The notes under the pieces are model-generated. The model was not told the DNA's origin. It saw only the letters and a program-made list of their open reading frames with translations, and made no database searches. From the NCBI RefSeq assembly GCF_026559675.1, contig NZ_CP092891.1, positions 2,046,001-2,110,000 of the forward strand: a DNA stretch of 64,000 bases, in the 5' to 3' direction. The stretch comes from Microbacterium oxydans (GTDB lineage Bacteria > Actinomycetota > Actinomycetes > Actinomycetales > Microbacteriaceae). This document shows, piece by piece, positions 1 to 64,000 of this stretch; the stretch's first letter is position 1, and every line of letters begins with the position of its first letter. The translations under genes and the position numbers were made by a program.

Positions 1-638
1 GCCACCCACTCACCCGAGGCCACCCCGTGCTTGTGCCCGGCCTTGTCGACCTCGGGAAGATAGCAGTAGACGAGCGAACCCGGATGGGTGTGCGCGAGCT
101 CATACGCGAGCTGGACGCGCTCCGTCGCCGTCGCCGCGGAAGAGAACCGGGCTCCACGCAGCGTCGCCTTCGTGAAGCCGCTGTGCGCGTACGCCGCCAG
201 ACCGACGGCGAAGCTCTCGTGACCCTTCGCGTCGAGACGCTCGAAGATGGTGGCTGCGGGCTGCCAGGTGAGCGGATCCAGGCCGTCCGTCTCCCATCCG
301 CTCAGCTGGTTGACGAGCACGTCGCGGCTCGCGTCGAGCACCCGGTAGCCGACGAGGCCGTGCTCACCGGGCCAGACCCCCGTGAGGATGCTGGTCAGCG
401 CCGCTGCGGTGGTCGACGGGAAGACGGACGTCGCGACATCCTTCTTCGTCATCCCGGCCGTCAGGGAGCGCGCGTGCCCGGCGTGTCCGCGGAGACTGAT
501 CGCCCCGAGCCCGTCGATCACGACCAGCACGACCGATTCCGCACGCGGCAGCACCTCGGACTGGCCGCGGAGCGCGGCGAACAGGTCGTCCGCCACCCCG
601 ACGACGCTCCGGGCGCTCGCGGGTGCGGACGGTAGCAT
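1..638 (-). CDS. Alkaline phosphatase superfamily phosphodiesterase, 3' end cut by window
   Basis: At least 212 residues of a type I phosphodiesterase/nucleotide pyrophosphatase-like protein. The ATG at 638 opens MLPSAPASARSV. A metal-binding aspartate lies in VVIDGLGA, the nucleophile threonine is in the FPSTTAAALTS stretch, and later metal ligands sit in YLPEVDKAGHKHG, so most of the catalytic core is visible; the C-terminus lies outside the window. No signal peptide is seen, so the enzyme is probably cytoplasmic. A gene of this family next to parC is a usual actinobacterial arrangement. Physiological substrate unknown; the family assignment is fairly sure. Confidence 0.8.
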   Translation of the reverse strand, partial: MLPSAPASARSVVGVADDLFAALRGQSEVLPRAESVVLVVIDGLGAISLRGHAGHARSLTAGMTKKDVATSVFPSTTAAALTSILTGVWPGEHGLVGYRVLDASRDVLVNQLSGWETDGLDPLTWQPAATIFERLDAKGHESFAVGLAAYAHSGFTKATLRGARFSSAATATERVQLAYELAHTHPGSLVYCYLPEVDKAGHKHGVASGEWV

Positions 639-691
639 GAGGGACATCCGAGCCAGTCTGACACAGGCTCCCGTACGCCCTCAGGAAGTCC

Positions 692-3133
692 ATGCCGAAA
701 ACCCCGCCGCCCGAGCCTGTCGAGGAGCGCATCCAGGACATCGATCTCTCGACGGAGATGCAGGGCTCGTTCCTGGAGTACGCCTATTCGGTGATCTACT
801 CCCGCGCGCTGCCCGATGCGCGCGACGGACTGAAGCCCGTGCAGCGCCGCATCCTCTACCAGATGGCGGAGATGGGCCTGCGGCCCGATCGCGGTCATGT
901 CAAGAGCGCGCGCGTCGTCGGCGAGGTGATGGGAAAGCTCCACCCGCACGGAGACTCCGCGATATACGACGCACTCGTGCGCCTCGCGCAGGAGTGGGCG
1001 CTGCGTGTGCCCCTGGTCGACGGTCACGGCAACTTCGGCTCCCTCGATGACGGCCCCGCTGCAGCGCGTTACACCGAGGCGCGGCTCGCGGCGGCCGCCC
1101 TGGCCCTCACCGAGAACCTCGACGAGGACGTCGTCGACTTCATCCCGAACTACGACGGTCAGTTCCAGCAGCCCGCCGTCCTGCCCGCCGCCTTCCCGAA
1201 CCTCCTGGTCAACGGCGCCAGCGGCATCGCGGTCGGCATGGCGACCAACATGGCACCGCACAACCTCATCGAGGTCGTGGCGGCGGCGACGCACCTGCTC
1301 GAGAACCCGGACGCCACGACCGAGGACCTGATGGAGTTCGTGCCCGGTCCCGACTTCCCCTCGGGCGGCATCCTGATGGGTCTGGACGGCGTCAAGGACG
1401 CGTACACGAACGGACGCGGCGCCCTCAAGGTCCGCGGCAAGACGTCGATCGAGCCGCTCGGTCCTCGCCGCACCGGAATCATCGTCTCGGAGCTGCCGTA
1501 CATGGTGGGCCCCGAGCGTCTGATCGAGAAGATCCGTGACGCGGTGCAGGCCAAGAAGCTGCAGGGCATCAGCGACGTCACCGACCTCACCGACCGCAAT
1601 CACGGTCTGCGCGTCGCGATCGGCGTGAAGACCGGATTCGACCCGAACGCCGTGCTCGAGCAGCTGTACCGCCTCACGCCGCTGGAGGACTCCTTCAGCA
1701 TCAACAACGTGGCCCTGGTCGACGGCCAGCCGCGCACCCTCGGGCTCAAGGAGATGCTGAGCGTCTACGTGGGTCACCGCCTCGAGGTGATCACGCGCCG
1801 CAGCCGCTACCGTCTCGTCCGTCGGGAAGAGCGTCTGCACCTCGTCGAGGGGCTGCTCATCGCGATCCTCGACATCGACGAGGTCATCCAGGTCATCCGC
1901 TCGTCCGACGACTCGGAGCAGGCCCGCACGCGTCTGCGCTCCGTCTTCGACCTGAGCGAGCTGCAGGCGGAGTACATCCTCGAGCTGCGGCTTCGTCGCC
2001 TGACCAAGTTCTCCCGCATCGAGCTGGAGAGCGAGCGCGACGCGCTGCTGGCGGAGATCGCCGCGCTCCGCGAACTGCTCGGGAGCCCCGTGCTGCTCCG
2101 CGCCGCGGTCGCCCGCGAGCTGGATGCCGCGGCCGATGCCTACGGCACCCCGCGGCGCACGCTGCTCATGAACGCCGCTCCCCCGAAGCCACGAGCGACC
2201 AAGGGAGCGGTCGACCTGCAGATCGCCGACGCGCCGACCGTCCTCGTGCTCTCGACCACCGGCCGCGCCGTGCGCGTCGACCTCGGCGAGGGCCAGGAGC
2301 TGACCGTCCCGGCTCGCCGCAGCAAGCACGACGCCATCCTCACGACGGTCGAGACCACGGTCCGCGCCGAGCTCGGTGCGCTGACGAACCTCGGCCGTGT
2401 CGTGCGCTTCTCGCCCGTCGATCTCCCGTCCGTGCCCTCCACCTCGGTGCAGCTGGCCGCGGGGACTCCGCTGCGCGACTACCTCGGCATCACCGCCAAG
2501 GGTGAGCGGATCCTCGGCTTCGTGCGGTTCGACAGCGAGACGCCGATCGCACTCGGCACGGCCCAGGGCACGGTCAAGCGCATCGTCCCGTCCACCCTCC
2601 CCGTGCGTCCTGACCTCGAGGTCATCGGCATGAAGCCCGGCGACACCGTCGTCGGTGCGGCCGAGGCTCCGGACGACGCCGAGCTCGTGTTCGTCACGAC
2701 GGATGCGCAGCTGCTGCACTTCGCCGCCTCGTCGGTCCGCCCCCAGGGCGCCCCCGCGGGCGGCATGGCCGGCATCAAGCTCGGCTCCGGCGCGTCGGTC
2801 CTGTTCTTCGGCGTCGTGGACCCGGCGGTCGAGGCCGTCGTGGCCACGGTCTCCGGTGCCGACAGCGCCCTCCCCGGAACCGAGCCGGGACGCGCCAAGG
2901 TGACGTCGTTCACGGAGTACCCGGCGAAGGGCCGCGCCACCGGCGGTGTGCGCGCACACGCCTTCCTGAAGGGCGAGGACCGTCTCACGGTCGCCTGGGT
3001 CGGTCCGAACCCGCCGCAGGCCGTGGACCCGACCGGCGCGGTGCGCAAGCTCCCCGAGGTCGGCGCGCGCCGCGACGCCTCCGGTCAGCCCGTCGAGGGC
3101 GTCATCGGATCCATCGGCCGCACGATCGTCTGA
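692..3133 (+). CDS. parC: DNA topoisomerase IV subunit A (type IIA topoisomerase, ParC/GyrA family)
   Basis: 813-residue cleavage subunit of a type IIA topoisomerase; it would pair with the convergent parE to decatenate and relax DNA. The winged-helix/tower part fills residues 15-500, with the active-site tyrosine at Y127 in AARYTEAR. The quinolone pocket reads [10 protein letters not shown] (S89, D93), the drug-sensitive residues. Residues 515-813 form the beta-pinwheel domain. I see no clear GyrA box, and the partner next door is a ParE-type ATPase, so I prefer ParC over GyrA. AGGAAG sits 4-5 nt before the ATG. A genuine gyrA should exist elsewhere, probably near the origin. Confidence 0.9.
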
Positions 3134-3162
3134 TCGCGGAGCGGAACGACGACCGCTCGAAC

Positions 3163-3202
3163 GAAGAGAGCCGGCCCGCTATCGACCGGGCCGGCTCTCT
3201 TC
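3163..3202. terminator. Bidirectional terminator between parC and parE
   Basis: A perfect 16-bp inverted repeat (GAAGAGAGCCGGCCCG and its complement) with an 8-nt loop, placed exactly between the two convergent stop codons. It reads as a GC-rich stem with a short A/T flank on each side, so it can serve both genes. Confidence 0.85.
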
Positions 3203-3214
3203 ATCTCCTCGGAC

Positions 3215-5341
3215 TCACGCGTCGATGGATTCGCGGGAGAGCCGGTCGGAGGAGTCGATGATGAACTCGCGGCGCGGGGCGACCTCGTTGCCCATGAGCA
3301 GCTCGAACACGCGGCCGGCGGCCTCGGCATCCTCCATGCGCACGCGGCGCAGGAGTCGCCCGGAGCGGTCCATGGTCGTGTTCGCCAGCTGCTCCGCGTC
3401 CATCTCACCGAGACCCTTGTAGCGCTGGATCGGCTCGTGCCAGCGCTTGCCCGCCTTGCGGAGCTTCGTCAGCAGCGCGTGCATCTCCTGCTCGCTGTAG
3501 GTGTAGATCGTCTCGTTCGGCTTGGACCCGGGGTTCATCACGATCACGCGGTGCAGCGGCGGGACCGCGGCGAACACACGGCCGTGCTCGATCAGCGGTC
3601 GCATGTAGCGGAAGAAGAGCGTCAGCAGCAGCGTGCGGATGTGTGCGCCGTCGACGTCGGCGTCGCTCATCAGGATCACCTTGCCGTAGCGCGCCGCATC
3701 GATGTCGAAGGTGCGCCCGGAGCCGGCGCCGATCACCTGGATGATCGACGCGCACTCGGCGTTCGACAGCATGTCGCCGACCGAGGCCTTCTGCACGTTG
3801 AGGATCTTCCCTCGGATCGGGAGCAGCGCCTGGAACTCGCTGTTACGCGCGTTCTTGGCGGTGCCGAGAGCCGAGTCGCCCTCCACGATGAAGAGCTCGC
3901 TGCGCTCGACCTCGTTCGTGCGGCAGTCGACGAGCTTGGTCGGCAGCGTCGAGGACTCCAGGGCGTTCTTGCGACGCTGGGTCTCCTTGTGCGCACGCGC
4001 CGAGACGCGTGCCTTCATCTCGGAGACGATCTTGTCCAGCAGCTGCGTGGCCTGGTTCTTGTCGTCGCGCTTGGTCGAGCTGAACCGCTGCGCCAGGTCC
4101 TTGCGGATCACCTGCGCCACGATCTGACGAACAGCCGGAGTGCCCAGCACCTCCTTGGTCTGGCCTTCGAACTGCGGTTCGGGCACGTTGACGGTCAGCA
4201 CCGCCGTCAGCCCGGCCAGGACGTCGTCCTTCTCGAGCTTGTCGTTGCCGACCTTCAGACGACGCGCGTTCTGCTCGACCTGGGTCCGCAGCACCTTCAG
4301 GAGCTCCTGCTCGAAGCCCTGCTGATGCGTCCCGCCCTTGGGCGTCGCGATGATGTTCACGAACGAGCGGACGCGGGTGTCGTAGCCGGTCCCCCAGCGC
4401 AGGGCGATGTCGACGGCGCACACGCGCTCGACCTCCGTGGCGATCATGTGCCCGTCGGCCTGCAGCACCGGCACGGTCTCCTTGAAGGTTCCCTCGCCCT
4501 GGATCCGCCACGTGTCCGTGACGGGAGGATCGATCGCGAGGTAGTCCACGAACTCGGAGATGCCGCCCTCGTACAGGTACGAGGTCTCGTCGGTCCCGAC
4601 GACGGTCGTCTCGCCATCGGAGTCCGGGACCGGGACGACCTGTCCCGCCGCCCGCGCATCCTTGACGACGATCTCGAGTCCGGGGACGAGGAAGGCGGTC
4701 TGGCGCGCACGCGTCTCGAGCTCCGAGAGCTGGAACGCGGCGTCTTTGGTGAAGATCTGCCGGTCGGCCCAGTAGCGCACGCGGGTTCCGGTGACGCCAC
4801 GCGGCGCCTTGCCGATGACGCGCAGCTCGCTGTTCTCCTCGAACGGCGTGAACGGCGCGTCCGGGCGCTTCTCCCCCGAGTCCGTGAAGATGCCGGGCTC
4901 GCCGCGGTGGAACGACATGGCGTAGGTCTTGCCGCCGCGATCGACCTCGACGTCGAGACGCTCCGACAACGCGTTCACGACGGAGGCGCCGACGCCGTGC
5001 AGACCGCCGGATGCCGCGTAGGAGCCGCCGCCGAACTTTCCACCGGCGTGCAGCTTGGTGTAGACCACCTCGACGCCGGTCAGGCCGGTGCGCGGCTCGA
5101 CGTCGACGGGGATGCCGCGACCGAGGTCGTGCACCTCGACGCTGCCGTCGGCGTGCAGGATGACGTCGATCTTCGTGCCGTTGCCGGCGACGGCCTCGTC
5201 GACGGAGTTGTCGATGATCTCCCAGAGGCAGTGCATGAGGCCCGGCGAACCGTTCGACCCGATGTACATGCCCGGGCGCTTGCGGACAGCTTCGAGCCCC
5301 TCAAGCACCTGGAGATGATGGGCGGAATACTCGGCATTCAC
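3215..5341 (-). CDS. parE: DNA topoisomerase IV subunit B (ATPase subunit)
   Basis: GHKL ATPase plus TOPRIM subunit. The N-terminal ATP site shows EIIDNSVDEA, HDLGRGIPVD and GLHGVGASVVNAL; the transducer domain follows. TOPRIM carries the acidic EGDSALGTAK glutamate and the DADVDGAHIR metal-binding aspartates. EGDSAL in place of the gyrase EGDSAG fits ParE better than GyrB. I chose GTG at 5341 (708 residues) because TAGACT lies 8 nt upstream and the protein then opens directly with the conserved NAEYSAHHLQVLEGL stretch; an upstream GTG at 5386 would add 15 residues but has no usable ribosome site. Convergent with parC. Confidence 0.9.
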   Translation of the reverse strand: MNAEYSAHHLQVLEGLEAVRKRPGMYIGSNGSPGLMHCLWEIIDNSVDEAVAGNGTKIDVILHADGSVEVHDLGRGIPVDVEPRTGLTGVEVVYTKLHAGGKFGGGSYAASGGLHGVGASVVNALSERLDVEVDRGGKTYAMSFHRGEPGIFTDSGEKRPDAPFTPFEENSELRVIGKAPRGVTGTRVRYWADRQIFTKDAAFQLSELETRARQTAFLVPGLEIVVKDARAAGQVVPVPDSDGETTVVGTDETSYLYEGGISEFVDYLAIDPPVTDTWRIQGEGTFKETVPVLQADGHMIATEVERVCAVDIALRWGTGYDTRVRSFVNIIATPKGGTHQQGFEQELLKVLRTQVEQNARRLKVGNDKLEKDDVLAGLTAVLTVNVPEPQFEGQTKEVLGTPAVRQIVAQVIRKDLAQRFSSTKRDDKNQATQLLDKIVSEMKARVSARAHKETQRRKNALESSTLPTKLVDCRTNEVERSELFIVEGDSALGTAKNARNSEFQALLPIRGKILNVQKASVGDMLSNAECASIIQVIGAGSGRTFDIDAARYGKVILMSDADVDGAHIRTLLLTLFFRYMRPLIEHGRVFAAVPPLHRVIVMNPGSKPNETIYTYSEQEMHALLTKLRKAGKRWHEPIQRYKGLGEMDAEQLANTTMDRSGRLLRRVRMEDAEAAGRVFELLMGNEVAPRREFIIDSSDRLSRESIDA

Positions 5342-5523
5342 AATCTCCGAGTCTATTCTCGACAGACGCTCTCCAGCCGCAGACACTCCCCACGGATGGC
5401 CACGGGAGGCTCACCGCGTACGCGCTGAGCGAAACACGCCGCAAACCGGGCATGCGTACAGGTGGGGCGTGGTTGTATTGACCAAATCCCCCAAGCGAAG
5501 CCGACACCCGAGGAGGCACCGAG

Positions 5524-5742
5524 ATGAACGCAACGACCGAACGTGACACCTCCACCGTCGAGTTCCGTCTGACGGCCATGGATCGCTGCGATTCCTGTGG
5601 CGCTCAGGCGTACATCGCTGCCGAGGTGAACGGCTCCGAGCTTCTGTTCTGCGCCCACCACGGCCGCAAGTACGAAGAGAAGCTCCGCAGCATCGCCACC
5701 AGCTGGCACGACGAGACCGCCCGTCTCGTCGAGACGGTCTGA
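5524..5742 (+). CDS. DUF7455-type small zinc-ribbon-like protein
   Basis: 72-residue protein with CDSCG near the middle and CAHHGRKY 20 residues later, a probable Cys2-Cys/His zinc site. The ATG has a strong AGGAGG 7 nt upstream. Small proteins of this type regularly lie beside parE/parC in actinobacteria, so a link to DNA topology or its expression is possible, but nothing in the sequence shows a function. Confidence 0.7.
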   Translation: MNATTERDTSTVEFRLTAMDRCDSCGAQAYIAAEVNGSELLFCAHHGRKYEEKLRSIATSWHDETARLVETV

Positions 5743-5759
5743 TCGTCTGCTGAGACGGG

Positions 5760-6815
5760 TCAGTCCACGACGACCCGGCGCACCCGTGCGGTGAGCCTCG
5801 TGAGGATCTCCTCACCCACGGTGTCGATCCTCTCGGCGAGGGCGGTGGCGGAGTCTTCTCCGTCGTCCCCCGCTCCGAAGAGCACGACCTCGTCACCGAC
5901 GCGGGCGCCGGGCCAGCCGTCGACCACCGACGAGGTGTGACCCACCTCGCGTAGCGCCCTGGCTCCGTCGGGGGTCCCGACGCTCGCGCCACGCACCGTC
6001 GAGGGCAGACCGTCGAAGCTGCCGATCCCGATCCGAACCTCGCCGTCCGTCGTCTCGCCGTCCGTCGTCTCGATGACCGGGGCCACGAGCGTCGCCGCCG
6101 GGCGTATCCCCTCGAGCTCGGGACCATCTGCGGAGCGGACGCCGTAGCAGAACGCGCCGATGCGCGACACGGTCCCCCGCAGCTCCGGCCGCCACCAGGA
6201 CGCCGCCGATGCGGTGAGGTGGAGGGCCGTCGGCGTCGGACCGGACTCCCCCGCGACGCGGACGGCGTCCAGGAAGACCTTCTGCGCGTCGTCGTCGTCG
6301 GCGTCGCTCGCCTCGGCGATATGGCTCCACACGCCGACGAGCTCCAGGAGACCGGCGCCCTCCGCACGTCGAGCCTCGGCGACGGCGGACTCCCAGTCTT
6401 CCGGCAGCACGCCGTTGCGGTGCAGCCCGGTGTCGATCTTCAGATGCACCCGGGCTCGCGACCCCAGGGCCTCCGCACGCGCGATGATCCGCCGCAGATA
6501 CTCGACCGTGCCGACCCCGAGGTCGATGCTCTGCATCAGGGCCTCATCGATCTCGGCGTCCGTCGACGTCGCCCAGGCGAAGATCCTGGCGTCTCCGCCG
6601 ACGATCCGGCGCACGGAGAGGCCGCTGCGGATGTCATAGCTGCCGAACGAGTCGACCCCTGCCTGTACGGCGTTCTCGACCGCCCACGCGAGCCCGTGTC
6701 CGTAGGCGTCGTCCTTGAGCACGAGCATGAGCGTCGACGGGGACACGCGCGCCTGCACGGCGGCGATGTTCGCGCGGAAGACGCTGCTGCTCAGACGGAG
6801 CTCGGGGCGCGTCAT
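5760..6815 (-). CDS. Alanine racemase-like protein, PLP-lysine half, C-domain motifs lost
   Basis: 351-residue fold-type III PLP protein. The TIM barrel is complete: K34 in VLKDDAYGHG is the Schiff-base lysine, IDTGLHRNG supplies the arginine near the carboxylate, and WSHIAEA, the TASAAS serine and SRIGAFCYG (arginine under the pyridine ring) complete the cofactor site. The C-terminal beta domain is present but odd. The SYG.TY block with the catalytic tyrosine is missing, and GR(V/I).MD has become GHTSSVVD, although the final EILTRLTARVRRV is normal. Start: the ATG at 6815 overlaps the upstream stop as ATGA; a GTG at 6824 is the alternative. Predicted to work only with the upstream gene product. 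The substrate could be alanine or another amino acid. Confidence 0.8.
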   Translation of the reverse strand: MTRPELRLSSSVFRANIAAVQARVSPSTLMLVLKDDAYGHGLAWAVENAVQAGVDSFGSYDIRSGLSVRRIVGGDARIFAWATSTDAEIDEALMQSIDLGVGTVEYLRRIIARAEALGSRARVHLKIDTGLHRNGVLPEDWESAVAEARRAEGAGLLELVGVWSHIAEASDADDDDAQKVFLDAVRVAGESGPTPTALHLTASAASWWRPELRGTVSRIGAFCYGVRSADGPELEGIRPAATLVAPVIETTDGETTDGEVRIGIGSFDGLPSTVRGASVGTPDGARALREVGHTSSVVDGWPGARVGDEVVLFGAGDDGEDSATALAERIDTVGEEILTRLTARVRRVVVD

Positions 6816-7516
6816 GCTTCCCACCCCCGGACGGCGTGCGCTCCGGCCACGGTGACCAGCTCCGCGGATTCCATCCCGGTGATGTCGGCCCAGCGCGCGA
6901 TGCCCGCCGCTGCAGGGCCCTCCCCGCCGAAGTAGGTGACCTCGGTCCCCACCTCCGCGTCTCCGCCTTCGAGGTCGACGACGCAGACGTCCATCGCGAC
7001 CCTCCCGACGATGGGGCGGGCGATTCCGTCGATCTCGACGTGGGCGTTGTTCCCGAGAGCCCGCACGATCCCCTGCGCGTAGCCGCCCGTCACCAGGGCG
7101 ACCGTCGTGTCTTCCGTCGCGCGGAACGTGTAGCCGTAGGAGACGGCGTCTCCGGGGCGCAGGCGCTTGGTGGAGAGCACTCGTCCGGTCAGCCGCATGA
7201 CCGGACGCGTCGCGAGCGCACCCGCGGTGTCCGGCAGGCCGTAGAGGAGTGACGAATCGATGTCGGGCTCACCCGTCGTGGTGCCGACGATGCCCTCGAG
7301 GTGGAGGGCTTCGACCTCGCCCGGCGCGTCGACGAGCACGCGCTCCGCTCCCGCCGTGGTCACGGCCTGAGCGACAGCGAGGAGACCGTGGCCCCAGGCA
7401 TCGCGTCGGAGATCGGCCACGCGACCGCCCTCGAGAACCGCCGCAGAGGCCGCTGCAGCCAGGGCCGAGCGGGAGATCACCGCGCGCGGCAGGGAGCTGG
7501 AAGTCGTCTCGCACAC
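6812..7516 (-). CDS. Alanine racemase C-terminal-domain protein, complementary half without PLP lysine
   Basis: 234 residues, far shorter than a normal alanine racemase (about 370). The first barrel repeat survives as DLRRDAWGHG, where arginine R37 stands in the lysine position and W41 replaces tyrosine. Most of the barrel is deleted, and it resumes at DSSLLYGLP. The C-domain is intact: catalytic-type tyrosine Y127 in AVSYGYTF, GGYAQG, and GRVAMD with M175 and D176. These are the residues that the downstream overlapping gene lacks. Start GTG at 7516, 7 nt after TAGGCT, so probably leaderless. Coupled to the next gene by an ATGA overlap. Alone it cannot bind PLP covalently. Confidence 0.8.
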   Translation of the reverse strand: MCETTSSSLPRAVISRSALAAAASAAVLEGGRVADLRRDAWGHGLLAVAQAVTTAGAERVLVDAPGEVEALHLEGIVGTTTGEPDIDSSLLYGLPDTAGALATRPVMRLTGRVLSTKRLRPGDAVSYGYTFRATEDTTVALVTGGYAQGIVRALGNNAHVEIDGIARPIVGRVAMDVCVVDLEGGDAEVGTEVTYFGGEGPAAAGIARWADITGMESAELVTVAGAHAVRGWEA

Positions 7517-7523
7517 GTGCTCC

Positions 7524-7529
7524 AGCCTA
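7524..7529 (-). promoter_or_regulatory. -10 box of the racemase pair (leaderless)
   Basis: TAGGCT on the minus strand, 7 nt before the GTG start at 7516. The predicted transcript begins at or next to the start codon. Confidence 0.55.
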
Positions 7530-7596
7530 GCTTCCGGCTCCCAGGTCGACCTGCGATGCCCCCGTAGACTGGTGGTGACCCCGACCCTGGAGCCAC

Positions 7597-8613
7597 ATGT
7601 CTCGTCTTTCCCTCGCGCCCCGCATCCGCTATCTGCTGGGACGTGCCCGCCGCATCGATGTCGGATCGGTGGTGGAACGCGCCAAGGAGGCGTCGGAACA
7701 GCACCACAAGGCCGTTCCCGCCATCGTCGTCGACATGCTGTGGTCCGCCGCCCGGCACAACGTCGGCTTCCAGGACTACATCGACTACGACTTCGCCATG
7801 CTCACGAAGGCGGAGCGCGACACGTACATGACCCACCCGGTGTCGAACCAGCTCTCGCAGCGGTACGACCACCCCGACTATCGCTGGATCTTCCAGGACA
7901 AGGTCGAGTTCGACAAGCAGTTCGCCCCCTTCCTGAAGCGCGAGTGGATGGTCGTCGAGGAGGGCAACGCGGATGCCGTGCGCGAGCTCACCCAGCGCCT
8001 CGGCACGATCGTCACGAAGGAGCCGGTGGGGCAGGCCGGCACCGGTGTGCACCGCTACCACGCCGCCGACATCGAGGACTGGGAAGAGTTCCACCGCGGT
8101 CTGCTGACGCGCGGAGAGCTGCTCATCGAAGAGGTCATCCGTCAGCACGACGCCCTCGCGGCGGTGTGCCCCGGCACCGTGAACACGACCCGCATCACCG
8201 CGTTCTTCGACGGTGAGAAGGCGCACATCCTGGCGATGGCCCAGAAGTTCGGTCGCGGCGCCGTGAGCGACCAGATGACGTTCGGCGGCTTCTACACGAT
8301 GCTCGACGAGAACGGCCACGCCGTGGGCGCCGGATACGACTCGCACGGCCACGTGCACGAGACGCACCCCGACTCCGGCTTCCGGATCGCGGACTTCCAG
8401 CTCCCCTACATGGACGAGGTCCGCGCGTTCATCGACGACGTCGCCCGGGTCGTGCCACAGGTGCAGTACGTCGGCTGGGACATCGTCGTCTCCCCCGACG
8501 GCCCGGTCCTCGTCGAGGGCAACTGGGGCGCCGGCGTGTACGAGAACAAGCCCAGCGTCACCGGCATCCGCACCGGTCACAAGCCGCGCTACCGCAAGGT
8601 CATCGGCTTCTGA
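7597..8613 (+). CDS. ATP-grasp ligase, sugar-transfer-associated type
   Basis: 338-residue ATP-grasp enzyme resembling the 'sugar-transfer associated' family found with cell-surface polysaccharide genes. The nucleotide-binding lysine lies in VTKEPVGQAGTG, and the metal ligands lie near the C-terminus in GWDIVVSPDG and VEGNWGAG. Such enzymes join a carboxylate to an amine, often attaching an amino acid to a carrier or sugar; the substrates here are unknown. It is divergent from the racemase pair with an 80-bp gap, so a shared role in making and ligating a D-amino acid is an inference from position only. GGAG lies 4 nt before the ATG; TAGACT at 7565-7570 is the likely -10. Confidence 0.75.
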   Translation: MSRLSLAPRIRYLLGRARRIDVGSVVERAKEASEQHHKAVPAIVVDMLWSAARHNVGFQDYIDYDFAMLTKAERDTYMTHPVSNQLSQRYDHPDYRWIFQDKVEFDKQFAPFLKREWMVVEEGNADAVRELTQRLGTIVTKEPVGQAGTGVHRYHAADIEDWEEFHRGLLTRGELLIEEVIRQHDALAAVCPGTVNTTRITAFFDGEKAHILAMAQKFGRGAVSDQMTFGGFYTMLDENGHAVGAGYDSHGHVHETHPDSGFRIADFQLPYMDEVRAFIDDVARVVPQVQYVGWDIVVSPDGPVLVEGNWGAGVYENKPSVTGIRTGHKPRYRKVIGF

Positions 8614-8621
8614 GACAGCGA

Positions 8622-8654
8622 GAAGGCCCCGGATGCCGAGCATCCGGGGCCTTC
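8622..8654. terminator. Bidirectional terminator
   Basis: Perfect 15-bp stem (GAAGGCCCCGGATGC) with a 3-nt loop between the convergent ATP-grasp gene and the CofE-like gene. The right arm is followed by TTC on the plus strand. Confidence 0.85.
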
Positions 8655-8672
8655 TTCGTGGGTTCGCGCGGG

Positions 8673-9364
8673 TCAGCTCGCGCGGACGATGCCGAGCGGC
8701 GTGGACTCGAGGCCCTGGCCGAGCGGGTTGTCCCCGAGGATCTTGACCAGACGACGCTCGCCGTCCTTGTCGAGCGTCGATCCGAGGATGTTGCCGCCCA
8801 GGTCGTTGATGTCGACCACGGCGACCTCGGCCTGACCGCCGATGAGCTTCTTCAGACGTGCCGCGACGCCGTCGGGGTCCTTCGGTCCGAGCACGACCGC
8901 CTCGTTGTAGGGAGGGATGGTGTGCTTCGTAGGACCGTCGATCGCCCGCGCCTTGTCGCCCGCGATGCGGTAGAAGTCACCACGGCGACCGAACGCCTTG
9001 GTGACGGCGGCCACGGCCGAGGCGAACAGGATGCGCGGCGTGCCGCACTCCCGCAGCGCCATCTCCATCGTCTCGGGCATGCCGAGTCCGATGCCGTAGG
9101 GCGTGCGCGTGACGTACTTCGAGAGGAACAGCGCGAGCTTGCGCGGCTTGATCTCGTCGAGACGGTACGACCGCCCCTGCGTGATCGCCACGATCTTCTC
9201 GGTCACGAACAGCAGGTCGCCCGGCTGCACGGCATCCTTCGCGTACTCGGTGATGATCGCGTCGAGATCGTCGTCCGGCATGACCACACGGGTGCGCAGC
9301 GGGATGCGCGCATAGCTCTTTCCATCGACGCTCGCCTCGAGCGCCTTGCCGTCGTTCGCCTGCA

Positions 9365-9365
<1 letters not shown>
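8673..9365 (-). CDS. Coenzyme F420-0:L-glutamate ligase (CofE/FbiB) family protein
   Basis: 230-residue single-domain member of the CofE-like gamma-glutamyl ligase family, which in the F420 pathway adds glutamate to F420-0 using GTP. The family core (FVTEKIVAITQGR, the RTPYGIGLGMPETM region, VAVVDINDLGGN) spans the whole protein. It lacks the nitroreductase-like C-terminal domain of mycobacterial FbiB. No other F420 biosynthetic gene is in the window, so the acceptor is uncertain. The ATG at 9365 overlaps the sigA stop as TGATG; a GTG at 9368 is also possible. Probably cotranscribed with sigA. Confidence 0.75.
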
Positions 9366-10603
<1,238 letters not shown>

Positions 10604-10648
10604 GTTTCGCCTTTCACGGAGCTGCTGTGTAGCCCCGGGACATTTCGG

Positions 10649-10718
10649 ACACTAGTAAGACCCTTGTCAAGTCCAGTGCTCGAAAACACTGATTGACAAC
10701 GGGTCAGAGTCCTAGTAT
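10649..10718. repeat. Large imperfect inverted repeat upstream of sigA
   Basis: Left arm 10649-10678 (containing CCCTTGTCAAGTCCAGTG) and right arm 10687-10718 (containing CACTGATTGACAACGGG) are imperfect complements; the similarity continues outward through GGGTC to CTAGT on both sides. Each arm carries a TTGACA pointing outward, one towards sigA and one towards the PAC2 gene. No well-spaced -10 is evident for either. The rest of the 168-bp gap shows nothing else. Confidence 0.6.
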
Positions 10719-10771
10719 CGCACACGTGTGGCGATGCGGACGCATTCCGACGAAGTTCGCTCCGATCGGCG

Positions 10772-11713
10772 TCAGCCGCGACCCGGCTTGTCCTCATCAC
10801 CCGAGGGCCGGGAGGCGAGGTAGCGCTCGAGTTCGGCCGCCAGCTCGTCGGCGCTGGGCAGGTCGCGCTCGCTGAATCCGCCCTCGTCGTAGGTCCCGTC
10901 GTCGGGGTTGCGCCCTGCCATGTAGGCGTCGTAGCGGCGCTCGAGGTTGTGCACCATCTGCTGGAGCTCGTCGTTGCCGGCGACCTGCTCGTCGACGCGG
11001 GAGAGGTAGTCCTCGCGGCGCTCCTGCACGGCGTCGAGCATCAGCACGAGGCCCGTGGACGCCATCAGTCGTTCAGCCGCGGCGATGACCGCGTCCGGGT
11101 TCTCGGTCTCGGCGAGGTAGTGGGGAACGAGCAGCACGAAGCCCACGGCGCGGTCGCCGCGCTCGACGAAGCGGAACTCGAGGAGGTGGCCCGCGGTCGC
11201 CGGCACCTGCGTGCGCGGCCGCCACACCGAATGCGCCACGGTGAGCTCCCGGCGGTTGCCGCTGACCGTGGTGCCGATCGGGCGCGTGTGGGGAACGGGC
11301 ATGGCGATCGAGTGCACCCAGTGCAGACCCGACACCTCGAACTCGCTGGCGAGGGCGAGGACCGTGCTCGCGAAGACGTTCCAGGCGAAGTCCGGCTCGT
11401 AGCCGGCCAGCAGCAGGAAGGGGCGCCCCAGGGCGTCCGTCGCGAGCGAGAGCTCGAGACGCGGCGGCCGGAACTCGGTGAGGTGGTCCTGATCGAACGA
11501 GATCACCGGACGGCGCGCGCGGTAGTCGAGGAGCACGTCGTTGTCGAAGACGACGATCGGCTCCGGAGAAGCGGTCTCCCGGAGGTGGTCGATCAGTCCG
11601 GAGACCGCGCTCCCCGCATCCGTGAAACCGGTGAGCAGCAGCACCAGCGGAAGGCCGTGCGGCACCTCGGGCGCATTCGCGACGCGTTCGTGGATCTCAC
11701 CGGAGAAGGGCAT
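10772..11713 (-). CDS. PAC2 family protein (proteasome-assembly-chaperone-like)
   Basis: 313-residue actinobacterial PAC2-fold protein. Core features are VLLLTGFTDAGSAVSGLIDHL near residue 25 and the HYLAETENPDAVIAAAERL region near residue 200; the C-terminus is acidic and Arg-rich. These proteins are widespread next to pepA in actinobacteria but their biochemical role is not established. ATG at 11713 lies 6 nt after TAGCAT, so the mRNA is probably leaderless. Divergent from pepA. Confidence 0.8.
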   Translation of the reverse strand: MPFSGEIHERVANAPEVPHGLPLVLLLTGFTDAGSAVSGLIDHLRETASPEPIVVFDNDVLLDYRARRPVISFDQDHLTEFRPPRLELSLATDALGRPFLLLAGYEPDFAWNVFASTVLALASEFEVSGLHWVHSIAMPVPHTRPIGTTVSGNRRELTVAHSVWRPRTQVPATAGHLLEFRFVERGDRAVGFVLLVPHYLAETENPDAVIAAAERLMASTGLVLMLDAVQERREDYLSRVDEQVAGNDELQQMVHNLERRYDAYMAGRNPDDGTYDEGGFSERDLPSADELAAELERYLASRPSGDEDKPGRG

Positions 11714-11719
11714 GTCTCC

Positions 11720-11725
11720 ATGCTA
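11720..11725 (-). promoter_or_regulatory. -10 box of the PAC2 gene (leaderless)
   Basis: TAGCAT on the minus strand, 6 nt from the ATG at 11713; no ribosome-binding sequence fits between them. Confidence 0.5.
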
Positions 11726-11814
11726 CGAGCAGGTCCGGACGAGGGGGCGCGGCGCATCATGCTGAGAGCGAACACGCGCAGGGAGGGCGCGCGACCATGC
11801 TGCGGCGAAGATCC

Positions 11815-11820
11815 TAGGAT
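11815..11820 (+). promoter_or_regulatory. -10 box of pepA (leaderless)
   Basis: TAGGAT followed by 6 nt and the pepA ATG at 11827. Confidence 0.5.
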
Positions 11821-11826
11821 GGAAGC

Positions 11827-13299
11827 ATGACGCTTCCCGTGCTCTCGCACACCACCGATCAGTTCCCCGGAAGCGCTGCAGATGCCGCAGTGCTCGTCGT
11901 CTCCACTCTCACCGAGTCGGCGGAATCGCTGGCCGCCTATCCCGGCCTCGCCGACGCGCTGGCCGGCATCGGGTTCACCGGCTCGGCAGGGTCCTTCACC
12001 CGCGTGTACGCACCGGAGGTGACGTCCCTGCCCTTCGCCGTGGTCGGTGCGGGCGACAAGCCGGATGCCGCCGCGATCCGCAACGCCGCCGGCGTGGCCC
12101 TCCGCACGCTCACCGGATTCGACACCGTGTCGCTCGCTCTCGCCGACGGCCTCGAGCCGTTCGCCGCCGCCGCTGCCGAGGGCGCCGTGCTCGGTGGTCA
12201 TCGATTCGACGGCTACCGCACCGAGAAGGGGAAGACCCGGGCGACCGCGGTCACCCTCCACGCTGCTCTCGACGATGCGGACGCGACGCACGCGCAGGTG
12301 ATCGGCGACGCCGTCGCCCTCATCAAGGACCTCGTGAACGTGCCCGCCGAGTGGCAGAGCCCCGCTCAGCTCGCGGAGAGCGCCGCGGAGAGCGTCGCGG
12401 ACCTCGACGTCACGGTGGAGATCCTCGACGAGAAGGCTCTCGCCGAGCAGGGCTTCGGCGGCATCCTCGGCGTGGGTCAGGGGTCCGACCGTCCTCCGCG
12501 CCTGGTGCGTCTGGACTACGCCCCCGCCGGTGCCGCCCGTCACATCGCGCTGGTCGGGAAGGGCATCACCTTCGACACCGGCGGTCTCTCGCTGAAGCCC
12601 GCCGCGTCCATGGTCGGGATGAAGTTCGACATGGCCGGAGCCGCCACCTCCCTCGCCGCGCTCCGTGCGATCGCCGCGCTGGAGCTCCCGGTGCACGTGA
12701 CGGCCTGGCTGTGCATCACGGACAACATGCCCTCCGGCCGCGCGCTGCGCCCCGGCGACGTGATCCGCATCCTCGACGGCACGACCGTCGAGGTGCAGAA
12801 CACGGATGCCGAGGGCCGCCTGGTGCTCGCCGACGGACTGGTCGCCGCGAGCCGCGATCAGCCCGACGTGATCATCGACGTCGCCACGCTCACGGGTGCG
12901 ATCGTCGCCGCCCTGGGGCACCGGCACACGGGCGTGTTCGGCGACGACGACACGGTCGCCGAGTTCCTCACCGCCACCGAGCAGGTCGCCGAGCCGGCCT
13001 GGCACATGCCCCTGCCGGCGTACATGGAGGAGTCGCTCGAGTCCCCCATCGCCGACCTGCAGAACGCGAACATGGGCGACCGGATGGGTGGCGCGTCGTT
13101 CGCCGGCCTCTTCCTGCGCCGCTTCGTCGGACGCACCTCCGAGGCCGAGGACGCCCCGCGCATCCCCTGGGTACACCTCGACATCGCCGGTTCCGGCGAG
13201 CACGGCGGATCGCCGTACGGCTTCACCGAGAAGGGCCCCACGGGGGCGATGGTCCGATCGATCGTCGCCTTCGCCGCAGCATCCCACAAGGAGGCATGA
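11827..13299 (+). CDS. pepA: Leucyl aminopeptidase (M17 family)
   Basis: 490-residue cytosolic M17 aminopeptidase that removes N-terminal hydrophobic residues using two metal ions. The catalytic domain begins near residue 180. VGKGITFDTGG gives the metal-binding lysine and aspartate, KFDMAGAA the next aspartate, NMPSGRALRPGD is typical, and NTDAEGRLVLAD supplies the last acidic ligands and the arginine. The N-terminal macro-like domain (residues 1-170) is divergent, as is usual. It is 3 nt upstream of lpd, and the lpd ribosome site lies inside its last codons, so the two are probably cotranscribed. Confidence 0.93.
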   Translation: MTLPVLSHTTDQFPGSAADAAVLVVSTLTESAESLAAYPGLADALAGIGFTGSAGSFTRVYAPEVTSLPFAVVGAGDKPDAAAIRNAAGVALRTLTGFDTVSLALADGLEPFAAAAAEGAVLGGHRFDGYRTEKGKTRATAVTLHAALDDADATHAQVIGDAVALIKDLVNVPAEWQSPAQLAESAAESVADLDVTVEILDEKALAEQGFGGILGVGQGSDRPPRLVRLDYAPAGAARHIALVGKGITFDTGGLSLKPAASMVGMKFDMAGAATSLAALRAIAALELPVHVTAWLCITDNMPSGRALRPGDVIRILDGTTVEVQNTDAEGRLVLADGLVAASRDQPDVIIDVATLTGAIVAALGHRHTGVFGDDDTVAEFLTATEQVAEPAWHMPLPAYMEESLESPIADLQNANMGDRMGGASFAGLFLRRFVGRTSEAEDAPRIPWVHLDIAGSGEHGGSPYGFTEKGPTGAMVRSIVAFAAASHKEA

Positions 13300-13302
13300 C
13301 AC

Positions 13303-14676
13303 ATGACAACCCACACCTTCGACATCGTCGTCCTGGGCGGCGGCAGCGGCGGCTACGCCGCGGCGCTGCGTGCGAGTGAGCTCGGCAAGTCCGTCGCCCT
13401 GATCGAGAAGGACAAGGTCGGCGGCACCTGCCTGCACCGCGGCTGCATCCCGACCAAGGCGCTGCTGCACGCGGCGGAGGTCGCCGAGCACGTGCGCGAC
13501 GCCGCATCCGTCGGCGTGACCGCGACGCTCGAGGGCATCGATCCCGCCGGCGTCCGCGCGTACCGCGAAGGGATCGTCGCGAAGAAGTTCAAGGGTCTCG
13601 AGGGGCTCGTCAAGGCCCGCGGCATCACCACCGTCGCCGGACTCGGCCGGCTCAACCCCGACCACAGCGTCAGCGTCGGCGACGACGTGTACGTGGGCGC
13701 GGACGTCATCCTCGCCACCGGTTCCTACAGCCGCTCACTGCCCGGCCTCGAGATCGGCGGGCGCATCCTCACGAGCGAGCAGGCCCTCGCCCTCGACGTC
13801 ATCCCGGAGCGGGTGCTCATCCTCGGCGGCGGCGTGATCGGCGTCGAGTTCGCCAGCGTCTGGCGCTCCTTCGGCTCCGAGGTCACGATCATCGAGGCGC
13901 TGCCGCACCTCGTCCCGAACGAGGACATCGCCCTCAGCAAGGGCCTGGAGCGGGCGTTCCGTCGTCGCGGCATCCAGTACTCCCTCGGCACACGATTCCA
14001 GAACGCGGTCCAGGACGACACGTCCGTCACCGTCACCCTGGAAGACGGCAAGGAGTTCACGGCCGACTACCTCCTCGTGGCGGTCGGACGCGGCCCCGTC
14101 ACGGCCGACCTCGGCTTCGAGGAGGCCGGCGTCGTCCTCGACCGCGGCTTCGTGACGGTCGACGAGGACCTGCGCACCGGCGTCCCCGGTGTGTGGGCCG
14201 TCGGCGACATCGTGCCCGGCCTCCAGCTCGCGCACCGCGGCTTCCAGCAGGGCATCGCCGTCGCGGAGCGGATCGCGGGACTCTCCCCCGCCAACATCCC
14301 CGACGTGCAGATCCCGAAGGTGACCTACTCCAGCCCCGAGGTCGCCTCGGTCGGCGTGACCGAGGAAGCCGCCGTCGCCGAGCACGGCGCGGACGCGGTC
14401 GTGGCGTACGAGTACAACCTCGCCGGGAACGGCAAGAGCGAGATCATCGGGACGAGCGGACTCGTCAAGGTGGTCCGCCTCAAGGACGGCCCCGTCGTCG
14501 GTGTCCACCTCCTCGGCGATCGCGTCGGAGAGCTCATCACCGAGGGCCAGCTCGCCGTCGCCTGGGAAGCGCACCCCGAGGACATCGCCCCCCTGATCCA
14601 TGCCCACCCGACCCAGAGCGAGGCCCTCGGCGAGGCCTTCCTCGCCCTGGCCGGCAAGCCCCTGCACGCCCTCTGA
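13303..14676 (+). CDS. lpd: Dihydrolipoyl dehydrogenase (E3)
   Basis: 457-residue FAD-dependent disulfide oxidoreductase that reoxidises the lipoyl arms of 2-oxoacid dehydrogenases with NAD+. The FAD site is VVLGGGSGGYAAALRA; the redox disulfide is in GGTCLHRGCIPTKALL; the NAD site is ILGGGVIGVEFASVW; the second FAD motif is GVWAVGDIV; the catalytic His-Glu pair is in HAHPTQSEALGEAF. Start ATG at 13303 with AAGGAGG 8 nt upstream, inside the end of pepA. Followed after 65 bp by its E2 partner gene. Confidence 0.94.
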   Translation: MTTHTFDIVVLGGGSGGYAAALRASELGKSVALIEKDKVGGTCLHRGCIPTKALLHAAEVAEHVRDAASVGVTATLEGIDPAGVRAYREGIVAKKFKGLEGLVKARGITTVAGLGRLNPDHSVSVGDDVYVGADVILATGSYSRSLPGLEIGGRILTSEQALALDVIPERVLILGGGVIGVEFASVWRSFGSEVTIIEALPHLVPNEDIALSKGLERAFRRRGIQYSLGTRFQNAVQDDTSVTVTLEDGKEFTADYLLVAVGRGPVTADLGFEEAGVVLDRGFVTVDEDLRTGVPGVWAVGDIVPGLQLAHRGFQQGIAVAERIAGLSPANIPDVQIPKVTYSSPEVASVGVTEEAAVAEHGADAVVAYEYNLAGNGKSEIIGTSGLVKVVRLKDGPVVGVHLLGDRVGELITEGQLAVAWEAHPEDIAPLIHAHPTQSEALGEAFLALAGKPLHAL

Positions 14677-14699
14677 GCACCAACCGGTGCCCGAGTCAC

Positions 14700-14705
14700 T
14701 AAGCT
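14700..14705 (+). promoter_or_regulatory. Probable -10 box for sucB
   Basis: TAAGCT in the lpd-sucB gap, giving a start near 14713 and a leader of about 30 nt that contains AAGGAG 8 nt before the ATG. sucB can thus be expressed apart from lpd. A short GCACC-AACC-GGTGC hairpin lies just upstream (14677-14690). Confidence 0.45.
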
Positions 14706-14741
14706 AGACAAGCGTCATACAACCTTGAAGGAGACTCAGTC

Positions 14742-16529
14742 ATGAGCACATCCGTCGTCCTCCCCGCTCTCGGCGAGAGCGTCACAGAGGGTACGGTCAC
14801 CCGCTGGCTCAAGCAGGTGGGAGACACCGTGCAGGCGGATGAGGGCCTGCTCGAGATCTCGACCGACAAGGTCGACACCGAGATCCCCTCCCCCGTCAGC
14901 GGCGTCATCGAGGAGATCCTCGTGGCCGAAGACGAGACCGTCGAGGTCGGCGCGCTTCTCGCCCGCATCGGCGACGGCAGCAGCGCGGCACCCGCCGAGG
15001 ATGCCCCTGCCGCCGCGGCGCCTGCCGCCGAGGCCGCACCGGCTCCCGAGGCTGCACCGGCTCCCGAGGCTGCACCGGCTCCCGAGGCTGCACCGGCCGA
15101 GCCCGCACCCGCCGCAGAGGCTCCGGCTCCCGCCGCCGATTCCGCGCCCGCCGGCGATGCGACCGACATCGTTCTCCCCGAGCTGGGTGAGAGCGTCACC
15201 GAGGGCACCGTGACCCGCTGGCTGAAGCAGGTCGGCGACAGCATCGAGGTCGACGAGGCCCTCCTCGAGATCTCCACCGACAAGGTCGACACCGAGATCC
15301 CGTCGCCGGTCGCCGGCGTTCTCCAGGAGATCGTCGCCGGTGAGGACGAGACCGTCGAGGTCGGCGCCGTCCTGGCCCGCGTCGGCTCCGGTGCTGCACC
15401 GGCTGCCGCCGCTCCGGCTCCCGCCGCTGAGGCACCCGCCGCACCGGCACCTGCTGCTGAGGCTCCGGCTGCACCGGCACCCGCCGCTGCTCCGGCCGCA
15501 CCGGCTCCTGCTGCGGCTCCGGCACCCGCCGCCCCGGCTCCGGCTGCTCCGGCACCTGCTGCTGCTCCGGCACCTGCTGCCGCCGCTGCTCCGGCCGAGT
15601 CGAAGCTGGCACTCCCGACCGAGAACGACAACCTGTACGTGACGCCGCTCGTGCGTCGCCTGGCTTCCCAGCAGGGCGTGGATCTGGCCTCCGTCACCGG
15701 AACCGGTGTGGGCGGTCGCATCCGCAAGGAAGACGTCCTCAAGGCTGCGGAGACCGCGTCGGCAGCACCGGCTGCGGCGGCGGCTCCCGCTCCTGCCCCG
15801 CTCGAGGTCTCCCCGCTGCGCGGCACCACTCAGCCGATGTCGCGTCTGCGCAAGGTCCTCGCCAAGCGTGCGGTGGAGTCGATGCAGCAGACGGCCCAGC
15901 TGACCACGGTCGTCGAGGTCGATGTCACGGCCCTCGCCGAGTACCGCGACAGCGTGAAGGCGTCGTTCCTGGAGAAGACGGGCGACAAGCTCTCCTTCCT
16001 GCCGTTCTTCGCCCTCGCGACCGCGGAGGCCCTCCAGTCGTTCCCGATCGTGAACGCGACGGTCGACGGCGAGAACATCGTCTACCCCGCCAGCGAGAAC
16101 GTCTCGATCGCGGTCGACACCGAGCGCGGTCTGCTCACCCCCGTGCTGCGTGACGCCGCGTCGAAGAACATCGCGCAGATCGCACACGAGATCGCCGACC
16201 TGGCCGCCCGGACCCGCGACAACAAGCTGAAGCCCGACGAGCTCGCCGGTGGCACGTTCACGCTGACCAACACCGGTTCGCGTGGCGCACTGTTCGACAC
16301 TCCCGTCGTCTTCCTGCCGCAGTCCGCGATCCTCGGCACGGGCACGGTCGTCAAGCGTCCGGGCCTGGTCAAGGTCGGCGGCGCAGACGCGATCGCCATC
16401 CGGTCCTACGTGTACCTCGCGCTCTCGTACGACCACCGGATCATCGACGGTGCCGACGCGGCTCGCTTCCTGGGTGCCGTGAAGGCTCGCCTCGAATCGG
16501 CCCAGTTCGCCTCGCAGCTCGGCGCCTGA
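14742..16529 (+). CDS. sucB: Dihydrolipoyllysine acyltransferase (E2) with two lipoyl domains
   Basis: 595-residue E2. Two nearly identical lipoyl domains carry lipoylation lysines K43 and K181 (both in [13 protein letters not shown]); they are joined by Ala-Pro linkers (about 80-140 and 217-287). The E3-binding domain lies at about 298-335 ([15 protein letters not shown]), and the catalytic domain runs from 355, with the active-site histidine in [15 protein letters not shown]. It is usually named SucB, but in Corynebacterium and Mycobacterium this protein is the pyruvate dehydrogenase E2 (DlaT/AceF), and the matching E1 (aceE) is in this window at 46.5 kb. The linker DNA contains near-perfect 18-nt repeats (15037-15096). 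Confidence 0.9.
15037..15096 (+). repeat. Short tandem repeats encoding Ala-Pro linker
   Basis: GCACCGGCTCCCGAGGCT is repeated about three times in phase with the reading frame inside the first interdomain linker of the E2 gene. Length variation between strains is likely here. Confidence 0.75.
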
Positions 16530-16538
16530 CCCGAGAGA

Positions 16539-18017
16539 TCATCCTGGCTGGTCCGCGACGTCATAGACGTCGCGGACCAGCCATTTCTCTTGCACCCGGA
16601 TGAGGACGAGCATCAGGCGCTCCTGAGGCGTGGGGTCGCCCTCGTCCGAGGCACCGCCGCCGGTGAGTCGGACCACGGCGACGTCCCCGTACTCATCGAC
16701 CAGCTCGAAGGCGGCCCTGCGCCGGTCCACGGATTCGAGCGCGTCCAGGACGCCCTCTGAGCCCGGCGCGACACCGCCCGCACACGAGAGATCGCCCACG
16801 GCACGGCACTCCGCGATCGTTCCCAGAAGGGCGGACGCAGCCGCCTGCGGATCATCGTCGGCCGGCTCGCCCTGGCGCGTCTGCTCCGGGGATTCCGTGA
16901 CGGCGTCATCCTCGCCGGCACGCTCCTCCGTGTCCGGCTTCTTCGACGGCGCCACGTCGCCCTCGCCAGCAGGCGGTGAGCTCGTCGGCTCTCGACGCGG
17001 GGTGTCCGCGGCCTCGCCCGACGTCCCGCCGTCCGGCCAGAGCAGTCCGGCGGCGAGCACGATCCCGGCGGCCGCCGCCGCGACGATCAAGGACGTGCGA
17101 CGCCGATGCCCCCGAACGGGCGCGGGCTCTGATCCAGATATCGCTCGACGGCCCGTGATCGCACCACGAAACGCGACCGCGCGAGCGAGACCCGCCCCGA
17201 CGGCAGCACCCACCGCTCCGCCGAATGCCCGAACGCGATCGACGACGCCCCGGCCCGGCCGAGAAGGCACGCGATCCGCCCGCAGTCGCTGCCGGCCCTG
17301 CGGAGTCTCGGTCTCGCGCACACCCGCGGCCCGTGCGACCTCCCGCGCGCGCTCCGGCACGGACATCCCCCGGTCGAGCGGCTGGGGCGAGGCGACCTCC
17401 AGCAGCTCGCGCTCCCACGCCTCGAGGAGCTTGCGCGGAAGACGCGGCTGCGCGTTGGCCTTCTCCATGCCACGCTGCACCGCACCGAGCGCACGGGTCA
17501 GTACCTTGTCCCGACTGTCCCCTGCCAGGCGGGCGATGATCTCCCCGGCGCCCGCCCGGATGTCCGACCCCTCCCCGAACACGAAGACCGGTCTTCCACC
17601 GTCCGTCAGCCACCAGACACCGCTGCGCGTCTCCTCGAAGCCCGCCCCGACCTCGTCGAGACCGCGCAGCAGACTGATGACGAGGGTGCAGCACTCCCCC
17701 GGCGTGAGCGCGGCTCCGCCAGCAGCGCGGCGCACCAGGAACCCCAGCACCCGGTCCGTGCACCACGGGAGCAGCACGTCCTGCCCTCCGCCGCGCCTGC
17801 TGACGTCGAAGGGCGCGGCGACGTGCTCCGCACCGGCGTACCGCCACCCCACCCACCCGCCGAGCGCCGCCGCATCCACCCGCACCGCCACGGCGTCGCC
17901 CGCCGTGACGAGTGTGCCGGCGAACGGCCCCTCCGTGCGATCGAGGGCACGCACCACCCGATGCGCCCGCGAGAGGAGCGCCGTCTCCCGACCGTCATCG
18001 CTGTCGACATCTGCCAT
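16539..18017 (-). CDS. Membrane protein with degenerate kinase-like cytoplasmic part and extracellular domain
   Basis: 492 residues, not assigned to a named family with certainty. Residues 10-165 resemble a decayed Ser/Thr kinase lobe (DVLLPWC, GGAALTPGECCTLVISLLRGLDE, GVWWLTDGGRPVFVFGEG) but have no HRD or DFG catalytic motif. A Pro/Arg-rich stretch follows; residues 308-327 form one membrane helix. An acidic Ser/Pro linker leads to an outside domain of about 110 residues that looks NTF2-like (FELVDEYGDVAVVRLTGGG...EKWLVRDVYDV). I start at the ATG at 18017; the open frame extends to 18185 but into the promoter of the divergent gene. It occupies the place of lipB-lipA in related islands. Function unknown. 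Confidence 0.55.
   Translation of the reverse strand: MADVDSDDGRETALLSRAHRVVRALDRTEGPFAGTLVTAGDAVAVRVDAAALGGWVGWRYAGAEHVAAPFDVSRRGGGQDVLLPWCTDRVLGFLVRRAAGGAALTPGECCTLVISLLRGLDEVGAGFEETRSGVWWLTDGGRPVFVFGEGSDIRAGAGEIIARLAGDSRDKVLTRALGAVQRGMEKANAQPRLPRKLLEAWERELLEVASPQPLDRGMSVPERAREVARAAGVRETETPQGRQRLRADRVPSRPGRGVVDRVRAFGGAVGAAVGAGLARAVAFRGAITGRRAISGSEPAPVRGHRRRTSLIVAAAAAGIVLAAGLLWPDGGTSGEAADTPRREPTSSPPAGEGDVAPSKKPDTEERAGEDDAVTESPEQTRQGEPADDDPQAAASALLGTIAECRAVGDLSCAGGVAPGSEGVLDALESVDRRRAAFELVDEYGDVAVVRLTGGGASDEGDPTPQERLMLVLIRVQEKWLVRDVYDVADQPG
16545..16583. terminator. Terminator of sucB, embedded in the neighbouring coding region
   Basis: Perfect 18-bp stem (TGGCTGGTCCGCGACGTC) with an ATA loop, followed by TTTCTCTT on the plus strand. 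The whole hairpin also encodes the last residues (RDVYDVADQPG) of the convergent gene. Confidence 0.8.
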
Positions 18018-18165
18018 GCGCCCATCACAGCGCACCGGACCGGACCCGCCGTCGCGTTCCGAGCCGACGCGAACAGATTCCGCCCGCGTCGTGAATGTGC
18101 AGGAGGAGTGCACACCCTCACTCCGCTCCGCGCGAACGACGGCATCAGGAACGCCGCGGACTCGG

Positions 18166-18171
18166 TAGGCT
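18166..18171 (+). promoter_or_regulatory. -10 box of the DUF4191 gene (leaderless)
   Basis: TAGGCT followed by 7 nt and the ATG at 18179. Confidence 0.55.
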
Positions 18172-18178
18172 GGTCCCC

Positions 18179-18889
18179 ATGGCAAAGCGTGCTCCTGAAC
18201 CCGAAAAGCGTCCTGGGTTCTTCTCCCAGATCAAGTCCCTCTTCCGGTTCACACGTGAGGCCTACTCGTGGCTGCCCTGGGCGCAGGCCGCGATCCTCAT
18301 CGGCGGTGTCCTGCTCGGCCTCGTCGCCGGCTACCTCATCCCCCCGTTCCAGATCTGGACCCTCGTCCTCTGGGGCATCACGGGTCTGATGCTGGGTATC
18401 CTCGGCGCCCTCTTCCTCATGACGCGACTGTCGACGTCTGCCATGTACACGAAGATCGACGGCATGCCCGGTGCCACGGGCCATGTCCTGAGCACGAGCC
18501 TCGGTCGCAGCTGGCAGGCGTCGGAGACGCCCGTCGGCATCAACCCGAAGACGCAGGAGGCCGTGTACCGCACGATCGGCCGCGGTGGCATCGTGGTCAT
18601 CGGCGAAGGAGCACGCGGCCGTCTCACGCGTCTCGTCAACGAGGAGCGCAGCAAGGCGCAGCGCGTCGCGCACGGCGTCCCCATCACCGTCCTCTACGTC
18701 GGACACGGTGACGACGAGGTCGCGATCGCCGACCTCGCCAAGACCATCAAGAAGCTGCCGAAGGCGATCGACAAGGCCACCATGGCCGCCGTCATCCGCC
18801 GCGTGGACTCGGTGTCGCAGTCGCTGTCCTCGCTGCCGATCCCGAAGGGCATCGACCCCACGAAGGTGCGCTCGCAGCGTCCTCGTTGA
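18179..18889 (+). CDS. DUF4191 family membrane protein
   Basis: 236-residue actinobacterial DUF4191 protein. A basic N-terminus (MAKRAPEPEKRPGF) is followed by two membrane helices at about 38-60 and 66-85, then a cytoplasmic domain with SLGRSWQASETPVGINPKTQEAVYR split around residue 120 and VVIGEGARGRL. In mycobacteria and streptomycetes the same gene lies between lipA and an RDD protein upstream of glnA; here it is also close to both an RDD protein and glnA. Function unknown. The ATG was chosen because it sits 7 nt behind a -10 box; a longer frame to 18095 has no support. Confidence 0.85.
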   Translation: MAKRAPEPEKRPGFFSQIKSLFRFTREAYSWLPWAQAAILIGGVLLGLVAGYLIPPFQIWTLVLWGITGLMLGILGALFLMTRLSTSAMYTKIDGMPGATGHVLSTSLGRSWQASETPVGINPKTQEAVYRTIGRGGIVVIGEGARGRLTRLVNEERSKAQRVAHGVPITVLYVGHGDDEVAIADLAKTIKKLPKAIDKATMAAVIRRVDSVSQSLSSLPIPKGIDPTKVRSQRPR

Positions 18890-18908
18890 GTCCCGACTCC
18901 GCAGCAGC

Positions 18909-18951
18909 AGAGAGCGCGGCCGTCATCGTCTGAGGAGCGGCCGCGCTCTCT
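18909..18951. terminator. Bidirectional terminator
   Basis: 14-bp perfect stem (AGAGAGCGCGGCCG) with a 15-nt loop, followed by TTTCG, between DUF4191 and convergent rimK. Confidence 0.8.
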
Positions 18952-18969
18952 TTCGTCACGCCGTGCGCG

Positions 18970-20157
18970 TCATTCCGAGAGGGGCTGCCGAGGAAGACGG
19001 CGGACCTTCGCGCGGCGACGCCGGCGCTCGGGAACCATCGAACGCATCTCGTCGAGCTTGCCGAAGCAGAACAGCCGGTCGTCGGCCTCGAGGACCACGT
19101 GCTTGCGCGGGTTCGGGATCACGCTGACGCCGCGGTGGAGCGTGAGGACCGTGATGTCCCGCTCCCACAGCCCCGCCTCTCCCAGCGTCTTGCCGACCAG
19201 ATCGACCGCGCCGTGCACCATGAGCTCGGCGACGCCGTAGCCCGTCGAGACCGTCAGGCGCTGACGCACATCGATCTCGGGGAATGCGACCTGTCCCGCG
19301 ATGTAGTCGATGATGGCGCCCGCGACGTCGAGCTTCGTCGCCGTCTCGATGCCCTGCAGCCCCGGCGAGGAGTTGACCTCCATGACCAGCGGCCCGTCAT
19401 CGCCCTCCAGCATGTCGACGCCGGCGACGCGCAGGCCCATGATCTGAGCCGAGCGCACGGCGGCGCGCTCGTAGACAGGGTCGAGCTCGATGGCCTCGAC
19501 CGACCCGCCACGGTGCACGTTGGAGCGGAACTCGTCACCGGCCGCCGAGCGCCGCATGGCGGCCACGACCCGGTCTCCGACGACGAGCGCGCGGATGTCA
19601 CGCCCGCGGCTCTCGGAGATGAACTTCTGGATGAGCACGTTCTGCTTGGTGGAGTGCAGGGTCTCGATGATGGCCTCGGCCACCTTCACCTGCGGAGCGA
19701 GGATGACGCCGATGCCCTGCGTGCCCTCCAGCAGCTTGATCACGACGGGAGCACCGCCGACGCGCTCGATGGCCGGACGCACGTCGGCGCGGTTGCGCAC
19801 GAACGCCGTCGGGGGCATCGCGATGTTGTGCCGGGACAGGATCTGGTTCGCCCGGAGCTTGTCGCGAGCGCTGGAGATGCCGTTGGCCGTGTTCGGCGTG
19901 TAGACGTCCATCTGCTCGAACTGCCGCACGACGGCGGTGCCGAAGTACGTGATCGAGTTGCCGATGCGGGGCAGGATCGCGTCGTAGTCGCTGAGCTGGC
20001 GACCCCGGTAGTGCAGGTCCGGTTCATCGGCGGTCAGATCGATCGCGAAGCGCAGGGTGTTGAGCACCTTGACGTTGTGGCCGCGCTGCAGCGCGGCGGC
20101 GCGCAGACGCTGAGTGGAGTACGCCTGCGGCGCGCGGGAGAGCACTGCGATCTTCAC
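18970..20157 (-). CDS. rimK: RimK-type ATP-grasp glutamate ligase with C-terminal RCK-like domain
   Basis: 395-residue RimK family alpha-L-glutamate ligase. The ATP-grasp fold fills residues 1-290: KLLEGTQGIGVILA binds ATP, IQKFISESRGRDIRALVVGDRV and GVDMLEGDDGPLVMEVNSSPGLQGIE supply the metal and substrate residues. Residues 300-395 form an extra TrkA-C/RCK-C-like domain (DLVGKTLGEAGLWERDITVL...). E. coli RimK adds glutamates to ribosomal protein S6. Start is GTG at 20157 with AGGAA 8 nt upstream; the longer frame would overlap the divergent rimB. Its partner protease rimB starts only 18 nt away on the other strand. Confidence 0.85.
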   Translation of the reverse strand: MKIAVLSRAPQAYSTQRLRAAALQRGHNVKVLNTLRFAIDLTADEPDLHYRGRQLSDYDAILPRIGNSITYFGTAVVRQFEQMDVYTPNTANGISSARDKLRANQILSRHNIAMPPTAFVRNRADVRPAIERVGGAPVVIKLLEGTQGIGVILAPQVKVAEAIIETLHSTKQNVLIQKFISESRGRDIRALVVGDRVVAAMRRSAAGDEFRSNVHRGGSVEAIELDPVYERAAVRSAQIMGLRVAGVDMLEGDDGPLVMEVNSSPGLQGIETATKLDVAGAIIDYIAGQVAFPEIDVRQRLTVSTGYGVAELMVHGAVDLVGKTLGEAGLWERDITVLTLHRGVSVIPNPRKHVVLEADDRLFCFGKLDEMRSMVPERRRRRAKVRRLPRQPLSE

Positions 20158-20175
20158 GGGGGAATTCCTGCCAGG

Positions 20176-20667
20176 ATGTATCAGGTGAGTAGGACTACCC
20201 CCCATTCAAACACCCTTACGGGGTGGCGAGAATGGGTGAGCCTGCCCGATCTCGGAGTCGACTGGCTCAAGGCCAAGATCGACACGGGTGCGCGCACGTC
20301 TTCCCTGCATGCCTTCGACATCGTCGAGTTCGAGCAGGACGGCCAGCCCTGGGTGCGCTTCAAGGTCAAGCCCTGGCAGGACAGCCAGGAGGACGCCGTC
20401 GTCGTCGACTCCCCGGTCCATGACCGCCGTGCGGTCCGCAGCTCGTCCGGGCACGCGCAGGAGCGGCTCGTGGTCGAGCTGCTGATCCGGCTGGTGGACC
20501 GCGAGGTGCTCGCCGAGGTCACGCTGAGCAATCGCGACGAGATGGGCTTCCGGATGCTCATCGGACGAGAGGCGCTCCGTCAGGGCTTCTCCGTGGACCC
20601 GGCACGATCGTTCCTGGGCGGCCGCGCACCCCGCGAGGCGCGCCGCCGCAACCGCGGCAGGGTCTGA
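20176..20667 (+). CDS. rimB: RimB-type retropepsin-like protease
   Basis: 163-residue retropepsin-like aspartic endopeptidase of the family once called ATP-dependent zinc protease. The active-site motif is KIDTGARTSSLHA near residue 40; GRRALRQGF-like ending (IGREALRQGFSVDP) is also typical. In Pseudomonas, RimB trims the glutamate tails that RimK adds to ribosomal proteins. ATG at 20176 or GTG at 20185 could start the protein; both fit. It is divergent from rimK across an 18-bp gap and convergent with the RDD gene, with only 11 bp between stops. Confidence 0.8.
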   Translation: MYQVSRTTPHSNTLTGWREWVSLPDLGVDWLKAKIDTGARTSSLHAFDIVEFEQDGQPWVRFKVKPWQDSQEDAVVVDSPVHDRRAVRSSSGHAQERLVVELLIRLVDREVLAEVTLSNRDEMGFRMLIGREALRQGFSVDPARSFLGGRAPREARRRNRGRV

Positions 20668-20678
20668 CCGCCGGTTTC

Positions 20679-21107
20679 TCAGGCGCGGATGAGCACCGTG
20701 CCGACGGCCTTGTCGTGCAGACCGCGCTGGTCCGTGTCCCAGATCACCGCGGGGACGACGACCACGAGCAGCAGGGTGCGCACGATCGGACGCCACAGCC
20801 CGATCCAACTCCCGTCCATGCGGACGAGGCGCATCCCGAGGATGCGGTGCCCCGGGCTGCCGCCGGCGGTCGGGATGAAGAGGATCTGCAGGACCGCGAA
20901 CACCAGCATCGGCGTGAACTGCGTGAAGCCGGCCTCGGTGGGCAGCGCGAACTGGTCGAATCCGAGGAAGCCGGTGGCGATGATGGTCGCCGCGGCGTAG
21001 TCGATCACGAGAGCGCCGATGCGCCGACCGGGGCGGGCGATGCTCCCGGTACCCGATTCCGGGAGTCCGAGTCGCTCACCGGGGTACGTGTTCACAGCAT
21101 CCGTCAC
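20679..21107 (-). CDS. RDD family membrane protein
   Basis: 142-residue RDD protein with membrane helices at about 30-50, 60-85 and 110-130. The name-giving residues are in RIGALVIDYAAA (R and D) and in the later GHRILGMRLVRMDG. Role unknown; members sit upstream of glnA in many actinobacteria. GTG at 21107 lies 6 nt after TAGGCT, so leaderless translation is likely. Divergent from glnA, whose GlnR box begins about 50 bp away. Confidence 0.82.
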   Translation of the reverse strand: MTDAVNTYPGERLGLPESGTGSIARPGRRIGALVIDYAAATIIATGFLGFDQFALPTEAGFTQFTPMLVFAVLQILFIPTAGGSPGHRILGMRLVRMDGSWIGLWRPIVRTLLLVVVVPAVIWDTDQRGLHDKAVGTVLIRA

Positions 21108-21113
21108 CCCTCC

Positions 21114-21119
21114 AGCCTA
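21114..21119 (-). promoter_or_regulatory. -10 box of the RDD gene (leaderless)
   Basis: TAGGCT on the minus strand, 6 nt before GTG at 21107. Confidence 0.5.
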
Positions 21120-21155
21120 CCGAGCGCGGAAAGTCCCGCCGTCGCCGCAGCGCCT

Positions 21156-21193
21156 GTAACACGCCCGAAACAAAGCGGATACCGTAGAGAAAT
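21156..21193 (+). promoter_or_regulatory. GlnR-type nitrogen box upstream of glnA
   Basis: GTAAC-n6-GAAAC-n6-GATAC-n6-GAAAT, four half-sites at exact 11-bp spacing. This matches the gTnAC-n6-GaAAC pattern known for GlnR in Streptomyces and Mycobacterium, present here as two tandem copies, 62 bp upstream of the glnA start. Confidence 0.75.
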
Positions 21194-21254
21194 CCCCCGT
21201 CCGTACTCTGCAGAGTGGCCGTGAAGCCATCGATCCGCATTACAGGAGTCGTAC

Positions 21255-22679
21255 ATGTTCAAAGATTCGTCCGAGGTACTGACCTACATCAAGGAGAACG
21301 ACGTCAAGTTCCTTGACATCCGCTTCACCGATCTCCCGGGTGTGCAGCAGCACTTCAACATTCCTGCATCGACGGTCGACGAGGCTTTCTTCACCGACGG
21401 GCAGCTGTTCGACGGCTCCTCGATCCGCGGCTTCGCGAGCATCCACGAGTCGGACATGCAGCTCATCCCCGACGTCACCACCGCGTACGTCGACCCCTTC
21501 CGCGAGGCGAGCACCCTCGTGATGCTGTTCGACATCTACAACCCCCGCACGGGCGAGATCTACTCGAAGGACCCGCGTCAGGTCGCCAAGAAGGCGGAGA
21601 AGTACCTGACCTCGACCGGCATCGCCGACACCGCGTTCTTCGCGCCCGAGGCCGAGTTCTACATCTTCGACGACGTGCGCTACTCGGTCACCGCCGGCGA
21701 GAGCTTCTACAAGGTCGACTCCGAGGAGGCCGCGTGGAACACCGGTCGCGAGGAGGAGGGCGGAAACCTCGCCAACAAGACCCCGTACAAGGGCGGCTAC
21801 TTCCCCGTCAGCCCGGTCGACAAGACGGCCGACCTGCGCGACGACATCACCCTCAAGCTGATCGAGGCCGGATTCATCCTCGAGCGCTCGCACCACGAGG
21901 TCGGCACCGCCGGTCAGCAGGAGATCAACTACCGCTTCGACACCATGGTCCACGCGGCGGACGACATCCTGAAGTTCAAGTACATCGTCAAGAACACCGC
22001 CAACGAGTGGGGCAAGGTCGCGACCTTCATGCCCAAGCCCCTGTACGGCGACAACGGCTCGGGCATGCACACGCACCAGTCGCTGTGGAGCGACGGCAAG
22101 CCGCTGTTCTACGACGAGGCCGGCTACGGCCAGCTCAGCGACATCGCGCGCTGGTACATCGGCGGCATCCTGGCGCACGCGCCGGCACTGCTCGCCTTCA
22201 CGAACCCGACCCTGAACAGCTACCACCGTCTGGTCAAGGGCTTCGAGGCACCGGTCAACCTGGTCTACTCGGCCGGCAACCGCTCCGCCGCGATCCGCAT
22301 CCCGATCACGGGCTCCAACCCGAAGGCCAAGCGCATCGAGTTCCGCGCGCCCGACGCCTCCGGCAACCCGTACCTCGCGTTCGCCGCGCAGCTGATGGCC
22401 GGCCTCGACGGCATCAAGAACCGCATCGAGCCGCACGAGCCCGTCGACAAGGACCTCTACGAGCTCCCGCCCGAGGAGGCCAAGGACATCCCGCAGGTCC
22501 CGAACTCCCTGCTGGACTCGCTCGACGCCCTGGCGGCCGACCACCAGTTCCTCCTCGAGGGCGGCGTGTTCACCAAGGAGCTCATCGAGACCTGGATCTC
22601 GTACAAGTACGAGAACGAGATCCTCCCGATGGCCCAGCGCCCGCACCCGTTCGAGTACGAGCTGTACTTCGGGGTGTAA
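21255..22679 (+). CDS. glnA: Glutamine synthetase, type I-beta
   Basis: 474-residue GSI forming glutamine from glutamate and ammonia with [12 protein letters not shown], the EAEFYIFDD metal-binding glutamates, [11 protein letters not shown] (metal and phosphate binding) and RSAAIRIP are in order. The adenylylation tyrosine is Y402 in [11 protein letters not shown], so activity should be switched off by GlnE, which is in this window at 31.5 kb. AGGAG lies 6 nt before the ATG. Transcription is probably under GlnR (box at 21156-21193). Confidence 0.96.
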
Positions 22680-22710
22680 TCGGATCCCGCTGGATACCGA
22701 ACGTCGGATC

Positions 22711-22742
22711 GAGCCCGCCTCAGCACATGCTGGGGCGGGCTC
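22711..22742. terminator. Terminator of glnA
   Basis: 15-bp stem (GAGCCCGCCTCAGCA with one G-U pair) and 2-nt loop, 31 bp after the glnA stop, followed by TTCC. Confidence 0.75.
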
Positions 22743-22860
22743 TTCCGTGCGTGGAGGCGTCGCCGCTGCGTTCCGCAGCTCTATCCGGAAGATCCGCGCA
22801 TTCGAGGAACGATACGGCCGCCACGCCGGAGTTCAGCCCTGACCTCACCCTCCCGAGCAG

Positions 22861-23421
22861 TCAGCCTCCCGGGCAGTCGCAGTCACCGCCGCTGTGGCAC
22901 TGGCAGATCGGTGGCGGGTAGTCCGCCGCCGTGACCGACTCCCGTACCGGCAGGTCCCGGAACGGAACGATCTCCTCGTCGCTGCGGATGTCGGGGACGT
23001 CCGTGCACGCGGCCTCCTCCACGCGGATCTCATCGACCGCCCGGGGAAACACGAAGTCGACGCACGTCAGAGCGAGCGCCTGCTCGGCCCACAGCCCTCC
23101 GCCTGTCGTCGCGCCCCCGCGCACGACGAGGGTCAGCGTCGCTCCGTCCGCCGCCGACTCCAGGTCCACCAGGGTGTATGGGCGGGCACCCTCGACCGCG
23201 CCGGCTCGCGCATCGCCGAGGAAGTCGAGACCCGCGACAGCGGCTTCCGGATCACGGGCGATCTGGTCGCGGTACTCCCACAGGGTGTCCTGGACCTCCT
23301 CGACGCCGCCGGCCAGGTTGTCCCTCACCAAGGAGTCGATGCTCGGGGCGCACCCGGCGAGGGCGGAAGCGGTGAGGACGAGCGCGACGCCTGCGGCGAC
23401 TCGGACGGCAGTATGGGCCAT
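22861..23421 (-). CDS. Lipoprotein with cysteine-rich C-terminal tail
   Basis: 186-residue predicted lipoprotein. The signal peptide ends in ASALAGC, making C24 the lipidated cysteine. The mature part has no family I recognise. The last 18 residues (PPPICQCHSGGDCDCPGG) hold four cysteines and a histidine, a possible metal site on the outer face of the membrane. ATG at 23421 is 7 nt after TACGGT, suggesting a leaderless mRNA. The stretch 22743-22860 downstream shows nothing I can assign. Confidence 0.65.
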   Translation of the reverse strand: MAHTAVRVAAGVALVLTASALAGCAPSIDSLVRDNLAGGVEEVQDTLWEYRDQIARDPEAAVAGLDFLGDARAGAVEGARPYTLVDLESAADGATLTLVVRGGATTGGGLWAEQALALTCVDFVFPRAVDEIRVEEAACTDVPDIRSDEEIVPFRDLPVRESVTAADYPPPICQCHSGGDCDCPGG

Positions 23422-23428
23422 GCGTATG

Positions 23429-23434
23429 ACCGTA
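23429..23434 (-). promoter_or_regulatory. -10 box of the lipoprotein gene (leaderless)
   Basis: TACGGT on the minus strand, 7 nt before the ATG at 23421. Confidence 0.45.
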
Positions 23435-23450
23435 GCGGAGTGCTGCGCCG

Positions 23451-23735
23451 TCAGCGCCTCCAGGTGCGGAGCCGCCGGGCGGCCGCGCCGTTTTCCCCCA
23501 GCTGGTAGATGCTGACGGCGTCTGCGGAGAACGTGAGCGGTTCGAACTGCTCCGCCTCGAAGGAGTCGAGATCGTCGAGCCCGACGGTCACATGAGCGAC
23601 ATAGTTCTCGCCGCTGTGCTGCGGCACGTACTCCTCGATGAACCGGATCGTCTCGTCGTTGATGTCGGGCTCGGCCTCGGTGCGGACGAAGGCGTCGACG
23701 GTGCCGCCGCTTTCCGTGAAGGGCTGGAGCGCGTC
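23451..23735 (-). pseudogene. 2'-5' RNA ligase family protein, 5' half lost
   Basis: The frame encodes the C-terminal half of a 2H phosphoesterase/2'-5' RNA ligase-like protein: GGTVDAFVRTEAEPDIN, EEYVPQHSG, the second HxT motif in YVAHVTVGL, and a normal end (SIYQLGENGAAARRLRTW). The N-terminal half with the first HxT motif is absent. Upstream, in all minus-strand frames, the sequence from about 23736 to 23905 is unrelated and contains stops. A plus-strand stretch there (LTSLRSRLNEGSTLLTRQL then stop) might be the end of another fragment. A deletion or insertion joining two remnants is the likely explanation. Confidence 0.6.
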
Positions 23736-23905
23736 ATCTCCTGACCAGCCTGCGGTCCCGCTTGAATGAAGGCTCGACGTTGCTGACGCGGCAGCTGATC
23801 GATGATCGGAACTCCTGGTAGCGGCTCGTGATCCCCGGACGCGACAACACGCGTCACCTCGCCCACAAGCTGCGTCTCGCCTTCTGTGCGGGACGGCCGC
23901 GGCGG

Positions 23906-24901
23906 TCAGCTCCAGTCGAGGGCGCCGATCACGGGCCACGCGCCCTCCGAGGTGTTCGAGATGACCGTCCCCGTGACACCGGTCGCCGGTTCGTACCAGG
24001 TGCGGACGGAGACCCCCGCGTCATAGCCCTCGAGGATCAGCACGTCGGACTCGGCTCCGCGCCAGAACCCGCGGGCGTAGCGCATGTCCTCTTCCTCGAC
24101 GACGTGGAGCGGCTCTGTGAGCAGCTCGCGGGTGGCGCGGGACACGATCCGGTCCTCCGACAACGCCGACCAGAACGCCGCCAGGTCGGCGACCGTTCCG
24201 ACCGCCCCGCCGTCGCCGCTGCCGCGCACCGGGAGGTGGAGCACGTTCGTGCGATCGCCGTCGTCTTCGAGGTACCCGAGGGCCACATCGCCCGCGACCT
24301 CATCGGTACGTGGATAGCCGCTCGACGTCATCCCCGCCGGCGCGAGCACGCGCGCTCCCACGAGCTCGTGGAACGGCACCTGCGACACACGCTCCGCGAT
24401 CAGCGCCAGGACGACGAAGCCGCTGTTGCAGTATGCGAACGCTGAACCGGGGGCGCTCACCTGCGGGCGCCCGTCGAGCACGGGGAGGAACGCCTCCGTG
24501 GTGTCGAACAGATGCACCGGTCGATCGAGGACGTAGTCGCCGATGTCTCCGTCCTCCTCATCGAGGTAGTCGCCGATGCCGGATGTGTGGGAGAGCAGGT
24601 GCCCCACGGTGACCGCATCGTCGATGAGCGGGAGGTCGTCGCCGAGAATCGGCCGGACCGGAGCGTCGAGGGTCAGCGCCCCCTCGTCGATGAGCGTCCC
24701 GATCGCCAACGCCGTGAACCCCTTCGACACGCTCGCCAGTCCGCAGCGGTGATCGACGGTCATCTGCTGCTCCCGCGCCCGATCGGCGAACCCGTAGGCG
24801 CGGGCGAACGTCTCCTCGCCGGGACGATCGAGGCGGATCACCCCGCTGAATCCGGTGCGGAGCGCGGCGTCGTGCAGGGAGGCAGGGGCGTCGATGACCA
24901 T
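23906..24901 (-). CDS. Serine hydrolase, class C beta-lactamase family
   Basis: 331-residue penicillin-binding-protein-like serine hydrolase. The nucleophile is in LASVSKGF (SxxK), the general base tyrosine in FAYCNSG (YxN). LLSHTSGIGDY is typical of the family. There is no signal peptide, so it is probably a cytoplasmic esterase or peptidase rather than a true beta-lactamase. I chose ATG 24901 because TAGCGT lies 7 nt upstream; a GTG at 24910 is the alternative. Confidence 0.8.
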   Translation of the reverse strand: MVIDAPASLHDAALRTGFSGVIRLDRPGEETFARAYGFADRAREQQMTVDHRCGLASVSKGFTALAIGTLIDEGALTLDAPVRPILGDDLPLIDDAVTVGHLLSHTSGIGDYLDEEDGDIGDYVLDRPVHLFDTTEAFLPVLDGRPQVSAPGSAFAYCNSGFVVLALIAERVSQVPFHELVGARVLAPAGMTSSGYPRTDEVAGDVALGYLEDDGDRTNVLHLPVRGSGDGGAVGTVADLAAFWSALSEDRIVSRATRELLTEPLHVVEEEDMRYARGFWRGAESDVLILEGYDAGVSVRTWYEPATGVTGTVISNTSEGAWPVIGALDWS

Positions 24902-24908
24902 GCCCTTC

Positions 24909-24914
24909 ACGCTA
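24909..24914 (-). promoter_or_regulatory. -10 box of the serine hydrolase gene (leaderless)
   Basis: TAGCGT on the minus strand, 7 nt before ATG 24901. Confidence 0.4.
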
Positions 24915-24946
24915 TCGGATGCCCTCAGCGGGGCCAGGCGCGCCGC

Positions 24947-25756
24947 TCATCCCTCGTGGAGCACGAACCGTCGACGAAGCGCGTCCAGGTCGTCCTCTCC
25001 CAGTCCGAGGCCGTCTCGCGCGTAGCCCTCGACACCTCCGAACCGCGTGTGCGCCTCGTCGATCGCCGCGTCGAGGTACTCGCGCCGGACACCGAGCACC
25101 GGGAGCAGCAGCTGCGTGTCGACGCCCTTCTCCGCCGCCGCCGCGAGGAGGGGTTGCAGCGCCGGGAGCAGATCGGTGTTGGTCTCGAGGTAGTCGGCCC
25201 GCACGTCGTCCTCGCCGACACCGAGCAGCAGGAGCAGGGATGCCGCAGCCCAGCCCGTGCGGTCCTTGCCCGTGGTGCAGTGGAACAGGGCCGCGCCGGA
25301 GCGGCCCGGATCGATGAGGTCCAGGTAGAAGGTGCGATAGGCGGCGAGAGCCGACGGCAGGCCGACGATGTTGCGATACGAGTCGCGCATGAGGGCGATG
25401 CCGCGACCATCGCCCAGCGTCTCGGCGAGGCCGACGGGGTCGCTGCCGAGCTGACCGACGCCGGCCGCGACATCGGTCGTGCTGTCGGCGAGCACGTCCA
25501 GCCCGACGGATCTGACGCCGCCCGGCAGCCGATCCGGCGATGCGGCGCGCTCTCCGACCGTCCGCAGGTCGTACACGGTGCTGATGCCGAGGCGCCCGAA
25601 CGTCGCGAGGTCTTCGCCCTCCAGCCGAGCGAGCGTCGCGGAGCGATACACGGCCCCTGTCCGCACCGTGCCCCCGCGGGCGGGGAGTCCACCCAGATCG
25701 CGGAGGTTGGGTGCGGTGCGCAGCGGGACTCGACGATCGATCGGCGCGGTCATCAT
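24947..25756 (-). CDS. Tyrosine/serine protein phosphatase (Y_phosphatase3 type)
   Basis: 269-residue dual-specificity-like phosphatase. The P-loop is HCTTGKDRTGWAA (Cys nucleophile, Arg of CX5R). The N-terminal NLRDLGGLPA and VYRSATLARL are typical of the family that includes mycobacterial PtpB-like enzymes. ATG at 25756 overlaps the stop of the upstream membrane protein gene (ATGATGA), with GGAGAAGG ahead, so the two are translationally coupled. Substrate unknown. Confidence 0.83.
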   Translation of the reverse strand: MMTAPIDRRVPLRTAPNLRDLGGLPARGGTVRTGAVYRSATLARLEGEDLATFGRLGISTVYDLRTVGERAASPDRLPGGVRSVGLDVLADSTTDVAAGVGQLGSDPVGLAETLGDGRGIALMRDSYRNIVGLPSALAAYRTFYLDLIDPGRSGAALFHCTTGKDRTGWAAASLLLLLGVGEDDVRADYLETNTDLLPALQPLLAAAAEKGVDTQLLLPVLGVRREYLDAAIDEAHTRFGGVEGYARDGLGLGEDDLDALRRRFVLHEG

Positions 25757-27129
25757 GCCTTCTCCTCTTGGGTGATCCTGGGCAGTGCGGACGGACGGGC
25801 GAGAAGCTCCAGCGCCGCGACGAGCAGCACCCCGACCACGGCGGTCCACACGATCGTCCCGGTCGCGAGGGGCCGCGAGAGCACCAGGACCGCGAAACAC
25901 CCCACCGCGATCACGATGCGAAGAGGCAGCCGCCACCGGTGCAGCCACTCCCCCGTGGCCCCCGTGCTGATGCCGTGCCTCTCAGCGCTGCGTCGGATCC
26001 CCGCGAACGCCGCGGCACCCCTGAGCCGCACCGTGCGCGCCCATCCCCAGGGCCCGGAAAGCAGGGTGATGAGGAGAACCGTCGCCGCGAGCACTCCGAC
26101 CACGAGCGCGATGTCGGACACCGAGCCCAGGATGCCCGTGTAGAGCGCTTCGGCCGCGTTCCGAGGGATGGTCGACGCGAGGGCCATCGCGAAGAAGCCC
26201 TGACCGATGCCGATCCCCGCGCCGACCAGCAGCATGGTGGCGAGCAGTCCCCCGGCTGCCCAGACCAGTGCCTGCGCACGCCTCCGCGCCACCGTCACGC
26301 CGGCGGCGACGAGCAGCAGCGACATCCACGGCAGCCAGATCCCCAGTGCCACCACGAGTTGATAGATCGCGAGGTAGAGGCCGACGGAGTCGGACTGGGC
26401 GATAGCGATCGTCCTCGAGATCTCCGGCACGTTCGCCGCGAGAGGGAAACCCTCCGCGACCAGCTGCTCCTTCACCGCGGCGATGATCGGCCCGAGCTGG
26501 AGGCTGATCTCCTGATCGGGACCGATCACGACCGCGGCATCCGCCTGCCCACCCGCGGTGTTGACGAGCTGCGCATGTGTGATGGCCAGGGCGTCACGCC
26601 AGATCGTCGCGAAGGCGTCGGACCGGATGAACTCCGTCACGGTGCTGTCCAGGAGCCCCCGCACTCCGGACACGGCAGGAACCTTCAGCAGCGCCAGCGC
26701 CTCTCTCGCCCGCGGCGACAGCTCGAGCTCGTCCAGCCCGGCGAAGAGATCGTCCGCGATCCGGTCGATGTCGACGGCCGCCTCGATCGCGCTCACCGCC
26801 TGATCCGCGACGAAGTCCTGCACCGCCGGGTCCTCGGCGAGCGGCGCGAAGGTGTCGACGAACGCCGCGGTATCGGTGAGCTCGCGCTGCGCCCACGTCG
26901 ACACCACCGCGACCGGAGCCAGCAGCGTTCCCAGCACGACCAGCACCGTCGCGATCACGGTCCTGCCCCAGCCGCGCCCGCGCCGCCGCTTCTCCGAGGA
27001 GGCGACGACGTCGGCGGAGACCGCCACGCCGCCCGCCCGCTCCTGCTCGAGGGCGCGTGCGAGTTTGCCGTTCTCCGCGCGGAGCTTCGCCAGCTCTTCC
27101 TGCAACTGCGCGGTCGTCGCCTGCGACAT
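25753..27129 (-). CDS. Integral membrane protein with N-terminal coiled coil
   Basis: 458 residues, family not recognised. Residues 5-35 form a short coiled coil (LQEELAKLRAENGKLARALEQ). A membrane helix lies at about 58-80, then a large probably extracytoplasmic part (about 85-255) rich in Asp/Ala, then five or six more helices to the C-terminus. RBS GAGGAGA precedes the ATG. First gene of a two-gene unit with the phosphatase. Confidence 0.65.
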   Translation of the reverse strand: MSQATTAQLQEELAKLRAENGKLARALEQERAGGVAVSADVVASSEKRRRGRGWGRTVIATVLVVLGTLLAPVAVVSTWAQRELTDTAAFVDTFAPLAEDPAVQDFVADQAVSAIEAAVDIDRIADDLFAGLDELELSPRAREALALLKVPAVSGVRGLLDSTVTEFIRSDAFATIWRDALAITHAQLVNTAGGQADAAVVIGPDQEISLQLGPIIAAVKEQLVAEGFPLAANVPEISRTIAIAQSDSVGLYLAIYQLVVALGIWLPWMSLLLVAAGVTVARRRAQALVWAAGGLLATMLLVGAGIGIGQGFFAMALASTIPRNAAEALYTGILGSVSDIALVVGVLAATVLLITLLSGPWGWARTVRLRGAAAFAGIRRSAERHGISTGATGEWLHRWRLPLRIVIAVGCFAVLVLSRPLATGTIVWTAVVGVLLVAALELLARPSALPRITQEEKA

Positions 27130-27166
27130 CGGTCTCCTCAGGGTCGGGGTTCGACGGGAACTGCGC

Positions 27167-27541
27167 TCAGGCGAGAGCCTTGGACTTCAGCTGCTCGAAC
27201 TCCGCCGCGGTGATCGAGCCGGCATCGCGCAGCGCGGCAGCGGCGGCGATCTCCTCCGCCGGCGTCTTTCCGGCGACCTCGCGGATGTACGACTTCGTGG
27301 CGTTCTCGGCCTCCCGCGCAGCCGTGCTGCTGCGCTCGGCCATGCCCTGGCCCCGCGCGATCAGGTAGACGAGCACGGTGAGGAACGGCAGGAAGATCAG
27401 GAAGACCACCCACACCGCCTTCCACCAGCCGTTGAGCGCGCGGTCACGGAACAGATCGCCGATGATCGCGAACAGTGCGAACAGGTAGCCGATGAAGACC
27501 GTGGCCCAGAGCATCCAGCCGAGTGTTTCCCAGAAGAGCAT
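27167..27541 (-). CDS. PLDc_N and SHOCT domain membrane protein
   Basis: 124-residue protein. Residues 1-65 hold two membrane helices of the PLDc_N type (LFAIIGDLFRDRALNGWWKAVW then FLIFLPFLTVLVYL); the C-terminal 35 residues are a SHOCT domain (AALRDAGSITAAEFEQLKSKAL). Probably a small regulatory or assembly protein at the membrane; function unknown. It lies 37 bp upstream of the coiled-coil membrane protein on the same strand. Confidence 0.78.
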   Translation of the reverse strand: MLFWETLGWMLWATVFIGYLFALFAIIGDLFRDRALNGWWKAVWVVFLIFLPFLTVLVYLIARGQGMAERSSTAAREAENATKSYIREVAGKTPAEEIAAAAALRDAGSITAAEFEQLKSKALA

Positions 27542-27685
27542 GCGCGTCGAGTTCCGTTTCAGTCAGGAGGGAACGCAGCGCGCGCCCAGGAGAGGAGTGA
27601 GGTCGGGTGGACGCCCGCCTCCCTCCGGAACCGGGCGCGGAGACGAGCGTCGCTGTCAGTCTGGCCCGTCGCCGACCAGCGGAAT

Positions 27686-27716
27686 CCCGGTCTCATCCTC
27701 CGCGGATGAGACCGGG
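27686..27716. repeat. Perfect inverted repeat upstream of the LuxR gene
   Basis: 13-bp arms (CCCGGTCTCATCC / GGATGAGACCGGG) around a 5-nt spacer, 47 bp before the regulator's start codon and about 35 bp before its -10. Could be an operator or a terminator; no T-rich tract follows. Confidence 0.6.
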
Positions 27717-27750
27717 GGTAATCCTCGACCTCGGCCCGTCGGAGCGCCGA

Positions 27751-27756
27751 TATCGT
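27751..27756 (+). promoter_or_regulatory. -10 box of the LuxR regulator gene (leaderless)
   Basis: TATCGT followed by 6 nt and GTG at 27763. Confidence 0.45.
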
Positions 27757-27762
27757 GGGAGC

Positions 27763-29238
27763 GTGATCGAAGCCGTCCGCGAGGAACTCGCCTCCAGCTC
27801 CCCGGCGCACGCGCGCACGGTCCTGCGTCGGAACTGGCTCCGCCTCATCCTGGAATCGCACACCACCGAGCTCGAGCGCATGTGCCTCGCGCACCCCGAG
27901 CCGCACGACCCGCACATCCTCCTCATCCGGGCCTGCTGCCGCGACCTCCTCGGAGACTCCCACGGCGCGTCCTTCCTCCGCGGGCAGGGACTGCGCGTCG
28001 CGGATGACGACTTTGTCGCGTGCTTCACCGAGCTCCTGCTGGCGACCGACACGCCGTCGAAGGCCGCGGCCGCGGATCGCGCCAGAGCGGCCCTCACCCA
28101 GTGCGGGCCGGACGACGACTACCCCTCCGCGCTCTTCCTCCTCGGCTGGACTGAGGTGCGTCTCCGTCGCGACCTCGCCGATGCGATCGGTCTGCTCCGA
28201 TCCGCGGCCGCCGAGGCGCGACTGCACGAGCGCACCGAGACCTTCCGACTCGCGCAGTCCAACCTCGCCTTCGCGCTGACGCACGCCGGGCTGTTCACGG
28301 AGGCCGAGCAGATCCTCGACGCCCTCCCTCCCTCCCCCGTGCCGTCGGACTGGGATGCCTTCGAGGGTGGTCTCCCCCAGGCCAACCGCGGGTCCATCGC
28401 CTACTGGCGCGGCGACTACGACGAGGCCATCGTGCAGCTCGACGCGGTCGTCACCGAATCCGGTCCGGGGAACAACTTCGAGGCGCTGGCCCGCCTGTAT
28501 CTGGTGCTGAGCCTGATCGCCCTGAAGCGCGAAGACCGGTACTACGCCGCGACGGGGCTGCTCCAGGGCGTGAGCCGGACCGACAAGCACGGCGTCCCCT
28601 GGGACACCCTGCGCCGTGTCGTCTCAGCCGCGCTCGCGCACGCCGAGGGACACGACGACCGCGCCCGGAGCATCGCCGCCCCCGCGCTCGCCCGACCCGG
28701 CGCCGCCGTCGCGCACGCGGTGCTCGCCGAGCTCTACCGCAGCCTCGGCGAGTCCGCACTCGCCGCGCAGTCGCTGCGGCTCGCCTCCGCCGGGGCCATG
28801 CCCCGCTACGCGCGCGTCAGCACTCTCGTCACCACCGCGGCGCTCCGCTCCGCCGCAGGATACGGCGCGGACGCGCACGAGCACCTCGACCGGGCGCTCG
28901 AGGCCGCGACGCCGGAGCGCATCCTCACCCCGTTCCTCGCGGACGATCCCCTGATCGGCGATCTCCTCAGCGCCCACGCGCACCGGGGCTCACGCCACGA
29001 CGACCTCCTCCGGACGATCCTCGAGCGCCGCGGACGACTCGCACGGCTCACGACGGGGGTCCTCACGCGCCGGGAGAGCGAGGTCCTCGCCTGCCTGCGC
29101 ACGACCATGACGGCGGAGGAGATCTCCGCGCACCTGGGCATCGCGTACCCGACCGTGAAGACCCACATCCGCTCGGTGTACCGGAAACTGGGCGTCACCT
29201 CGCGCCGAGAGGCCGTCCACTCCGCGGACGCCCGGTGA
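27763..29238 (+). CDS. LuxR family transcriptional regulator with TPR-like N-terminus
   Basis: 491-residue regulator. The C-terminal 60 residues are a LuxR-type HTH (LTRRESEVLACL, EEISAHLGIAYPTVKTHI, VYRKLGV). The rest is alpha-helical repeat (many A/L-rich pairs, e.g. residues 60-390) like the C-terminal part of MalT/LAL regulators, but there is no NTPase domain. GTG 27763 was chosen for the -10 box 6 nt upstream; an ATG at 27706 lies inside the inverted repeat and would add 19 residues. Targets unknown. Confidence 0.78.
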   Translation: MIEAVREELASSSPAHARTVLRRNWLRLILESHTTELERMCLAHPEPHDPHILLIRACCRDLLGDSHGASFLRGQGLRVADDDFVACFTELLLATDTPSKAAAADRARAALTQCGPDDDYPSALFLLGWTEVRLRRDLADAIGLLRSAAAEARLHERTETFRLAQSNLAFALTHAGLFTEAEQILDALPPSPVPSDWDAFEGGLPQANRGSIAYWRGDYDEAIVQLDAVVTESGPGNNFEALARLYLVLSLIALKREDRYYAATGLLQGVSRTDKHGVPWDTLRRVVSAALAHAEGHDDRARSIAAPALARPGAAVAHAVLAELYRSLGESALAAQSLRLASAGAMPRYARVSTLVTTAALRSAAGYGADAHEHLDRALEAATPERILTPFLADDPLIGDLLSAHAHRGSRHDDLLRTILERRGRLARLTTGVLTRRESEVLACLRTTMTAEEISAHLGIAYPTVKTHIRSVYRKLGVTSRREAVHSADAR

Positions 29239-29391
29239 CGGGGCACGCTGCCACCCTGCCGCCGATGCTCCCGGGCGGCGATGCTCCCGGGCGCGGCGCC
29301 AGGGGGCGTTCCGCAACCCTGCCGTGTCGCGGCTTGACCGCCGGGCATGCGAGTGATCAACTGGTGAGTCTGACCATCGAGTGGGGGAACC

Positions 29392-30546
29392 ATGCGTCGT
29401 AGAAGAATGGCCGCGAACGCTCGCCGCGAAGTGGTGGAACCCGTCGCGACTCCGCAGCCGTCGAACGCCATCGCCGCCTATGCGCGGACGAACCCGTTCA
29501 CGTTCGGTCTCCTCGGGGCCCTCGGTGTCCTCGTCGCGCTCGCGATCGGCGGCATCGTCGACCAGCTCGCCACCGTCCTCGTCTACGTCGGCGTGGCGAT
29601 CTTCCTCGCGCTCGGGCTCGACCCGATCGTGCGTTTCATCGAGAAGAAGCTCCCGCGCCCCGCCGCCGTCACCATCGTGGTCGCCGGGGTGCTCCTCGCC
29701 TTCGCCGGTATCATCCTCGCCATCGTCCCGATCCTCGTCGAGCAGATCAGCAACCTGATCAAGGACGGCCCGAAGATGGTCGAGGACTTCCTGGCCAGCG
29801 ACTGGTACAAGGACGTCAGCGGTCAGTTCGGATCGACGATCAAGGATGCCGGGCAGGGAATCCTCGACTTCGTCCAGAACCCCGACAACTTCCTCGACAT
29901 CGGCGGTGGGGTCTTCGCCGTCGGCGCGGGCATCGCGGGCGGCATCACCGGGATCACGATCGTGCTGATCCTCACCCTGTACTTCATGGCCTCCCTGCGG
30001 AGCATGAAGCGCCTCGCCGTGCGCTTTGTCCCGGCCTACCAGCGCGACACCTTCGGCGAGCTGCTGGAGGACGTCTCCGGCGCCGTCGGCCGATACGTGA
30101 TCGGTCAGGCGAGCCTCGCGCTCATCAACGGCATCCTGAGCCTCATCTTCCTCAGCATCATCGGCGCCCCGGTGCCCGCGCTGCTCGCGCTCATCGCCTT
30201 CATCGGCTCGATGATCCCGCTCGTCGGAACGCTGACGGCGTCGATCATCAACTCGCTGATCTGCCTCTTCGTGTCGCCGCTGACCGCGCTCATCGCGATC
30301 ATCTACTACCTCGTCTACATGCAGATCGAGGCATACGTCCTCTCCCCGCGCATCATGAGCAAGGCCGTCGCCGTCCCTGGCGCCCTCGTCGTGATCGCCG
30401 CCGTCGCCGGTGGTGCACTCGGCGGCATCCTCGGCGCCCTCGTCGCGATCCCGGTCGCGGCGAGCATCATCATCATCGTGCAGAAGGTGGTGTTCCCCGC
30501 CCAGGATCGGAAGCGGGTCGCACCGCCCGCCGTCACCGCACGGTGA
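29392..30546 (+). CDS. AI-2E family transporter (TqsA/PerM type)
   Basis: 384-residue permease with about seven or eight membrane helices: two around 40-85, one near 92-120, one near 180-205, then a cluster from 235 to 370. The central region between helices 3 and 4 carries the amphipathic segment usual for this family (KDGPKMVEDFLASDWYK, SIRSMKRL-like). Members export or exchange varied small molecules including Na+/H+; the AI-2 link is known for only some. A TTGACC...TCAACT pair (29334-29362) may be the promoter. A 15-bp direct repeat with 16-bp period lies at 29263-29293. The gene overlaps the end of the convergent lipid kinase gene by 14 bp. Confidence 0.82.
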   Translation: MRRRRMAANARREVVEPVATPQPSNAIAAYARTNPFTFGLLGALGVLVALAIGGIVDQLATVLVYVGVAIFLALGLDPIVRFIEKKLPRPAAVTIVVAGVLLAFAGIILAIVPILVEQISNLIKDGPKMVEDFLASDWYKDVSGQFGSTIKDAGQGILDFVQNPDNFLDIGGGVFAVGAGIAGGITGITIVLILTLYFMASLRSMKRLAVRFVPAYQRDTFGELLEDVSGAVGRYVIGQASLALINGILSLIFLSIIGAPVPALLALIAFIGSMIPLVGTLTASIINSLICLFVSPLTALIAIIYYLVYMQIEAYVLSPRIMSKAVAVPGALVVIAAVAGGALGGILGALVAIPVAASIIIIVQKVVFPAQDRKRVAPPAVTAR

Positions 30547-31453
30547 TGGCGCCCGCCTGAACCCGCACGGTGAAGGACGACACCTCGCCGATCTCCTCGC
30601 CGTCGATCTCGAACATCTGCGGCTGAGCCAGCTCGACGACGATCCGCTCCGCGGCGACGTGCCGCGTGGACTCCGTGCTCACCGCCTCCTTCTCCGCGCC
30701 GAGCAGACGGCGGATGCCGTTGTCCCAGACCACGGAGCGCACGGTGTCGAGCCACTGCAGGGCACCGTCGGCGCTGATCAGCAGCAGGTCGAGGCGGCCG
30801 TCGTCGAGCTCGGCGTCCGGAAGCAGACGGATGCCGCCCTGGAGCATGCCGCAGTTGCCGATCAGCATCGTGTGACCGCGGACCTCCTGCGGCTCGTCCC
30901 CGTCCAGCGTGAGCGTGATGTCGGTCATCTCGGTGCCCGCGAGCGCCCGGCCCATCGCCTCGACATAGGCGAGCCATCCGGCGCGGTCCTTCAGGTCGTC
31001 GTTCGTCTCCACGAGCATCTGGGCGTCCACCCCGAAGCCCACCATCACCGCGAAGGCATGCTCGTCGCCGTCGAGTTCGACCCAGCCGAGGTCGATGCGC
31101 CGCGGCTCGGCGTCGCGCACCCGGTCCAGTGCGGCGGGGATGTTGTCCAGCGGCACACCGAGGTTGCGCGCGAGCAGGTTCCCGGTCCCCTGCGGCACGA
31201 TGCCCAGCGCGGTGTCGGTTCCAGCGAGGGCCTCGGCGACCGCCCGCACGGTGCCGTCTCCGCCGACCGCGATCACGACCTCGCACCCCGCCTCGACGGC
31301 TTCCTTCGCCATGCCGCGCCCCGGGTCGTCCGGGGTCGTCTCCCACCAGCGAAGATCTGCTGTCTCCGGGAACGAACGGGCGACGGCGTCGCGCAGCTTC
31401 TCCTCGTCGATCTTCGAGGGATTCCAGACGATGCCGATGTTCTGTTGGCTCAT
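30533..31453 (-). CDS. Diacylglycerol kinase family lipid kinase
   Basis: 306-residue DagK-like kinase. IVWNPSKI opens the catalytic domain; VVIAVGGDGTVRAVAEAL contains the GGDGT nucleotide motif; GIVPQGTGNLLARNLGV follows. The C-terminal beta-sandwich runs to the end. It probably phosphorylates diacylglycerol or a related lipid at the membrane. ATG at 31453 is preceded by CAAGCT 6 nt upstream, so the mRNA may be leaderless; the longer open frame upstream is not protein-like. Confidence 0.85.
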   Translation of the reverse strand: MSQQNIGIVWNPSKIDEEKLRDAVARSFPETADLRWWETTPDDPGRGMAKEAVEAGCEVVIAVGGDGTVRAVAEALAGTDTALGIVPQGTGNLLARNLGVPLDNIPAALDRVRDAEPRRIDLGWVELDGDEHAFAVMVGFGVDAQMLVETNDDLKDRAGWLAYVEAMGRALAGTEMTDITLTLDGDEPQEVRGHTMLIGNCGMLQGGIRLLPDAELDDGRLDLLLISADGALQWLDTVRSVVWDNGIRRLLGAEKEAVSTESTRHVAAERIVVELAQPQMFEIDGEEIGEVSSFTVRVQAGAITVR

Positions 31454-31502
31454 GCCGCCAGCTTGGGTGAGAACCGGGCAAAGCGCAAATGAGCCGCGGC
31501 GA

Positions 31503-34478
31503 CTACCCGTAGAACAGGTCCTCGAAGGTCTTGCGAGCGCGTCTGGTGACACCCAGATAGTCCTCTTCGAGCTCGGTCGCCGAGCGGTCCGGGTAGCCCA
31601 GAAGCCTGCCGATCGCGTCGAGCTGCCTTCGGTCCGCCGGGAGCAGATCACTCGTCTGTCCGGTCAGCAGCGTGATCGCGGAACGGAGCCTGCTGGACAG
31701 ACGCCAGGCTTCGCGGAGGCGCTCGGCGTCGTCCTCCTCCACGAGTCCGGCCGCGACGGCCGCATCCAGCGCCCCGAGGGTCGACGTCGTGCGCAGACCG
31801 GCCACCGCGTGTGCGTGCTGGAGCTGGAGGAGCTGCACGAGCCACTCCACGTCGCTCAGCGTGCCCGGACCCAGCTTCAGGTGACGACGGGGGTCCGCGC
31901 CCTGCGGCAGCCGCTCCCCCTCGACGCGGGCCTTGATGCGCTTGATCTCGCGCGTACCCTGCAGGTCGACCGACTCCGGGTAGCGGATCGTGTCCGCCAG
32001 CGTCGTGAAGTGCGCGATCAGCTTCGCGCTCCCGGCGATCCCGCGCGCTCGGAGCAGCGCCTGCGCCTCCCAGGAGAGCGACCAACGCCGGTAGTACTCG
32101 GTGTAGGCCTCGATGGACCGCACGACGGGACCGTTGCGCCCCTCGGGCCGGAGGTCGGCGTCGAGATCGAGCGGCAGTCGGTGATCGGTCAGGTGCTCGC
32201 GGAGTCCGGCGACGATCTGCGTGGCGAGCTTCTGCGCCCGCTGCGGGTCGACCCCGTTCGCCTCGTAGACGTAGAGGATGTCGGCGTCGGATCCGAAGCC
32301 GAGCTCGGCACCGCCGAAGCGTCCCATCGCGATGACGGCGAAGTCCAGGTCCTCGTCCTCGGGCGGCACGACCTCCCGGATCACCGCGCGCAGGGCGGCC
32401 TGGATCGTCGCCTCGGTGATCTCCGTCAGCGCGGTCGCGACCTCCTCGATCGTCAGCACGCCGAGCACCGCCCCCATCGCGGTCCGCAGCAGCTCGCGGC
32501 GGCGCAGCGCCCGCACGGCCCGCAGGGCGTCTCCGATGGTCTCGTGGCGGGTCTGGATGGCCCGCGCCTCCTCGTCGAGCGCTGCCGCACCGCGAGGACG
32601 CAGGCGCCCGGTGCTGTCGAGCCAGGCCACGGACTCGGGGATCCACTCGAGGAGCTCGCCCACGTAGCGCGACGAGGACAGCAGACGGGTGAGGCTCTCG
32701 GCGGCGCCGGACGAGTCCCGCAGCATCCGGAGGAACCAGGGGGTGTCCCCGAGGCGCTCGCTGATCCGACGGAAGGCGAGCAGCGCGTAGTCGGGGTCGC
32801 TGCCGTCGGCGAACCAGCGCACCATGATCGGCATCAGATGCCGTTGGATGGTGGCCTTGCGGCTGAGTCCGCTCGTCAGGGCGCCGATGTGGCGCAGCGC
32901 ACCGGCCGGATCGCGGAAGCCGATCGCCGCCAGTCGGTCGTGGGCCTGGGCGGCCGAGAGCGTGCGCTCCTCCTCCGGCAGACCGGCCACGGCGCTGAGC
33001 AGCGGCCGATAGAACAGGCGGGTGTGGATCTCCCGCACCTCGCGGCGGACCGCCTCCCAGCGCGCCCACATGCCTTCGCCGCTCTCGGCCAGCCCCGTGC
33101 CACGGGCCAGGACGCGCAGTCCCGCCGGCGTCTTCGGCATCAGATGCGTGCGGCTGAGCTCGCGCAGCTGGAGACGGTGCTCCATCAGTCGCAGCAGGCG
33201 GTAGTCCTCGGCGAAGGCGGCCGCGTCCACGCGTCCGATGTAGCCGCCGTCGACGAGGGCGTCGAGGCTCTCGAGCGTGCCGCGCGTGCGCAGCGATTCG
33301 TCGGTGAGCCCGTGCACCAGCTGCAGGAGCTGGACGGTGAACTCGATGTCGCGCAACCCGCCGGCACCGAGCTTGAGCTGGTACGGCGCGTCCTCGGGGT
33401 CGATGTGCTCCATCACGCGCTCACGCATGCGCTGGACGCTCTCGACGAAGTCCTGCCTGGCGGCGCTGGACCAGATCTTCGGCTGCACCGCCGCGATGTA
33501 GTCGGCTCCGAGCTCCGGGTCGCCCGCGAGCGGACGGGCCTTGAGCAGCGCCTGGAACTCCCAGCTCTTCGCCCAGCGGTCGTAGTACGCGAGATGCGAG
33601 GCGAGCGACCGGACGAGCGCTCCCTGCTTCCCCTCGGGGCGGAGCGCGGCATCGACCTCCCACAGCGCCGGCTCGACCTCGATCGCGCTCAGGTTCCGCA
33701 TCGTCTCCCGCGCCAGTCGGGTGGCGATGTCGATCGCGCGGGCCTCGCTCACGACCTCCTCGTCGCTCGTGCCGCCGACGAAGATCACATCCACGTCGCT
33801 CACGTAGTTCAGCTCGCGGGCGCCGGCCTTGCCCATGCCGATGATCGCGAGGCGGGTGGCGGCGACCTCGTCGTGCCCCATCGATTCCTGCAGACGGGTC
33901 CTGGCCACAGCGAGCGAGGCTTCGAGCGCCGCGCCGGCGATGTCCGCGAGAGCCGCCGACACCCCGGCGACGACGGTCTCCGGTGCCGGATGCGTGAGGT
34001 CGTAGGCAGCGATGGCCGCCAGGTTCCGTCGGTACGCGACGCGGACGGCCACGATCGCGTCATCGTCTCCGGCCTGCGCGAAGCCGTCGCGCGCGCCCAC
34101 CGACGCGAGCAGGCGCTCGTCGAGCAGCTCCTCGGTGGGAAGCCCGGTCACCGGCCCCGCGAGAACGGAAAGCTCCTCCGGATGGCGCAGGAAGAACTCC
34201 GCGAGCCCCTCGGACGCGCCGAACACCCGCCACACCCGCCGACGCGTGTCGTCGTCGTCGAGCAGCGCGCGGAGAGGCGCCGCGTCCCGGCGCGCCACCC
34301 GCAGCAGTCCGCGGACGGCGGCATCCGGATCGGCCACCCCCGCCGCTTCGAGCAGCACCGAGCGCGGCCGATCGAGGATGGTCGCCAGTTCCGCCAGCGC
34401 CGCTGCGGCCTCACTCAGTTCGGCGAACCCCAGCCTCGCCAGCGCGGAGAGCGAGACGGAATCGTCCGGACGGGCCAT
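31503..34478 (-). CDS. glnE: Glutamine synthetase adenylyltransferase/deadenylase
   Basis: 991-residue bifunctional enzyme that adds AMP to and removes it from the GlnA tyrosine. Both nucleotidyltransferase domains are visible: GKAGARELNYVSDVDVIFV at about residue 215 and GRFGGAELGFGSDADILYVY at about 720. Each is followed by a PII-uridylyltransferase-like linker domain (RDIEFTVQLLQLVHG; SDVEWLVQLLQLQHA). The order glnA2-glnE on one strand matches mycobacteria. It starts 9 nt after the glnA2 stop, so it is cotranscribed with it. Confidence 0.95.
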   Translation of the reverse strand: MARPDDSVSLSALARLGFAELSEAAAALAELATILDRPRSVLLEAAGVADPDAAVRGLLRVARRDAAPLRALLDDDDTRRRVWRVFGASEGLAEFFLRHPEELSVLAGPVTGLPTEELLDERLLASVGARDGFAQAGDDDAIVAVRVAYRRNLAAIAAYDLTHPAPETVVAGVSAALADIAGAALEASLAVARTRLQESMGHDEVAATRLAIIGMGKAGARELNYVSDVDVIFVGGTSDEEVVSEARAIDIATRLARETMRNLSAIEVEPALWEVDAALRPEGKQGALVRSLASHLAYYDRWAKSWEFQALLKARPLAGDPELGADYIAAVQPKIWSSAARQDFVESVQRMRERVMEHIDPEDAPYQLKLGAGGLRDIEFTVQLLQLVHGLTDESLRTRGTLESLDALVDGGYIGRVDAAAFAEDYRLLRLMEHRLQLRELSRTHLMPKTPAGLRVLARGTGLAESGEGMWARWEAVRREVREIHTRLFYRPLLSAVAGLPEEERTLSAAQAHDRLAAIGFRDPAGALRHIGALTSGLSRKATIQRHLMPIMVRWFADGSDPDYALLAFRRISERLGDTPWFLRMLRDSSGAAESLTRLLSSSRYVGELLEWIPESVAWLDSTGRLRPRGAAALDEEARAIQTRHETIGDALRAVRALRRRELLRTAMGAVLGVLTIEEVATALTEITEATIQAALRAVIREVVPPEDEDLDFAVIAMGRFGGAELGFGSDADILYVYEANGVDPQRAQKLATQIVAGLREHLTDHRLPLDLDADLRPEGRNGPVVRSIEAYTEYYRRWSLSWEAQALLRARGIAGSAKLIAHFTTLADTIRYPESVDLQGTREIKRIKARVEGERLPQGADPRRHLKLGPGTLSDVEWLVQLLQLQHAHAVAGLRTTSTLGALDAAVAAGLVEEDDAERLREAWRLSSRLRSAITLLTGQTSDLLPADRRQLDAIGRLLGYPDRSATELEEDYLGVTRRARKTFEDLFYG

Positions 34479-34487
34479 GCACGCGCC

Positions 34488-35825
34488 TCAGAGGAGCTCG
34501 AGGTTGTTCTTCAGCTCGAGCGGGGTGACCTGACCGCGGTAGGCCTCCCACTCCTTGCGCTTGTTGAGCAGCACGTAGTTGAACACCTGCTCCCCGAGCG
34601 TCTCGGCGACGAGCTCGGACTCCTCCATGTACTCGAGCGCGTGGTCGAGGCTCGCGGGCAGTGCCGAGTAGCCCAGGGCCCGTCGCTCCGCATCGCTGAG
34701 GGCCCACACGTTGTCCTCGGCCTCGGGCGGGAGCTCGTAGCCCTCCTCGATGCCCTTGAGCCCGGCGGCGAGCATGAGCGCGTAGGCCAGGTACGGGTTC
34801 GCCGCGGAGTCCAGAGCCCGGTACTCCACGCGGGAGGACTGGCCCTTGTTGGGCTTGTACATCGGCACGCGCACCAGCGCGGAGCGGTTGTTGTGACCCC
34901 AGGTGATGAAGCTCGGGGCCTCGTCGCCGCCCCAGAGGCGCTTGTACGAGTTCACGAACTGGTTCGTGACCGCGGAGATCTCGTTCGCGTGCTTGAGGAG
35001 TCCCGCGATGAAGTGGCGGCCCGTCTTGGAGAGCTGGTACTTCGCGCCCTCCTCGTAGAAGGCGTTCTGGTCGCCCTCGAACAGGGACATGTGCGTGTGC
35101 ATGCCGCTGCCCGGGTGACCGCTGAGCGGCTTCGGCATGAACGTCGCGTAGACGCCCTGCTCGATCGCCACCTCCTTGATCACCGTGCGGAAGGTCATGA
35201 CGTTGTCGGCCGTCGTCAGCGCGTCCGCGTAGCGGAGGTCGATCTCGTTCTGACCGGGGCCGCCCTCGTGGTGGCTGAACTCGACGGAGATGCCGAGGTC
35301 TTCCAGCATCCGCACCGAACGACGACGGAAGTCGTGCGCCGTGCCGCCGGGGACGTTGTCGAAGTAGCCCGCGGAGTCGACCGGAACCGGACCGTCAGGC
35401 CCGAAGGACGACGACTTCAACAGGTAGAACTCGATCTCGGGGTGCGTGTAGAACGTGAACCCGGCATCCGCGGCCTTGGCGAGCGTGCGCTTGAGCACGT
35501 GCCGCGGGTCGGCGACGGCCGGCTGGCCGTCGGGCGTCGTCAGGTCGCAGAACATGCGCGCGGTGGGGTCGATCTCCCCCCGCCAGGGCAGCGTCTGGAA
35601 CGTCGTGGGATCGGGCTGCGCGAGCAGGTCGGACTCGTAGGTGCGAGTCAGGCCCTCGATCGCCGAGCCGTCGAATCCGATGCCCTCCGCGAACGCGCCC
35701 TCGACCTCGGCCGGGGCGATCGCCACCGACTTCAGGGTGCCGATGACGTCGGTGAACCACAGGCGCACGAACTTGACGCCGCGCTCCTCGATGGTGCGGA
35801 GGACGAAGTCCCTCTGCTTGTCCAT
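34488..35825 (-). CDS. glnA2: Glutamine synthetase-like protein GlnA2
   Basis: 445-residue GS homologue of the actinobacterial GlnA2 group. FDGSAIEGL, the EIEFYLL metal site, GSGMHTHMSLF and NRSALVRVP are present. The adenylylation loop of GlnA1 is not conserved: the equivalent segment reads ELPPEAEDNVW with no tyrosine before it. In Streptomyces, GlnA2 makes gamma-glutamylpolyamines, so a role in polyamine use is possible; in mycobacteria it is non-essential for glutamine. Starts 2 nt after the stop of the SPOR-like gene. Confidence 0.85.
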   Translation of the reverse strand: MDKQRDFVLRTIEERGVKFVRLWFTDVIGTLKSVAIAPAEVEGAFAEGIGFDGSAIEGLTRTYESDLLAQPDPTTFQTLPWRGEIDPTARMFCDLTTPDGQPAVADPRHVLKRTLAKAADAGFTFYTHPEIEFYLLKSSSFGPDGPVPVDSAGYFDNVPGGTAHDFRRRSVRMLEDLGISVEFSHHEGGPGQNEIDLRYADALTTADNVMTFRTVIKEVAIEQGVYATFMPKPLSGHPGSGMHTHMSLFEGDQNAFYEEGAKYQLSKTGRHFIAGLLKHANEISAVTNQFVNSYKRLWGGDEAPSFITWGHNNRSALVRVPMYKPNKGQSSRVEYRALDSAANPYLAYALMLAAGLKGIEEGYELPPEAEDNVWALSDAERRALGYSALPASLDHALEYMEESELVAETLGEQVFNYVLLNKRKEWEAYRGQVTPLELKNNLELL

Positions 35826-35827
35826 GA

Positions 35828-36052
35828 CTACTCTGCGCCCTGGCCCTTTGCGTCGCCCTTGACGTCCCAGCCCTGCTCCACCGCTTCCTCGTCGGCCCAG
35901 GCGCGCGAACGCTCCTGCAGCACCTCGGGGGCACGGCGGGCCTCGGCCTCGGTGTCGAAAGGACCGATCCGGTCGATGGAGGGCGAGATCATGCCGAACT
36001 CGACCTCGCCGGTCTCGGAGTTGTACCAGTACTTGTGGTCACCGTCAGACAT
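35828..36052 (-). CDS. Small SPOR-like domain protein
   Basis: 74 residues: DHKYWYNSETGEVEFGMIS, then the SPOR-like IDRIGPFDTEAEARRA segment, then an acidic Trp-containing tail. Similar small proteins lie before glnA2 in Microbacteriaceae. The ATG at 36052 has GAAGGGAC 4-7 nt upstream; an ATG at 36079 would add nine residues. First gene of the unit with glnA2 and glnE. Function unknown. Confidence 0.72.
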   Translation of the reverse strand: MSDGDHKYWYNSETGEVEFGMISPSIDRIGPFDTEAEARRAPEVLQERSRAWADEEAVEQGWDVKGDAKGQGAE

Positions 36053-36107
36053 GTCTGTCCCTTCTTCACGTGATGTCATCGATCCTACTGGCGTGTACCG
36101 CGGTCGC

Positions 36108-36113
36108 TAAGCT
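36108..36113 (+). promoter_or_regulatory. -10 box of ppgK (leaderless)
   Basis: TAAGCT followed by 7 nt and the ATG at 36121. Confidence 0.55.
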
Positions 36114-36120
36114 ATCGCCC

Positions 36121-36867
36121 ATGGCAAAAGCGATCGGCGTCGACATCGGCGGCACGGGTATCAAAGCAGGAATCGTCGACCTCGAGCACGGAATCATGGC
36201 ATCCGACCGCGTGCGGGTGCCCACTCCCGAAGGCGCATCGCCGCAGGATGTGCTGAACGCCGTGCAGACGGTTCTCAAGACGCTCGACGTGCACGAGTCG
36301 ACCCTCCCGCTCGGTGTCGCCTTCCCGGCGATCGTCAAGCGCGGCAAGACCCTCTCCGCTGCGAACGTCTCGAAGGAGTGGATCGACTTCGACGCCGAGC
36401 GCTTCTTCCGTGACGGCCTCGGTCGCAACATCGTGTTCGTGAACGACGCGGATGCCGCCGGCGTCGCCGAGGCCCGCCACGGAGCGGCCAGGGACGTCCG
36501 CGGCTTCACCCTCCTCACGACCCTCGGCACGGGTATCGGCTCCGCGTTCCTCTACGACGGCGTGCTGCTGCCGAACACCGAGCTCGGTCACCTCAACTTC
36601 CGCGAGTACGAGTCGGTCGAGACGTATGCCGCGACCTCGGCGCGCGAGCGCGAGAACCTCACCTGGGCCGAGTGGGCGGAGCGCCTGCAGGCGTTCTACT
36701 CGCACATCGAGTTCCTGTTCAGCCCCGACCTCTTCGTGGTCGGCGGCGGCGTGTCGAAGAACGCCGGGGACTTCCTCCCCCTGCTCGAGCTCAAGACCCC
36801 GATCGTCCCGGCGATCCACCGCAACAACTCGGGCATCATCGGCGCGGCCTCGCTCGCCGGCGACTGA
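36121..36867 (+). CDS. ppgK: Polyphosphate glucokinase
   Basis: 248-residue ROK-type kinase that phosphorylates glucose with polyphosphate (and usually ATP). GVDIGGTGIKAG is the phosphate loop, VNDADAAGVAEARHG the catalytic aspartate region, TLGTGIGSAF and the ELGHLNF segment bind glucose. The short C-terminus with VGGGVSKNAGDFL is typical of PpgK rather than ATP-only glucokinases. Leaderless start at ATG 36121. Confidence 0.9.
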   Translation: MAKAIGVDIGGTGIKAGIVDLEHGIMASDRVRVPTPEGASPQDVLNAVQTVLKTLDVHESTLPLGVAFPAIVKRGKTLSAANVSKEWIDFDAERFFRDGLGRNIVFVNDADAAGVAEARHGAARDVRGFTLLTTLGTGIGSAFLYDGVLLPNTELGHLNFREYESVETYAATSARERENLTWAEWAERLQAFYSHIEFLFSPDLFVVGGGVSKNAGDFLPLLELKTPIVPAIHRNNSGIIGAASLAGD

Positions 36868-36888
36868 CCCTCCTCTACTCCGACAACG

Positions 36889-36925
36889 CGAAGGCCCCGA
36901 TGACTCGTCGTCATCGGGGCCTTCG
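36889..36925. terminator. Bidirectional terminator between ppgK and rnpB
   Basis: 16-bp perfect stem (CGAAGGCCCCGATGAC) with a 5-nt loop and TTTCG tail. It serves ppgK from one side and rnpB from the other. Confidence 0.82.
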
Positions 36926-36934
36926 TTTCGTCTG

Positions 36935-37300
36935 AGGCGAATGGGCCGACCTGTACGCCGGGTTCTGTTCCGGGGTTCTTCGCCCCTTCGACGGCCATCT
37001 CTCTCGGCGACACGTTGCCGTGGCACTCTAGCGGTCTACCCGAGGACTCGGCGAGCCGCGTCAACATCCTCTGTCTGACCTTGCTCCGGACGAGGTTTAC
37101 CTGGCGGGCCATGTCACCATGGCCCCCGGTGGTCTCTTACACCACCCTTTCACCCTTACCCCTTGCGGGGCGGTCTACTCTCTGTGGCACTTTCTCGCGG
37201 ATTGCTCCGGGTGGGCGTTACCCACCGTCCTGCCCTGAGGAGCCCGGACGTTCCTCGGTGCGGTTTCCCGCCACGCGACCGTCCAGTCGACCCATTCGCG
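36935..37300 (-). ncRNA. rnpB: RNase P RNA, bacterial type A
   Basis: Catalytic RNA of RNase P that trims tRNA 5' ends. On the minus strand the conserved blocks appear in order: GAGGAACGTCCGGGCTCC (P4 5' strand), AGAGAGTAGACCGCC, GGTAAGGGTGAAAGGGTG, GTAAGAGACCACC, and ACAGAACCCGGCGTACAGG near the 3' end. The ends pair as P1 (GCGAATGGG near 37300 with CCCATTCGC near 36937). Ends are accurate to a few bases. Several open frames across it are chance. Confidence 0.93.
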
Positions 37301-37337
37301 ACTCCAGTCTACGTTCTCCGGATGCCGCCACCCGCGG

Positions 37338-39038
37338 CTATTTCTCCGCCGACTCCGCGATGCGCAGGTCGAGGGGGACATCGATCGGGAAGGAGCCGAA
37401 CAGCCGCGTCGTCGCGGTGGCCGCCGCATCGCGGACCGCGGTGGCCGCCGCCTCCGCGTGCTCCTGCGGGACGTGCAGGATCACCTCGTCGTGCAGGAAG
37501 AACGCGAGGTGCGGAGAGCGGGCGAAAGGGCCGGACGCCTCCGCCGCCATGAAGACCTCCGGGATCTGCTGCAGCCGATGGCGGATCTCGGCGAGCCAGA
37601 TCAACGACCATTCCGCGGCGGTTCCCTGGACGACGAAGTTCCTCGTGAAGCGTCCCCAGTCGCGCGCTCGGCGCCGGGCGAGGGCCACGACCGCGGGGTC
37701 GGCGTCCGCGTCGGTCGCCTCCGCCTGCAGCCGCATCCACTCCGCCGAGGGTCGTGGCGAGGACCGGCCGAGCCAGGTGGAGACGATCCCGCCGTCCTCC
37801 CCCGTCCGCGCCGCTGCGTCGACGAGGGCCATCGCGCGCGGATAGACCTTCCGCAGCCGGGGCACCAGTCGCCCGCTGTCGCCGGTGGTCGCGCCGTACA
37901 TCGCGCCGAGGACCGCGTACTTCGCCTCCTCGCGGGTGGCGACGGCACCGGACGCGACGACGCCGGCGTAGAGGTCGCTCCCTCGCGCGGCACGGGCCAT
38001 CGCCTCGTCCGCCGCCATCGCGGCCAGCATCCGCGGCTCCAGCTGCGCCACGTCCGCCACGACCAGCGTCCAGCCCGGATCCGCGCGGACCGCGGGGCGG
38101 AGACTGCGCGGCAGCTGCAGGGCCCCTCCTCCCGCCGAGGCCCAGCGCCCCGTCACCACGCCCCCGGGGATATAGACGGGACGGAACCGGCGGTCGTGCA
38201 CCCACTCGGCGAGCCAGCCCCAGCCGTTGGCGCTGAGCAGCCGGGAGAGCTTCTTGTAGGCGAGGAGGGGCTCCACGACCGGGTGGTCGTGCTCCGCCAG
38301 CTCCCAGCGGCTCGTCGACTCCACGTGCACCCCGACCCGATGCAGGGCGCGGAGCAGCTTCGGCTGGCTGTCGAGGTGCAGCGTGGCATCGCCCAGGAGC
38401 TCTCGGACCCGATCCCCGACCTCGACCATGCGACTCGGGAGCCCTCCCGCGACGGGGCGGGTGCCGAGCGTCTCGGTGAGGATCGCATCGTGCACGCCCT
38501 CGTCCCACGGCAGCCCGGCGACGCGCATCTCCTCGGCGATGAGGCCACCGGCGGACTCGGCGGCGCAGAGCAGCGTGAGCCGGCCGTCGGCCGCATCCGC
38601 GATCACCCGGCGCTGGGAGCGGTACTGGTCCAGCGCCGCGGCGATCGCGTCGTCGCCGCCCTCGTCATCGAACACGTCGAAGAGCGAGGGGGCTGCGGCC
38701 GTGGGCTCACGTCGTTCCCAGTCCGCCGTGGCCGCGAGCGGAATCGGCACCGTCGCGGTGTCGCGAAGGATCGCATGGCACAGCACCAGATCGTGGCTGC
38801 GGCCGATGCGCACGCCGTCGAGGAGCAGTGAGGCGTAGATCTCCGCGGCCGAGCGGATGATCCACCTCGGCGCGTCGGAGGCCTCGTTCTCGGCGACCCA
38901 CGCGGCGAGCTCACCCGCGCGTAGAGGCGTACGACTCCGCTCCTCGTCGTCGCTGCCGAGCTCGATCGCGACGTAGTCCTGCGGGCCGACCGAGATCAGC
39001 GCGATGCGTCGTTCGGCGCCCGACGCGGGCGTCGTCAT
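37338..39038 (-). CDS. DNA polymerase I-like protein (3'-5' exonuclease/polymerase family, short)
   Basis: 566 residues. The N-terminal 180 residues are an exonuclease-like domain without clear catalytic acids; the rest is a family A polymerase. Motif A is VVADVAQLEPRML (normally DxSQIELR), motif B is in the KYAVLGAMYGATTGDSGRL region, and motif C is FFLHDEVILH. Length is well short of full PolA (about 880), with no 5'-nuclease domain. Such short actinobacterial enzymes accompany a normal polA. Weak promoter evidence. Role may be in repair. Confidence 0.8.
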   Translation of the reverse strand: MTTPASGAERRIALISVGPQDYVAIELGSDDEERSRTPLRAGELAAWVAENEASDAPRWIIRSAAEIYASLLLDGVRIGRSHDLVLCHAILRDTATVPIPLAATADWERREPTAAAPSLFDVFDDEGGDDAIAAALDQYRSQRRVIADAADGRLTLLCAAESAGGLIAEEMRVAGLPWDEGVHDAILTETLGTRPVAGGLPSRMVEVGDRVRELLGDATLHLDSQPKLLRALHRVGVHVESTSRWELAEHDHPVVEPLLAYKKLSRLLSANGWGWLAEWVHDRRFRPVYIPGGVVTGRWASAGGGALQLPRSLRPAVRADPGWTLVVADVAQLEPRMLAAMAADEAMARAARGSDLYAGVVASGAVATREEAKYAVLGAMYGATTGDSGRLVPRLRKVYPRAMALVDAAARTGEDGGIVSTWLGRSSPRPSAEWMRLQAEATDADADPAVVALARRRARDWGRFTRNFVVQGTAAEWSLIWLAEIRHRLQQIPEVFMAAEASGPFARSPHLAFFLHDEVILHVPQEHAEAAATAVRDAAATATTRLFGSFPIDVPLDLRIAESAEK

Positions 39039-39060
39039 GGTCGGCGGTCGCGGGAACCGC

Positions 39061-39795
39061 TCATGCGAGCCCGGACTCCTCGGTGCGCACGAGGATGCAG
39101 CCGCACTCGGGGCACGAGACCACGAGCTCGTCCGGAGCGCGGCGGATGTCGTTCAGGTCGGTGCTGGGGAGCAGGATGCGGCAGCCCTCGCAGGTGCCAC
39201 GGGTGAGGAGCGCCGCGCCGGCGCTGTTCGCGGCCCGTCGCGAGTACTCGGCCAGCAGTTCCGGCGCCACGCTCTCGGCGACGGCGGCACGATCGCGGGC
39301 GAGCTGTGCACCGAGCTCGGTCGCCGCGGCGACATCGGCCTTGGCCTGCGCGGTGAGCGACGAGCCCTCCGCGGTCGTGGTGTCGAGGAGCGCCTGCTGT
39401 GCGGCGAGGGCGGCCTCTGCCTCTTCGAGTCGACCCATGACGTCGAGCTCGGCGTCTTCCAGATCGCTCTGTCGCCGGGCGAGGCTCGCGAGCTCGTGCT
39501 CGAGCGCCTGCGCGTCCTTCGAGTTCGTCGATGCGGCGAGCCGCTCGGCGTCTCGGTTGCGACGCGCCTCGACGACCGCGACGTCCGATTCCAGTCGCTT
39601 CAGCTCGGCGCGCACGTCGTCACGGGTGCCGGCGAGCGTCGTCAGCTCGCGGAGCTGCTCCTGGCGGATGGCGACGAGTTCGGTGATCCGCCCCGCCTGG
39701 CTCGGCTTCGTGCGGGCGCGCTCGGCCTGCGCGATGCGCCGGTCGAGGTCGGCGATGTCGAGCAGGGTGCGCTGGTTCTCGGGGCTGGCGTTCAC
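39061..39795 (-). CDS. Coiled-coil protein with C-terminal C4 zinc ribbon
   Basis: 244 residues: a long coiled coil (about 10-175) then a zinc ribbon with CEGCRILL and CPECGCIL. This is the CT398-like family, present in most actinobacteria, often beside a Nif3-like gene which is absent here. Proposed roles involve RNA or protein assembly; none is established. GTG 39795 lies 7 nt after TAGATT, so leaderless. The next gene downstream starts 22 nt away on the same strand. Confidence 0.82.
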   Translation of the reverse strand: MNASPENQRTLLDIADLDRRIAQAERARTKPSQAGRITELVAIRQEQLRELTTLAGTRDDVRAELKRLESDVAVVEARRNRDAERLAASTNSKDAQALEHELASLARRQSDLEDAELDVMGRLEEAEAALAAQQALLDTTTAEGSSLTAQAKADVAAATELGAQLARDRAAVAESVAPELLAEYSRRAANSAGAALLTRGTCEGCRILLPSTDLNDIRRAPDELVVSCPECGCILVRTEESGLA

Positions 39796-39802
39796 GCTCT
39801 CA

Positions 39803-39808
39803 AATCTA
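39803..39808 (-). promoter_or_regulatory. -10 box of the zinc ribbon gene (leaderless)
   Basis: TAGATT on the minus strand, 7 nt before GTG 39795. Confidence 0.5.
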
Positions 39809-39831
39809 GTCGCTGCGGCGACGTCCGCCCA

Positions 39832-40236
39832 TCAGGTCACATCGCCGTCGACGTAGTACCACTGACGCTCCTCACGGACGAAGCGGCTGCGCTCGTGCAG
39901 CGAGCCGCGGTCCGCACCCTGGCGCCAGAACGCCTCGAACTCCACGACGCCCTCACGGTCGAAGGGGCCACCGGCCACCCGGTCGATGATGAGCAGCCGT
40001 CGCCACTGCAGCTCCGGTTCGACCTCGACCGTCGCGGGACGGGTCGTCGCGTGCCACGTGCGCCGGAGATAATCGGCGTCCTCGAGCGCGAACGCCGTGT
40101 AGCGGGAGCGCATCAGTCGCTCGGCGGTCGGAGCCGGCGCCCCCTGGAGCAGCGGACCGCAGCAGTCGCCGAACACATCACCCGACGAGCAGGGGCACCG
40201 CGCCGCGTCCTCGATCACGACGTCATCTTGCGCCAT
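39832..40236 (-). CDS. YchJ family protein (SEC-C motif)
   Basis: 134-residue UPF0225/YchJ-like protein. CPCSSGDVFGDCCGPLLQG is the N-terminal zinc-binding motif, followed by an NTF2-like domain (RLMRSRYTAFALEDADYL, FEAFWRQ, LHERSRFVRE). ATG 40236 was chosen for GAGAGGTGG just upstream; an ATG at 40251 is possible. Function unknown; the fold suggests binding to a partner protein. Confidence 0.82.
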   Translation of the reverse strand: MAQDDVVIEDAARCPCSSGDVFGDCCGPLLQGAPAPTAERLMRSRYTAFALEDADYLRRTWHATTRPATVEVEPELQWRRLLIIDRVAGGPFDREGVVEFEAFWRQGADRGSLHERSRFVREERQWYYVDGDVT

Positions 40237-40297
40237 GTCCACCTCTCGCATCACACCCTCAGCGTACGCTCGAGGAAAAGCCAACGAAGGAGCCCCT

Positions 40298-41146
40298 GTG
40301 ACCGCTCAGCCCGTCGTCCCCACCTTCACCGCCCACAACGGATTCGCGCTGCCGGCGATCGGCCTCGGCACGTATGCGCTCAACGGCGATGCCGGAGCCG
40401 ACGCGGTCGCCGGGGGCATCGGCGCCGGGTACCGCCTCATCGACACCGCTTTCAACTACGAGAACGAGGGATCGGTCGGACGCGGGGTCGCGGCGTCCGA
40501 CGTCGACCGCGCGGAGATCATCGTCACCACGAAGCTGCCCGGGCGGCATCACCCGTCGGAGAAGGCGCGCACCAGCATCGAGGAGAGCCGCTCGCGTCTC
40601 GGCCTCGACGCGACGGACCTGCACCTCATCCACTGGCCGAACCCCAGCCAGGACGAGTACGTCCAGGCCTGGGCCGCTCTCGTCGACGCGCAGGCGCGCG
40701 GGGTCGTCCGGCAGATCGGCGTCTCGAACTTCCTGCCGGAGCACCTGGAGCGCATCGAGCACGAGACCGGTGTCCGTCCCGTCGTCAACCAGATCGAGGT
40801 GCACCCGTACTTCCCGCAGGAGGAGCAGATCGCGTACCACCGCGAACACGGCATCCTCACCGAGGCGTGGAGTCCCCTCGGACGCGCTCGCGAGCTCCTG
40901 GACGAGGCCGTGATCCGCGAGGTCGCCGCCGCGCACGACATCACCGCCGCGCAGACGGTGCTCGCCTGGCACGTCGCCCGCGGCGCCGTGTCGATCCCCA
41001 AGGCATCGTCCCTCGAGCATCAGGTGGCGAACCTGGCGGCGGCGGAGATCGTGCTCGACGACGCCGAGGTGGCGGCGATCACCGCGCTCGGGCGTGCCGA
41101 CGGACGCCTCTTCGGCGCGGACCCGCGGACGCACGAGGAGTCCTGA
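40298..41146 (+). CDS. Aldo/keto reductase
   Basis: 282-residue NADPH-dependent reductase. The catalytic tetrad is D (RLIDTAFNYENE), Y (same segment), K (VTTKLPGRHH) and H (LHLIHWP). GVSNFLPEHLE, NQIEVHPYFPQEEQ and SIPKASS (cofactor) are typical. GTG at 40298 with AAGGAG 5 nt upstream; TACGCT at 40264-40269 is a likely -10. Probably reduces small aldehydes or keto compounds. Convergent with the HTH regulator gene, 12 bp apart. Confidence 0.87.
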   Translation: MTAQPVVPTFTAHNGFALPAIGLGTYALNGDAGADAVAGGIGAGYRLIDTAFNYENEGSVGRGVAASDVDRAEIIVTTKLPGRHHPSEKARTSIEESRSRLGLDATDLHLIHWPNPSQDEYVQAWAALVDAQARGVVRQIGVSNFLPEHLERIEHETGVRPVVNQIEVHPYFPQEEQIAYHREHGILTEAWSPLGRARELLDEAVIREVAAAHDITAAQTVLAWHVARGAVSIPKASSLEHQVANLAAAEIVLDDAEVAAITALGRADGRLFGADPRTHEES

Positions 41147-41158
41147 CCGGCACCGCGG

Positions 41159-41995
41159 TCAGACGTTCTGCGTGCCCAGCACCCGCAGGAACTCGAGCTT
41201 GCTCGCCGCCTCGCTGCCGGGCGCCGCGGTCAGCACGATCAGCGCCTGGGACTCGTCCTCGGTGAACAGCGCCTGGCAGTCGACCTCGATCTCGCCCAGC
41301 TCGGGGTGCACCATCACCTTGTGCTGCTCGAACCGGCGGCTCACCTCGTGCGCGTCCCAGAGCTCCACGAACTCCGGGCTGCGGGCCGACAGCTCGGCGA
41401 CGATCTCCCCGGCCCTCGAACGCGCACCCATCACCCCGTGGGCGGCGCGCAACGATGCGACGAGCGCGCGCGACTGCCGGGGATGATCCACCTCGCGGTA
41501 GCGACGACGTTCGAGCTCGGGATGGGCGAACCAGCGGTAGATGCCGCTGCGATCGAGTCCCGTGAGCCCGCCCGCATCGCCGATCAGCGTCCGCGAGGCG
41601 TCGTTCTGCACGAGCACCTCGTCGAGGACGGACACCACGAACGCCGGTGTGTCATGCAGACGGTCGAGCACTCGGAGGATGCCGGGTCGCACATAGTCGG
41701 TCACATGCGCCCGGTCGGGGGCACTGTGTCCGCAGAGTCGGAACAGGTAGTCCCGCTCGTCCTCGGTCAGCCGCAGCGCACGGGCCAGTGCGGCGAGGAT
41801 CTGCACGCTCGGCTGCGGACCCCGCCGCTGCTCCAGACGCGTGTAGTAGTCGGTCGACATCGTGGCCAGCTGCGCGACCTCCTCGCGGCGCAACCCCGCC
41901 GTGCGACGCCGCGGCCCCGTCGACAGGCCGACGTCGGCGGGCGTCAGGGCTTCGCGTCGACGAAGGAGGAATTCGGCCAGTGCATCACGGTCCAC
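41159..41995 (-). CDS. HTH transcriptional regulator, MmyB-like ligand domain
   Basis: 278 residues. N-terminal XRE-type HTH (GLRREEVAQLATMSTDYYTRLEQ) followed by a MmyB-like PAS-fold ligand domain (YVRPGILRVLDRL, FVVSVLDEVLVQND, FEQHKVMVHPELGEIEVD). These proteins often bind fatty acids or small hydrophobics and control an adjacent dehydrogenase. GTG 41995 was chosen because GATACT lies 6 nt upstream and VDRDALAEFL is the usual family start; ATG 42019 is an alternative. Divergent from an SDR gene across a 100-bp gap holding a 9-bp inverted repeat. Confidence 0.82.
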   Translation of the reverse strand: MDRDALAEFLLRRREALTPADVGLSTGPRRRTAGLRREEVAQLATMSTDYYTRLEQRRGPQPSVQILAALARALRLTEDERDYLFRLCGHSAPDRAHVTDYVRPGILRVLDRLHDTPAFVVSVLDEVLVQNDASRTLIGDAGGLTGLDRSGIYRWFAHPELERRRYREVDHPRQSRALVASLRAAHGVMGARSRAGEIVAELSARSPEFVELWDAHEVSRRFEQHKVMVHPELGEIEVDCQALFTEDESQALIVLTAAPGSEAASKLEFLRVLGTQNV

Positions 41996-42025
41996 CTCTG
42001 AAGTATCCCCCGGCGGCATGATCCG

Positions 42026-42050
42026 ATCCAGGGACCGCCGATCCCTGGAT
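42026..42050. promoter_or_regulatory. Likely operator of the HTH regulator
   Basis: Perfect inverted repeat ATCCAGGGA-n7-TCCCTGGAT between the divergent HTH and SDR genes, 31-55 bp from the regulator start and 46-70 bp from the SDR start. Confidence 0.6.
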
Positions 42051-42095
42051 GACCGCTCTCTGGAGGGCGCTCGGCGACGCTCGGATGCTGGATGC

Positions 42096-42860
42096 ATGGA
42101 CATCAGCGGAAACACCATCTTCATCCCCGGCGCGACCAGCGGCATCGGTCTCGCCCTCGCTCTGCGCCTGCACGAACGCGACAACACCGTCATCGTGGGC
42201 GGGCGCCGACAGGACCGGCTCACCTCGATCGCCGCGGAGCACCCCGGCATCCACACGGTCCGGATCGACACGACGGATGCCGGCAGCATCGCCGAGGCCT
42301 CCCGGGCCGTGCTCGCCGCGCATCCTGCACTCAACGTGCTCATCACGATGGCCGGCGTCATGCGCGCCGAGGACTGGACCACGCCCTCCGGATTCCTGGA
42401 GACCGCGGAGGAGACGGTCACCACCAACGTCCTCGGCCCGATCCGCCTCATCGCCGCGTTCATCGACCACCTGCGTGCGCAGCAGGACGCGACGATCATG
42501 ACCGTGTCTTCGGGGCTCGCCTTCGCCCCGCTGCGCGTGACGCCCACGTACAACGCCAGCAAGGCCGCGATCCACATGCTGAGCGAGTCGCTGCGGCTGC
42601 AGCTCGCGGGGACGAGCGTCTCGGTGCTCGAGCTCGAGCCGCCGGCAGTCCGCACGCCCCTCATGCCGGGTCACGAGGACAACGAGGCGGCGATGCCGCT
42701 GGACGAGTTCATCGACGAGGTGACGGCACTGATCGAGTCGCAGCCCGACGCCACCGAGATCCAGGTCGAGCGGGTGAAGTTCCTCCGCTACGGCGAGGCG
42801 CGGGGCGACTACGACCAGGTCGTCGCGACGCTGAACCGGACCGACCCGCACGGACGGTGA
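42096..42860 (+). CDS. Short-chain dehydrogenase/reductase, DltE-like
   Basis: 254-residue SDR. The cofactor loop is IPGATSGIGLALAL, NVLITMAGVM is the NNAG-equivalent, and the active site is S in VSSGLAF and YNASK. The absence of a glycine-rich TGxxxGIG first residue (P in place of T) and the RVTPTY segment resemble DltE-like and oxidoreductase groups. Probably controlled by the divergent HTH regulator. Substrate unknown. No ribosome site is obvious before the ATG. Confidence 0.82.
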   Translation: MDISGNTIFIPGATSGIGLALALRLHERDNTVIVGGRRQDRLTSIAAEHPGIHTVRIDTTDAGSIAEASRAVLAAHPALNVLITMAGVMRAEDWTTPSGFLETAEETVTTNVLGPIRLIAAFIDHLRAQQDATIMTVSSGLAFAPLRVTPTYNASKAAIHMLSESLRLQLAGTSVSVLELEPPAVRTPLMPGHEDNEAAMPLDEFIDEVTALIESQPDATEIQVERVKFLRYGEARGDYDQVVATLNRTDPHGR

Positions 42861-42864
42861 GGGC

Positions 42865-42894
42865 GAGGGGCGCCGGTTCGCGCCGGCGTCCCTC
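42865..42894. terminator. Bidirectional terminator between SDR and ldh
   Basis: 12-bp stem (GAGGGGCGCCGG, one G-U pair) with a 6-nt loop between convergent genes; the ldh stop codon lies at its right edge. Confidence 0.7.
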
Positions 42895-43846
42895 AGCGGC
42901 GCAGGTCGGCCGCGGCCGCCTGCAGCGCATCCGCGGACTGACGGAGCAGCCCGAGCTCGTGGTCCGAGAACGACGTGTTCCGGATCGGCACGGCACCCTT
43001 CGCGCTCACGATCGACGGCACGGAGAGGGCGACGCCGTCGAGCCCGTGGAAGTCGCGCAGCACCGTGCTCACCGGCATCACGGCGTGCTCATCGCGCAGG
43101 ATCGCCTCGACGATGCGTGCACTCGAGAGTCCGATCGCGTAGTTGGTGGCGCCCTTGCCCAGGATGACCTTGTAGGCGGCGTCGCGCACGTCGACCGCGA
43201 TCTCCTGCAGCTCCTCCATCGTGAAGCGCGGGTGGTCGGGCGTCTCCCACTCCAGGATCGGCACCGTGCCGATGGTCGCACGAGACCAGAGCGGGAACTC
43301 GGTGTCGCCGTGCTCGCCGATGATGTGGGCGTGCACGCTGGCCGTCGACACACCCGCGCGCTGCCCGAGCTTCCAGCGCAGCCGCGACGTGTCGAGCACG
43401 GTACCCGACGCGAAGATCCGCTCCGGAGGAAGCCCGGTCTCCTCCTGGGCGATGACCGTGAGCACGTCGCAGGGGTTCGTCACGATCACGTAGACCGCGT
43501 TCGGGGCGACCGCGAGCAGGTCGGGCATCATGCGGCGGATGATCCCTGCGTTGACCTCGGCGAGCTCGATGCGGGTCTGTCCGGGCTTCTGCTTCGCACC
43601 GGCGGTGATGACCACGACGTGCGAACCGGCCGCCACCGAGATGTCGCTGCCGCCGATGATGTCGCTGGACCCGGTGAACTGCGTACCGTGGGCGAGGTCG
43701 AGCACCTCGGCCTCCACCTTCTCGGTCGCGATGTCGTAGAGCGCGACATGACGAGCCGATCCGCGGATGAGCGCGGCGTACGCGACGCTCGACCCCACGC
43801 TTCCCGCTCCGACGACGGTGAGCTTCGAGTTCTCGATGATCTCCAT
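42893..43846 (-). CDS. ldh: L-lactate dehydrogenase
   Basis: 317-residue NAD-dependent LDH. The cofactor site is VVGAGSVGSSVAYAAL, followed by the DIA acidic residue; the mobile loop AGAKQKPGQTRIEL has the substrate-discriminating Q; VTNPCDVLT and the catalytic histidine in IGEHGDTEFPLWS are present. The Q in the loop favours lactate over malate. Interconverts pyruvate and lactate in the cytoplasm. CAGACT lies 6 nt before the ATG, and a tandem 20-bp repeat lies directly upstream, overlapping it. Confidence 0.93.
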   Translation of the reverse strand: MEIIENSKLTVVGAGSVGSSVAYAALIRGSARHVALYDIATEKVEAEVLDLAHGTQFTGSSDIIGGSDISVAAGSHVVVITAGAKQKPGQTRIELAEVNAGIIRRMMPDLLAVAPNAVYVIVTNPCDVLTVIAQEETGLPPERIFASGTVLDTSRLRWKLGQRAGVSTASVHAHIIGEHGDTEFPLWSRATIGTVPILEWETPDHPRFTMEELQEIAVDVRDAAYKVILGKGATNYAIGLSSARIVEAILRDEHAVMPVSTVLRDFHGLDGVALSVPSIVSAKGAVPIRNTSFSDHELGLLRQSADALQAAAADLRR

Positions 43847-43854
43847 GCGCTCAG

Positions 43855-43894
43855 TCTGGCAGTGGAGGGTGCCGTCTGGCAGTGCAGGGTGCCG
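43855..43894. repeat. Tandem 20-bp direct repeat at the ldh promoter
   Basis: Two copies (43855-43874, 43875-43894) differing at one base, TCTGGCAGTGSAGGGTGCCG. The period is two helical turns. The copy nearer the gene ends inside the predicted -10 (CAGACT), so binding there would block transcription. Confidence 0.75.
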
Positions 43895-43941
43895 ATCCGG
43901 GAGGGGCGCCGCCGGAACGGTCACGTGCAGAAGCAGCGACG

Positions 43942-44829
43942 TCAGAGCGCCGCGTCGACGGCCTCGGCGGCGGTCCGGTGGGTGAAGCGGAATCCCGTGC
44001 GCTCCAGCACCTGCGGGCGCACGTCGGCGTCCGGGAGGAGCAGCGATTCCGCCGCATCGCCGAGCGCGAACCGCAGCGCCCAGGAAGGGACCGGGAGCCA
44101 GAACGGGCGGTGCATCCGCGCGGCGAGCGCGCGACCGATGTCGTTCGCGGAAGCCGGGGTGGGACCGGTGAGGTTCACCGGTCCGGCGACCTTCGCGTCG
44201 ATGATGTGCCGGATCGCCGCGACCTCGTCGTCGAGGGAGATCCACGGCCAGACCTGCGTGCCGCGTCCGAGCGGCCCGGAGACTCCGAAACGCGTGAGCT
44301 GCACGAGGGGCTTGAGCACCCCGCGGCGGTGGATGACGGGAGCGGTGCGGAGCAGCGCGACCCGGGTGTGGTCTTCGGCCCGTCGCGCCTCGGCCTCCCA
44401 CCGCACCGTGAGATCGGCGAGGAACGTCTCCCCGGCTGCGGAGTCCTCCGTGAGGACCTCCCCCGGCGCGGAGCCGTAGTAGCCGACCGCTGATGCCGAG
44501 ACGAGGGCGGGCGCGTCGGCACGCAGCGCCCGCAGCGCGGTGGTGAGCGTGCGCGTGGCCTGCAGGCGGGAGTCGATGAGCTCGCGCCGGTAGCCACGCG
44601 TCCAGGGCAGTCGTCCGACGCTGGCACCGCCGAGGGCGACGACGGCTTCCGCTCCCGCCAGCACCTCGGGATCGAGCGGGCTCTCCCCCGGCTCCCACTG
44701 CGCCTCGTCCTCCGACTGCGGGGCGCGACGCACGAGCGTGGTGACCTCGACGCCGTCGGCGCGGAGGCTGTCGGCGAGTGCGGATCCGATCAGCCCGGAT
44801 GCCCCGCTGATGACGACGCGTCCCGTCAT
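43942..44829 (-). CDS. TIGR01777 family epimerase-like protein
   Basis: 295-residue atypical SDR of the YfcH/SulA-like group. VVISGASGLIGSALADSL binds the cofactor, ALVSASAVGYYG replaces the usual Ser-Tyr-Lys site, and the C-terminal DUF1731 segment (PVPSWALRFALGDAAESLLLPDADVRPQVLERTGFRF split) ends the protein. Function unknown; a cell-division role is proposed for some members but not proven. GGAGCAGGAGC lies ahead of the ATG. Confidence 0.83.
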   Translation of the reverse strand: MTGRVVISGASGLIGSALADSLRADGVEVTTLVRRAPQSEDEAQWEPGESPLDPEVLAGAEAVVALGGASVGRLPWTRGYRRELIDSRLQATRTLTTALRALRADAPALVSASAVGYYGSAPGEVLTEDSAAGETFLADLTVRWEAEARRAEDHTRVALLRTAPVIHRRGVLKPLVQLTRFGVSGPLGRGTQVWPWISLDDEVAAIRHIIDAKVAGPVNLTGPTPASANDIGRALAARMHRPFWLPVPSWALRFALGDAAESLLLPDADVRPQVLERTGFRFTHRTAAEAVDAAL

Positions 44830-44966
44830 GTGCCCGCTCCTGCTCCTCGATGAACGACTCGTTGTGCAGGCACCACGCTACGCCCCGAGGGGAGCGATCC
44901 GGGCTCATCCTCCCGGGCGGTCGCCGTCGCCGCACGTGAGCTCTTCCCCTGCTCGCGTGCTCCCGT

Positions 44967-44972
44967 TACTGT
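44967..44972 (+). promoter_or_regulatory. -10 box for the 103-residue membrane protein (leaderless)
   Basis: TACTGT followed by 7 nt and GTG at 44980. Confidence 0.5.
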
Positions 44973-44979
44973 CGTACGC

Positions 44980-45291
44980 GTGAGCAGCCCCCGAGGAGAC
45001 ACGACGACCGTGACCGTCGCCCGCCCCGTCGACGGCACGGCCATCGTCAGCTTCGTGCTGAGCCTCGCGGCGGCCGCGACGACGTGGGTCTGGGGACTGT
45101 CGGTCCTCCTCGCCGTCGGCGCTCTCGCAGGTTCGCTCCTCTCACGGAGGTCGCTCCGAAGGGATCCGCTCCTTCGCGGGACCGCCCTCAGCCTCGCCGC
45201 GTTCCTCATCGCGGTCGGAGTGCTGATCGTCACGCTCAGCCCTTCGCTGCTGTCGCTCTTCCTCTTCACGCTCGCTCCTCCGCCACAGTAG
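44980..45291 (+). CDS. Small membrane protein (DUF4190-like)
   Basis: 103 residues with two or three hydrophobic helices (about 20-45, 48-62, 70-95) separated by a basic loop (SRRSLRRDPLLRG). The pattern resembles DUF4190-type proteins but is too short to assign. GTG 44980 is supported only by the -10 box 7 nt ahead. Confidence 0.55.
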   Translation: MSSPRGDTTTVTVARPVDGTAIVSFVLSLAAAATTWVWGLSVLLAVGALAGSLLSRRSLRRDPLLRGTALSLAAFLIAVGVLIVTLSPSLLSLFLFTLAPPPQ

Positions 45292-45364
45292 GCACACCAG
45301 CCCGGCGTCACGTGTCCCCTCGCGTCGGACGGGACATCGCGCTGCGGTTCGGTGCTGCACCGCA

Positions 45365-45370
45365 TAGGAT
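45365..45370 (+). promoter_or_regulatory. -10 box for the 96-residue membrane protein (leaderless)
   Basis: TAGGAT followed by 7 nt and GTG at 45378. Confidence 0.5.
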
Positions 45371-45377
45371 CGGCGAC

Positions 45378-45668
45378 GTGTCCTCCGCACTCTTCCACGC
45401 CGGTCAGCGGCACCCGCCGCGCACAGCAGCACGACGCCTGCTCTGGAGCATCGTGACCCTCCTGCCGCTGGGCGCGATCGCCGCCTGCCTCACGGTCGGC
45501 GCCGTCCTCGGATGGACCGGCGAAGTGAGCATGACGGACGCGGACCGCCTCTGGCTCACCGTGTTCGCTGCCATCTTCGATCTCGTCTTCGTGCTGACGC
45601 TCGTCGTCGGCACGATACGCGTGACCCGACAGTTCGCACAGGAGCGGTCGACCACGCCCTCGTCCTGA
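45378..45668 (+). CDS. Small two-helix membrane protein
   Basis: 96 residues with two helices (about 24-45 and 58-80) and a basic N-terminus. No recognised family. The start GTG 45378 is set by TAGGAT 7 nt upstream; the open frame runs further upstream through the previous gene but out of its frame. Confidence 0.55.
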   Translation: MSSALFHAGQRHPPRTAARRLLWSIVTLLPLGAIAACLTVGAVLGWTGEVSMTDADRLWLTVFAAIFDLVFVLTLVVGTIRVTRQFAQERSTTPSS

Positions 45669-45727
45669 CGGTGACGCCGCACCCATCGATGGGCCGTCGG
45701 CGCTGCCGCAGAGCGTGAACGGGCCGA

Positions 45728-45733
45728 TACCCT
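45728..45733 (+). promoter_or_regulatory. -10 box for the 150-residue membrane protein (leaderless)
   Basis: TACCCT followed by 7 nt and ATG at 45741. Confidence 0.5.
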
Positions 45734-45740
45734 CGGGGAT

Positions 45741-46193
45741 ATGGGCTTCTCCGGGCTGGGTCTCGCGCTCGGCCTCGCTGTCTTCGCGCCGAACCTGCTC
45801 CTCTTGTGGTTCCCGCCGCGGCCGCCGATGGGAGACGTCCGCGTGCCGGGGGTCTTCGTGGTCCTGGAGCGCGTGGGACAGGCTCTGTGCGTGACGGTTC
45901 CCGCGATCACCGTGGGCGCATCCGTGCACTGGTGGTGGCTCATCCCCGTGGCCGTCTTCGTCTTCGCCTACTGGGCGCTGTGGGTGCGTTTCCTCAGGAC
46001 GGGGCGTCCGTTGCAGGCGCTCCTCGGCCCTGTGCGGGGTGTTCCGGTGCCCATGGCGCTGCTCCCCGTCCTCGCGTTCCTCGCCGGCGCAGCGTGGCTC
46101 GGGAACCCCTGGCTCGCGATCGCCGCTGTCGTCCTCGCCGCTGGACACATCCCCACCTCGGTGATCACGGCCAGAAGTCGACAGCTCATGTGA
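45741..46193 (+). CDS. Membrane protein of unknown function
   Basis: 150 residues with four or five hydrophobic helices (MGFSGLGLALGLAVFAP, an aromatic WWWLIPVAVFVFAYWALW near 65-82, two near 100-140). I do not recognise the family. It forms the last of three small membrane protein genes in a row, each with its own -10 box. The gap to tRNA-Val (46194-46279) is GC-rich and shows nothing else. Confidence 0.6.
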   Translation: MGFSGLGLALGLAVFAPNLLLLWFPPRPPMGDVRVPGVFVVLERVGQALCVTVPAITVGASVHWWWLIPVAVFVFAYWALWVRFLRTGRPLQALLGPVRGVPVPMALLPVLAFLAGAAWLGNPWLAIAAVVLAAGHIPTSVITARSRQLM

Positions 46194-46279
46194 GTGCACC
46201 CTCCTGCGTCACCGCGGGAGGGCCTGTGGCGCGGGGTGGGGGGTGGGGTACCTGATCGGCGAGGTTGACGAGAATGCTG

Positions 46280-46352
46280 TGGGCCCTGCCGGGATCGAAC
46301 CGACGACATCCACGGTGTAAACGTGGCGCTCTACCAGCTGAGCTAAAGGCCC
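46280..46352 (-). tRNA. tRNA-Val (anticodon UAC)
   Basis: Full cloverleaf on the minus strand: acceptor GGGCCTT pairs with AGGGCCC, D-arm GCTC..GAGC, anticodon stem CCACG/CGTGG around loop TTTACAC (anticodon TAC), T-loop GTTCGATCC. CCA is not encoded. Confidence 0.95.
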
Positions 46353-46505
46353 TGGTGCGCTCAGTCTATCGGCCGCCCGTTGCGCACCCGTGTCGTAGAA
46401 GAGGGATAGGCTGATGGCGGCGCGCGTTGTGCACAGCTGACAAGGCTGCCCGTGTCGCTTCCCGTTTCCTTGGCATGACCTGCCAGCTTGACGAAAGGTT
46501 CCCCC

Positions 46506-49232
<2,727 letters not shown>

Positions 49233-49239
49233 GTCCTCG

Positions 49240-50460
49240 GTGACAGGTTCTTCTCCTTCCGGCATGGACAAGGCCGCGACGCTCACCTGGCTGCGCCGGA
49301 TCTCCGGTGACATCGCCTCGGTGACGATCAAGCGCCTGGAGGACACCCTCCCGTGGTACGCCGACATGCCACCAGCCCGCCGCTCTGCGGTCGGGCTGGT
49401 GGCCCAGGCGGGCATCACGTCGTTCATCCAGTGGTACGAAGACCCCACCTCCACCCCGTGGATCGCGGCCGACATCTTCGCCGCCGCTCCGCGTGAGCTG
49501 CTGCGCAGCGTCAGCCTCCAGCAGACGCTGCAGCTCATCCGCGTGACCGTCGAGGTCACGGAGGAGCGCGTCGCCGGCCGCGGGGACGATCTCCGCGAGG
49601 CGATCCTGCTCTACTCCCGCGACGTCGCCTTCGCCGCGGCGGACGTGTACGCCCGGGCCGCCGAAGCACGCGGCCTCTGGGATGCGCGTCTGGAAGCACT
49701 CGTCGTCGACTCGATCCTCACGGGCGAGGCCGACGAGGAGCTCCCGAGCCGGATCGCCGCGCTCGGCTGGCACGGTCACGGTGAGGTCGCCGTCCTCGTC
49801 GGCACGACCCCGCCGCAGTTCGACGTCGACCTCGTCCGCCGGACGGCGCGGAAGCTCGCCGTCGATGTGCTCATCGGCGTGCAGGGCTCCCGTCTCGTCC
49901 TCGTGCTCGGCCGCGCCCGCGTCGAAGGCCAGGAGGGCGAGGAAGAGGAGCTCGGCTTCCAGGAGATCGCCGCCCGCCTCGAACCGTCGTTCGGCCCCGG
50001 GTACGTCGTGCTCGGCCCGGCCGTCGCCGCGCTGGTGGACGCGAGCCAGAGCGCGCGTGCCGCCCTCGCGGGTTTCGCCGTCGCCCGCGCCTGGCGCGGA
50101 GCTCCCCGTCCCGTCGAGGCGGACGACCTGCTCCCGGAGCGTGCTCTCGCCGGAGACCCGCTCGCGAAGCAGACGCTGATCGAGCGCATCTTCCGCCCCC
50201 TGCAGGCACACTCCACCGACCTCGTCACCACGCTGTGGAGCTACCTCGACAACGGGCGCTCCCTCGAGGCGACGGCTCGCGAGCTGTTCGTGCACCCCAA
50301 CACGGTGCGCTACCGCCTCAAGCGCGTCAGCGAGGTCATCGGCTGGGATGCCACCGGCCCCCGCGAGGCTCTCATCCTGCAGACGGCCCTGATCCTCGGC
50401 TCGATCGGTGCCGCGGAGCAGGTGCGTCGCCGCGTGCCGCTCCGACGCCCGCAGCGCTGA
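49240..50460 (+). CDS. fasR: PucR-family regulator of fatty acid synthesis (FasR type)
   Basis: 406 residues. The N-terminal half is helical (LRRISGDIASVTIKRLEDTLPWY); a degenerate GGDEF-like middle domain is followed by the PucR C-terminal HTH (TLWSYLDNGRSLEATARELFVHPNTVRYRLKRV split across residues 330-365). In Streptomyces FasR of this family sits directly upstream of fabD and activates the operon. Here the same position holds, so the same role is inferred. It follows aceE by 7 nt and may be cotranscribed with it. GTG 49240; an ATG at 49264 is possible. Confidence 0.82.
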   Translation: MTGSSPSGMDKAATLTWLRRISGDIASVTIKRLEDTLPWYADMPPARRSAVGLVAQAGITSFIQWYEDPTSTPWIAADIFAAAPRELLRSVSLQQTLQLIRVTVEVTEERVAGRGDDLREAILLYSRDVAFAAADVYARAAEARGLWDARLEALVVDSILTGEADEELPSRIAALGWHGHGEVAVLVGTTPPQFDVDLVRRTARKLAVDVLIGVQGSRLVLVLGRARVEGQEGEEEELGFQEIAARLEPSFGPGYVVLGPAVAALVDASQSARAALAGFAVARAWRGAPRPVEADDLLPERALAGDPLAKQTLIERIFRPLQAHSTDLVTTLWSYLDNGRSLEATARELFVHPNTVRYRLKRVSEVIGWDATGPREALILQTALILGSIGAAEQVRRRVPLRRPQR

Positions 50461-50502
50461 GCGTCTCCCGCCGACTTCTGTACGCCACACACAAGGGTTT
50501 CT

Positions 50503-50546
50503 CGCAATCTTGTGATGGATCATCCACCGCTTCGCCGCAATCGTTG
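50503..50546 (+). promoter_or_regulatory. Candidate FasR-binding direct repeat
   Basis: CGCAATCTTG (50503-50512) and CGCAATCGTTG (50536-50546) repeat 33 bp apart, about three helical turns, just before the fabD -10 (CAGACT, 50548-50553). Confidence 0.4.
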
Positions 50547-50559
50547 GCAGACTGGGTGG

Positions 50560-51480
50560 GTGATTGTCGTCGTATGCCCTGGACAGGGCTCGCAGACCCC
50601 CGGATTCCTCGCCCCCTGGCTCGAGCTCGACGGGGTGGCCGAGCGCCTCGCCGCGTACTCGGACGCCGCCGAGGTCGATCTTCGCGAACACGGCACCGTG
50701 TCCGACGCGGACACGATCCGCGACACGCGCATCGCGCAGCCGCTGATCGTCGCCGCCTCGCTCATCGCGGCTGACGCGCTGACGCAGCGGGCCGGTCGTC
50801 GTGCCGACGGCACCGCGGGACACTCGGTCGGCGAGATCGCCGCCCTCGTGGGCAGCGGCGTGATCGATGCCGAGACCGGCATGCGCCTGGTCGGCATCCG
50901 CGGCCGCGCCATGGCCGATGCCGCCGCTCAGGAGCAGACCGGCATGAGCGCGGTTCTCGGCGGTGACGAGGAGGCGCTTCTCGCCCGTCTCGCCGAGCTC
51001 GACCTCTCCCCCGCCAACTACAACGGCGGCGGACAGATCGTGGTCGCCGGCGCACTTCCCGCCCTCGCGGCCCTCGCCGAGGAGCCCCTCAAGGGCACCC
51101 GCGTCGTCCCGCTCCAGGTCGCCGGCGCGTTCCACACCCGGTACATGGCCTCCGCGGTCGCCGCCCTCCGCGACGCCGTCGCCGACGTCACGCCCGCGAA
51201 CCCCGACATCACGCTGTGGACCAACCGCGACGGCTCCGTCGTGGCGGACGGCGCCCAGGCGCTCAGCTACCTCGTCGATCAGGTGTCCTCGCCGGTGCGC
51301 TGGGACCTGTGCATGCAGTCCTTCGCCGACGCCGGTGTCACCGGTGTGATCGAGCTCGCCCCCGCCGGCGCCCTGGTCGGGCTGGCCAAGCGCGGCCTCC
51401 GAGGCGTGCCGACCGTCGCGGTGAAGACCCCCGAAGATCTTGATGCAGCCGTCGCGCTGCTGAACGGAGAAGCCGCATGA
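50560..51480 (+). CDS. fabD: Malonyl-CoA:ACP transacylase
   Basis: 306-residue transferase loading malonate on ACP. VVVCPGQGSQTPGF opens the protein, the active-site serine is in GHSVGEIAAL, the R is in MRLVGIRGRAMADAA, and the histidine in GAFHTRYM. GTG 50560 lies 6 nt after CAGACT; the longer frame has no support. First gene of the Fas II operon; the stop overlaps the fabH start (ATGA). Confidence 0.93.
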   Translation: MIVVVCPGQGSQTPGFLAPWLELDGVAERLAAYSDAAEVDLREHGTVSDADTIRDTRIAQPLIVAASLIAADALTQRAGRRADGTAGHSVGEIAALVGSGVIDAETGMRLVGIRGRAMADAAAQEQTGMSAVLGGDEEALLARLAELDLSPANYNGGGQIVVAGALPALAALAEEPLKGTRVVPLQVAGAFHTRYMASAVAALRDAVADVTPANPDITLWTNRDGSVVADGAQALSYLVDQVSSPVRWDLCMQSFADAGVTGVIELAPAGALVGLAKRGLRGVPTVAVKTPEDLDAAVALLNGEAA

Positions 51481-52478
51481 GCGTCACCCTCGCCCAGGTC
51501 ACCGGTCCCGCCTACACCCGCATCTACTCCTACGGCGCCGCCCGTGGGGAGAACGCCGTGCCGAACGACGACCTGATCGGGCCGATCGACTCCAGCGACG
51601 AGTGGATCCGCCAGCGCACCGGCATCATCACCCGTGCCCGTGCCGACAAGGGTACCGACGCGATCGACCTCGCGACCACCGCGGCGGCCGAGGCCATCGA
51701 GAAGTCGGGCGTCCCGGCGGACCAGGTCGATCTCGTGATCGTCGCGACCATCAGCAACCCGAAGCAGACCCCGTCGGTTTCGGCGATCGTCGCCGACCGC
51801 GTGGGCGCGAACCCGGCGGCCGCCTATGACATCAACGCGGCCTGCGCCGGCTACGCGTACGCGATCGCCCAGGCGGACGCACTGATCAAGGCCGGCGCTG
51901 CGCGCTACGCCCTGGTGATCGGCACCGAGAAGCTCTCCGACGTCGTCGACCCGACCGACCGCAGCATCTCGTTCCTCCTCGGCGACGGGGCGGGCGCGGC
52001 ACTGATCGGTCCGAGCGACACGCCGGGCATCGCACCCGCGGTGTGGGGTTCGGACGGTTCCAAGGCCGACGCCGTGGGCATGAACGCCACGCTCACCGAG
52101 TTCCGCGACGGCGAGGTGCCGTGGCCCACGCTCCGCCAGGAGGGCCAGACGGTCTTCCGCTGGGCGGTGTGGGAGATGGCCAAGGTCGCCCGCGAGGCGC
52201 TCGACCGAGCGGGCGTCGAGCCCACCGACATCGCCGCGTTCATCCCCCACCAGGCGAACATGCGCATCATCGACGAGTTCGCCAAGCAGCTGAAGCTCCC
52301 CGAGACCACGGTGATCGCCCGCGACATCGAGACCACGGGCAACACGTCGGCCGCATCGATCCCCCTCGCCAGCCACCGCCTGATGGCCGAGCACCCCGAG
52401 CTCTCGGGTGGACTCGCGTTGCAGATCGGCTTCGGCGCAGGACTCGTGTTCGCCGCACAGGTCGTCGTCCTTCCCTGA
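51477..52478 (+). CDS. fabH: Beta-ketoacyl-ACP synthase III
   Basis: 333-residue condensing enzyme that starts fatty acid chains from acyl-CoA and malonyl-ACP. The catalytic cysteine is in INAACAGYAYA, histidine in FIPHQANMRII, asparagine in TTGNTSAASIP. Actinobacterial FabH commonly prefers branched primers, fitting the anteiso/iso lipids of this group. Overlaps fabD by 4 nt. Confidence 0.93.
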   Translation: MSVTLAQVTGPAYTRIYSYGAARGENAVPNDDLIGPIDSSDEWIRQRTGIITRARADKGTDAIDLATTAAAEAIEKSGVPADQVDLVIVATISNPKQTPSVSAIVADRVGANPAAAYDINAACAGYAYAIAQADALIKAGAARYALVIGTEKLSDVVDPTDRSISFLLGDGAGAALIGPSDTPGIAPAVWGSDGSKADAVGMNATLTEFRDGEVPWPTLRQEGQTVFRWAVWEMAKVAREALDRAGVEPTDIAAFIPHQANMRIIDEFAKQLKLPETTVIARDIETTGNTSAASIPLASHRLMAEHPELSGGLALQIGFGAGLVFAAQVVVLP

Positions 52479-52546
52479 GAATGCGCTGACCTTCCCTAGA
52501 CTGTTCCACGGTTCCGAATACAACCCGTAAGAAAGAGGAAGACCAC

Positions 52547-52795
52547 ATGGCTTTCACCAACGATGAGGTCCTCGCTGGCCTCGCAGAGCTCATCACCGAC
52601 GAGACCGGCATCAACGCCTCCGAGGTCGCCCTCGAGAAGTCGTTCACCGACGACCTCGACATCGACTCCATCTCGATGATGACGATCGTCGTCAACGCCG
52701 AGGAGAAGTTCGGCGTCACCATCCCCGACGACGAGGTCAAGAACCTGAAGACCGTCGGCGACGCCGTCAACTTCATCGTCGCGGGCCAGGAGTAA
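52547..52795 (+). CDS. acpP: Acyl carrier protein
   Basis: 82-residue acidic carrier. The 4'-phosphopantetheine serine is in DDLDIDSISMMT. GAAAGAGGAAG lies before the ATG. Conserved third gene of the Fas II operon. Confidence 0.95.
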   Translation: MAFTNDEVLAGLAELITDETGINASEVALEKSFTDDLDIDSISMMTIVVNAEEKFGVTIPDDEVKNLKTVGDAVNFIVAGQE

Positions 52796-52889
52796 TCCCG
52801 GCAGGATGCCACCCCCGCACCTCGCGGGGTGTGGCATCCTCCGCCCTGCCCTCTCATCCCCTTCGACGTTCGACAAGGAACCACACCTC

Positions 52890-54128
52890 ATGACCAAGCG
52901 CATCGTCGTCACCGGCATCGGCGCCACGTCCGCCATCGGCGGCACGGCCCCGGAGAACTGGACGAACCTGCTGGCCGGAATGTCCGGCACCCGCACGCTC
53001 GAACACGACTGGGTCCAGCAGTACGAGCTGCCCGTCACCTTCGCCGCCGAGGCGATCGTCCGCCCCGAAGAGGTGCTCCCCCGCCACGAGGCCAAGCGCC
53101 TCGACCCCTCGTCGCAGTTCGCGCTGATCGCCGCGCGCGAGGCGTGGGAGGATGCTGGTTCCCCCGAGGTCGCCCCCGAGCGCCTCGGCATCGACTTCGC
53201 CACCGGTATCGGTGGCCTCTGGACGCTTCTGGACGCCTGGGACACGCTGCGCGAGAAGGGCCCCCGCCGGGTCATGCCGCTCACGGTCCCCATGCTCATG
53301 CCGAACGCCGCCGCAGGGAACCTGTCGCTGCAGTTTCAGGCCCGCGCCTACGCGCAGACCGTGGTCAGCGCGTGCGCATCGAGCACCGAGTCGATCATCC
53401 ACGCGTACCACCACCTGCAGGACGGTCTCGCCGACGTCGTGATCGCCGGTGGCACCGAGTCCGCGATCCACCCGATCACGATGGCCTCCTTCGCCTCGGC
53501 GCAGGCGCTCTCGCGTCGCAACGACGACCCCGCCCACGCCTCCCGCCCCGGCGCGATCGACCGTGACGGCTTCGTCATGGGCGAGGGTGCCGCCGTGCTG
53601 ATCCTCGAGACCGAGGAGCACGCCAAGGCCCGCGGCGCCAAGATCTACGGCTACGTGCTGGGCGGCGGCGTCACGGCCGACGCGTACCACATCACCGGGA
53701 ACGACCCCGAGGGCAACGGTGCGGCTCGCGCCGTCACGCAGGCGCTCGAGGAGGCCGGCATCACCGCCGACCAGGTCACCCACATCAACGCGCACGCGAC
53801 CTCGACGCCGGTCGGCGACCCGAACGAGTACGTCGCCCTGAGGAAGGTCTTCGGCGACCGGATCGACGAGATCCCCGTCTCCGCGACGAAGGCATCCACC
53901 GGGCACCTGCTCGGCGGCACCGGCGCCCTCGAGGCGATCTTCTCCCTCCTCGCGCTGCGCGACCGCGTGGCGCCGCCGACGATCAACATGACCGAGCCCG
54001 ACCCGGCCGTGCCGTTCCGTCTCTCCGGCGAGCCGGCCCCGCTCGGCGAGGGTCCGCAGATCGCCATCAGCAACTCCTTCGGGTTCGGCGGACACAACGC
54101 CGTCCTGGTGGTCGCCAGCGCCGACTGA
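52890..54128 (+). CDS. fabF: Beta-ketoacyl-ACP synthase II
   Basis: 412-residue elongating condensing enzyme. The catalytic cysteine is in VVSACASSTES, histidines in INAHATSTPVGD and ATKASTGHLLGG, and the C-terminal FGFGGHNA. ATG 52890 with AAGGAA upstream; the longer frame starts inside the gap. Last gene of the operon before a strong terminator. Confidence 0.93.
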   Translation: MTKRIVVTGIGATSAIGGTAPENWTNLLAGMSGTRTLEHDWVQQYELPVTFAAEAIVRPEEVLPRHEAKRLDPSSQFALIAAREAWEDAGSPEVAPERLGIDFATGIGGLWTLLDAWDTLREKGPRRVMPLTVPMLMPNAAAGNLSLQFQARAYAQTVVSACASSTESIIHAYHHLQDGLADVVIAGGTESAIHPITMASFASAQALSRRNDDPAHASRPGAIDRDGFVMGEGAAVLILETEEHAKARGAKIYGYVLGGGVTADAYHITGNDPEGNGAARAVTQALEEAGITADQVTHINAHATSTPVGDPNEYVALRKVFGDRIDEIPVSATKASTGHLLGGTGALEAIFSLLALRDRVAPPTINMTEPDPAVPFRLSGEPAPLGEGPQIAISNSFGFGGHNAVLVVASAD

Positions 54129-54133
54129 CGACT

Positions 54134-54185
54134 GCAGACACGAAGAGAGGCCCTCGGGAATCCGAGGGCCTCTCTTCGTGTCTGC
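54134..54185. terminator. Terminator of the Fas II operon
   Basis: 24-bp perfect stem (GCAGACACGAAGAGAGGCCC then TCGG) with a 4-nt GAAT loop, between fabF and the convergent yczE-like gene. The strongest hairpin in the window. Confidence 0.88.
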
Positions 54186-54195
54186 GGGGCTCCGC

Positions 54196-54861
54196 TCAGC
54201 TCGGACGCCGTGCTCCGAGCTGTCGTGAGCGCGCTTCGCGCATCCGGGTGATCCGCGGCAGGAACCAGCCGATCAGCGGGCCGACGCCGAACGCGAAGAG
54301 CACGGTGCCCACGCCGACGGGGCCGCCGAGCAGGAAGCCGACCAGCAGCACGCCGCCCTCGATCAGCGTGCGCACGAGCCACACCGGCCACCCCGTCTGA
54401 CGCACAAGTCCGGTCATCAGCCCGTCGCGCGGCCCCGGACCGAAGTCGGCGGCGATGTAGAGTCCGGTGGCGAAGGCCAGCAGCAGCAGGCCGAAGACGA
54501 ACATCGGTGCGCCGACCCACACCGAGGCCGGCGCCGGGATCACCGCGAGTGCGAGATCGGCGCTGGGCCCCACCAGGAGCGCGTTCAGCACGGTGCCGAG
54601 CCCGACGCGCTGACGGAGGGGGATCCACAGGAGCAGCACCACGATCGAGACCAGCACCGTCATCGTGCCGTAGCCGATGCCCGTCTGCCCGGCGAGGCCG
54701 AGCGCCAGCACGTCCCACGGCGCGACGCCGATGCCGCCGCGCACCATGAAGCCGAGGGCGACGCCGTAGAGGAACAGGCCCAGGAGGAGCTGCCCGAGAC
54801 GCTCGACGAGGTCGCGCCGACTGGTGGCGGCGACGGGCAGGAGGACAGCACGGAGAAGCAT
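54196..54861 (-). CDS. YczE-type membrane protein (YitT/YczE family)
   Basis: 221 residues with about five membrane helices and the family signature GVAPWDVLALGL and DFGPGPRDGLMTGL. Proteins of this kind are coded next to MocR-type regulators of the YczR group, as here (divergent, gap 95 bp), and are probable transporters of an unknown compound. ATG 54861 lies 6 nt after CAGAGT; the frame continues upstream but into the operator. Confidence 0.8.
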   Translation of the reverse strand: MLLRAVLLPVAATSRRDLVERLGQLLLGLFLYGVALGFMVRGGIGVAPWDVLALGLAGQTGIGYGTMTVLVSIVVLLLWIPLRQRVGLGTVLNALLVGPSADLALAVIPAPASVWVGAPMFVFGLLLLAFATGLYIAADFGPGPRDGLMTGLVRQTGWPVWLVRTLIEGGVLLVGFLLGGPVGVGTVLFAFGVGPLIGWFLPRITRMREARSRQLGARRPS

Positions 54862-54900
54862 GCTCCCACTCTGGCGTGTGCCGCCCGGAAGACGACGGTG

Positions 54901-54940
54901 CCACTGACGGGAAAGTGGTCTGCATACTTCAGGCCACTTT
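54901..54940. promoter_or_regulatory. MocR-type operator between yczE and its regulator
   Basis: Three half-sites: CCACT at 54901-54905, AGTGG at 54914-54918 and CCACT at 54934-54938. The last two are the core of AAAGTGG-n15-CCACTTT. The two direct copies are 33 bp apart. MocR regulators such as GabR and PdxR bind two direct repeats and an inverted one. Confidence 0.6.
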
Positions 54941-54956
54941 GCGTCATGCTGGAAGC

Positions 54957-56360
54957 ATGGGATCACGACTCGTCGCACAGCTCGGAGCGCACACCGTCGC
55001 CGGCGCGACGGCGGCAGCCCTGGCGGACCACGTCCGCGCGCTCGTCCTCGACGGCCGCCTGACGGTCGGCGAGCGTCTGCCGAGCGAACGCGCTCTCGCC
55101 CTCGAACTGCGGCGGTCGCGCTCGACGATCACGCGTGCCTACGGGCTGCTGGAGGCCGACGGCTACGTCTCCCGACTGCACGGCGGGAGCACACGCGTCA
55201 CGCTCCCCCACGGCCACACCGCCCCGAGCGGCGACGCCGACGACGACGCCATCGACCTGTCGATCGCGTCGATGGATTCGACGCCGGGGCTGTACGACGC
55301 GACGGTGCGATCGCTCCCCCGCCTCGCGGCGCTGCGCGGCACGAGCGGCTACTCGCTGCGCGGGCTCCCCGAACTCCGGGAGGCCGTCGCGCAGCGATTC
55401 CGGGATCGCGGAGCTCCCACCTCCGCGGACGAGATCATCATCACATCCGGCGCCCTCAACGCGGTCAACCTCATCCTCACCGCGATCGGACGGCGGGGCG
55501 AGAGGGCACTGGTCGAGCAGCCGACCTTCCCGCACGCCCTGGAGGCACTGCACCGCCACGGGTACCGACTGCTCCCCACGCCGGTCGACGTCGACGGCTG
55601 GGACACGCGGCACCTCACCGACACGCTGCTCAGCGCACGACCCCACGTGGCCTACCTGATCCCCGACTTCCACAACCCGACCGGCGCCACGCTTCCCGAC
55701 GAGGAGCGGTCACGTGTCGTGACGACGGCCCGGAACGTGGGGACGCATCTCCTCGTCGACGAGACCACCACCGAACTCGACATCGACCGCGGATGGGCGC
55801 CGGCGCCGATGGCCGCGAGCGGGCCGAACGTCATCACCGTCGGCTCGATGTCGAAGATCGCGTGGGGCGGGATGCGCATCGGCTGGATCCGCGCGGAGCG
55901 TTCGATCATCGCCCGCCTGCTCGCCGTGCGCCCCTCCTTCGAGCTCGGCACCGCGCTGCTGGAGCAGTGCATCGCCGTCGAGCTGCTCGCCGACATGCCC
56001 GCCCTCACCTCGCACGTCCGCCGGCGTCTGCGTGCGGGCCGGAACGCGGTCGAGGACGGTGTCACCGGGATCCCGGGCTTCCGGATGCCGCCCACTCCGG
56101 GTGGTCTCTCCGCCTGGGTCGACATCGGCGCCCCCCTCTCGACCTCGCTGTCGCTCGCCGCCCGGGATCGAGGTCTCGTCCTCCCGCCCGGGCCGCGCTT
56201 CACGACCGGTGGCGTGCTGGAGCGCCGACTCCGCATCCCCATCACCCTGCCGCCCGCCCGCATGGACGAGGCGATGCGTCGGCTGTCCCTCGCCTGGGGC
56301 GACGTGCGCGGCGGGACCTCGTCCGACCTCGCCGAGCTTCCGCACGCGGCGGTGATCTGA
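54957..56360 (+). CDS. MocR-type regulator (GntR HTH fused to aminotransferase domain)
   Basis: 467 residues. Residues 1-75 form the GntR winged helix (LPSERALALELRRSRSTITRAYGLLEADGYVSRLHG split), the rest is a fold-type I PLP domain with FHNPTGATLP, and the PLP lysine in GSMSKIAWGGMRIGW. It probably senses PLP or an amino-compound adduct and regulates the divergent yczE-like gene. ATG 54957 chosen; GGAAGC precedes it. Confidence 0.85.
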   Translation: MGSRLVAQLGAHTVAGATAAALADHVRALVLDGRLTVGERLPSERALALELRRSRSTITRAYGLLEADGYVSRLHGGSTRVTLPHGHTAPSGDADDDAIDLSIASMDSTPGLYDATVRSLPRLAALRGTSGYSLRGLPELREAVAQRFRDRGAPTSADEIIITSGALNAVNLILTAIGRRGERALVEQPTFPHALEALHRHGYRLLPTPVDVDGWDTRHLTDTLLSARPHVAYLIPDFHNPTGATLPDEERSRVVTTARNVGTHLLVDETTTELDIDRGWAPAPMAASGPNVITVGSMSKIAWGGMRIGWIRAERSIIARLLAVRPSFELGTALLEQCIAVELLADMPALTSHVRRRLRAGRNAVEDGVTGIPGFRMPPTPGGLSAWVDIGAPLSTSLSLAARDRGLVLPPGPRFTTGGVLERRLRIPITLPPARMDEAMRRLSLAWGDVRGGTSSDLAELPHAAVI

Positions 56361-56364
56361 CGTC

Positions 56365-56410
56365 CACGACGAGGACCCCGCCTCGTTCCCGGGGCGGGGT
56401 CCTCGTCGTG
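56365..56410. terminator. Bidirectional terminator
   Basis: 18-bp perfect stem (CACGACGAGGACCCCGCC) with a 10-nt loop after the MocR gene. The stretch 56411-56498 to the next stop holds nothing else. Confidence 0.8.
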
Positions 56411-56498
56411 CGGAGCGGGGATACGTCTTCTCGGCGTCCGGGATGACTCACCGGCATCCGATACTCACGCCTCCCCGCGCCCGGTCTGTGGTGTCGGG

Positions 56499-57002
56499 CT
56501 ACCCGACCTTGTGGAGCCAGACGACCCTGGCGTCGTCGCTGGCGTGACGGAACGGCTCGAGCTCCTCGTCCCAGGCGGAGCCGAGTGCGATGTCGAGCTC
56601 GCGCTGCAGCTCGGTCGCGCTCCCGGCGGCGATCTCCATCGCGTAGCGGATGCGGTCCTCGCCGATGACGATGTTGCCGGCGGCATCGGTCTGGGCGTAG
56701 TGGATGCCAAGGTCGGGCGTGTGCAGCCAGCGGCCGCCGTCGCTGCGGGGCGTGGGGTCTTCGGTCACCTCGAAGCGGAGGTGCTCCCACCCGCGGATCG
56801 ACGTCGCGAGGGCAGCACCGGTGCCGACAGGGCCGTCCCAGTAGAACTCCGCGCGGCGCGCGCCGTCGAGGACGGGCTGCTCGGTCCAGTCGAAGTTCAC
56901 CGCACGCCCGATAGCGCGACCCACCGCCCATTCGAGGTGCGGGCAGAGCGCGCGAGGCGCAGAGTGGATGAACACCACTCCGCGTGCGTAAGCCGTCGCC
57001 AT
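56499..57002 (-). CDS. DUF3145 family protein
   Basis: 167-residue actinobacterial DUF3145 protein: GVVFIHSAPRALCPHLEWA, INFDWTEQP-like (VNFDWTEQP), GWEHLRFEVTEDP and ELDIALGSAWDEELEPFRHA. In Streptomyces it follows the fabD-H-acpP-fabF operon. Here it is separated by the yczE/MocR insertion and lies on the other strand. Function unknown, but the constant linkage suggests lipid synthesis. GGAGAGATC precedes the ATG. Confidence 0.85.
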   Translation of the reverse strand: MATAYARGVVFIHSAPRALCPHLEWAVGRAIGRAVNFDWTEQPVLDGARRAEFYWDGPVGTGAALATSIRGWEHLRFEVTEDPTPRSDGGRWLHTPDLGIHYAQTDAAGNIVIGEDRIRYAMEIAAGSATELQRELDIALGSAWDEELEPFRHASDDARVVWLHKVG

Positions 57003-57126
57003 GATCTCTCCGTTTCATCAGGTGCGTCTTCCCCAACGACCTGAACCACGAAGTGGCGAGAATATGCGGTTGTGGGCCCATTCTCGCCGAGTTCGCCGGA
57101 AATCACAAGCATGTCATTCCGACGAC

Positions 57127-57157
57127 GAAGGCCCCGGTCACGGGGACCGGGGCCTTC
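57127..57157. terminator. Terminator of the oxygenase gene
   Basis: 12-bp stem (GAAGGCCCCGGT) with a 7-nt loop, downstream of the minus-strand gene that ends at 57189. Confidence 0.75.
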
Positions 57158-57188
57158 AGACCGGAATCGGTCCTGAGTCTGACGAGGG

Positions 57189-57962
57189 TCAGGCCTCGCT
57201 CATGGCCTGCTTGACCTGCTGGCCCTTCGCGGCGTAGTACGCGGCGCGAGCGGCATCCTTGCGAGCCTGCTCGGCGTAGCCGAACTCGAGCGTCTCCTGG
57301 TCGACCTCGTAGTTGGGGACGTCGTCCGTGCCGTTGTACTTCTCGATGTAGGCGTCGAGCTCGGGGCCCGAGGTCCACGACGTGATGAGGCAGTAGCGCG
57401 GCTCGGTGCCGTTGTGCGTGGCGGCGTGCCACAGGCGCTGGGTGTCGACGATGAGCTGCGCGCCGGCCGGAAGGGCGATGCGGTACTCGATGCTCGGGTC
57501 GGTGCGGTTCTCGCGCAGGACGAAGTAGCTGTCCTTGTCATCCGTCAGGTTGAAGAAGCCGCGGACCACCCAGCCGGTGCCGTCCGGGTTCAGGCGGTTG
57601 TTGTCGTCCTGGTGGAGGTTGTAGAGGCAGTCGCCGTACGGGGTCGGCTGCAGCTCGATCACGCGGCAGCGGCCGACGTTGGCACCCGGCTCCTGCGCGC
57701 GACGCGTCAGGTTCGGGGCCTTCTCGGTCTGCGAGTCGATCCAGACGCCGTCCTTGTCGGTGCGCGGCGGCTTGTGGTTCCAGAAGCCGTTGCACTCGAT
57801 GTCGCCGAAGGCGCTGGCGAGCGGAGCGAAACGGGTGTCACCCGAAGACTTCCAGTCGTTGTACTCGATGTCGAGCCATTCCTTGGGGTCGAGCTCCTGG
57901 TTGTAGCTGTCGAGGACGACGAATCCCTTTTCCTCGAGGGCAGCGGACTTGATGTAACCCAT
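57189..57962 (-). CDS. Putative 2-oxoglutarate/Fe(II)-dependent oxygenase
   Basis: 257 residues, not assigned to a named enzyme. The sequence fits the jelly-roll oxygenase pattern: HxD in LYNLHQDDNN (about residues 116-118), a distal histidine in RLWHAATHNG about 60 residues later, and an arginine in EPRYCLITSW for the co-substrate carboxylate. Start ATG 57962; AAGGA lies 13 nt upstream, which is too far, with an out-of-frame ATG between, so initiation may be unusual. A DtxR-like iron box lies 53 bp upstream. Alternative: a phytanoyl-CoA hydroxylase-like protein of other function. Confidence 0.5.
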   Translation of the reverse strand: MGYIKSAALEEKGFVVLDSYNQELDPKEWLDIEYNDWKSSGDTRFAPLASAFGDIECNGFWNHKPPRTDKDGVWIDSQTEKAPNLTRRAQEPGANVGRCRVIELQPTPYGDCLYNLHQDDNNRLNPDGTGWVVRGFFNLTDDKDSYFVLRENRTDPSIEYRIALPAGAQLIVDTQRLWHAATHNGTEPRYCLITSWTSGPELDAYIEKYNGTDDVPNYEVDQETLEFGYAEQARKDAARAAYYAAKGQQVKQAMSEA

Positions 57963-58014
57963 GATCGAGTCATGTTCCTTTCATCGGGGGCCAGCACGTT
58001 TTAACAGGCCCTGA

Positions 58015-58033
58015 TAAGGCAAGCCTAACAGCG
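58015..58033. promoter_or_regulatory. DtxR/IdeR-like iron box
   Basis: TAAGGCAAGCCTAACAGCG, about 14 of 19 matches to the DtxR/IdeR consensus TWAGGTWAGSCTWACCTWA. It overlaps the promoter region of the divergent oxygenase gene and lies about 40 bp upstream of the -10 of the next plus-strand gene. Confidence 0.5.
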
Positions 58034-58138
58034 AAGCCCGCGAGCCCTCCGGAGGTCGGCCGTGCATAACCGAATAGACTGGACCGGGCGCCAGGCGAAC
58101 CCTCGGCACCCGTCGCTACGGGAGGACGAGACACCAGG

Positions 58139-60142
58139 ATGAGCACCGCGACCAACGTCGAGGCGACAGCAGTCAACACGATCGAGTGGCTCGCGGCGGG
58201 GACCACCACCATCGTCGTCCCCGTGTATCAGCGGCAGTACCGGTGGGACATCGGCGGCTGCGAACGCCTCCTCTCCGACATCCGCGCCGTCGCCCGCGAG
58301 GACGAGGCGCACCGGCACTTCATCGGGTCGATCCTCTCCGCCGAGGACGGCGTGTCGAACGATGCCGACCTGATCCTCATCGACGGCCAGCAGCGCATCA
58401 CGACGCTGATGCTCCTCGTCGCCGCCCTGCATCACGCCGTCCGTGACACCGATCCCTCCCTGGCCGCGGCTCTCGAGCGGGTCCTCGTGCGCTCGGATGA
58501 CCCCGGTCGCACCAAGCTGCGTCCGCACGATGCGTGGGCCGACCTGTACGAGTCCGTCGTGCTCGACCGACGCGACGACGCCGACCGCGAGTCGCGCTTC
58601 GACGACAACTACGCGTTCTTCCGCAGTCAGATCCACGTCGACGAGGTCCCGCTCATCTGGCGGGGGCTGCAGAAGCTCGAGCACGTGTCGATCACCCTCG
58701 GCGCCCAGGCGAACGCGCAGCAGATCTTCGAGAGCCTGAACTCGACCGGTGAGCCGCTGCGCGACCACGAGCTCATCCACAACTACATCCTGATGGGCCT
58801 GAGCCACGCGGAGCAGGTCGACGTGGAGGCGCGCTTCTGGGTACCCATCGAGCGCCACACCGGTGAGGCGATCGGTGCCTTCTGGCGGCACTACCTCGTC
58901 CGCGTCACCGGCCGCGAGGTGGCGGCGAACGGCGAGCACGGCGTCTACAGCGCGTTCCGGCAGTCGTTCCCGCGCGTCGACGTCGCGCACCTGCAGGCGG
59001 ACGCGGAGGAGTGGCGGCACTTCGCCGAGATCTACGGCATCCTCCTCGACCCGTCGAAGGAGAGAGATCCGGAGATCGCACGACAGCTGCGCCATGTGAA
59101 CACCTTCGGCCGCTCGTCGTACCCGCTCGTCATGAGCGCCTACAGCGATCACGTCCGCGGTGTCATCGATCGCTCCGAGCTCATCGAGACCCTGGAGTGG
59201 CTCCAGGCGCTGTACCTCCGCCGCGCCCTGGTGAACCTGCCGGCCGAACGCCTCGTCGCCCGCCTCTGCCGAGCACGCCGCGACGGCCGTGACGCGCTCG
59301 CCCGCGCCTTCGCGCGCATCACTCCGTCCGACGAGCGCGTGAGCGCGGTACTGAAGTACAGCGAGCTCCCCCACCCCGCCTACGTGCTCGGTCGCCTCGA
59401 GGGCGTGGACGACCTCGACGCGTTCGACATCGAGCACATCGTCCCGACCGTCCCCGGCGACACCTGGTCGGGCGACGGCGAGCGAGCGTGGATCGAGTAC
59501 TCCGAAGACGAGCAGAACAGCCACCGGGCACTCGCCCCGACCCTCGGCAACCTGACCCTGCTGGAGCAGCCCCTGACCGAGCGGGTGTTCGGCGCGTCGT
59601 TCCCCGCGAAGCGCGCCGAGGCGTATGCGCGCAGCTCCGTGCCGGCGACGCGGGAGCTCGCCGAGGTCGGTGTGTGGAACACGGCGGCGATCACACGGCG
59701 CACGGTCGCGCTGACGTCCGATCTGATCCGGATCTGGGCCCGACCCGCGCTGCCCGAGATCGACGACGACGGCCTCACGCCCATCCTCGATGCGGTGCGG
59801 CGCCGTGGCTGGCCGACGGGGTGGGAGCGCGAGTTCGACTACGTCGAGTACCGCGGTGAGCGCTGGGAGGTCCCCGACGTGAAGTACCTGTTCAACCGGG
59901 TCTTCCGTCGAGCCTGGACCGACACGAGGGACGCCGCGCTGGCCTACTGCGCCGCCCACGGCGGTCCGATCTACCAGGACATGGCCTGGAAGGGACAATG
60001 GGATGAGCTCGACGAAGACCACTTCCTCTACATGGGCTGGGACTCCAACTACATGATGACCGCTGTGCAGGGTGTGCTCGAGGAGTCGGGCATCGCCTCG
60101 GAGGTCTTCGTCAAGTACTCCTACATCGGAAATGTGATGTGA
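58139..60142 (+). CDS. DUF262 and DUF1524 (GmrSD-like) nuclease, possible defence protein
   Basis: 667 residues. The N-terminal DUF262 (ParB/Srx-like) has VPVYQRQYRW at 27-36 and the DGQQR motif at 82-86. The C-terminal DUF1524 HNH domain has DIEHIVPT with H433, then GNLTLLEQPLTERVF and the following K-rich helix. In GmrSD and BrxU, this pair recognises and cuts modified DNA using NTP hydrolysis, as a type IV restriction system. No other defence gene is near, so it may act alone. TAGACT at 58075-58080 is a probable -10. Confidence 0.78.
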   Translation: MSTATNVEATAVNTIEWLAAGTTTIVVPVYQRQYRWDIGGCERLLSDIRAVAREDEAHRHFIGSILSAEDGVSNDADLILIDGQQRITTLMLLVAALHHAVRDTDPSLAAALERVLVRSDDPGRTKLRPHDAWADLYESVVLDRRDDADRESRFDDNYAFFRSQIHVDEVPLIWRGLQKLEHVSITLGAQANAQQIFESLNSTGEPLRDHELIHNYILMGLSHAEQVDVEARFWVPIERHTGEAIGAFWRHYLVRVTGREVAANGEHGVYSAFRQSFPRVDVAHLQADAEEWRHFAEIYGILLDPSKERDPEIARQLRHVNTFGRSSYPLVMSAYSDHVRGVIDRSELIETLEWLQALYLRRALVNLPAERLVARLCRARRDGRDALARAFARITPSDERVSAVLKYSELPHPAYVLGRLEGVDDLDAFDIEHIVPTVPGDTWSGDGERAWIEYSEDEQNSHRALAPTLGNLTLLEQPLTERVFGASFPAKRAEAYARSSVPATRELAEVGVWNTAAITRRTVALTSDLIRIWARPALPEIDDDGLTPILDAVRRRGWPTGWEREFDYVEYRGERWEVPDVKYLFNRVFRRAWTDTRDAALAYCAAHGGPIYQDMAWKGQWDELDEDHFLYMGWDSNYMMTAVQGVLEESGIASEVFVKYSYIGNVM

Positions 60143-61392
60143 ACATGAGCACCGTCATCCGTCAGCTGCTGGACCTCACCGTCGAGGAGCACACGCTCAC
60201 CGTCCCCCTGGTCTGGGGAGACCCCACCGACCACCGCACGATCGACATCTTCGCGCGCGTCGTCTCCCGGGAAGGCGGTGAGAACCTCCCCTACCTGGTG
60301 TTCCTGCAGGGCGGGCCTGGCCACGAGGCCCCGCGCCCGTTCCACTCGTCGACCTCGCCGGCCTGGCTCGACGAGGCGCTCGCCCACCACCGTCTGGTCC
60401 TCCTCGATCAGCGCGGCACGGGGCTCTCCACCCCGGTCGGCGACCACGATCTCGAGCGCGGCGCCGCCGCTGTCGCCGAACACCTCACCCACCTCCGCGC
60501 GGATGCGATCGTGCGGGACTGCGAGGCGATGCGCGAGCACCTCGGCGCCACCACCTGGAGCGTGCTGGGGCAGTCGTTCGGCGGCTTCACCACGCTGGCG
60601 TACCTCTCGACGGATGCCGCTTCCCTCGACGACGTGTTCATCACCGGCGGTCTCAGTGCCGTCGGACGACACCCCGACGACGTCTATGCGCTCTGCTACG
60701 ACAAGATGCGCACGGCCTCGGAGCGCTACTACCGCCGCTTCCCGGAGCACCGCGATGCCATGCGCCGCCTCGTCGACGCGGCCGACGCCGGCGACATCGT
60801 CCTCCCCGACGGCGAGGTCGTCTCCCGGTCGCGGCTGCGGTCGATGGGCTCCGCGCTCGGCACCGATGACGGCTGGCAGACGGTCTGGTCGCTGCTGGAG
60901 CGGGATCCCTCCTCCAACGCGTTCCGGTACGACCTGATGCATGCGATGCCGTACGACGGCCGCAACCCTCTCTACTTCGCATTCCACGAGTCCAGCTACG
61001 CCGACGGGCACGCCACCCGCTGGTCCGCCGAGCGCACCGAGCCCGCCGACTTCCGCGAGGATCCCACGCTCTTCACGGGCGAGCACGTGCGCCGCGACTG
61101 GGCGGAGACGGTGCCGGCCTTCCAGCCGTGGCGCGAGGTCGCCCTCGAGCTCGCGGAGTTCGAGTGGCCGAGCATCTACGACGCCGGAGCGATCGCCGCC
61201 TCCGAGGCCACCGGAGCCGCCGCGGTCTACGTCGACGACGTGTACGTGCCCATGGAGTTCTCCCTCGAGACCGCGCGCCTGCTGCCCGGCGTGAAGCTCT
61301 GGGTGACGAGCGAGCACGAGCACAACGGACTGCGCAGCGGACCGGTGCTCTCGCGTCTGATCGACCTCGCCCAGGGCCGCCGCGTCCGCTGA
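60139..61392 (+). CDS. pip: Proline iminopeptidase-family alpha/beta hydrolase
   Basis: 417-residue S33 hydrolase. The nucleophile serine is in SVLGQSFGGFTTL, the oxyanion HGGPG-like segment reads FLQGGPGHEAPRPF, LLDQRGTG follows, and the histidine is in SEHEHNGLRSG. It removes N-terminal proline from peptides or acts as an esterase. GTG 60139 overlaps the upstream stop by 4 nt and has GGAAA 6 nt upstream; ATG 60145 is the alternative. Confidence 0.85.
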   Translation: MNMSTVIRQLLDLTVEEHTLTVPLVWGDPTDHRTIDIFARVVSREGGENLPYLVFLQGGPGHEAPRPFHSSTSPAWLDEALAHHRLVLLDQRGTGLSTPVGDHDLERGAAAVAEHLTHLRADAIVRDCEAMREHLGATTWSVLGQSFGGFTTLAYLSTDAASLDDVFITGGLSAVGRHPDDVYALCYDKMRTASERYYRRFPEHRDAMRRLVDAADAGDIVLPDGEVVSRSRLRSMGSALGTDDGWQTVWSLLERDPSSNAFRYDLMHAMPYDGRNPLYFAFHESSYADGHATRWSAERTEPADFREDPTLFTGEHVRRDWAETVPAFQPWREVALELAEFEWPSIYDAGAIAASEATGAAAVYVDDVYVPMEFSLETARLLPGVKLWVTSEHEHNGLRSGPVLSRLIDLAQGRRVR

Positions 61393-61434
61393 CGTCTCCT
61401 CCCGTGGGAGGATGCCGACGCGAGACCCACCGCC

Positions 61435-61440
61435 TACCCT
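61435..61440 (+). promoter_or_regulatory. -10 box of the 93-residue membrane protein (leaderless)
   Basis: TACCCT followed by 7 nt and the ATG at 61448. Confidence 0.5.
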
Positions 61441-61447
61441 GGAGAAC

Positions 61448-61729
61448 ATGGACGAGGGGCTGGGCGTGATCGTGTCGGTCGGCGTGCTCCTGCTCCTGGC
61501 CGCCGCGGTGATCCTGCTGATCGCGTTCGGGTTCTCGAGAATGCCGATCGAGAAGAAGTACGAGAGTGGCGGCGGCGGCCTCGGCGGCGCGTTCGAGGCC
61601 GTCTGGTCGCCGACAGCGCACGAGGCCGGGATCGAACGCGACCGACAGACGCAGCGGACCGCCCCGGCGCCGTCTCCCGGCGATCCGCCCGACACGATCG
61701 ATGACGGTCGCATCAGGCTCGACGTCTGA
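61448..61729 (+). CDS. Small single-helix membrane protein
   Basis: 93 residues: one membrane helix (about 6-29), then a Gly/Ser stretch (YESGGGGLGGAFEAVWSP) and an acidic tail (DDGRIRLDV). No recognised family. ATG 61448 is 7 nt after TACCCT. Function unknown. Confidence 0.55.
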   Translation: MDEGLGVIVSVGVLLLLAAAVILLIAFGFSRMPIEKKYESGGGGLGGAFEAVWSPTAHEAGIERDRQTQRTAPAPSPGDPPDTIDDGRIRLDV

Positions 61730-61748
61730 GCGCACGGTCGGACGACAT

Positions 61749-61788
61749 GAAGAAGGCCCCACGCTCCGAGGAGCATGGGGCCTTCTTC
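61749..61788. terminator. Bidirectional terminator
   Basis: 18-bp stem (GAAGAAGGCCCCACGCTC, one mismatch) with a 4-nt loop, between the small membrane gene and rpmE2. Confidence 0.78.
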
Positions 61789-61798
61789 GTGGCAGTCG

Positions 61799-62056
61799 TT
61801 ACTTGGACGAGCCGCCGAAGCCCTTGAAGCGCTGGTTGAACTTCTCGACGCGACCGGCCGAGTCCATGATGCGCTGCTTGCCCGTGTAGAACGGGTGCGA
61901 TGCCGAGGAGATCTCGACGTCGATCACCGGGTACTCCACGCCGTCCAGCTCGATGGTCTTGTCGCTGGAGACGGTCGAACGGGTGAGAAACGTCTCTCCC
62001 GAGCCGAGGTCGCGGAACACGACTGCCTTGTACTCGGGGTGAATGTCAGTCTTCAT
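61799..62056 (-). CDS. rpmE2: Ribosomal protein L31, type B (zinc-free)
   Basis: 85 residues with the L31 signature [24 protein letters not shown] and FNQRF. The zinc-binding cysteines of the housekeeping L31 are absent, so this is the C- paralogue that replaces L31 when zinc is short. A leader of about 70 nt precedes the ATG (promoter about 62131-62159). I see no clear Zur box. Confidence 0.93.
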
Positions 62057-62074
62057 GGGATTCCTTAGTTGCTG

Positions 62075-62122
62075 CCCTGGATTGTGCCAGGGACGAGGGA
62101 AGTCTGCGGTGCAGAGAGCACC
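62075..62122 (-). promoter_or_regulatory. Two hairpins in the rpmE2 leader
   Basis: CCCTGG-n6-CCAGGG at 62075-62092 and GGTGC-n5-GCACC at 62108-62122, both in the untranslated leader. They may regulate translation of L31, but no family is recognised. Confidence 0.35.
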
Positions 62123-62130
62123 AAGGGTCG

Positions 62131-62159
62131 ATTCTATCAGTAGTTCAGCGAGCGCAGAA
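62131..62159 (-). promoter_or_regulatory. Promoter of rpmE2
   Basis: TAGAAT at 62131-62136 with TTCTGC 17 bp upstream (62154-62159). The -35 is weak. Confidence 0.5.
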
Positions 62160-62166
62160 ACCTGGT

Positions 62167-62952
62167 TCAGGCGGCCGCGCGGGCGGCGTAGCGGCCGCCT
62201 GCGCTGCTGAGCACGATCGGCATCCCGAACGCCTCGGTCAGCGCCTCCGCCGTGAGGGTCTCCGCGATCGGGCCCGCGGCGACGACCCGGCCCTCACGGA
62301 GCAGCATCACGTGGGTGAATCCGACCGGGATCTCCTCGACGTGGTGCGTGACCATCAGCATGGCCGGCGTCGTGGGCGAGGATGCGTAGCCGCTCAGGAG
62401 TGCGAGCAGCTCTTCCCGGGAGCCGAGGTCGAGCGAAGCCGTGGGCTCGTCGAGCAGCAGCAGCTCCGGGTCGGTCATCACGGCACGGGCGATCTGCACG
62501 CGCTTCTGCTCGCCGTCGCTGAGCGTGCCGAACGTGCGGTCGGCCAGGTGGTCCAGGCGCCAGTCGCCGAGCACTCGAAGGGCGCGACGCTCGTCGATGT
62601 CCTCGTAGTTCTCGTTCCAGCGGCCGAGCACGGAGTACGCCGCGGTGAGCACCGTGTTGAGGACCGTCTCGTCGCGCGGGACGCGCTTGGCCATGGCCGA
62701 CGACGCGAAGCCGATACGCGGCCGGACCTCGAACACGTCGGTCCGCCCCAGGGTCTCCCCCAGCACGGTGACCGTGCCCGAGGTGGGGTGCATGAGGGTG
62801 TCGGCCAGCTGCAGCAGCGTGGTCTTGCCCGCACCGTTCGGGCCGAGGATCACCCATCGCTGATCGTCGTCGACCTCCCAGGTCACGTGATCGATGATGT
62901 TGCGCCCCTCACGGCGCACGACGACGTCGGTGAATTCCAGAGCGCTCGGCAT
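62167..62952 (-). CDS. ABC transporter ATP-binding protein
   Basis: 261-residue single ATPase domain. Walker [11 protein letters not shown] at about residue 38, signature [15 protein letters not shown], Walker [13 protein letters not shown], and H-loop MVTHHVEEI. Resembles YlmA/ModF-type ATPases with no membrane partner adjacent, so the role is unclear. ATG 62952 lies 6 nt after TAGGCT, so leaderless. Confidence 0.82.
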
Positions 62953-62958
62953 GGCTCC

Positions 62959-62964
62959 AGCCTA
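62959..62964 (-). promoter_or_regulatory. -10 box of the ABC ATPase gene (leaderless)
   Basis: TAGGCT on the minus strand, 6 nt before the ATG at 62952. Confidence 0.5.
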
Positions 62965-62969
62965 TCGGC

Positions 62970-64000
62970 TCAGGCGGTCAGCTCCGCGTAGAGCGCGCGC
63001 GTCGTCTCGGCGATCGCCGCCCAGCTGAAGTCGTCGCGCGCACGTTCCCGACCGGCCTCCCCGTACGCACGCGCCCGCTCGGGATCCATCGCCACCTCGG
63101 TGAGCACCGCGGCCAGATCGGCCACGTAGCGCTCCGGATCGACGGGCGTGCCGGTGCCGTCCTGCAGTTGCTCGATCGGCACGAGCCGCCCGGTGACACC
63201 GTCGGCGACGACCTCGGGGATCCCGCCGGTCGCGGTTCCCACGACGGCGGCGCCGCAGGCCATCGCCTCGAGGTTGACGATCCCCAGCGGCTCGTACACC
63301 GACGGGCACACGAACGTCGTCGCCGCGGTGAGGATCGCCGACAGCTCGTCGCGCGGGAGCATCCGCTCGATCCAGATGACGCCGTCGCGGCTCTCCTGCA
63401 GCAGTCGGACCCCTTCCTGCACCTCCGCCATGATCTCCGGAGTGTCCGGCGCCCCCGCGCACAGCATGAGCTGCACCTCGGGCGGCAGGAGACGGGCGGC
63501 CTGGAGCAGATACGGCAGCCCCTTCTGCCTCGTGATGCGGCCCACGAACACGACCGACGGCCGGGTGGGGTCCATCCCGATCGACTGCAGGAACGCCGCA
63601 TCCTGCACGGGACGCCACCGCTCGACGTCGATGCCGTTGTGGATCACGCGCACCTTCGCGGGGTCGACCTGGGGGTAGCTGCGCAGGATGTCCGCGCGCA
63701 TCCCCGCACTCACGGCGATCACCGCGGCGGCGTTCTCGTAGGCGAGTCGCTCGATGCCGCTGGAGATCGCGTACCCGCCGCCGAGCTGCTCGGCCTTCCA
63801 GGGGCGCAGCGGCTCGAGGCTGTGCGCGGTCAGCACATGCGGGATCCCGTGCAGCTGCGCGGCGAGATGCCCGGCGAAGTTCGCGTACCAGGTGTGGCTG
63901 TGCACGAGATCGGCATCCGAGATCGCCGAGACGATCTCCAGATCGGTGCCGAGGGTCTGCAGCGCAGCGTTCGCGCCGGCGAGTTCCGAGGGCGTCCGGT
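62970..64000 (-). CDS. glgA: Glycogen synthase, actinobacterial type, 5' end cut by window
   Basis: At least 343 residues of a GT4-type glycogen synthase (GlgA). VHSHTWYANFAGHLAAQL, the substrate-binding HVLTAHSLEPLRPWK, RVIHNGIDVERW, FVGRITRQKG and the EPLGIVNLEAMACG sugar-nucleotide site are in order. Transfers glucosyl units from ADP- or UDP-glucose. The N-terminus lies beyond 64000. The C-terminus at 62970 is complete. Confidence 0.85.
   Translation of the reverse strand, partial: RTPSELAGANAALQTLGTDLEIVSAISDADLVHSHTWYANFAGHLAAQLHGIPHVLTAHSLEPLRPWKAEQLGGGYAISSGIERLAYENAAAVIAVSAGMRADILRSYPQVDPAKVRVIHNGIDVERWRPVQDAAFLQSIGMDPTRPSVVFVGRITRQKGLPYLLQAARLLPPEVQLMLCAGAPDTPEIMAEVQEGVRLLQESRDGVIWIERMLPRDELSAILTAATTFVCPSVYEPLGIVNLEAMACGAAVVGTATGGIPEVVADGVTGRLVPIEQLQDGTGTPVDPERYVADLAAVLTEVAMDPERARAYGEAGRERARDDFSWAAIAETTRALYAELTA

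Follow-up and report, generated by a model that had tools for sequence, protein, structure and literature searches.

Each active site of an alanine racemase combines the lysine of one chain with the tyrosine of the other, and the alanine pocket is bounded by Y354 and Y265′ (PMC3485190). The lysine-preferring racemases Lyr/Bar (4DZA, 4DYJ) take Lys or Arg and are described with Thr or Ala in place of Y354 (PMC3485190). The gene pair analysed here lies on the minus strand of a window of 64,000 nt of Microbacterium oxydans (NZ_CP092891.1), and its products share with homodimeric alanine racemase Alr (PF01168 plus PF00842; BsAlr 1SFT, MtAlr 1XFC) the same fold and the same supply of Lys and Tyr from opposite chains. 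In contrast to homodimeric Alr, the pair comprises two different chains with one predicted site instead of two, Y354 is replaced by Asp or Glu and the barrel of the short chain is truncated. A non-tyrosine residue at position 354 is a feature likewise displayed by Lyr/Bar, although Asp/Glu takes the place of Thr/Ala in the pair, those enzymes are homodimers and the long protein scores 51.7–56.4 bits to them against 127.5 bits to the best alanine racemase. Degenerate paralogues that enter a dimer and activate or regulate their partner are known from the trypanosomatid prozymes and antizyme inhibitor. In contrast to these prozyme-type heterodimers, each partner of the pair has lost catalytic residues that the other retains.

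Sequence anatomy, conservation, co-occurrence, low dN/dS, natural fusions and single-chain folds together make it very probable that the two genes encode a single fold-III PLP racemase, an obligate heterodimer with just one functional site; we infer the physical heterodimer, its activity, its substrate and its physiological role. A search of the open-access literature found no report of a heterodimeric alanine racemase or of a Microbacterium ornithine racemase. If the reading is true, the pair would be, as far as that literature shows, the first heterodimer in the alanine racemase family and a clear-cut case of reciprocal loss converting a two-site homodimer into a one-site heterodimer. Database labels would also be affected, as the named entries of both halves, among the matches listed, are mostly called alanine racemase.

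Organization of the locus and the proposed composite active site

The short subunit is encoded from position 7516 to 6812 (6812..7516, minus strand; GTG start, 234 aa) and consists of a barrel fragment and a complete C-terminal β-domain. The long subunit is encoded from 6815 to 5760 (5760..6815, minus strand; ATG start, 351 aa) and consists of a complete barrel followed by an eroded C-terminal domain. The former is the putative donor of the Tyr and Met-Asp residues and the latter of the PLP lysine. The two genes, whose minus-strand location was absent from the original prediction, occupy different reading frames and overlap by the ATGA that it had described (6812..6815, minus strand), in which the stop codon of the short gene shares bases with the start codon of the long gene. 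Owing to the different frames, a read-through fusion of short and long was discarded as a template for folding. One side of the pair is adjoined by a gene for a GyrB-type topoisomerase subunit (3215-5386, minus strand; Pfam and NCBIfam), for which the label parE was chosen here. An ATP-grasp gene (7597-8613, plus strand; Pfam ATPgrasp_ST, no NCBIfam match) lies divergently beside the short gene, and the same side harbours an rpoD-type sigma factor gene (9365-10603, minus strand). The F420-ligase-like gene beside rpoD (8676-9368, minus strand) matches Pfam F420_ligase with 50.4 bits, over the gathering score, despite which its protein falls far under the NCBIfam CofE cut-off.

Both proteins belong to the Alr/PF01168-PF00842 superfamily of fold-III racemases, with N and C domains over the gathering score and agreeing structures. 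The only Pfam domain of the short protein is Ala_racemase_C (104.5 bits; residues 106-226; 6839..7201, minus strand), which holds the trans residues of the composite site, and about 145 barrel residues are missing from this chain. The long protein matches nearly the whole Ala_racemase_N profile (143.2 bits; barrel at 6135..6782, minus strand). A complete tyrosine-bearing C-domain in the long protein, which would have spoken against the original prediction, is absent; Pfam detects a remnant of 31.4 bits covering profile positions 74-126 of 127. Both proteins score below the curated cut-off of 168 bits of the alanine racemase equivalog TIGR00492 (short, 101.6 bits; long, 110.8 bits), and the features expected of that equivalog are not found in a single chain: the PLP lysine is present only in the long protein and the catalytic tyrosine only in the short one, while the pocket tyrosine Y354 is replaced by Glu in the long protein of the window. 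In single-chain predictions each protein folds with high confidence as a part of an alanine racemase, and both predicted chains match the homodimeric Alr structures BsAlr (1SFT) and MtAlr (1XFC).

The residues of the two chains are complementary, in line with the original prediction of reciprocal active-site losses. In the short protein R37 (7406..7408, minus strand), within ADLRRDAWGHG, stands where the PLP lysine K39 would be expected, and the barrel is largely lost; Y127 (7136..7138, minus strand), within AVSYGYTF, is equivalent to the catalytic Y265′ of BsAlr, and M175-D176 (6989..6994, minus strand), within GRVAMD, are equivalent to M312′-D313′. The long protein retains K34 (6714..6716, minus strand), which lies within LVLKDDAYGHG and is equivalent to the PLP lysine K39, together with Y38, R133, H165, S203 and R218, and has lost the SYG tyrosine block and GR.MD. 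The equivalent of the BsAlr pocket tyrosine Y354 is Ala in the short protein and Glu in the long one (E335; 5811..5813, minus strand), neither replacement having figured in the original prediction. Thus, the full set of K39, Y43, R136, H166, S204 and R219 with trans Y265, M312 and D313 is present only across both chains together. With the lysine absent from the short protein and the tyrosine block from the long one, the interface can contain no more than one complete site. In the proposed arrangement the long subunit would supply the barrel, the PLP lysine, the phosphate-binding residues and, in cis, the acidic pocket residue E335, and the short subunit would contribute, in trans, the catalytic tyrosine and the Met-Asp loop. 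The second site, its mirror image, would be dead because the short subunit has neither lysine nor most of the barrel and the long subunit has no tyrosine.

Two further genes with complete N and C domains are present in the same single-contig genome of 3.78 Mb, neither of which figured in the original prediction; the ordinary Alr is encoded at the 950996 locus. A third complete Alr (G000:C1:368106-369149; L002/L008) is divergent and displays His at position 354 (SIPHTIV), perhaps reflecting another substrate.

Conservation and joint occurrence of the two halves

Sixty further tandem loci of Microbacteriaceae were picked by eye as side-by-side matches in listings covering 199 genomes, giving 61 pairs with that of the window. 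Complementary loss was read in 43 of them (split pairs), always in the same direction, and two complete enzymes in the remaining 18; these classes were named after the residue table had been seen, and the non-circular statement is that in none of the 61 pairs is Lys, Tyr or Met missing from the two proteins at once. The reciprocal losses that the original prediction proposed to look for across the family are seen in these 43 pairs. All 43 split shorts retain Tyr, Met and Asp (37) or Asn (6), and none has the PLP lysine, which is replaced by Arg in 30. Conversely, Lys39, Tyr43, Arg136, His166, Ser204 and Arg219 are each present in 43/43 split longs, while Tyr265 and Met312 are found in none, the Tyr position being a gap in 42 and Gly in one. 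In the long protein of L132/L245 the Lys at the PLP position is read in its own frame. Position 354 of the split longs is occupied by Asp (22) or Glu (20), and is therefore acidic in 42/42 readable sequences, one long ending at a contig end; it is variable in the split shorts, and the usual Tyr is kept by neither member of any split pair. Since the fixed residues differ between short and long, position 354 included, conservation, as judged from these alignments, tracks which dimer face is used. The structure alignments included 33 of the 43 split pairs.

Signs of functional constraint extend to the gene level. An RTGA overlap is displayed by 36 of the 43 split pairs, and dN/dS, calculated per gene for nine close relatives with fetched loci, amounts to 0.12–0.18 for the short gene and 0.14–0.20 for the long gene. 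Residues 34-44 of the short protein, around the lost lysine, are also well conserved (consensus ADLRADAYGHG in 33 aligned shorts), and the dead mirror site may retain a structural or ligand-binding role. Two split pairs, both with complementary losses, are present in Microbacterium sufflavum (L243, L262), with longs 73% and 49% identical to that of the window. In a separate observation, a frame overlapping an ordinary alr (G077, L278:2492-3904, minus strand) matches the Alr profile both in an N-terminal piece and in the C-domain.

Among 149 genomes of the genus, 125 carry both halves and 24 carry neither, the joint pattern expected of an obligate heterodimer. Presence was cut at visible gaps in E-value (short, 1.4e-28 to 3.8e-24; long, 1.5e-59 to 1.6e-40), and adjacency for most of the 125 positives was taken from the listed coordinates. 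By score alone each half is found in 124 genomes, with two apparent mismatches: in the assembly G308 the long gene lies in pieces beside the short one, and parC and parE are broken as well, and in G307 both halves are contained in a single open frame. One pair-less genome, G263, is 81% complete. All 24 pair-less genomes contain an ordinary alr, with Tyr at position 354 in 23/23 readable sequences, and two of them have an extra paralogue with Gln or Ala at this position.

The neighbouring ATP-grasp protein (7597-8613, plus strand) is very conserved, with 91–98% identity in the 14 closest relatives listed. It was considered as a partner ligase and rejected, as its distribution over the 149 genomes does not track the pair: its gene has no match in 27 genomes and a match in all 24 pair-less genomes, so the 27 lacking it are pair carriers.

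Origin of the pair and natural fusions

The barrels of the longs and of the downstream genes of full-length tandems form one clade apart from ordinary Alr (support 100, quick tree), and in the C-domain tree a branch separates the shorts from the rest (support 96, quick tree; built without the long C-domains and ALR3_own). The full-length tandem Alr paralogue of other Microbacteriaceae, found also in Curtobacterium sp. PhB115, thus resembles the long protein in its barrel, in an Asp/Glu at position 354 (18/18) and in an RTGA overlap behind an alr-like gene (18/18). In contrast, this paralogue keeps Tyr and Met-Asp and could act as a homodimer, and a parE-like neighbour is found in 0/18 of its fetched stretches, against 43/43 for split pairs. 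An rpoD gene is present in the fetched stretch of 37/43 split pairs and 0/18 full-length tandems, and lineages differ in how the pair is oriented with respect to parE. In the barrel tree, each of the two subclades contains split as well as full-length members; the unity of neither class is rejected (AU p 0.35 and 0.31; tree without ALR3_own and c2D_L094), which is compatible with one or several splits. When the ordinary Alr of 23 pair-less genomes and of 10 selected carriers are placed in one tree (quick tree, with G263 and two extra paralogues left out), presence or absence of the pair changes at least 2 times on well-supported branches.

Beyond the family, a search of 297 genomes of the order, including 274 of other families, gave no split pair among the 16 matches read (10 of 30 listed loci and 6 odd-looking ones), all of which were complete Alr except one with its start off the contig. 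The 74 loci L137-L210, nearly all from other families and within the best 80 matches, were likewise all complete Alr with no split.

At least 13 protein clusters, within the best 120 of 1609 matches to the G307 fusion, unite short and long in one chain, the order being the Tyr/Met-Asp half without lysine followed by the lysine half without the SYG tyrosine. Ten of these fusions have little beyond the C-domain ahead of the lysine half (522–557 aa). Three are longer (731–734 aa), and two of the three, from Parafrigoribacterium mesophilum and a Terrimesophilobacter MAG, contain a whole but lysine-less barrel. In fusion P0003 the lysine half displays Tyr at the Y265 column, as SYA and not SYG. The best fusion tree (quick tree, 4 of 13 fusions and c2D_L094 left out) shows four groups, while its strongly supported branches force one origin only. 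Full-length, half-eroded and fully eroded pairs, as well as fusions, are thus all extant. The obligate heterodimer put forward in the original prediction, with its duplication and reciprocal decay, is supported, as far as sequences and single-chain folds reach, by the complementary loss in 43 of 61 pairs, the co-occurrence, the low dN/dS, the frequent overlap and the fusions. The pair would have originated as tandem Alr paralogues that later underwent reciprocal loss; the overlapping genes would keep both subunits in step, and some lineages would have fused them.

The same evidence bears on readings in which the two proteins do not form one enzyme together. The long protein might be active by itself, or as a homodimer in which another residue serves as general base, leaving the short protein a regulatory role; a complete PLP site in 43/43 longs is compatible with this, as is the existence of regulatory pseudoenzymes of the same fold such as antizyme inhibitor, but the short protein retains the exact trans catalytic residues Y127, M175 and D176, needless for a regulator, and the tyrosine is uniformly missing from the longs, making such an arrangement quite improbable. 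Mixed dimers of either half with the ordinary Alr, tuning alanine racemisation, are more improbable still: an ordinary Alr of the same fold does occur in the same cell, yet short and long co-occur, the fusions among the matches listed join them to each other and 24/24 pair-less genomes contain the ordinary Alr and neither half. The presence of intact alr genes at other sites of this genome would also suit a pair of decaying alr pseudogenes. The original prediction had itself named a normal alr elsewhere, combined with halves decaying freely, as evidence against it; the alr exists, but free decay was not seen, the halves being present or absent jointly and displaying low dN/dS. Given the fixed catalytic residues of the split pairs read and the high-confidence folds, the pseudogene reading is barely conceivable and was rejected on the low dN/dS and the conservation.

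Substrate and cell-wall chemistry

The original prediction labelled the proteins as halves of an alanine racemase. They are halves of an Alr-type enzyme, but position 354 sets the rebuilt site apart from that of an alanine enzyme, and the pair is probably not the alanine racemase of the cell; D-alanine would be made by the ordinary Alr. The Asp/Glu at position 354, together with the distribution of the pair, suggests a substrate with a cationic side chain. The one-site heterodimer is thus a candidate ornithine/diamino-acid racemase, a substrate reading that we consider likely. In this lineage the substrate would most likely be ornithine, converted to the D-ornithine of type B2 peptidoglycan.

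Type B2 peptidoglycan contains D-ornithine, as known from type-B murein chemistry. D-ornithine is present in the walls of M. resistens and Curtobacterium, M. lacticum has a lysine wall and Cryobacterium a diaminobutyrate wall type. Cryobacterium sp. Y11 lacks the pair and has two Alr, both with Tyr at position 354; given the wall type of its genus, its diaminobutyrate would then need another source. The pair is present in M. sufflavum (two pairs), M. oxydans, M. testaceum, M. resistens and a genome inferred to be Paramicrobacterium humi, and short proteins carry the names M. algeriense, M. paraoxydans, M. saperdae and M. croceum. D-ornithine is given for M. sufflavum, the cluster holding M. 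oxydans, Paramicrobacterium and, apart from M. enclense, the M. testaceum clade, and the four species whose names are carried by short proteins are placed in D-ornithine groups (PMC10757982). Pair-less genomes, by inferred names, include M. lacticum, M. invictum, an oral taxon, Candidatus M. phytovorans and M. radiodurans, the M. invictum name being the weakest since it comes from a cluster of three sequences and may be that of another member. Lysine is implied for M. invictum (PMC10978784). Thus, pair carriers with known walls have D-ornithine, and the inferred M. lacticum and M. invictum, of lysine types, are pair-less. D-ornithine is reported for M. radiodurans, whose clade otherwise has lysine (PMC10757982), and in G363, the genome inferred to be this species, neither the pair nor any Asp/Glu-354 racemase was found. 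It is a real exception to the match with D-ornithine, unless the report or the genome match is wrong.

The same one-site heterodimer might act on a non-cationic substrate (for example serine, glutamate, homoserine, or a broad catabolic range), the match with D-ornithine being a phylogenetic coincidence. Few named species can be scored and M. radiodurans does not fit, and residue 354 of the alanine enzyme is described as contacting the PLP phosphate (PMC3485190), so that an Asp or Glu there could be structural. Against this stand the acidic residue at 354 in every readable split long and in all 18 full-length relatives, and the repeated changes in presence of the pair on well-supported branches, so that absence is not an accident of one clade; a non-cationic substrate is accordingly judged rather unlikely. 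The evidence leans, a little less firmly than for the diamino-acid substrate as such, towards the fuller account in which an obligate single-site heterodimer, which arose when tandem Alr paralogues decayed reciprocally and which certain lineages have re-fused, would be the source of the D-ornithine, perhaps also D-lysine, of Microbacteriaceae type B2 peptidoglycan, with Asp versus Glu at 354 possibly tuning side-chain length. If the substrate reading is true, it would name the missing enzyme for the D-diamino acid used by taxonomists to classify the family.

A further observation concerns eight full-length Glu-354 paralogues encoded by downstream genes (L087, L101, L111-L114, L117, L125), which read SYD instead of SYG at the catalytic tyrosine and thus display a second acidic change near the pocket.
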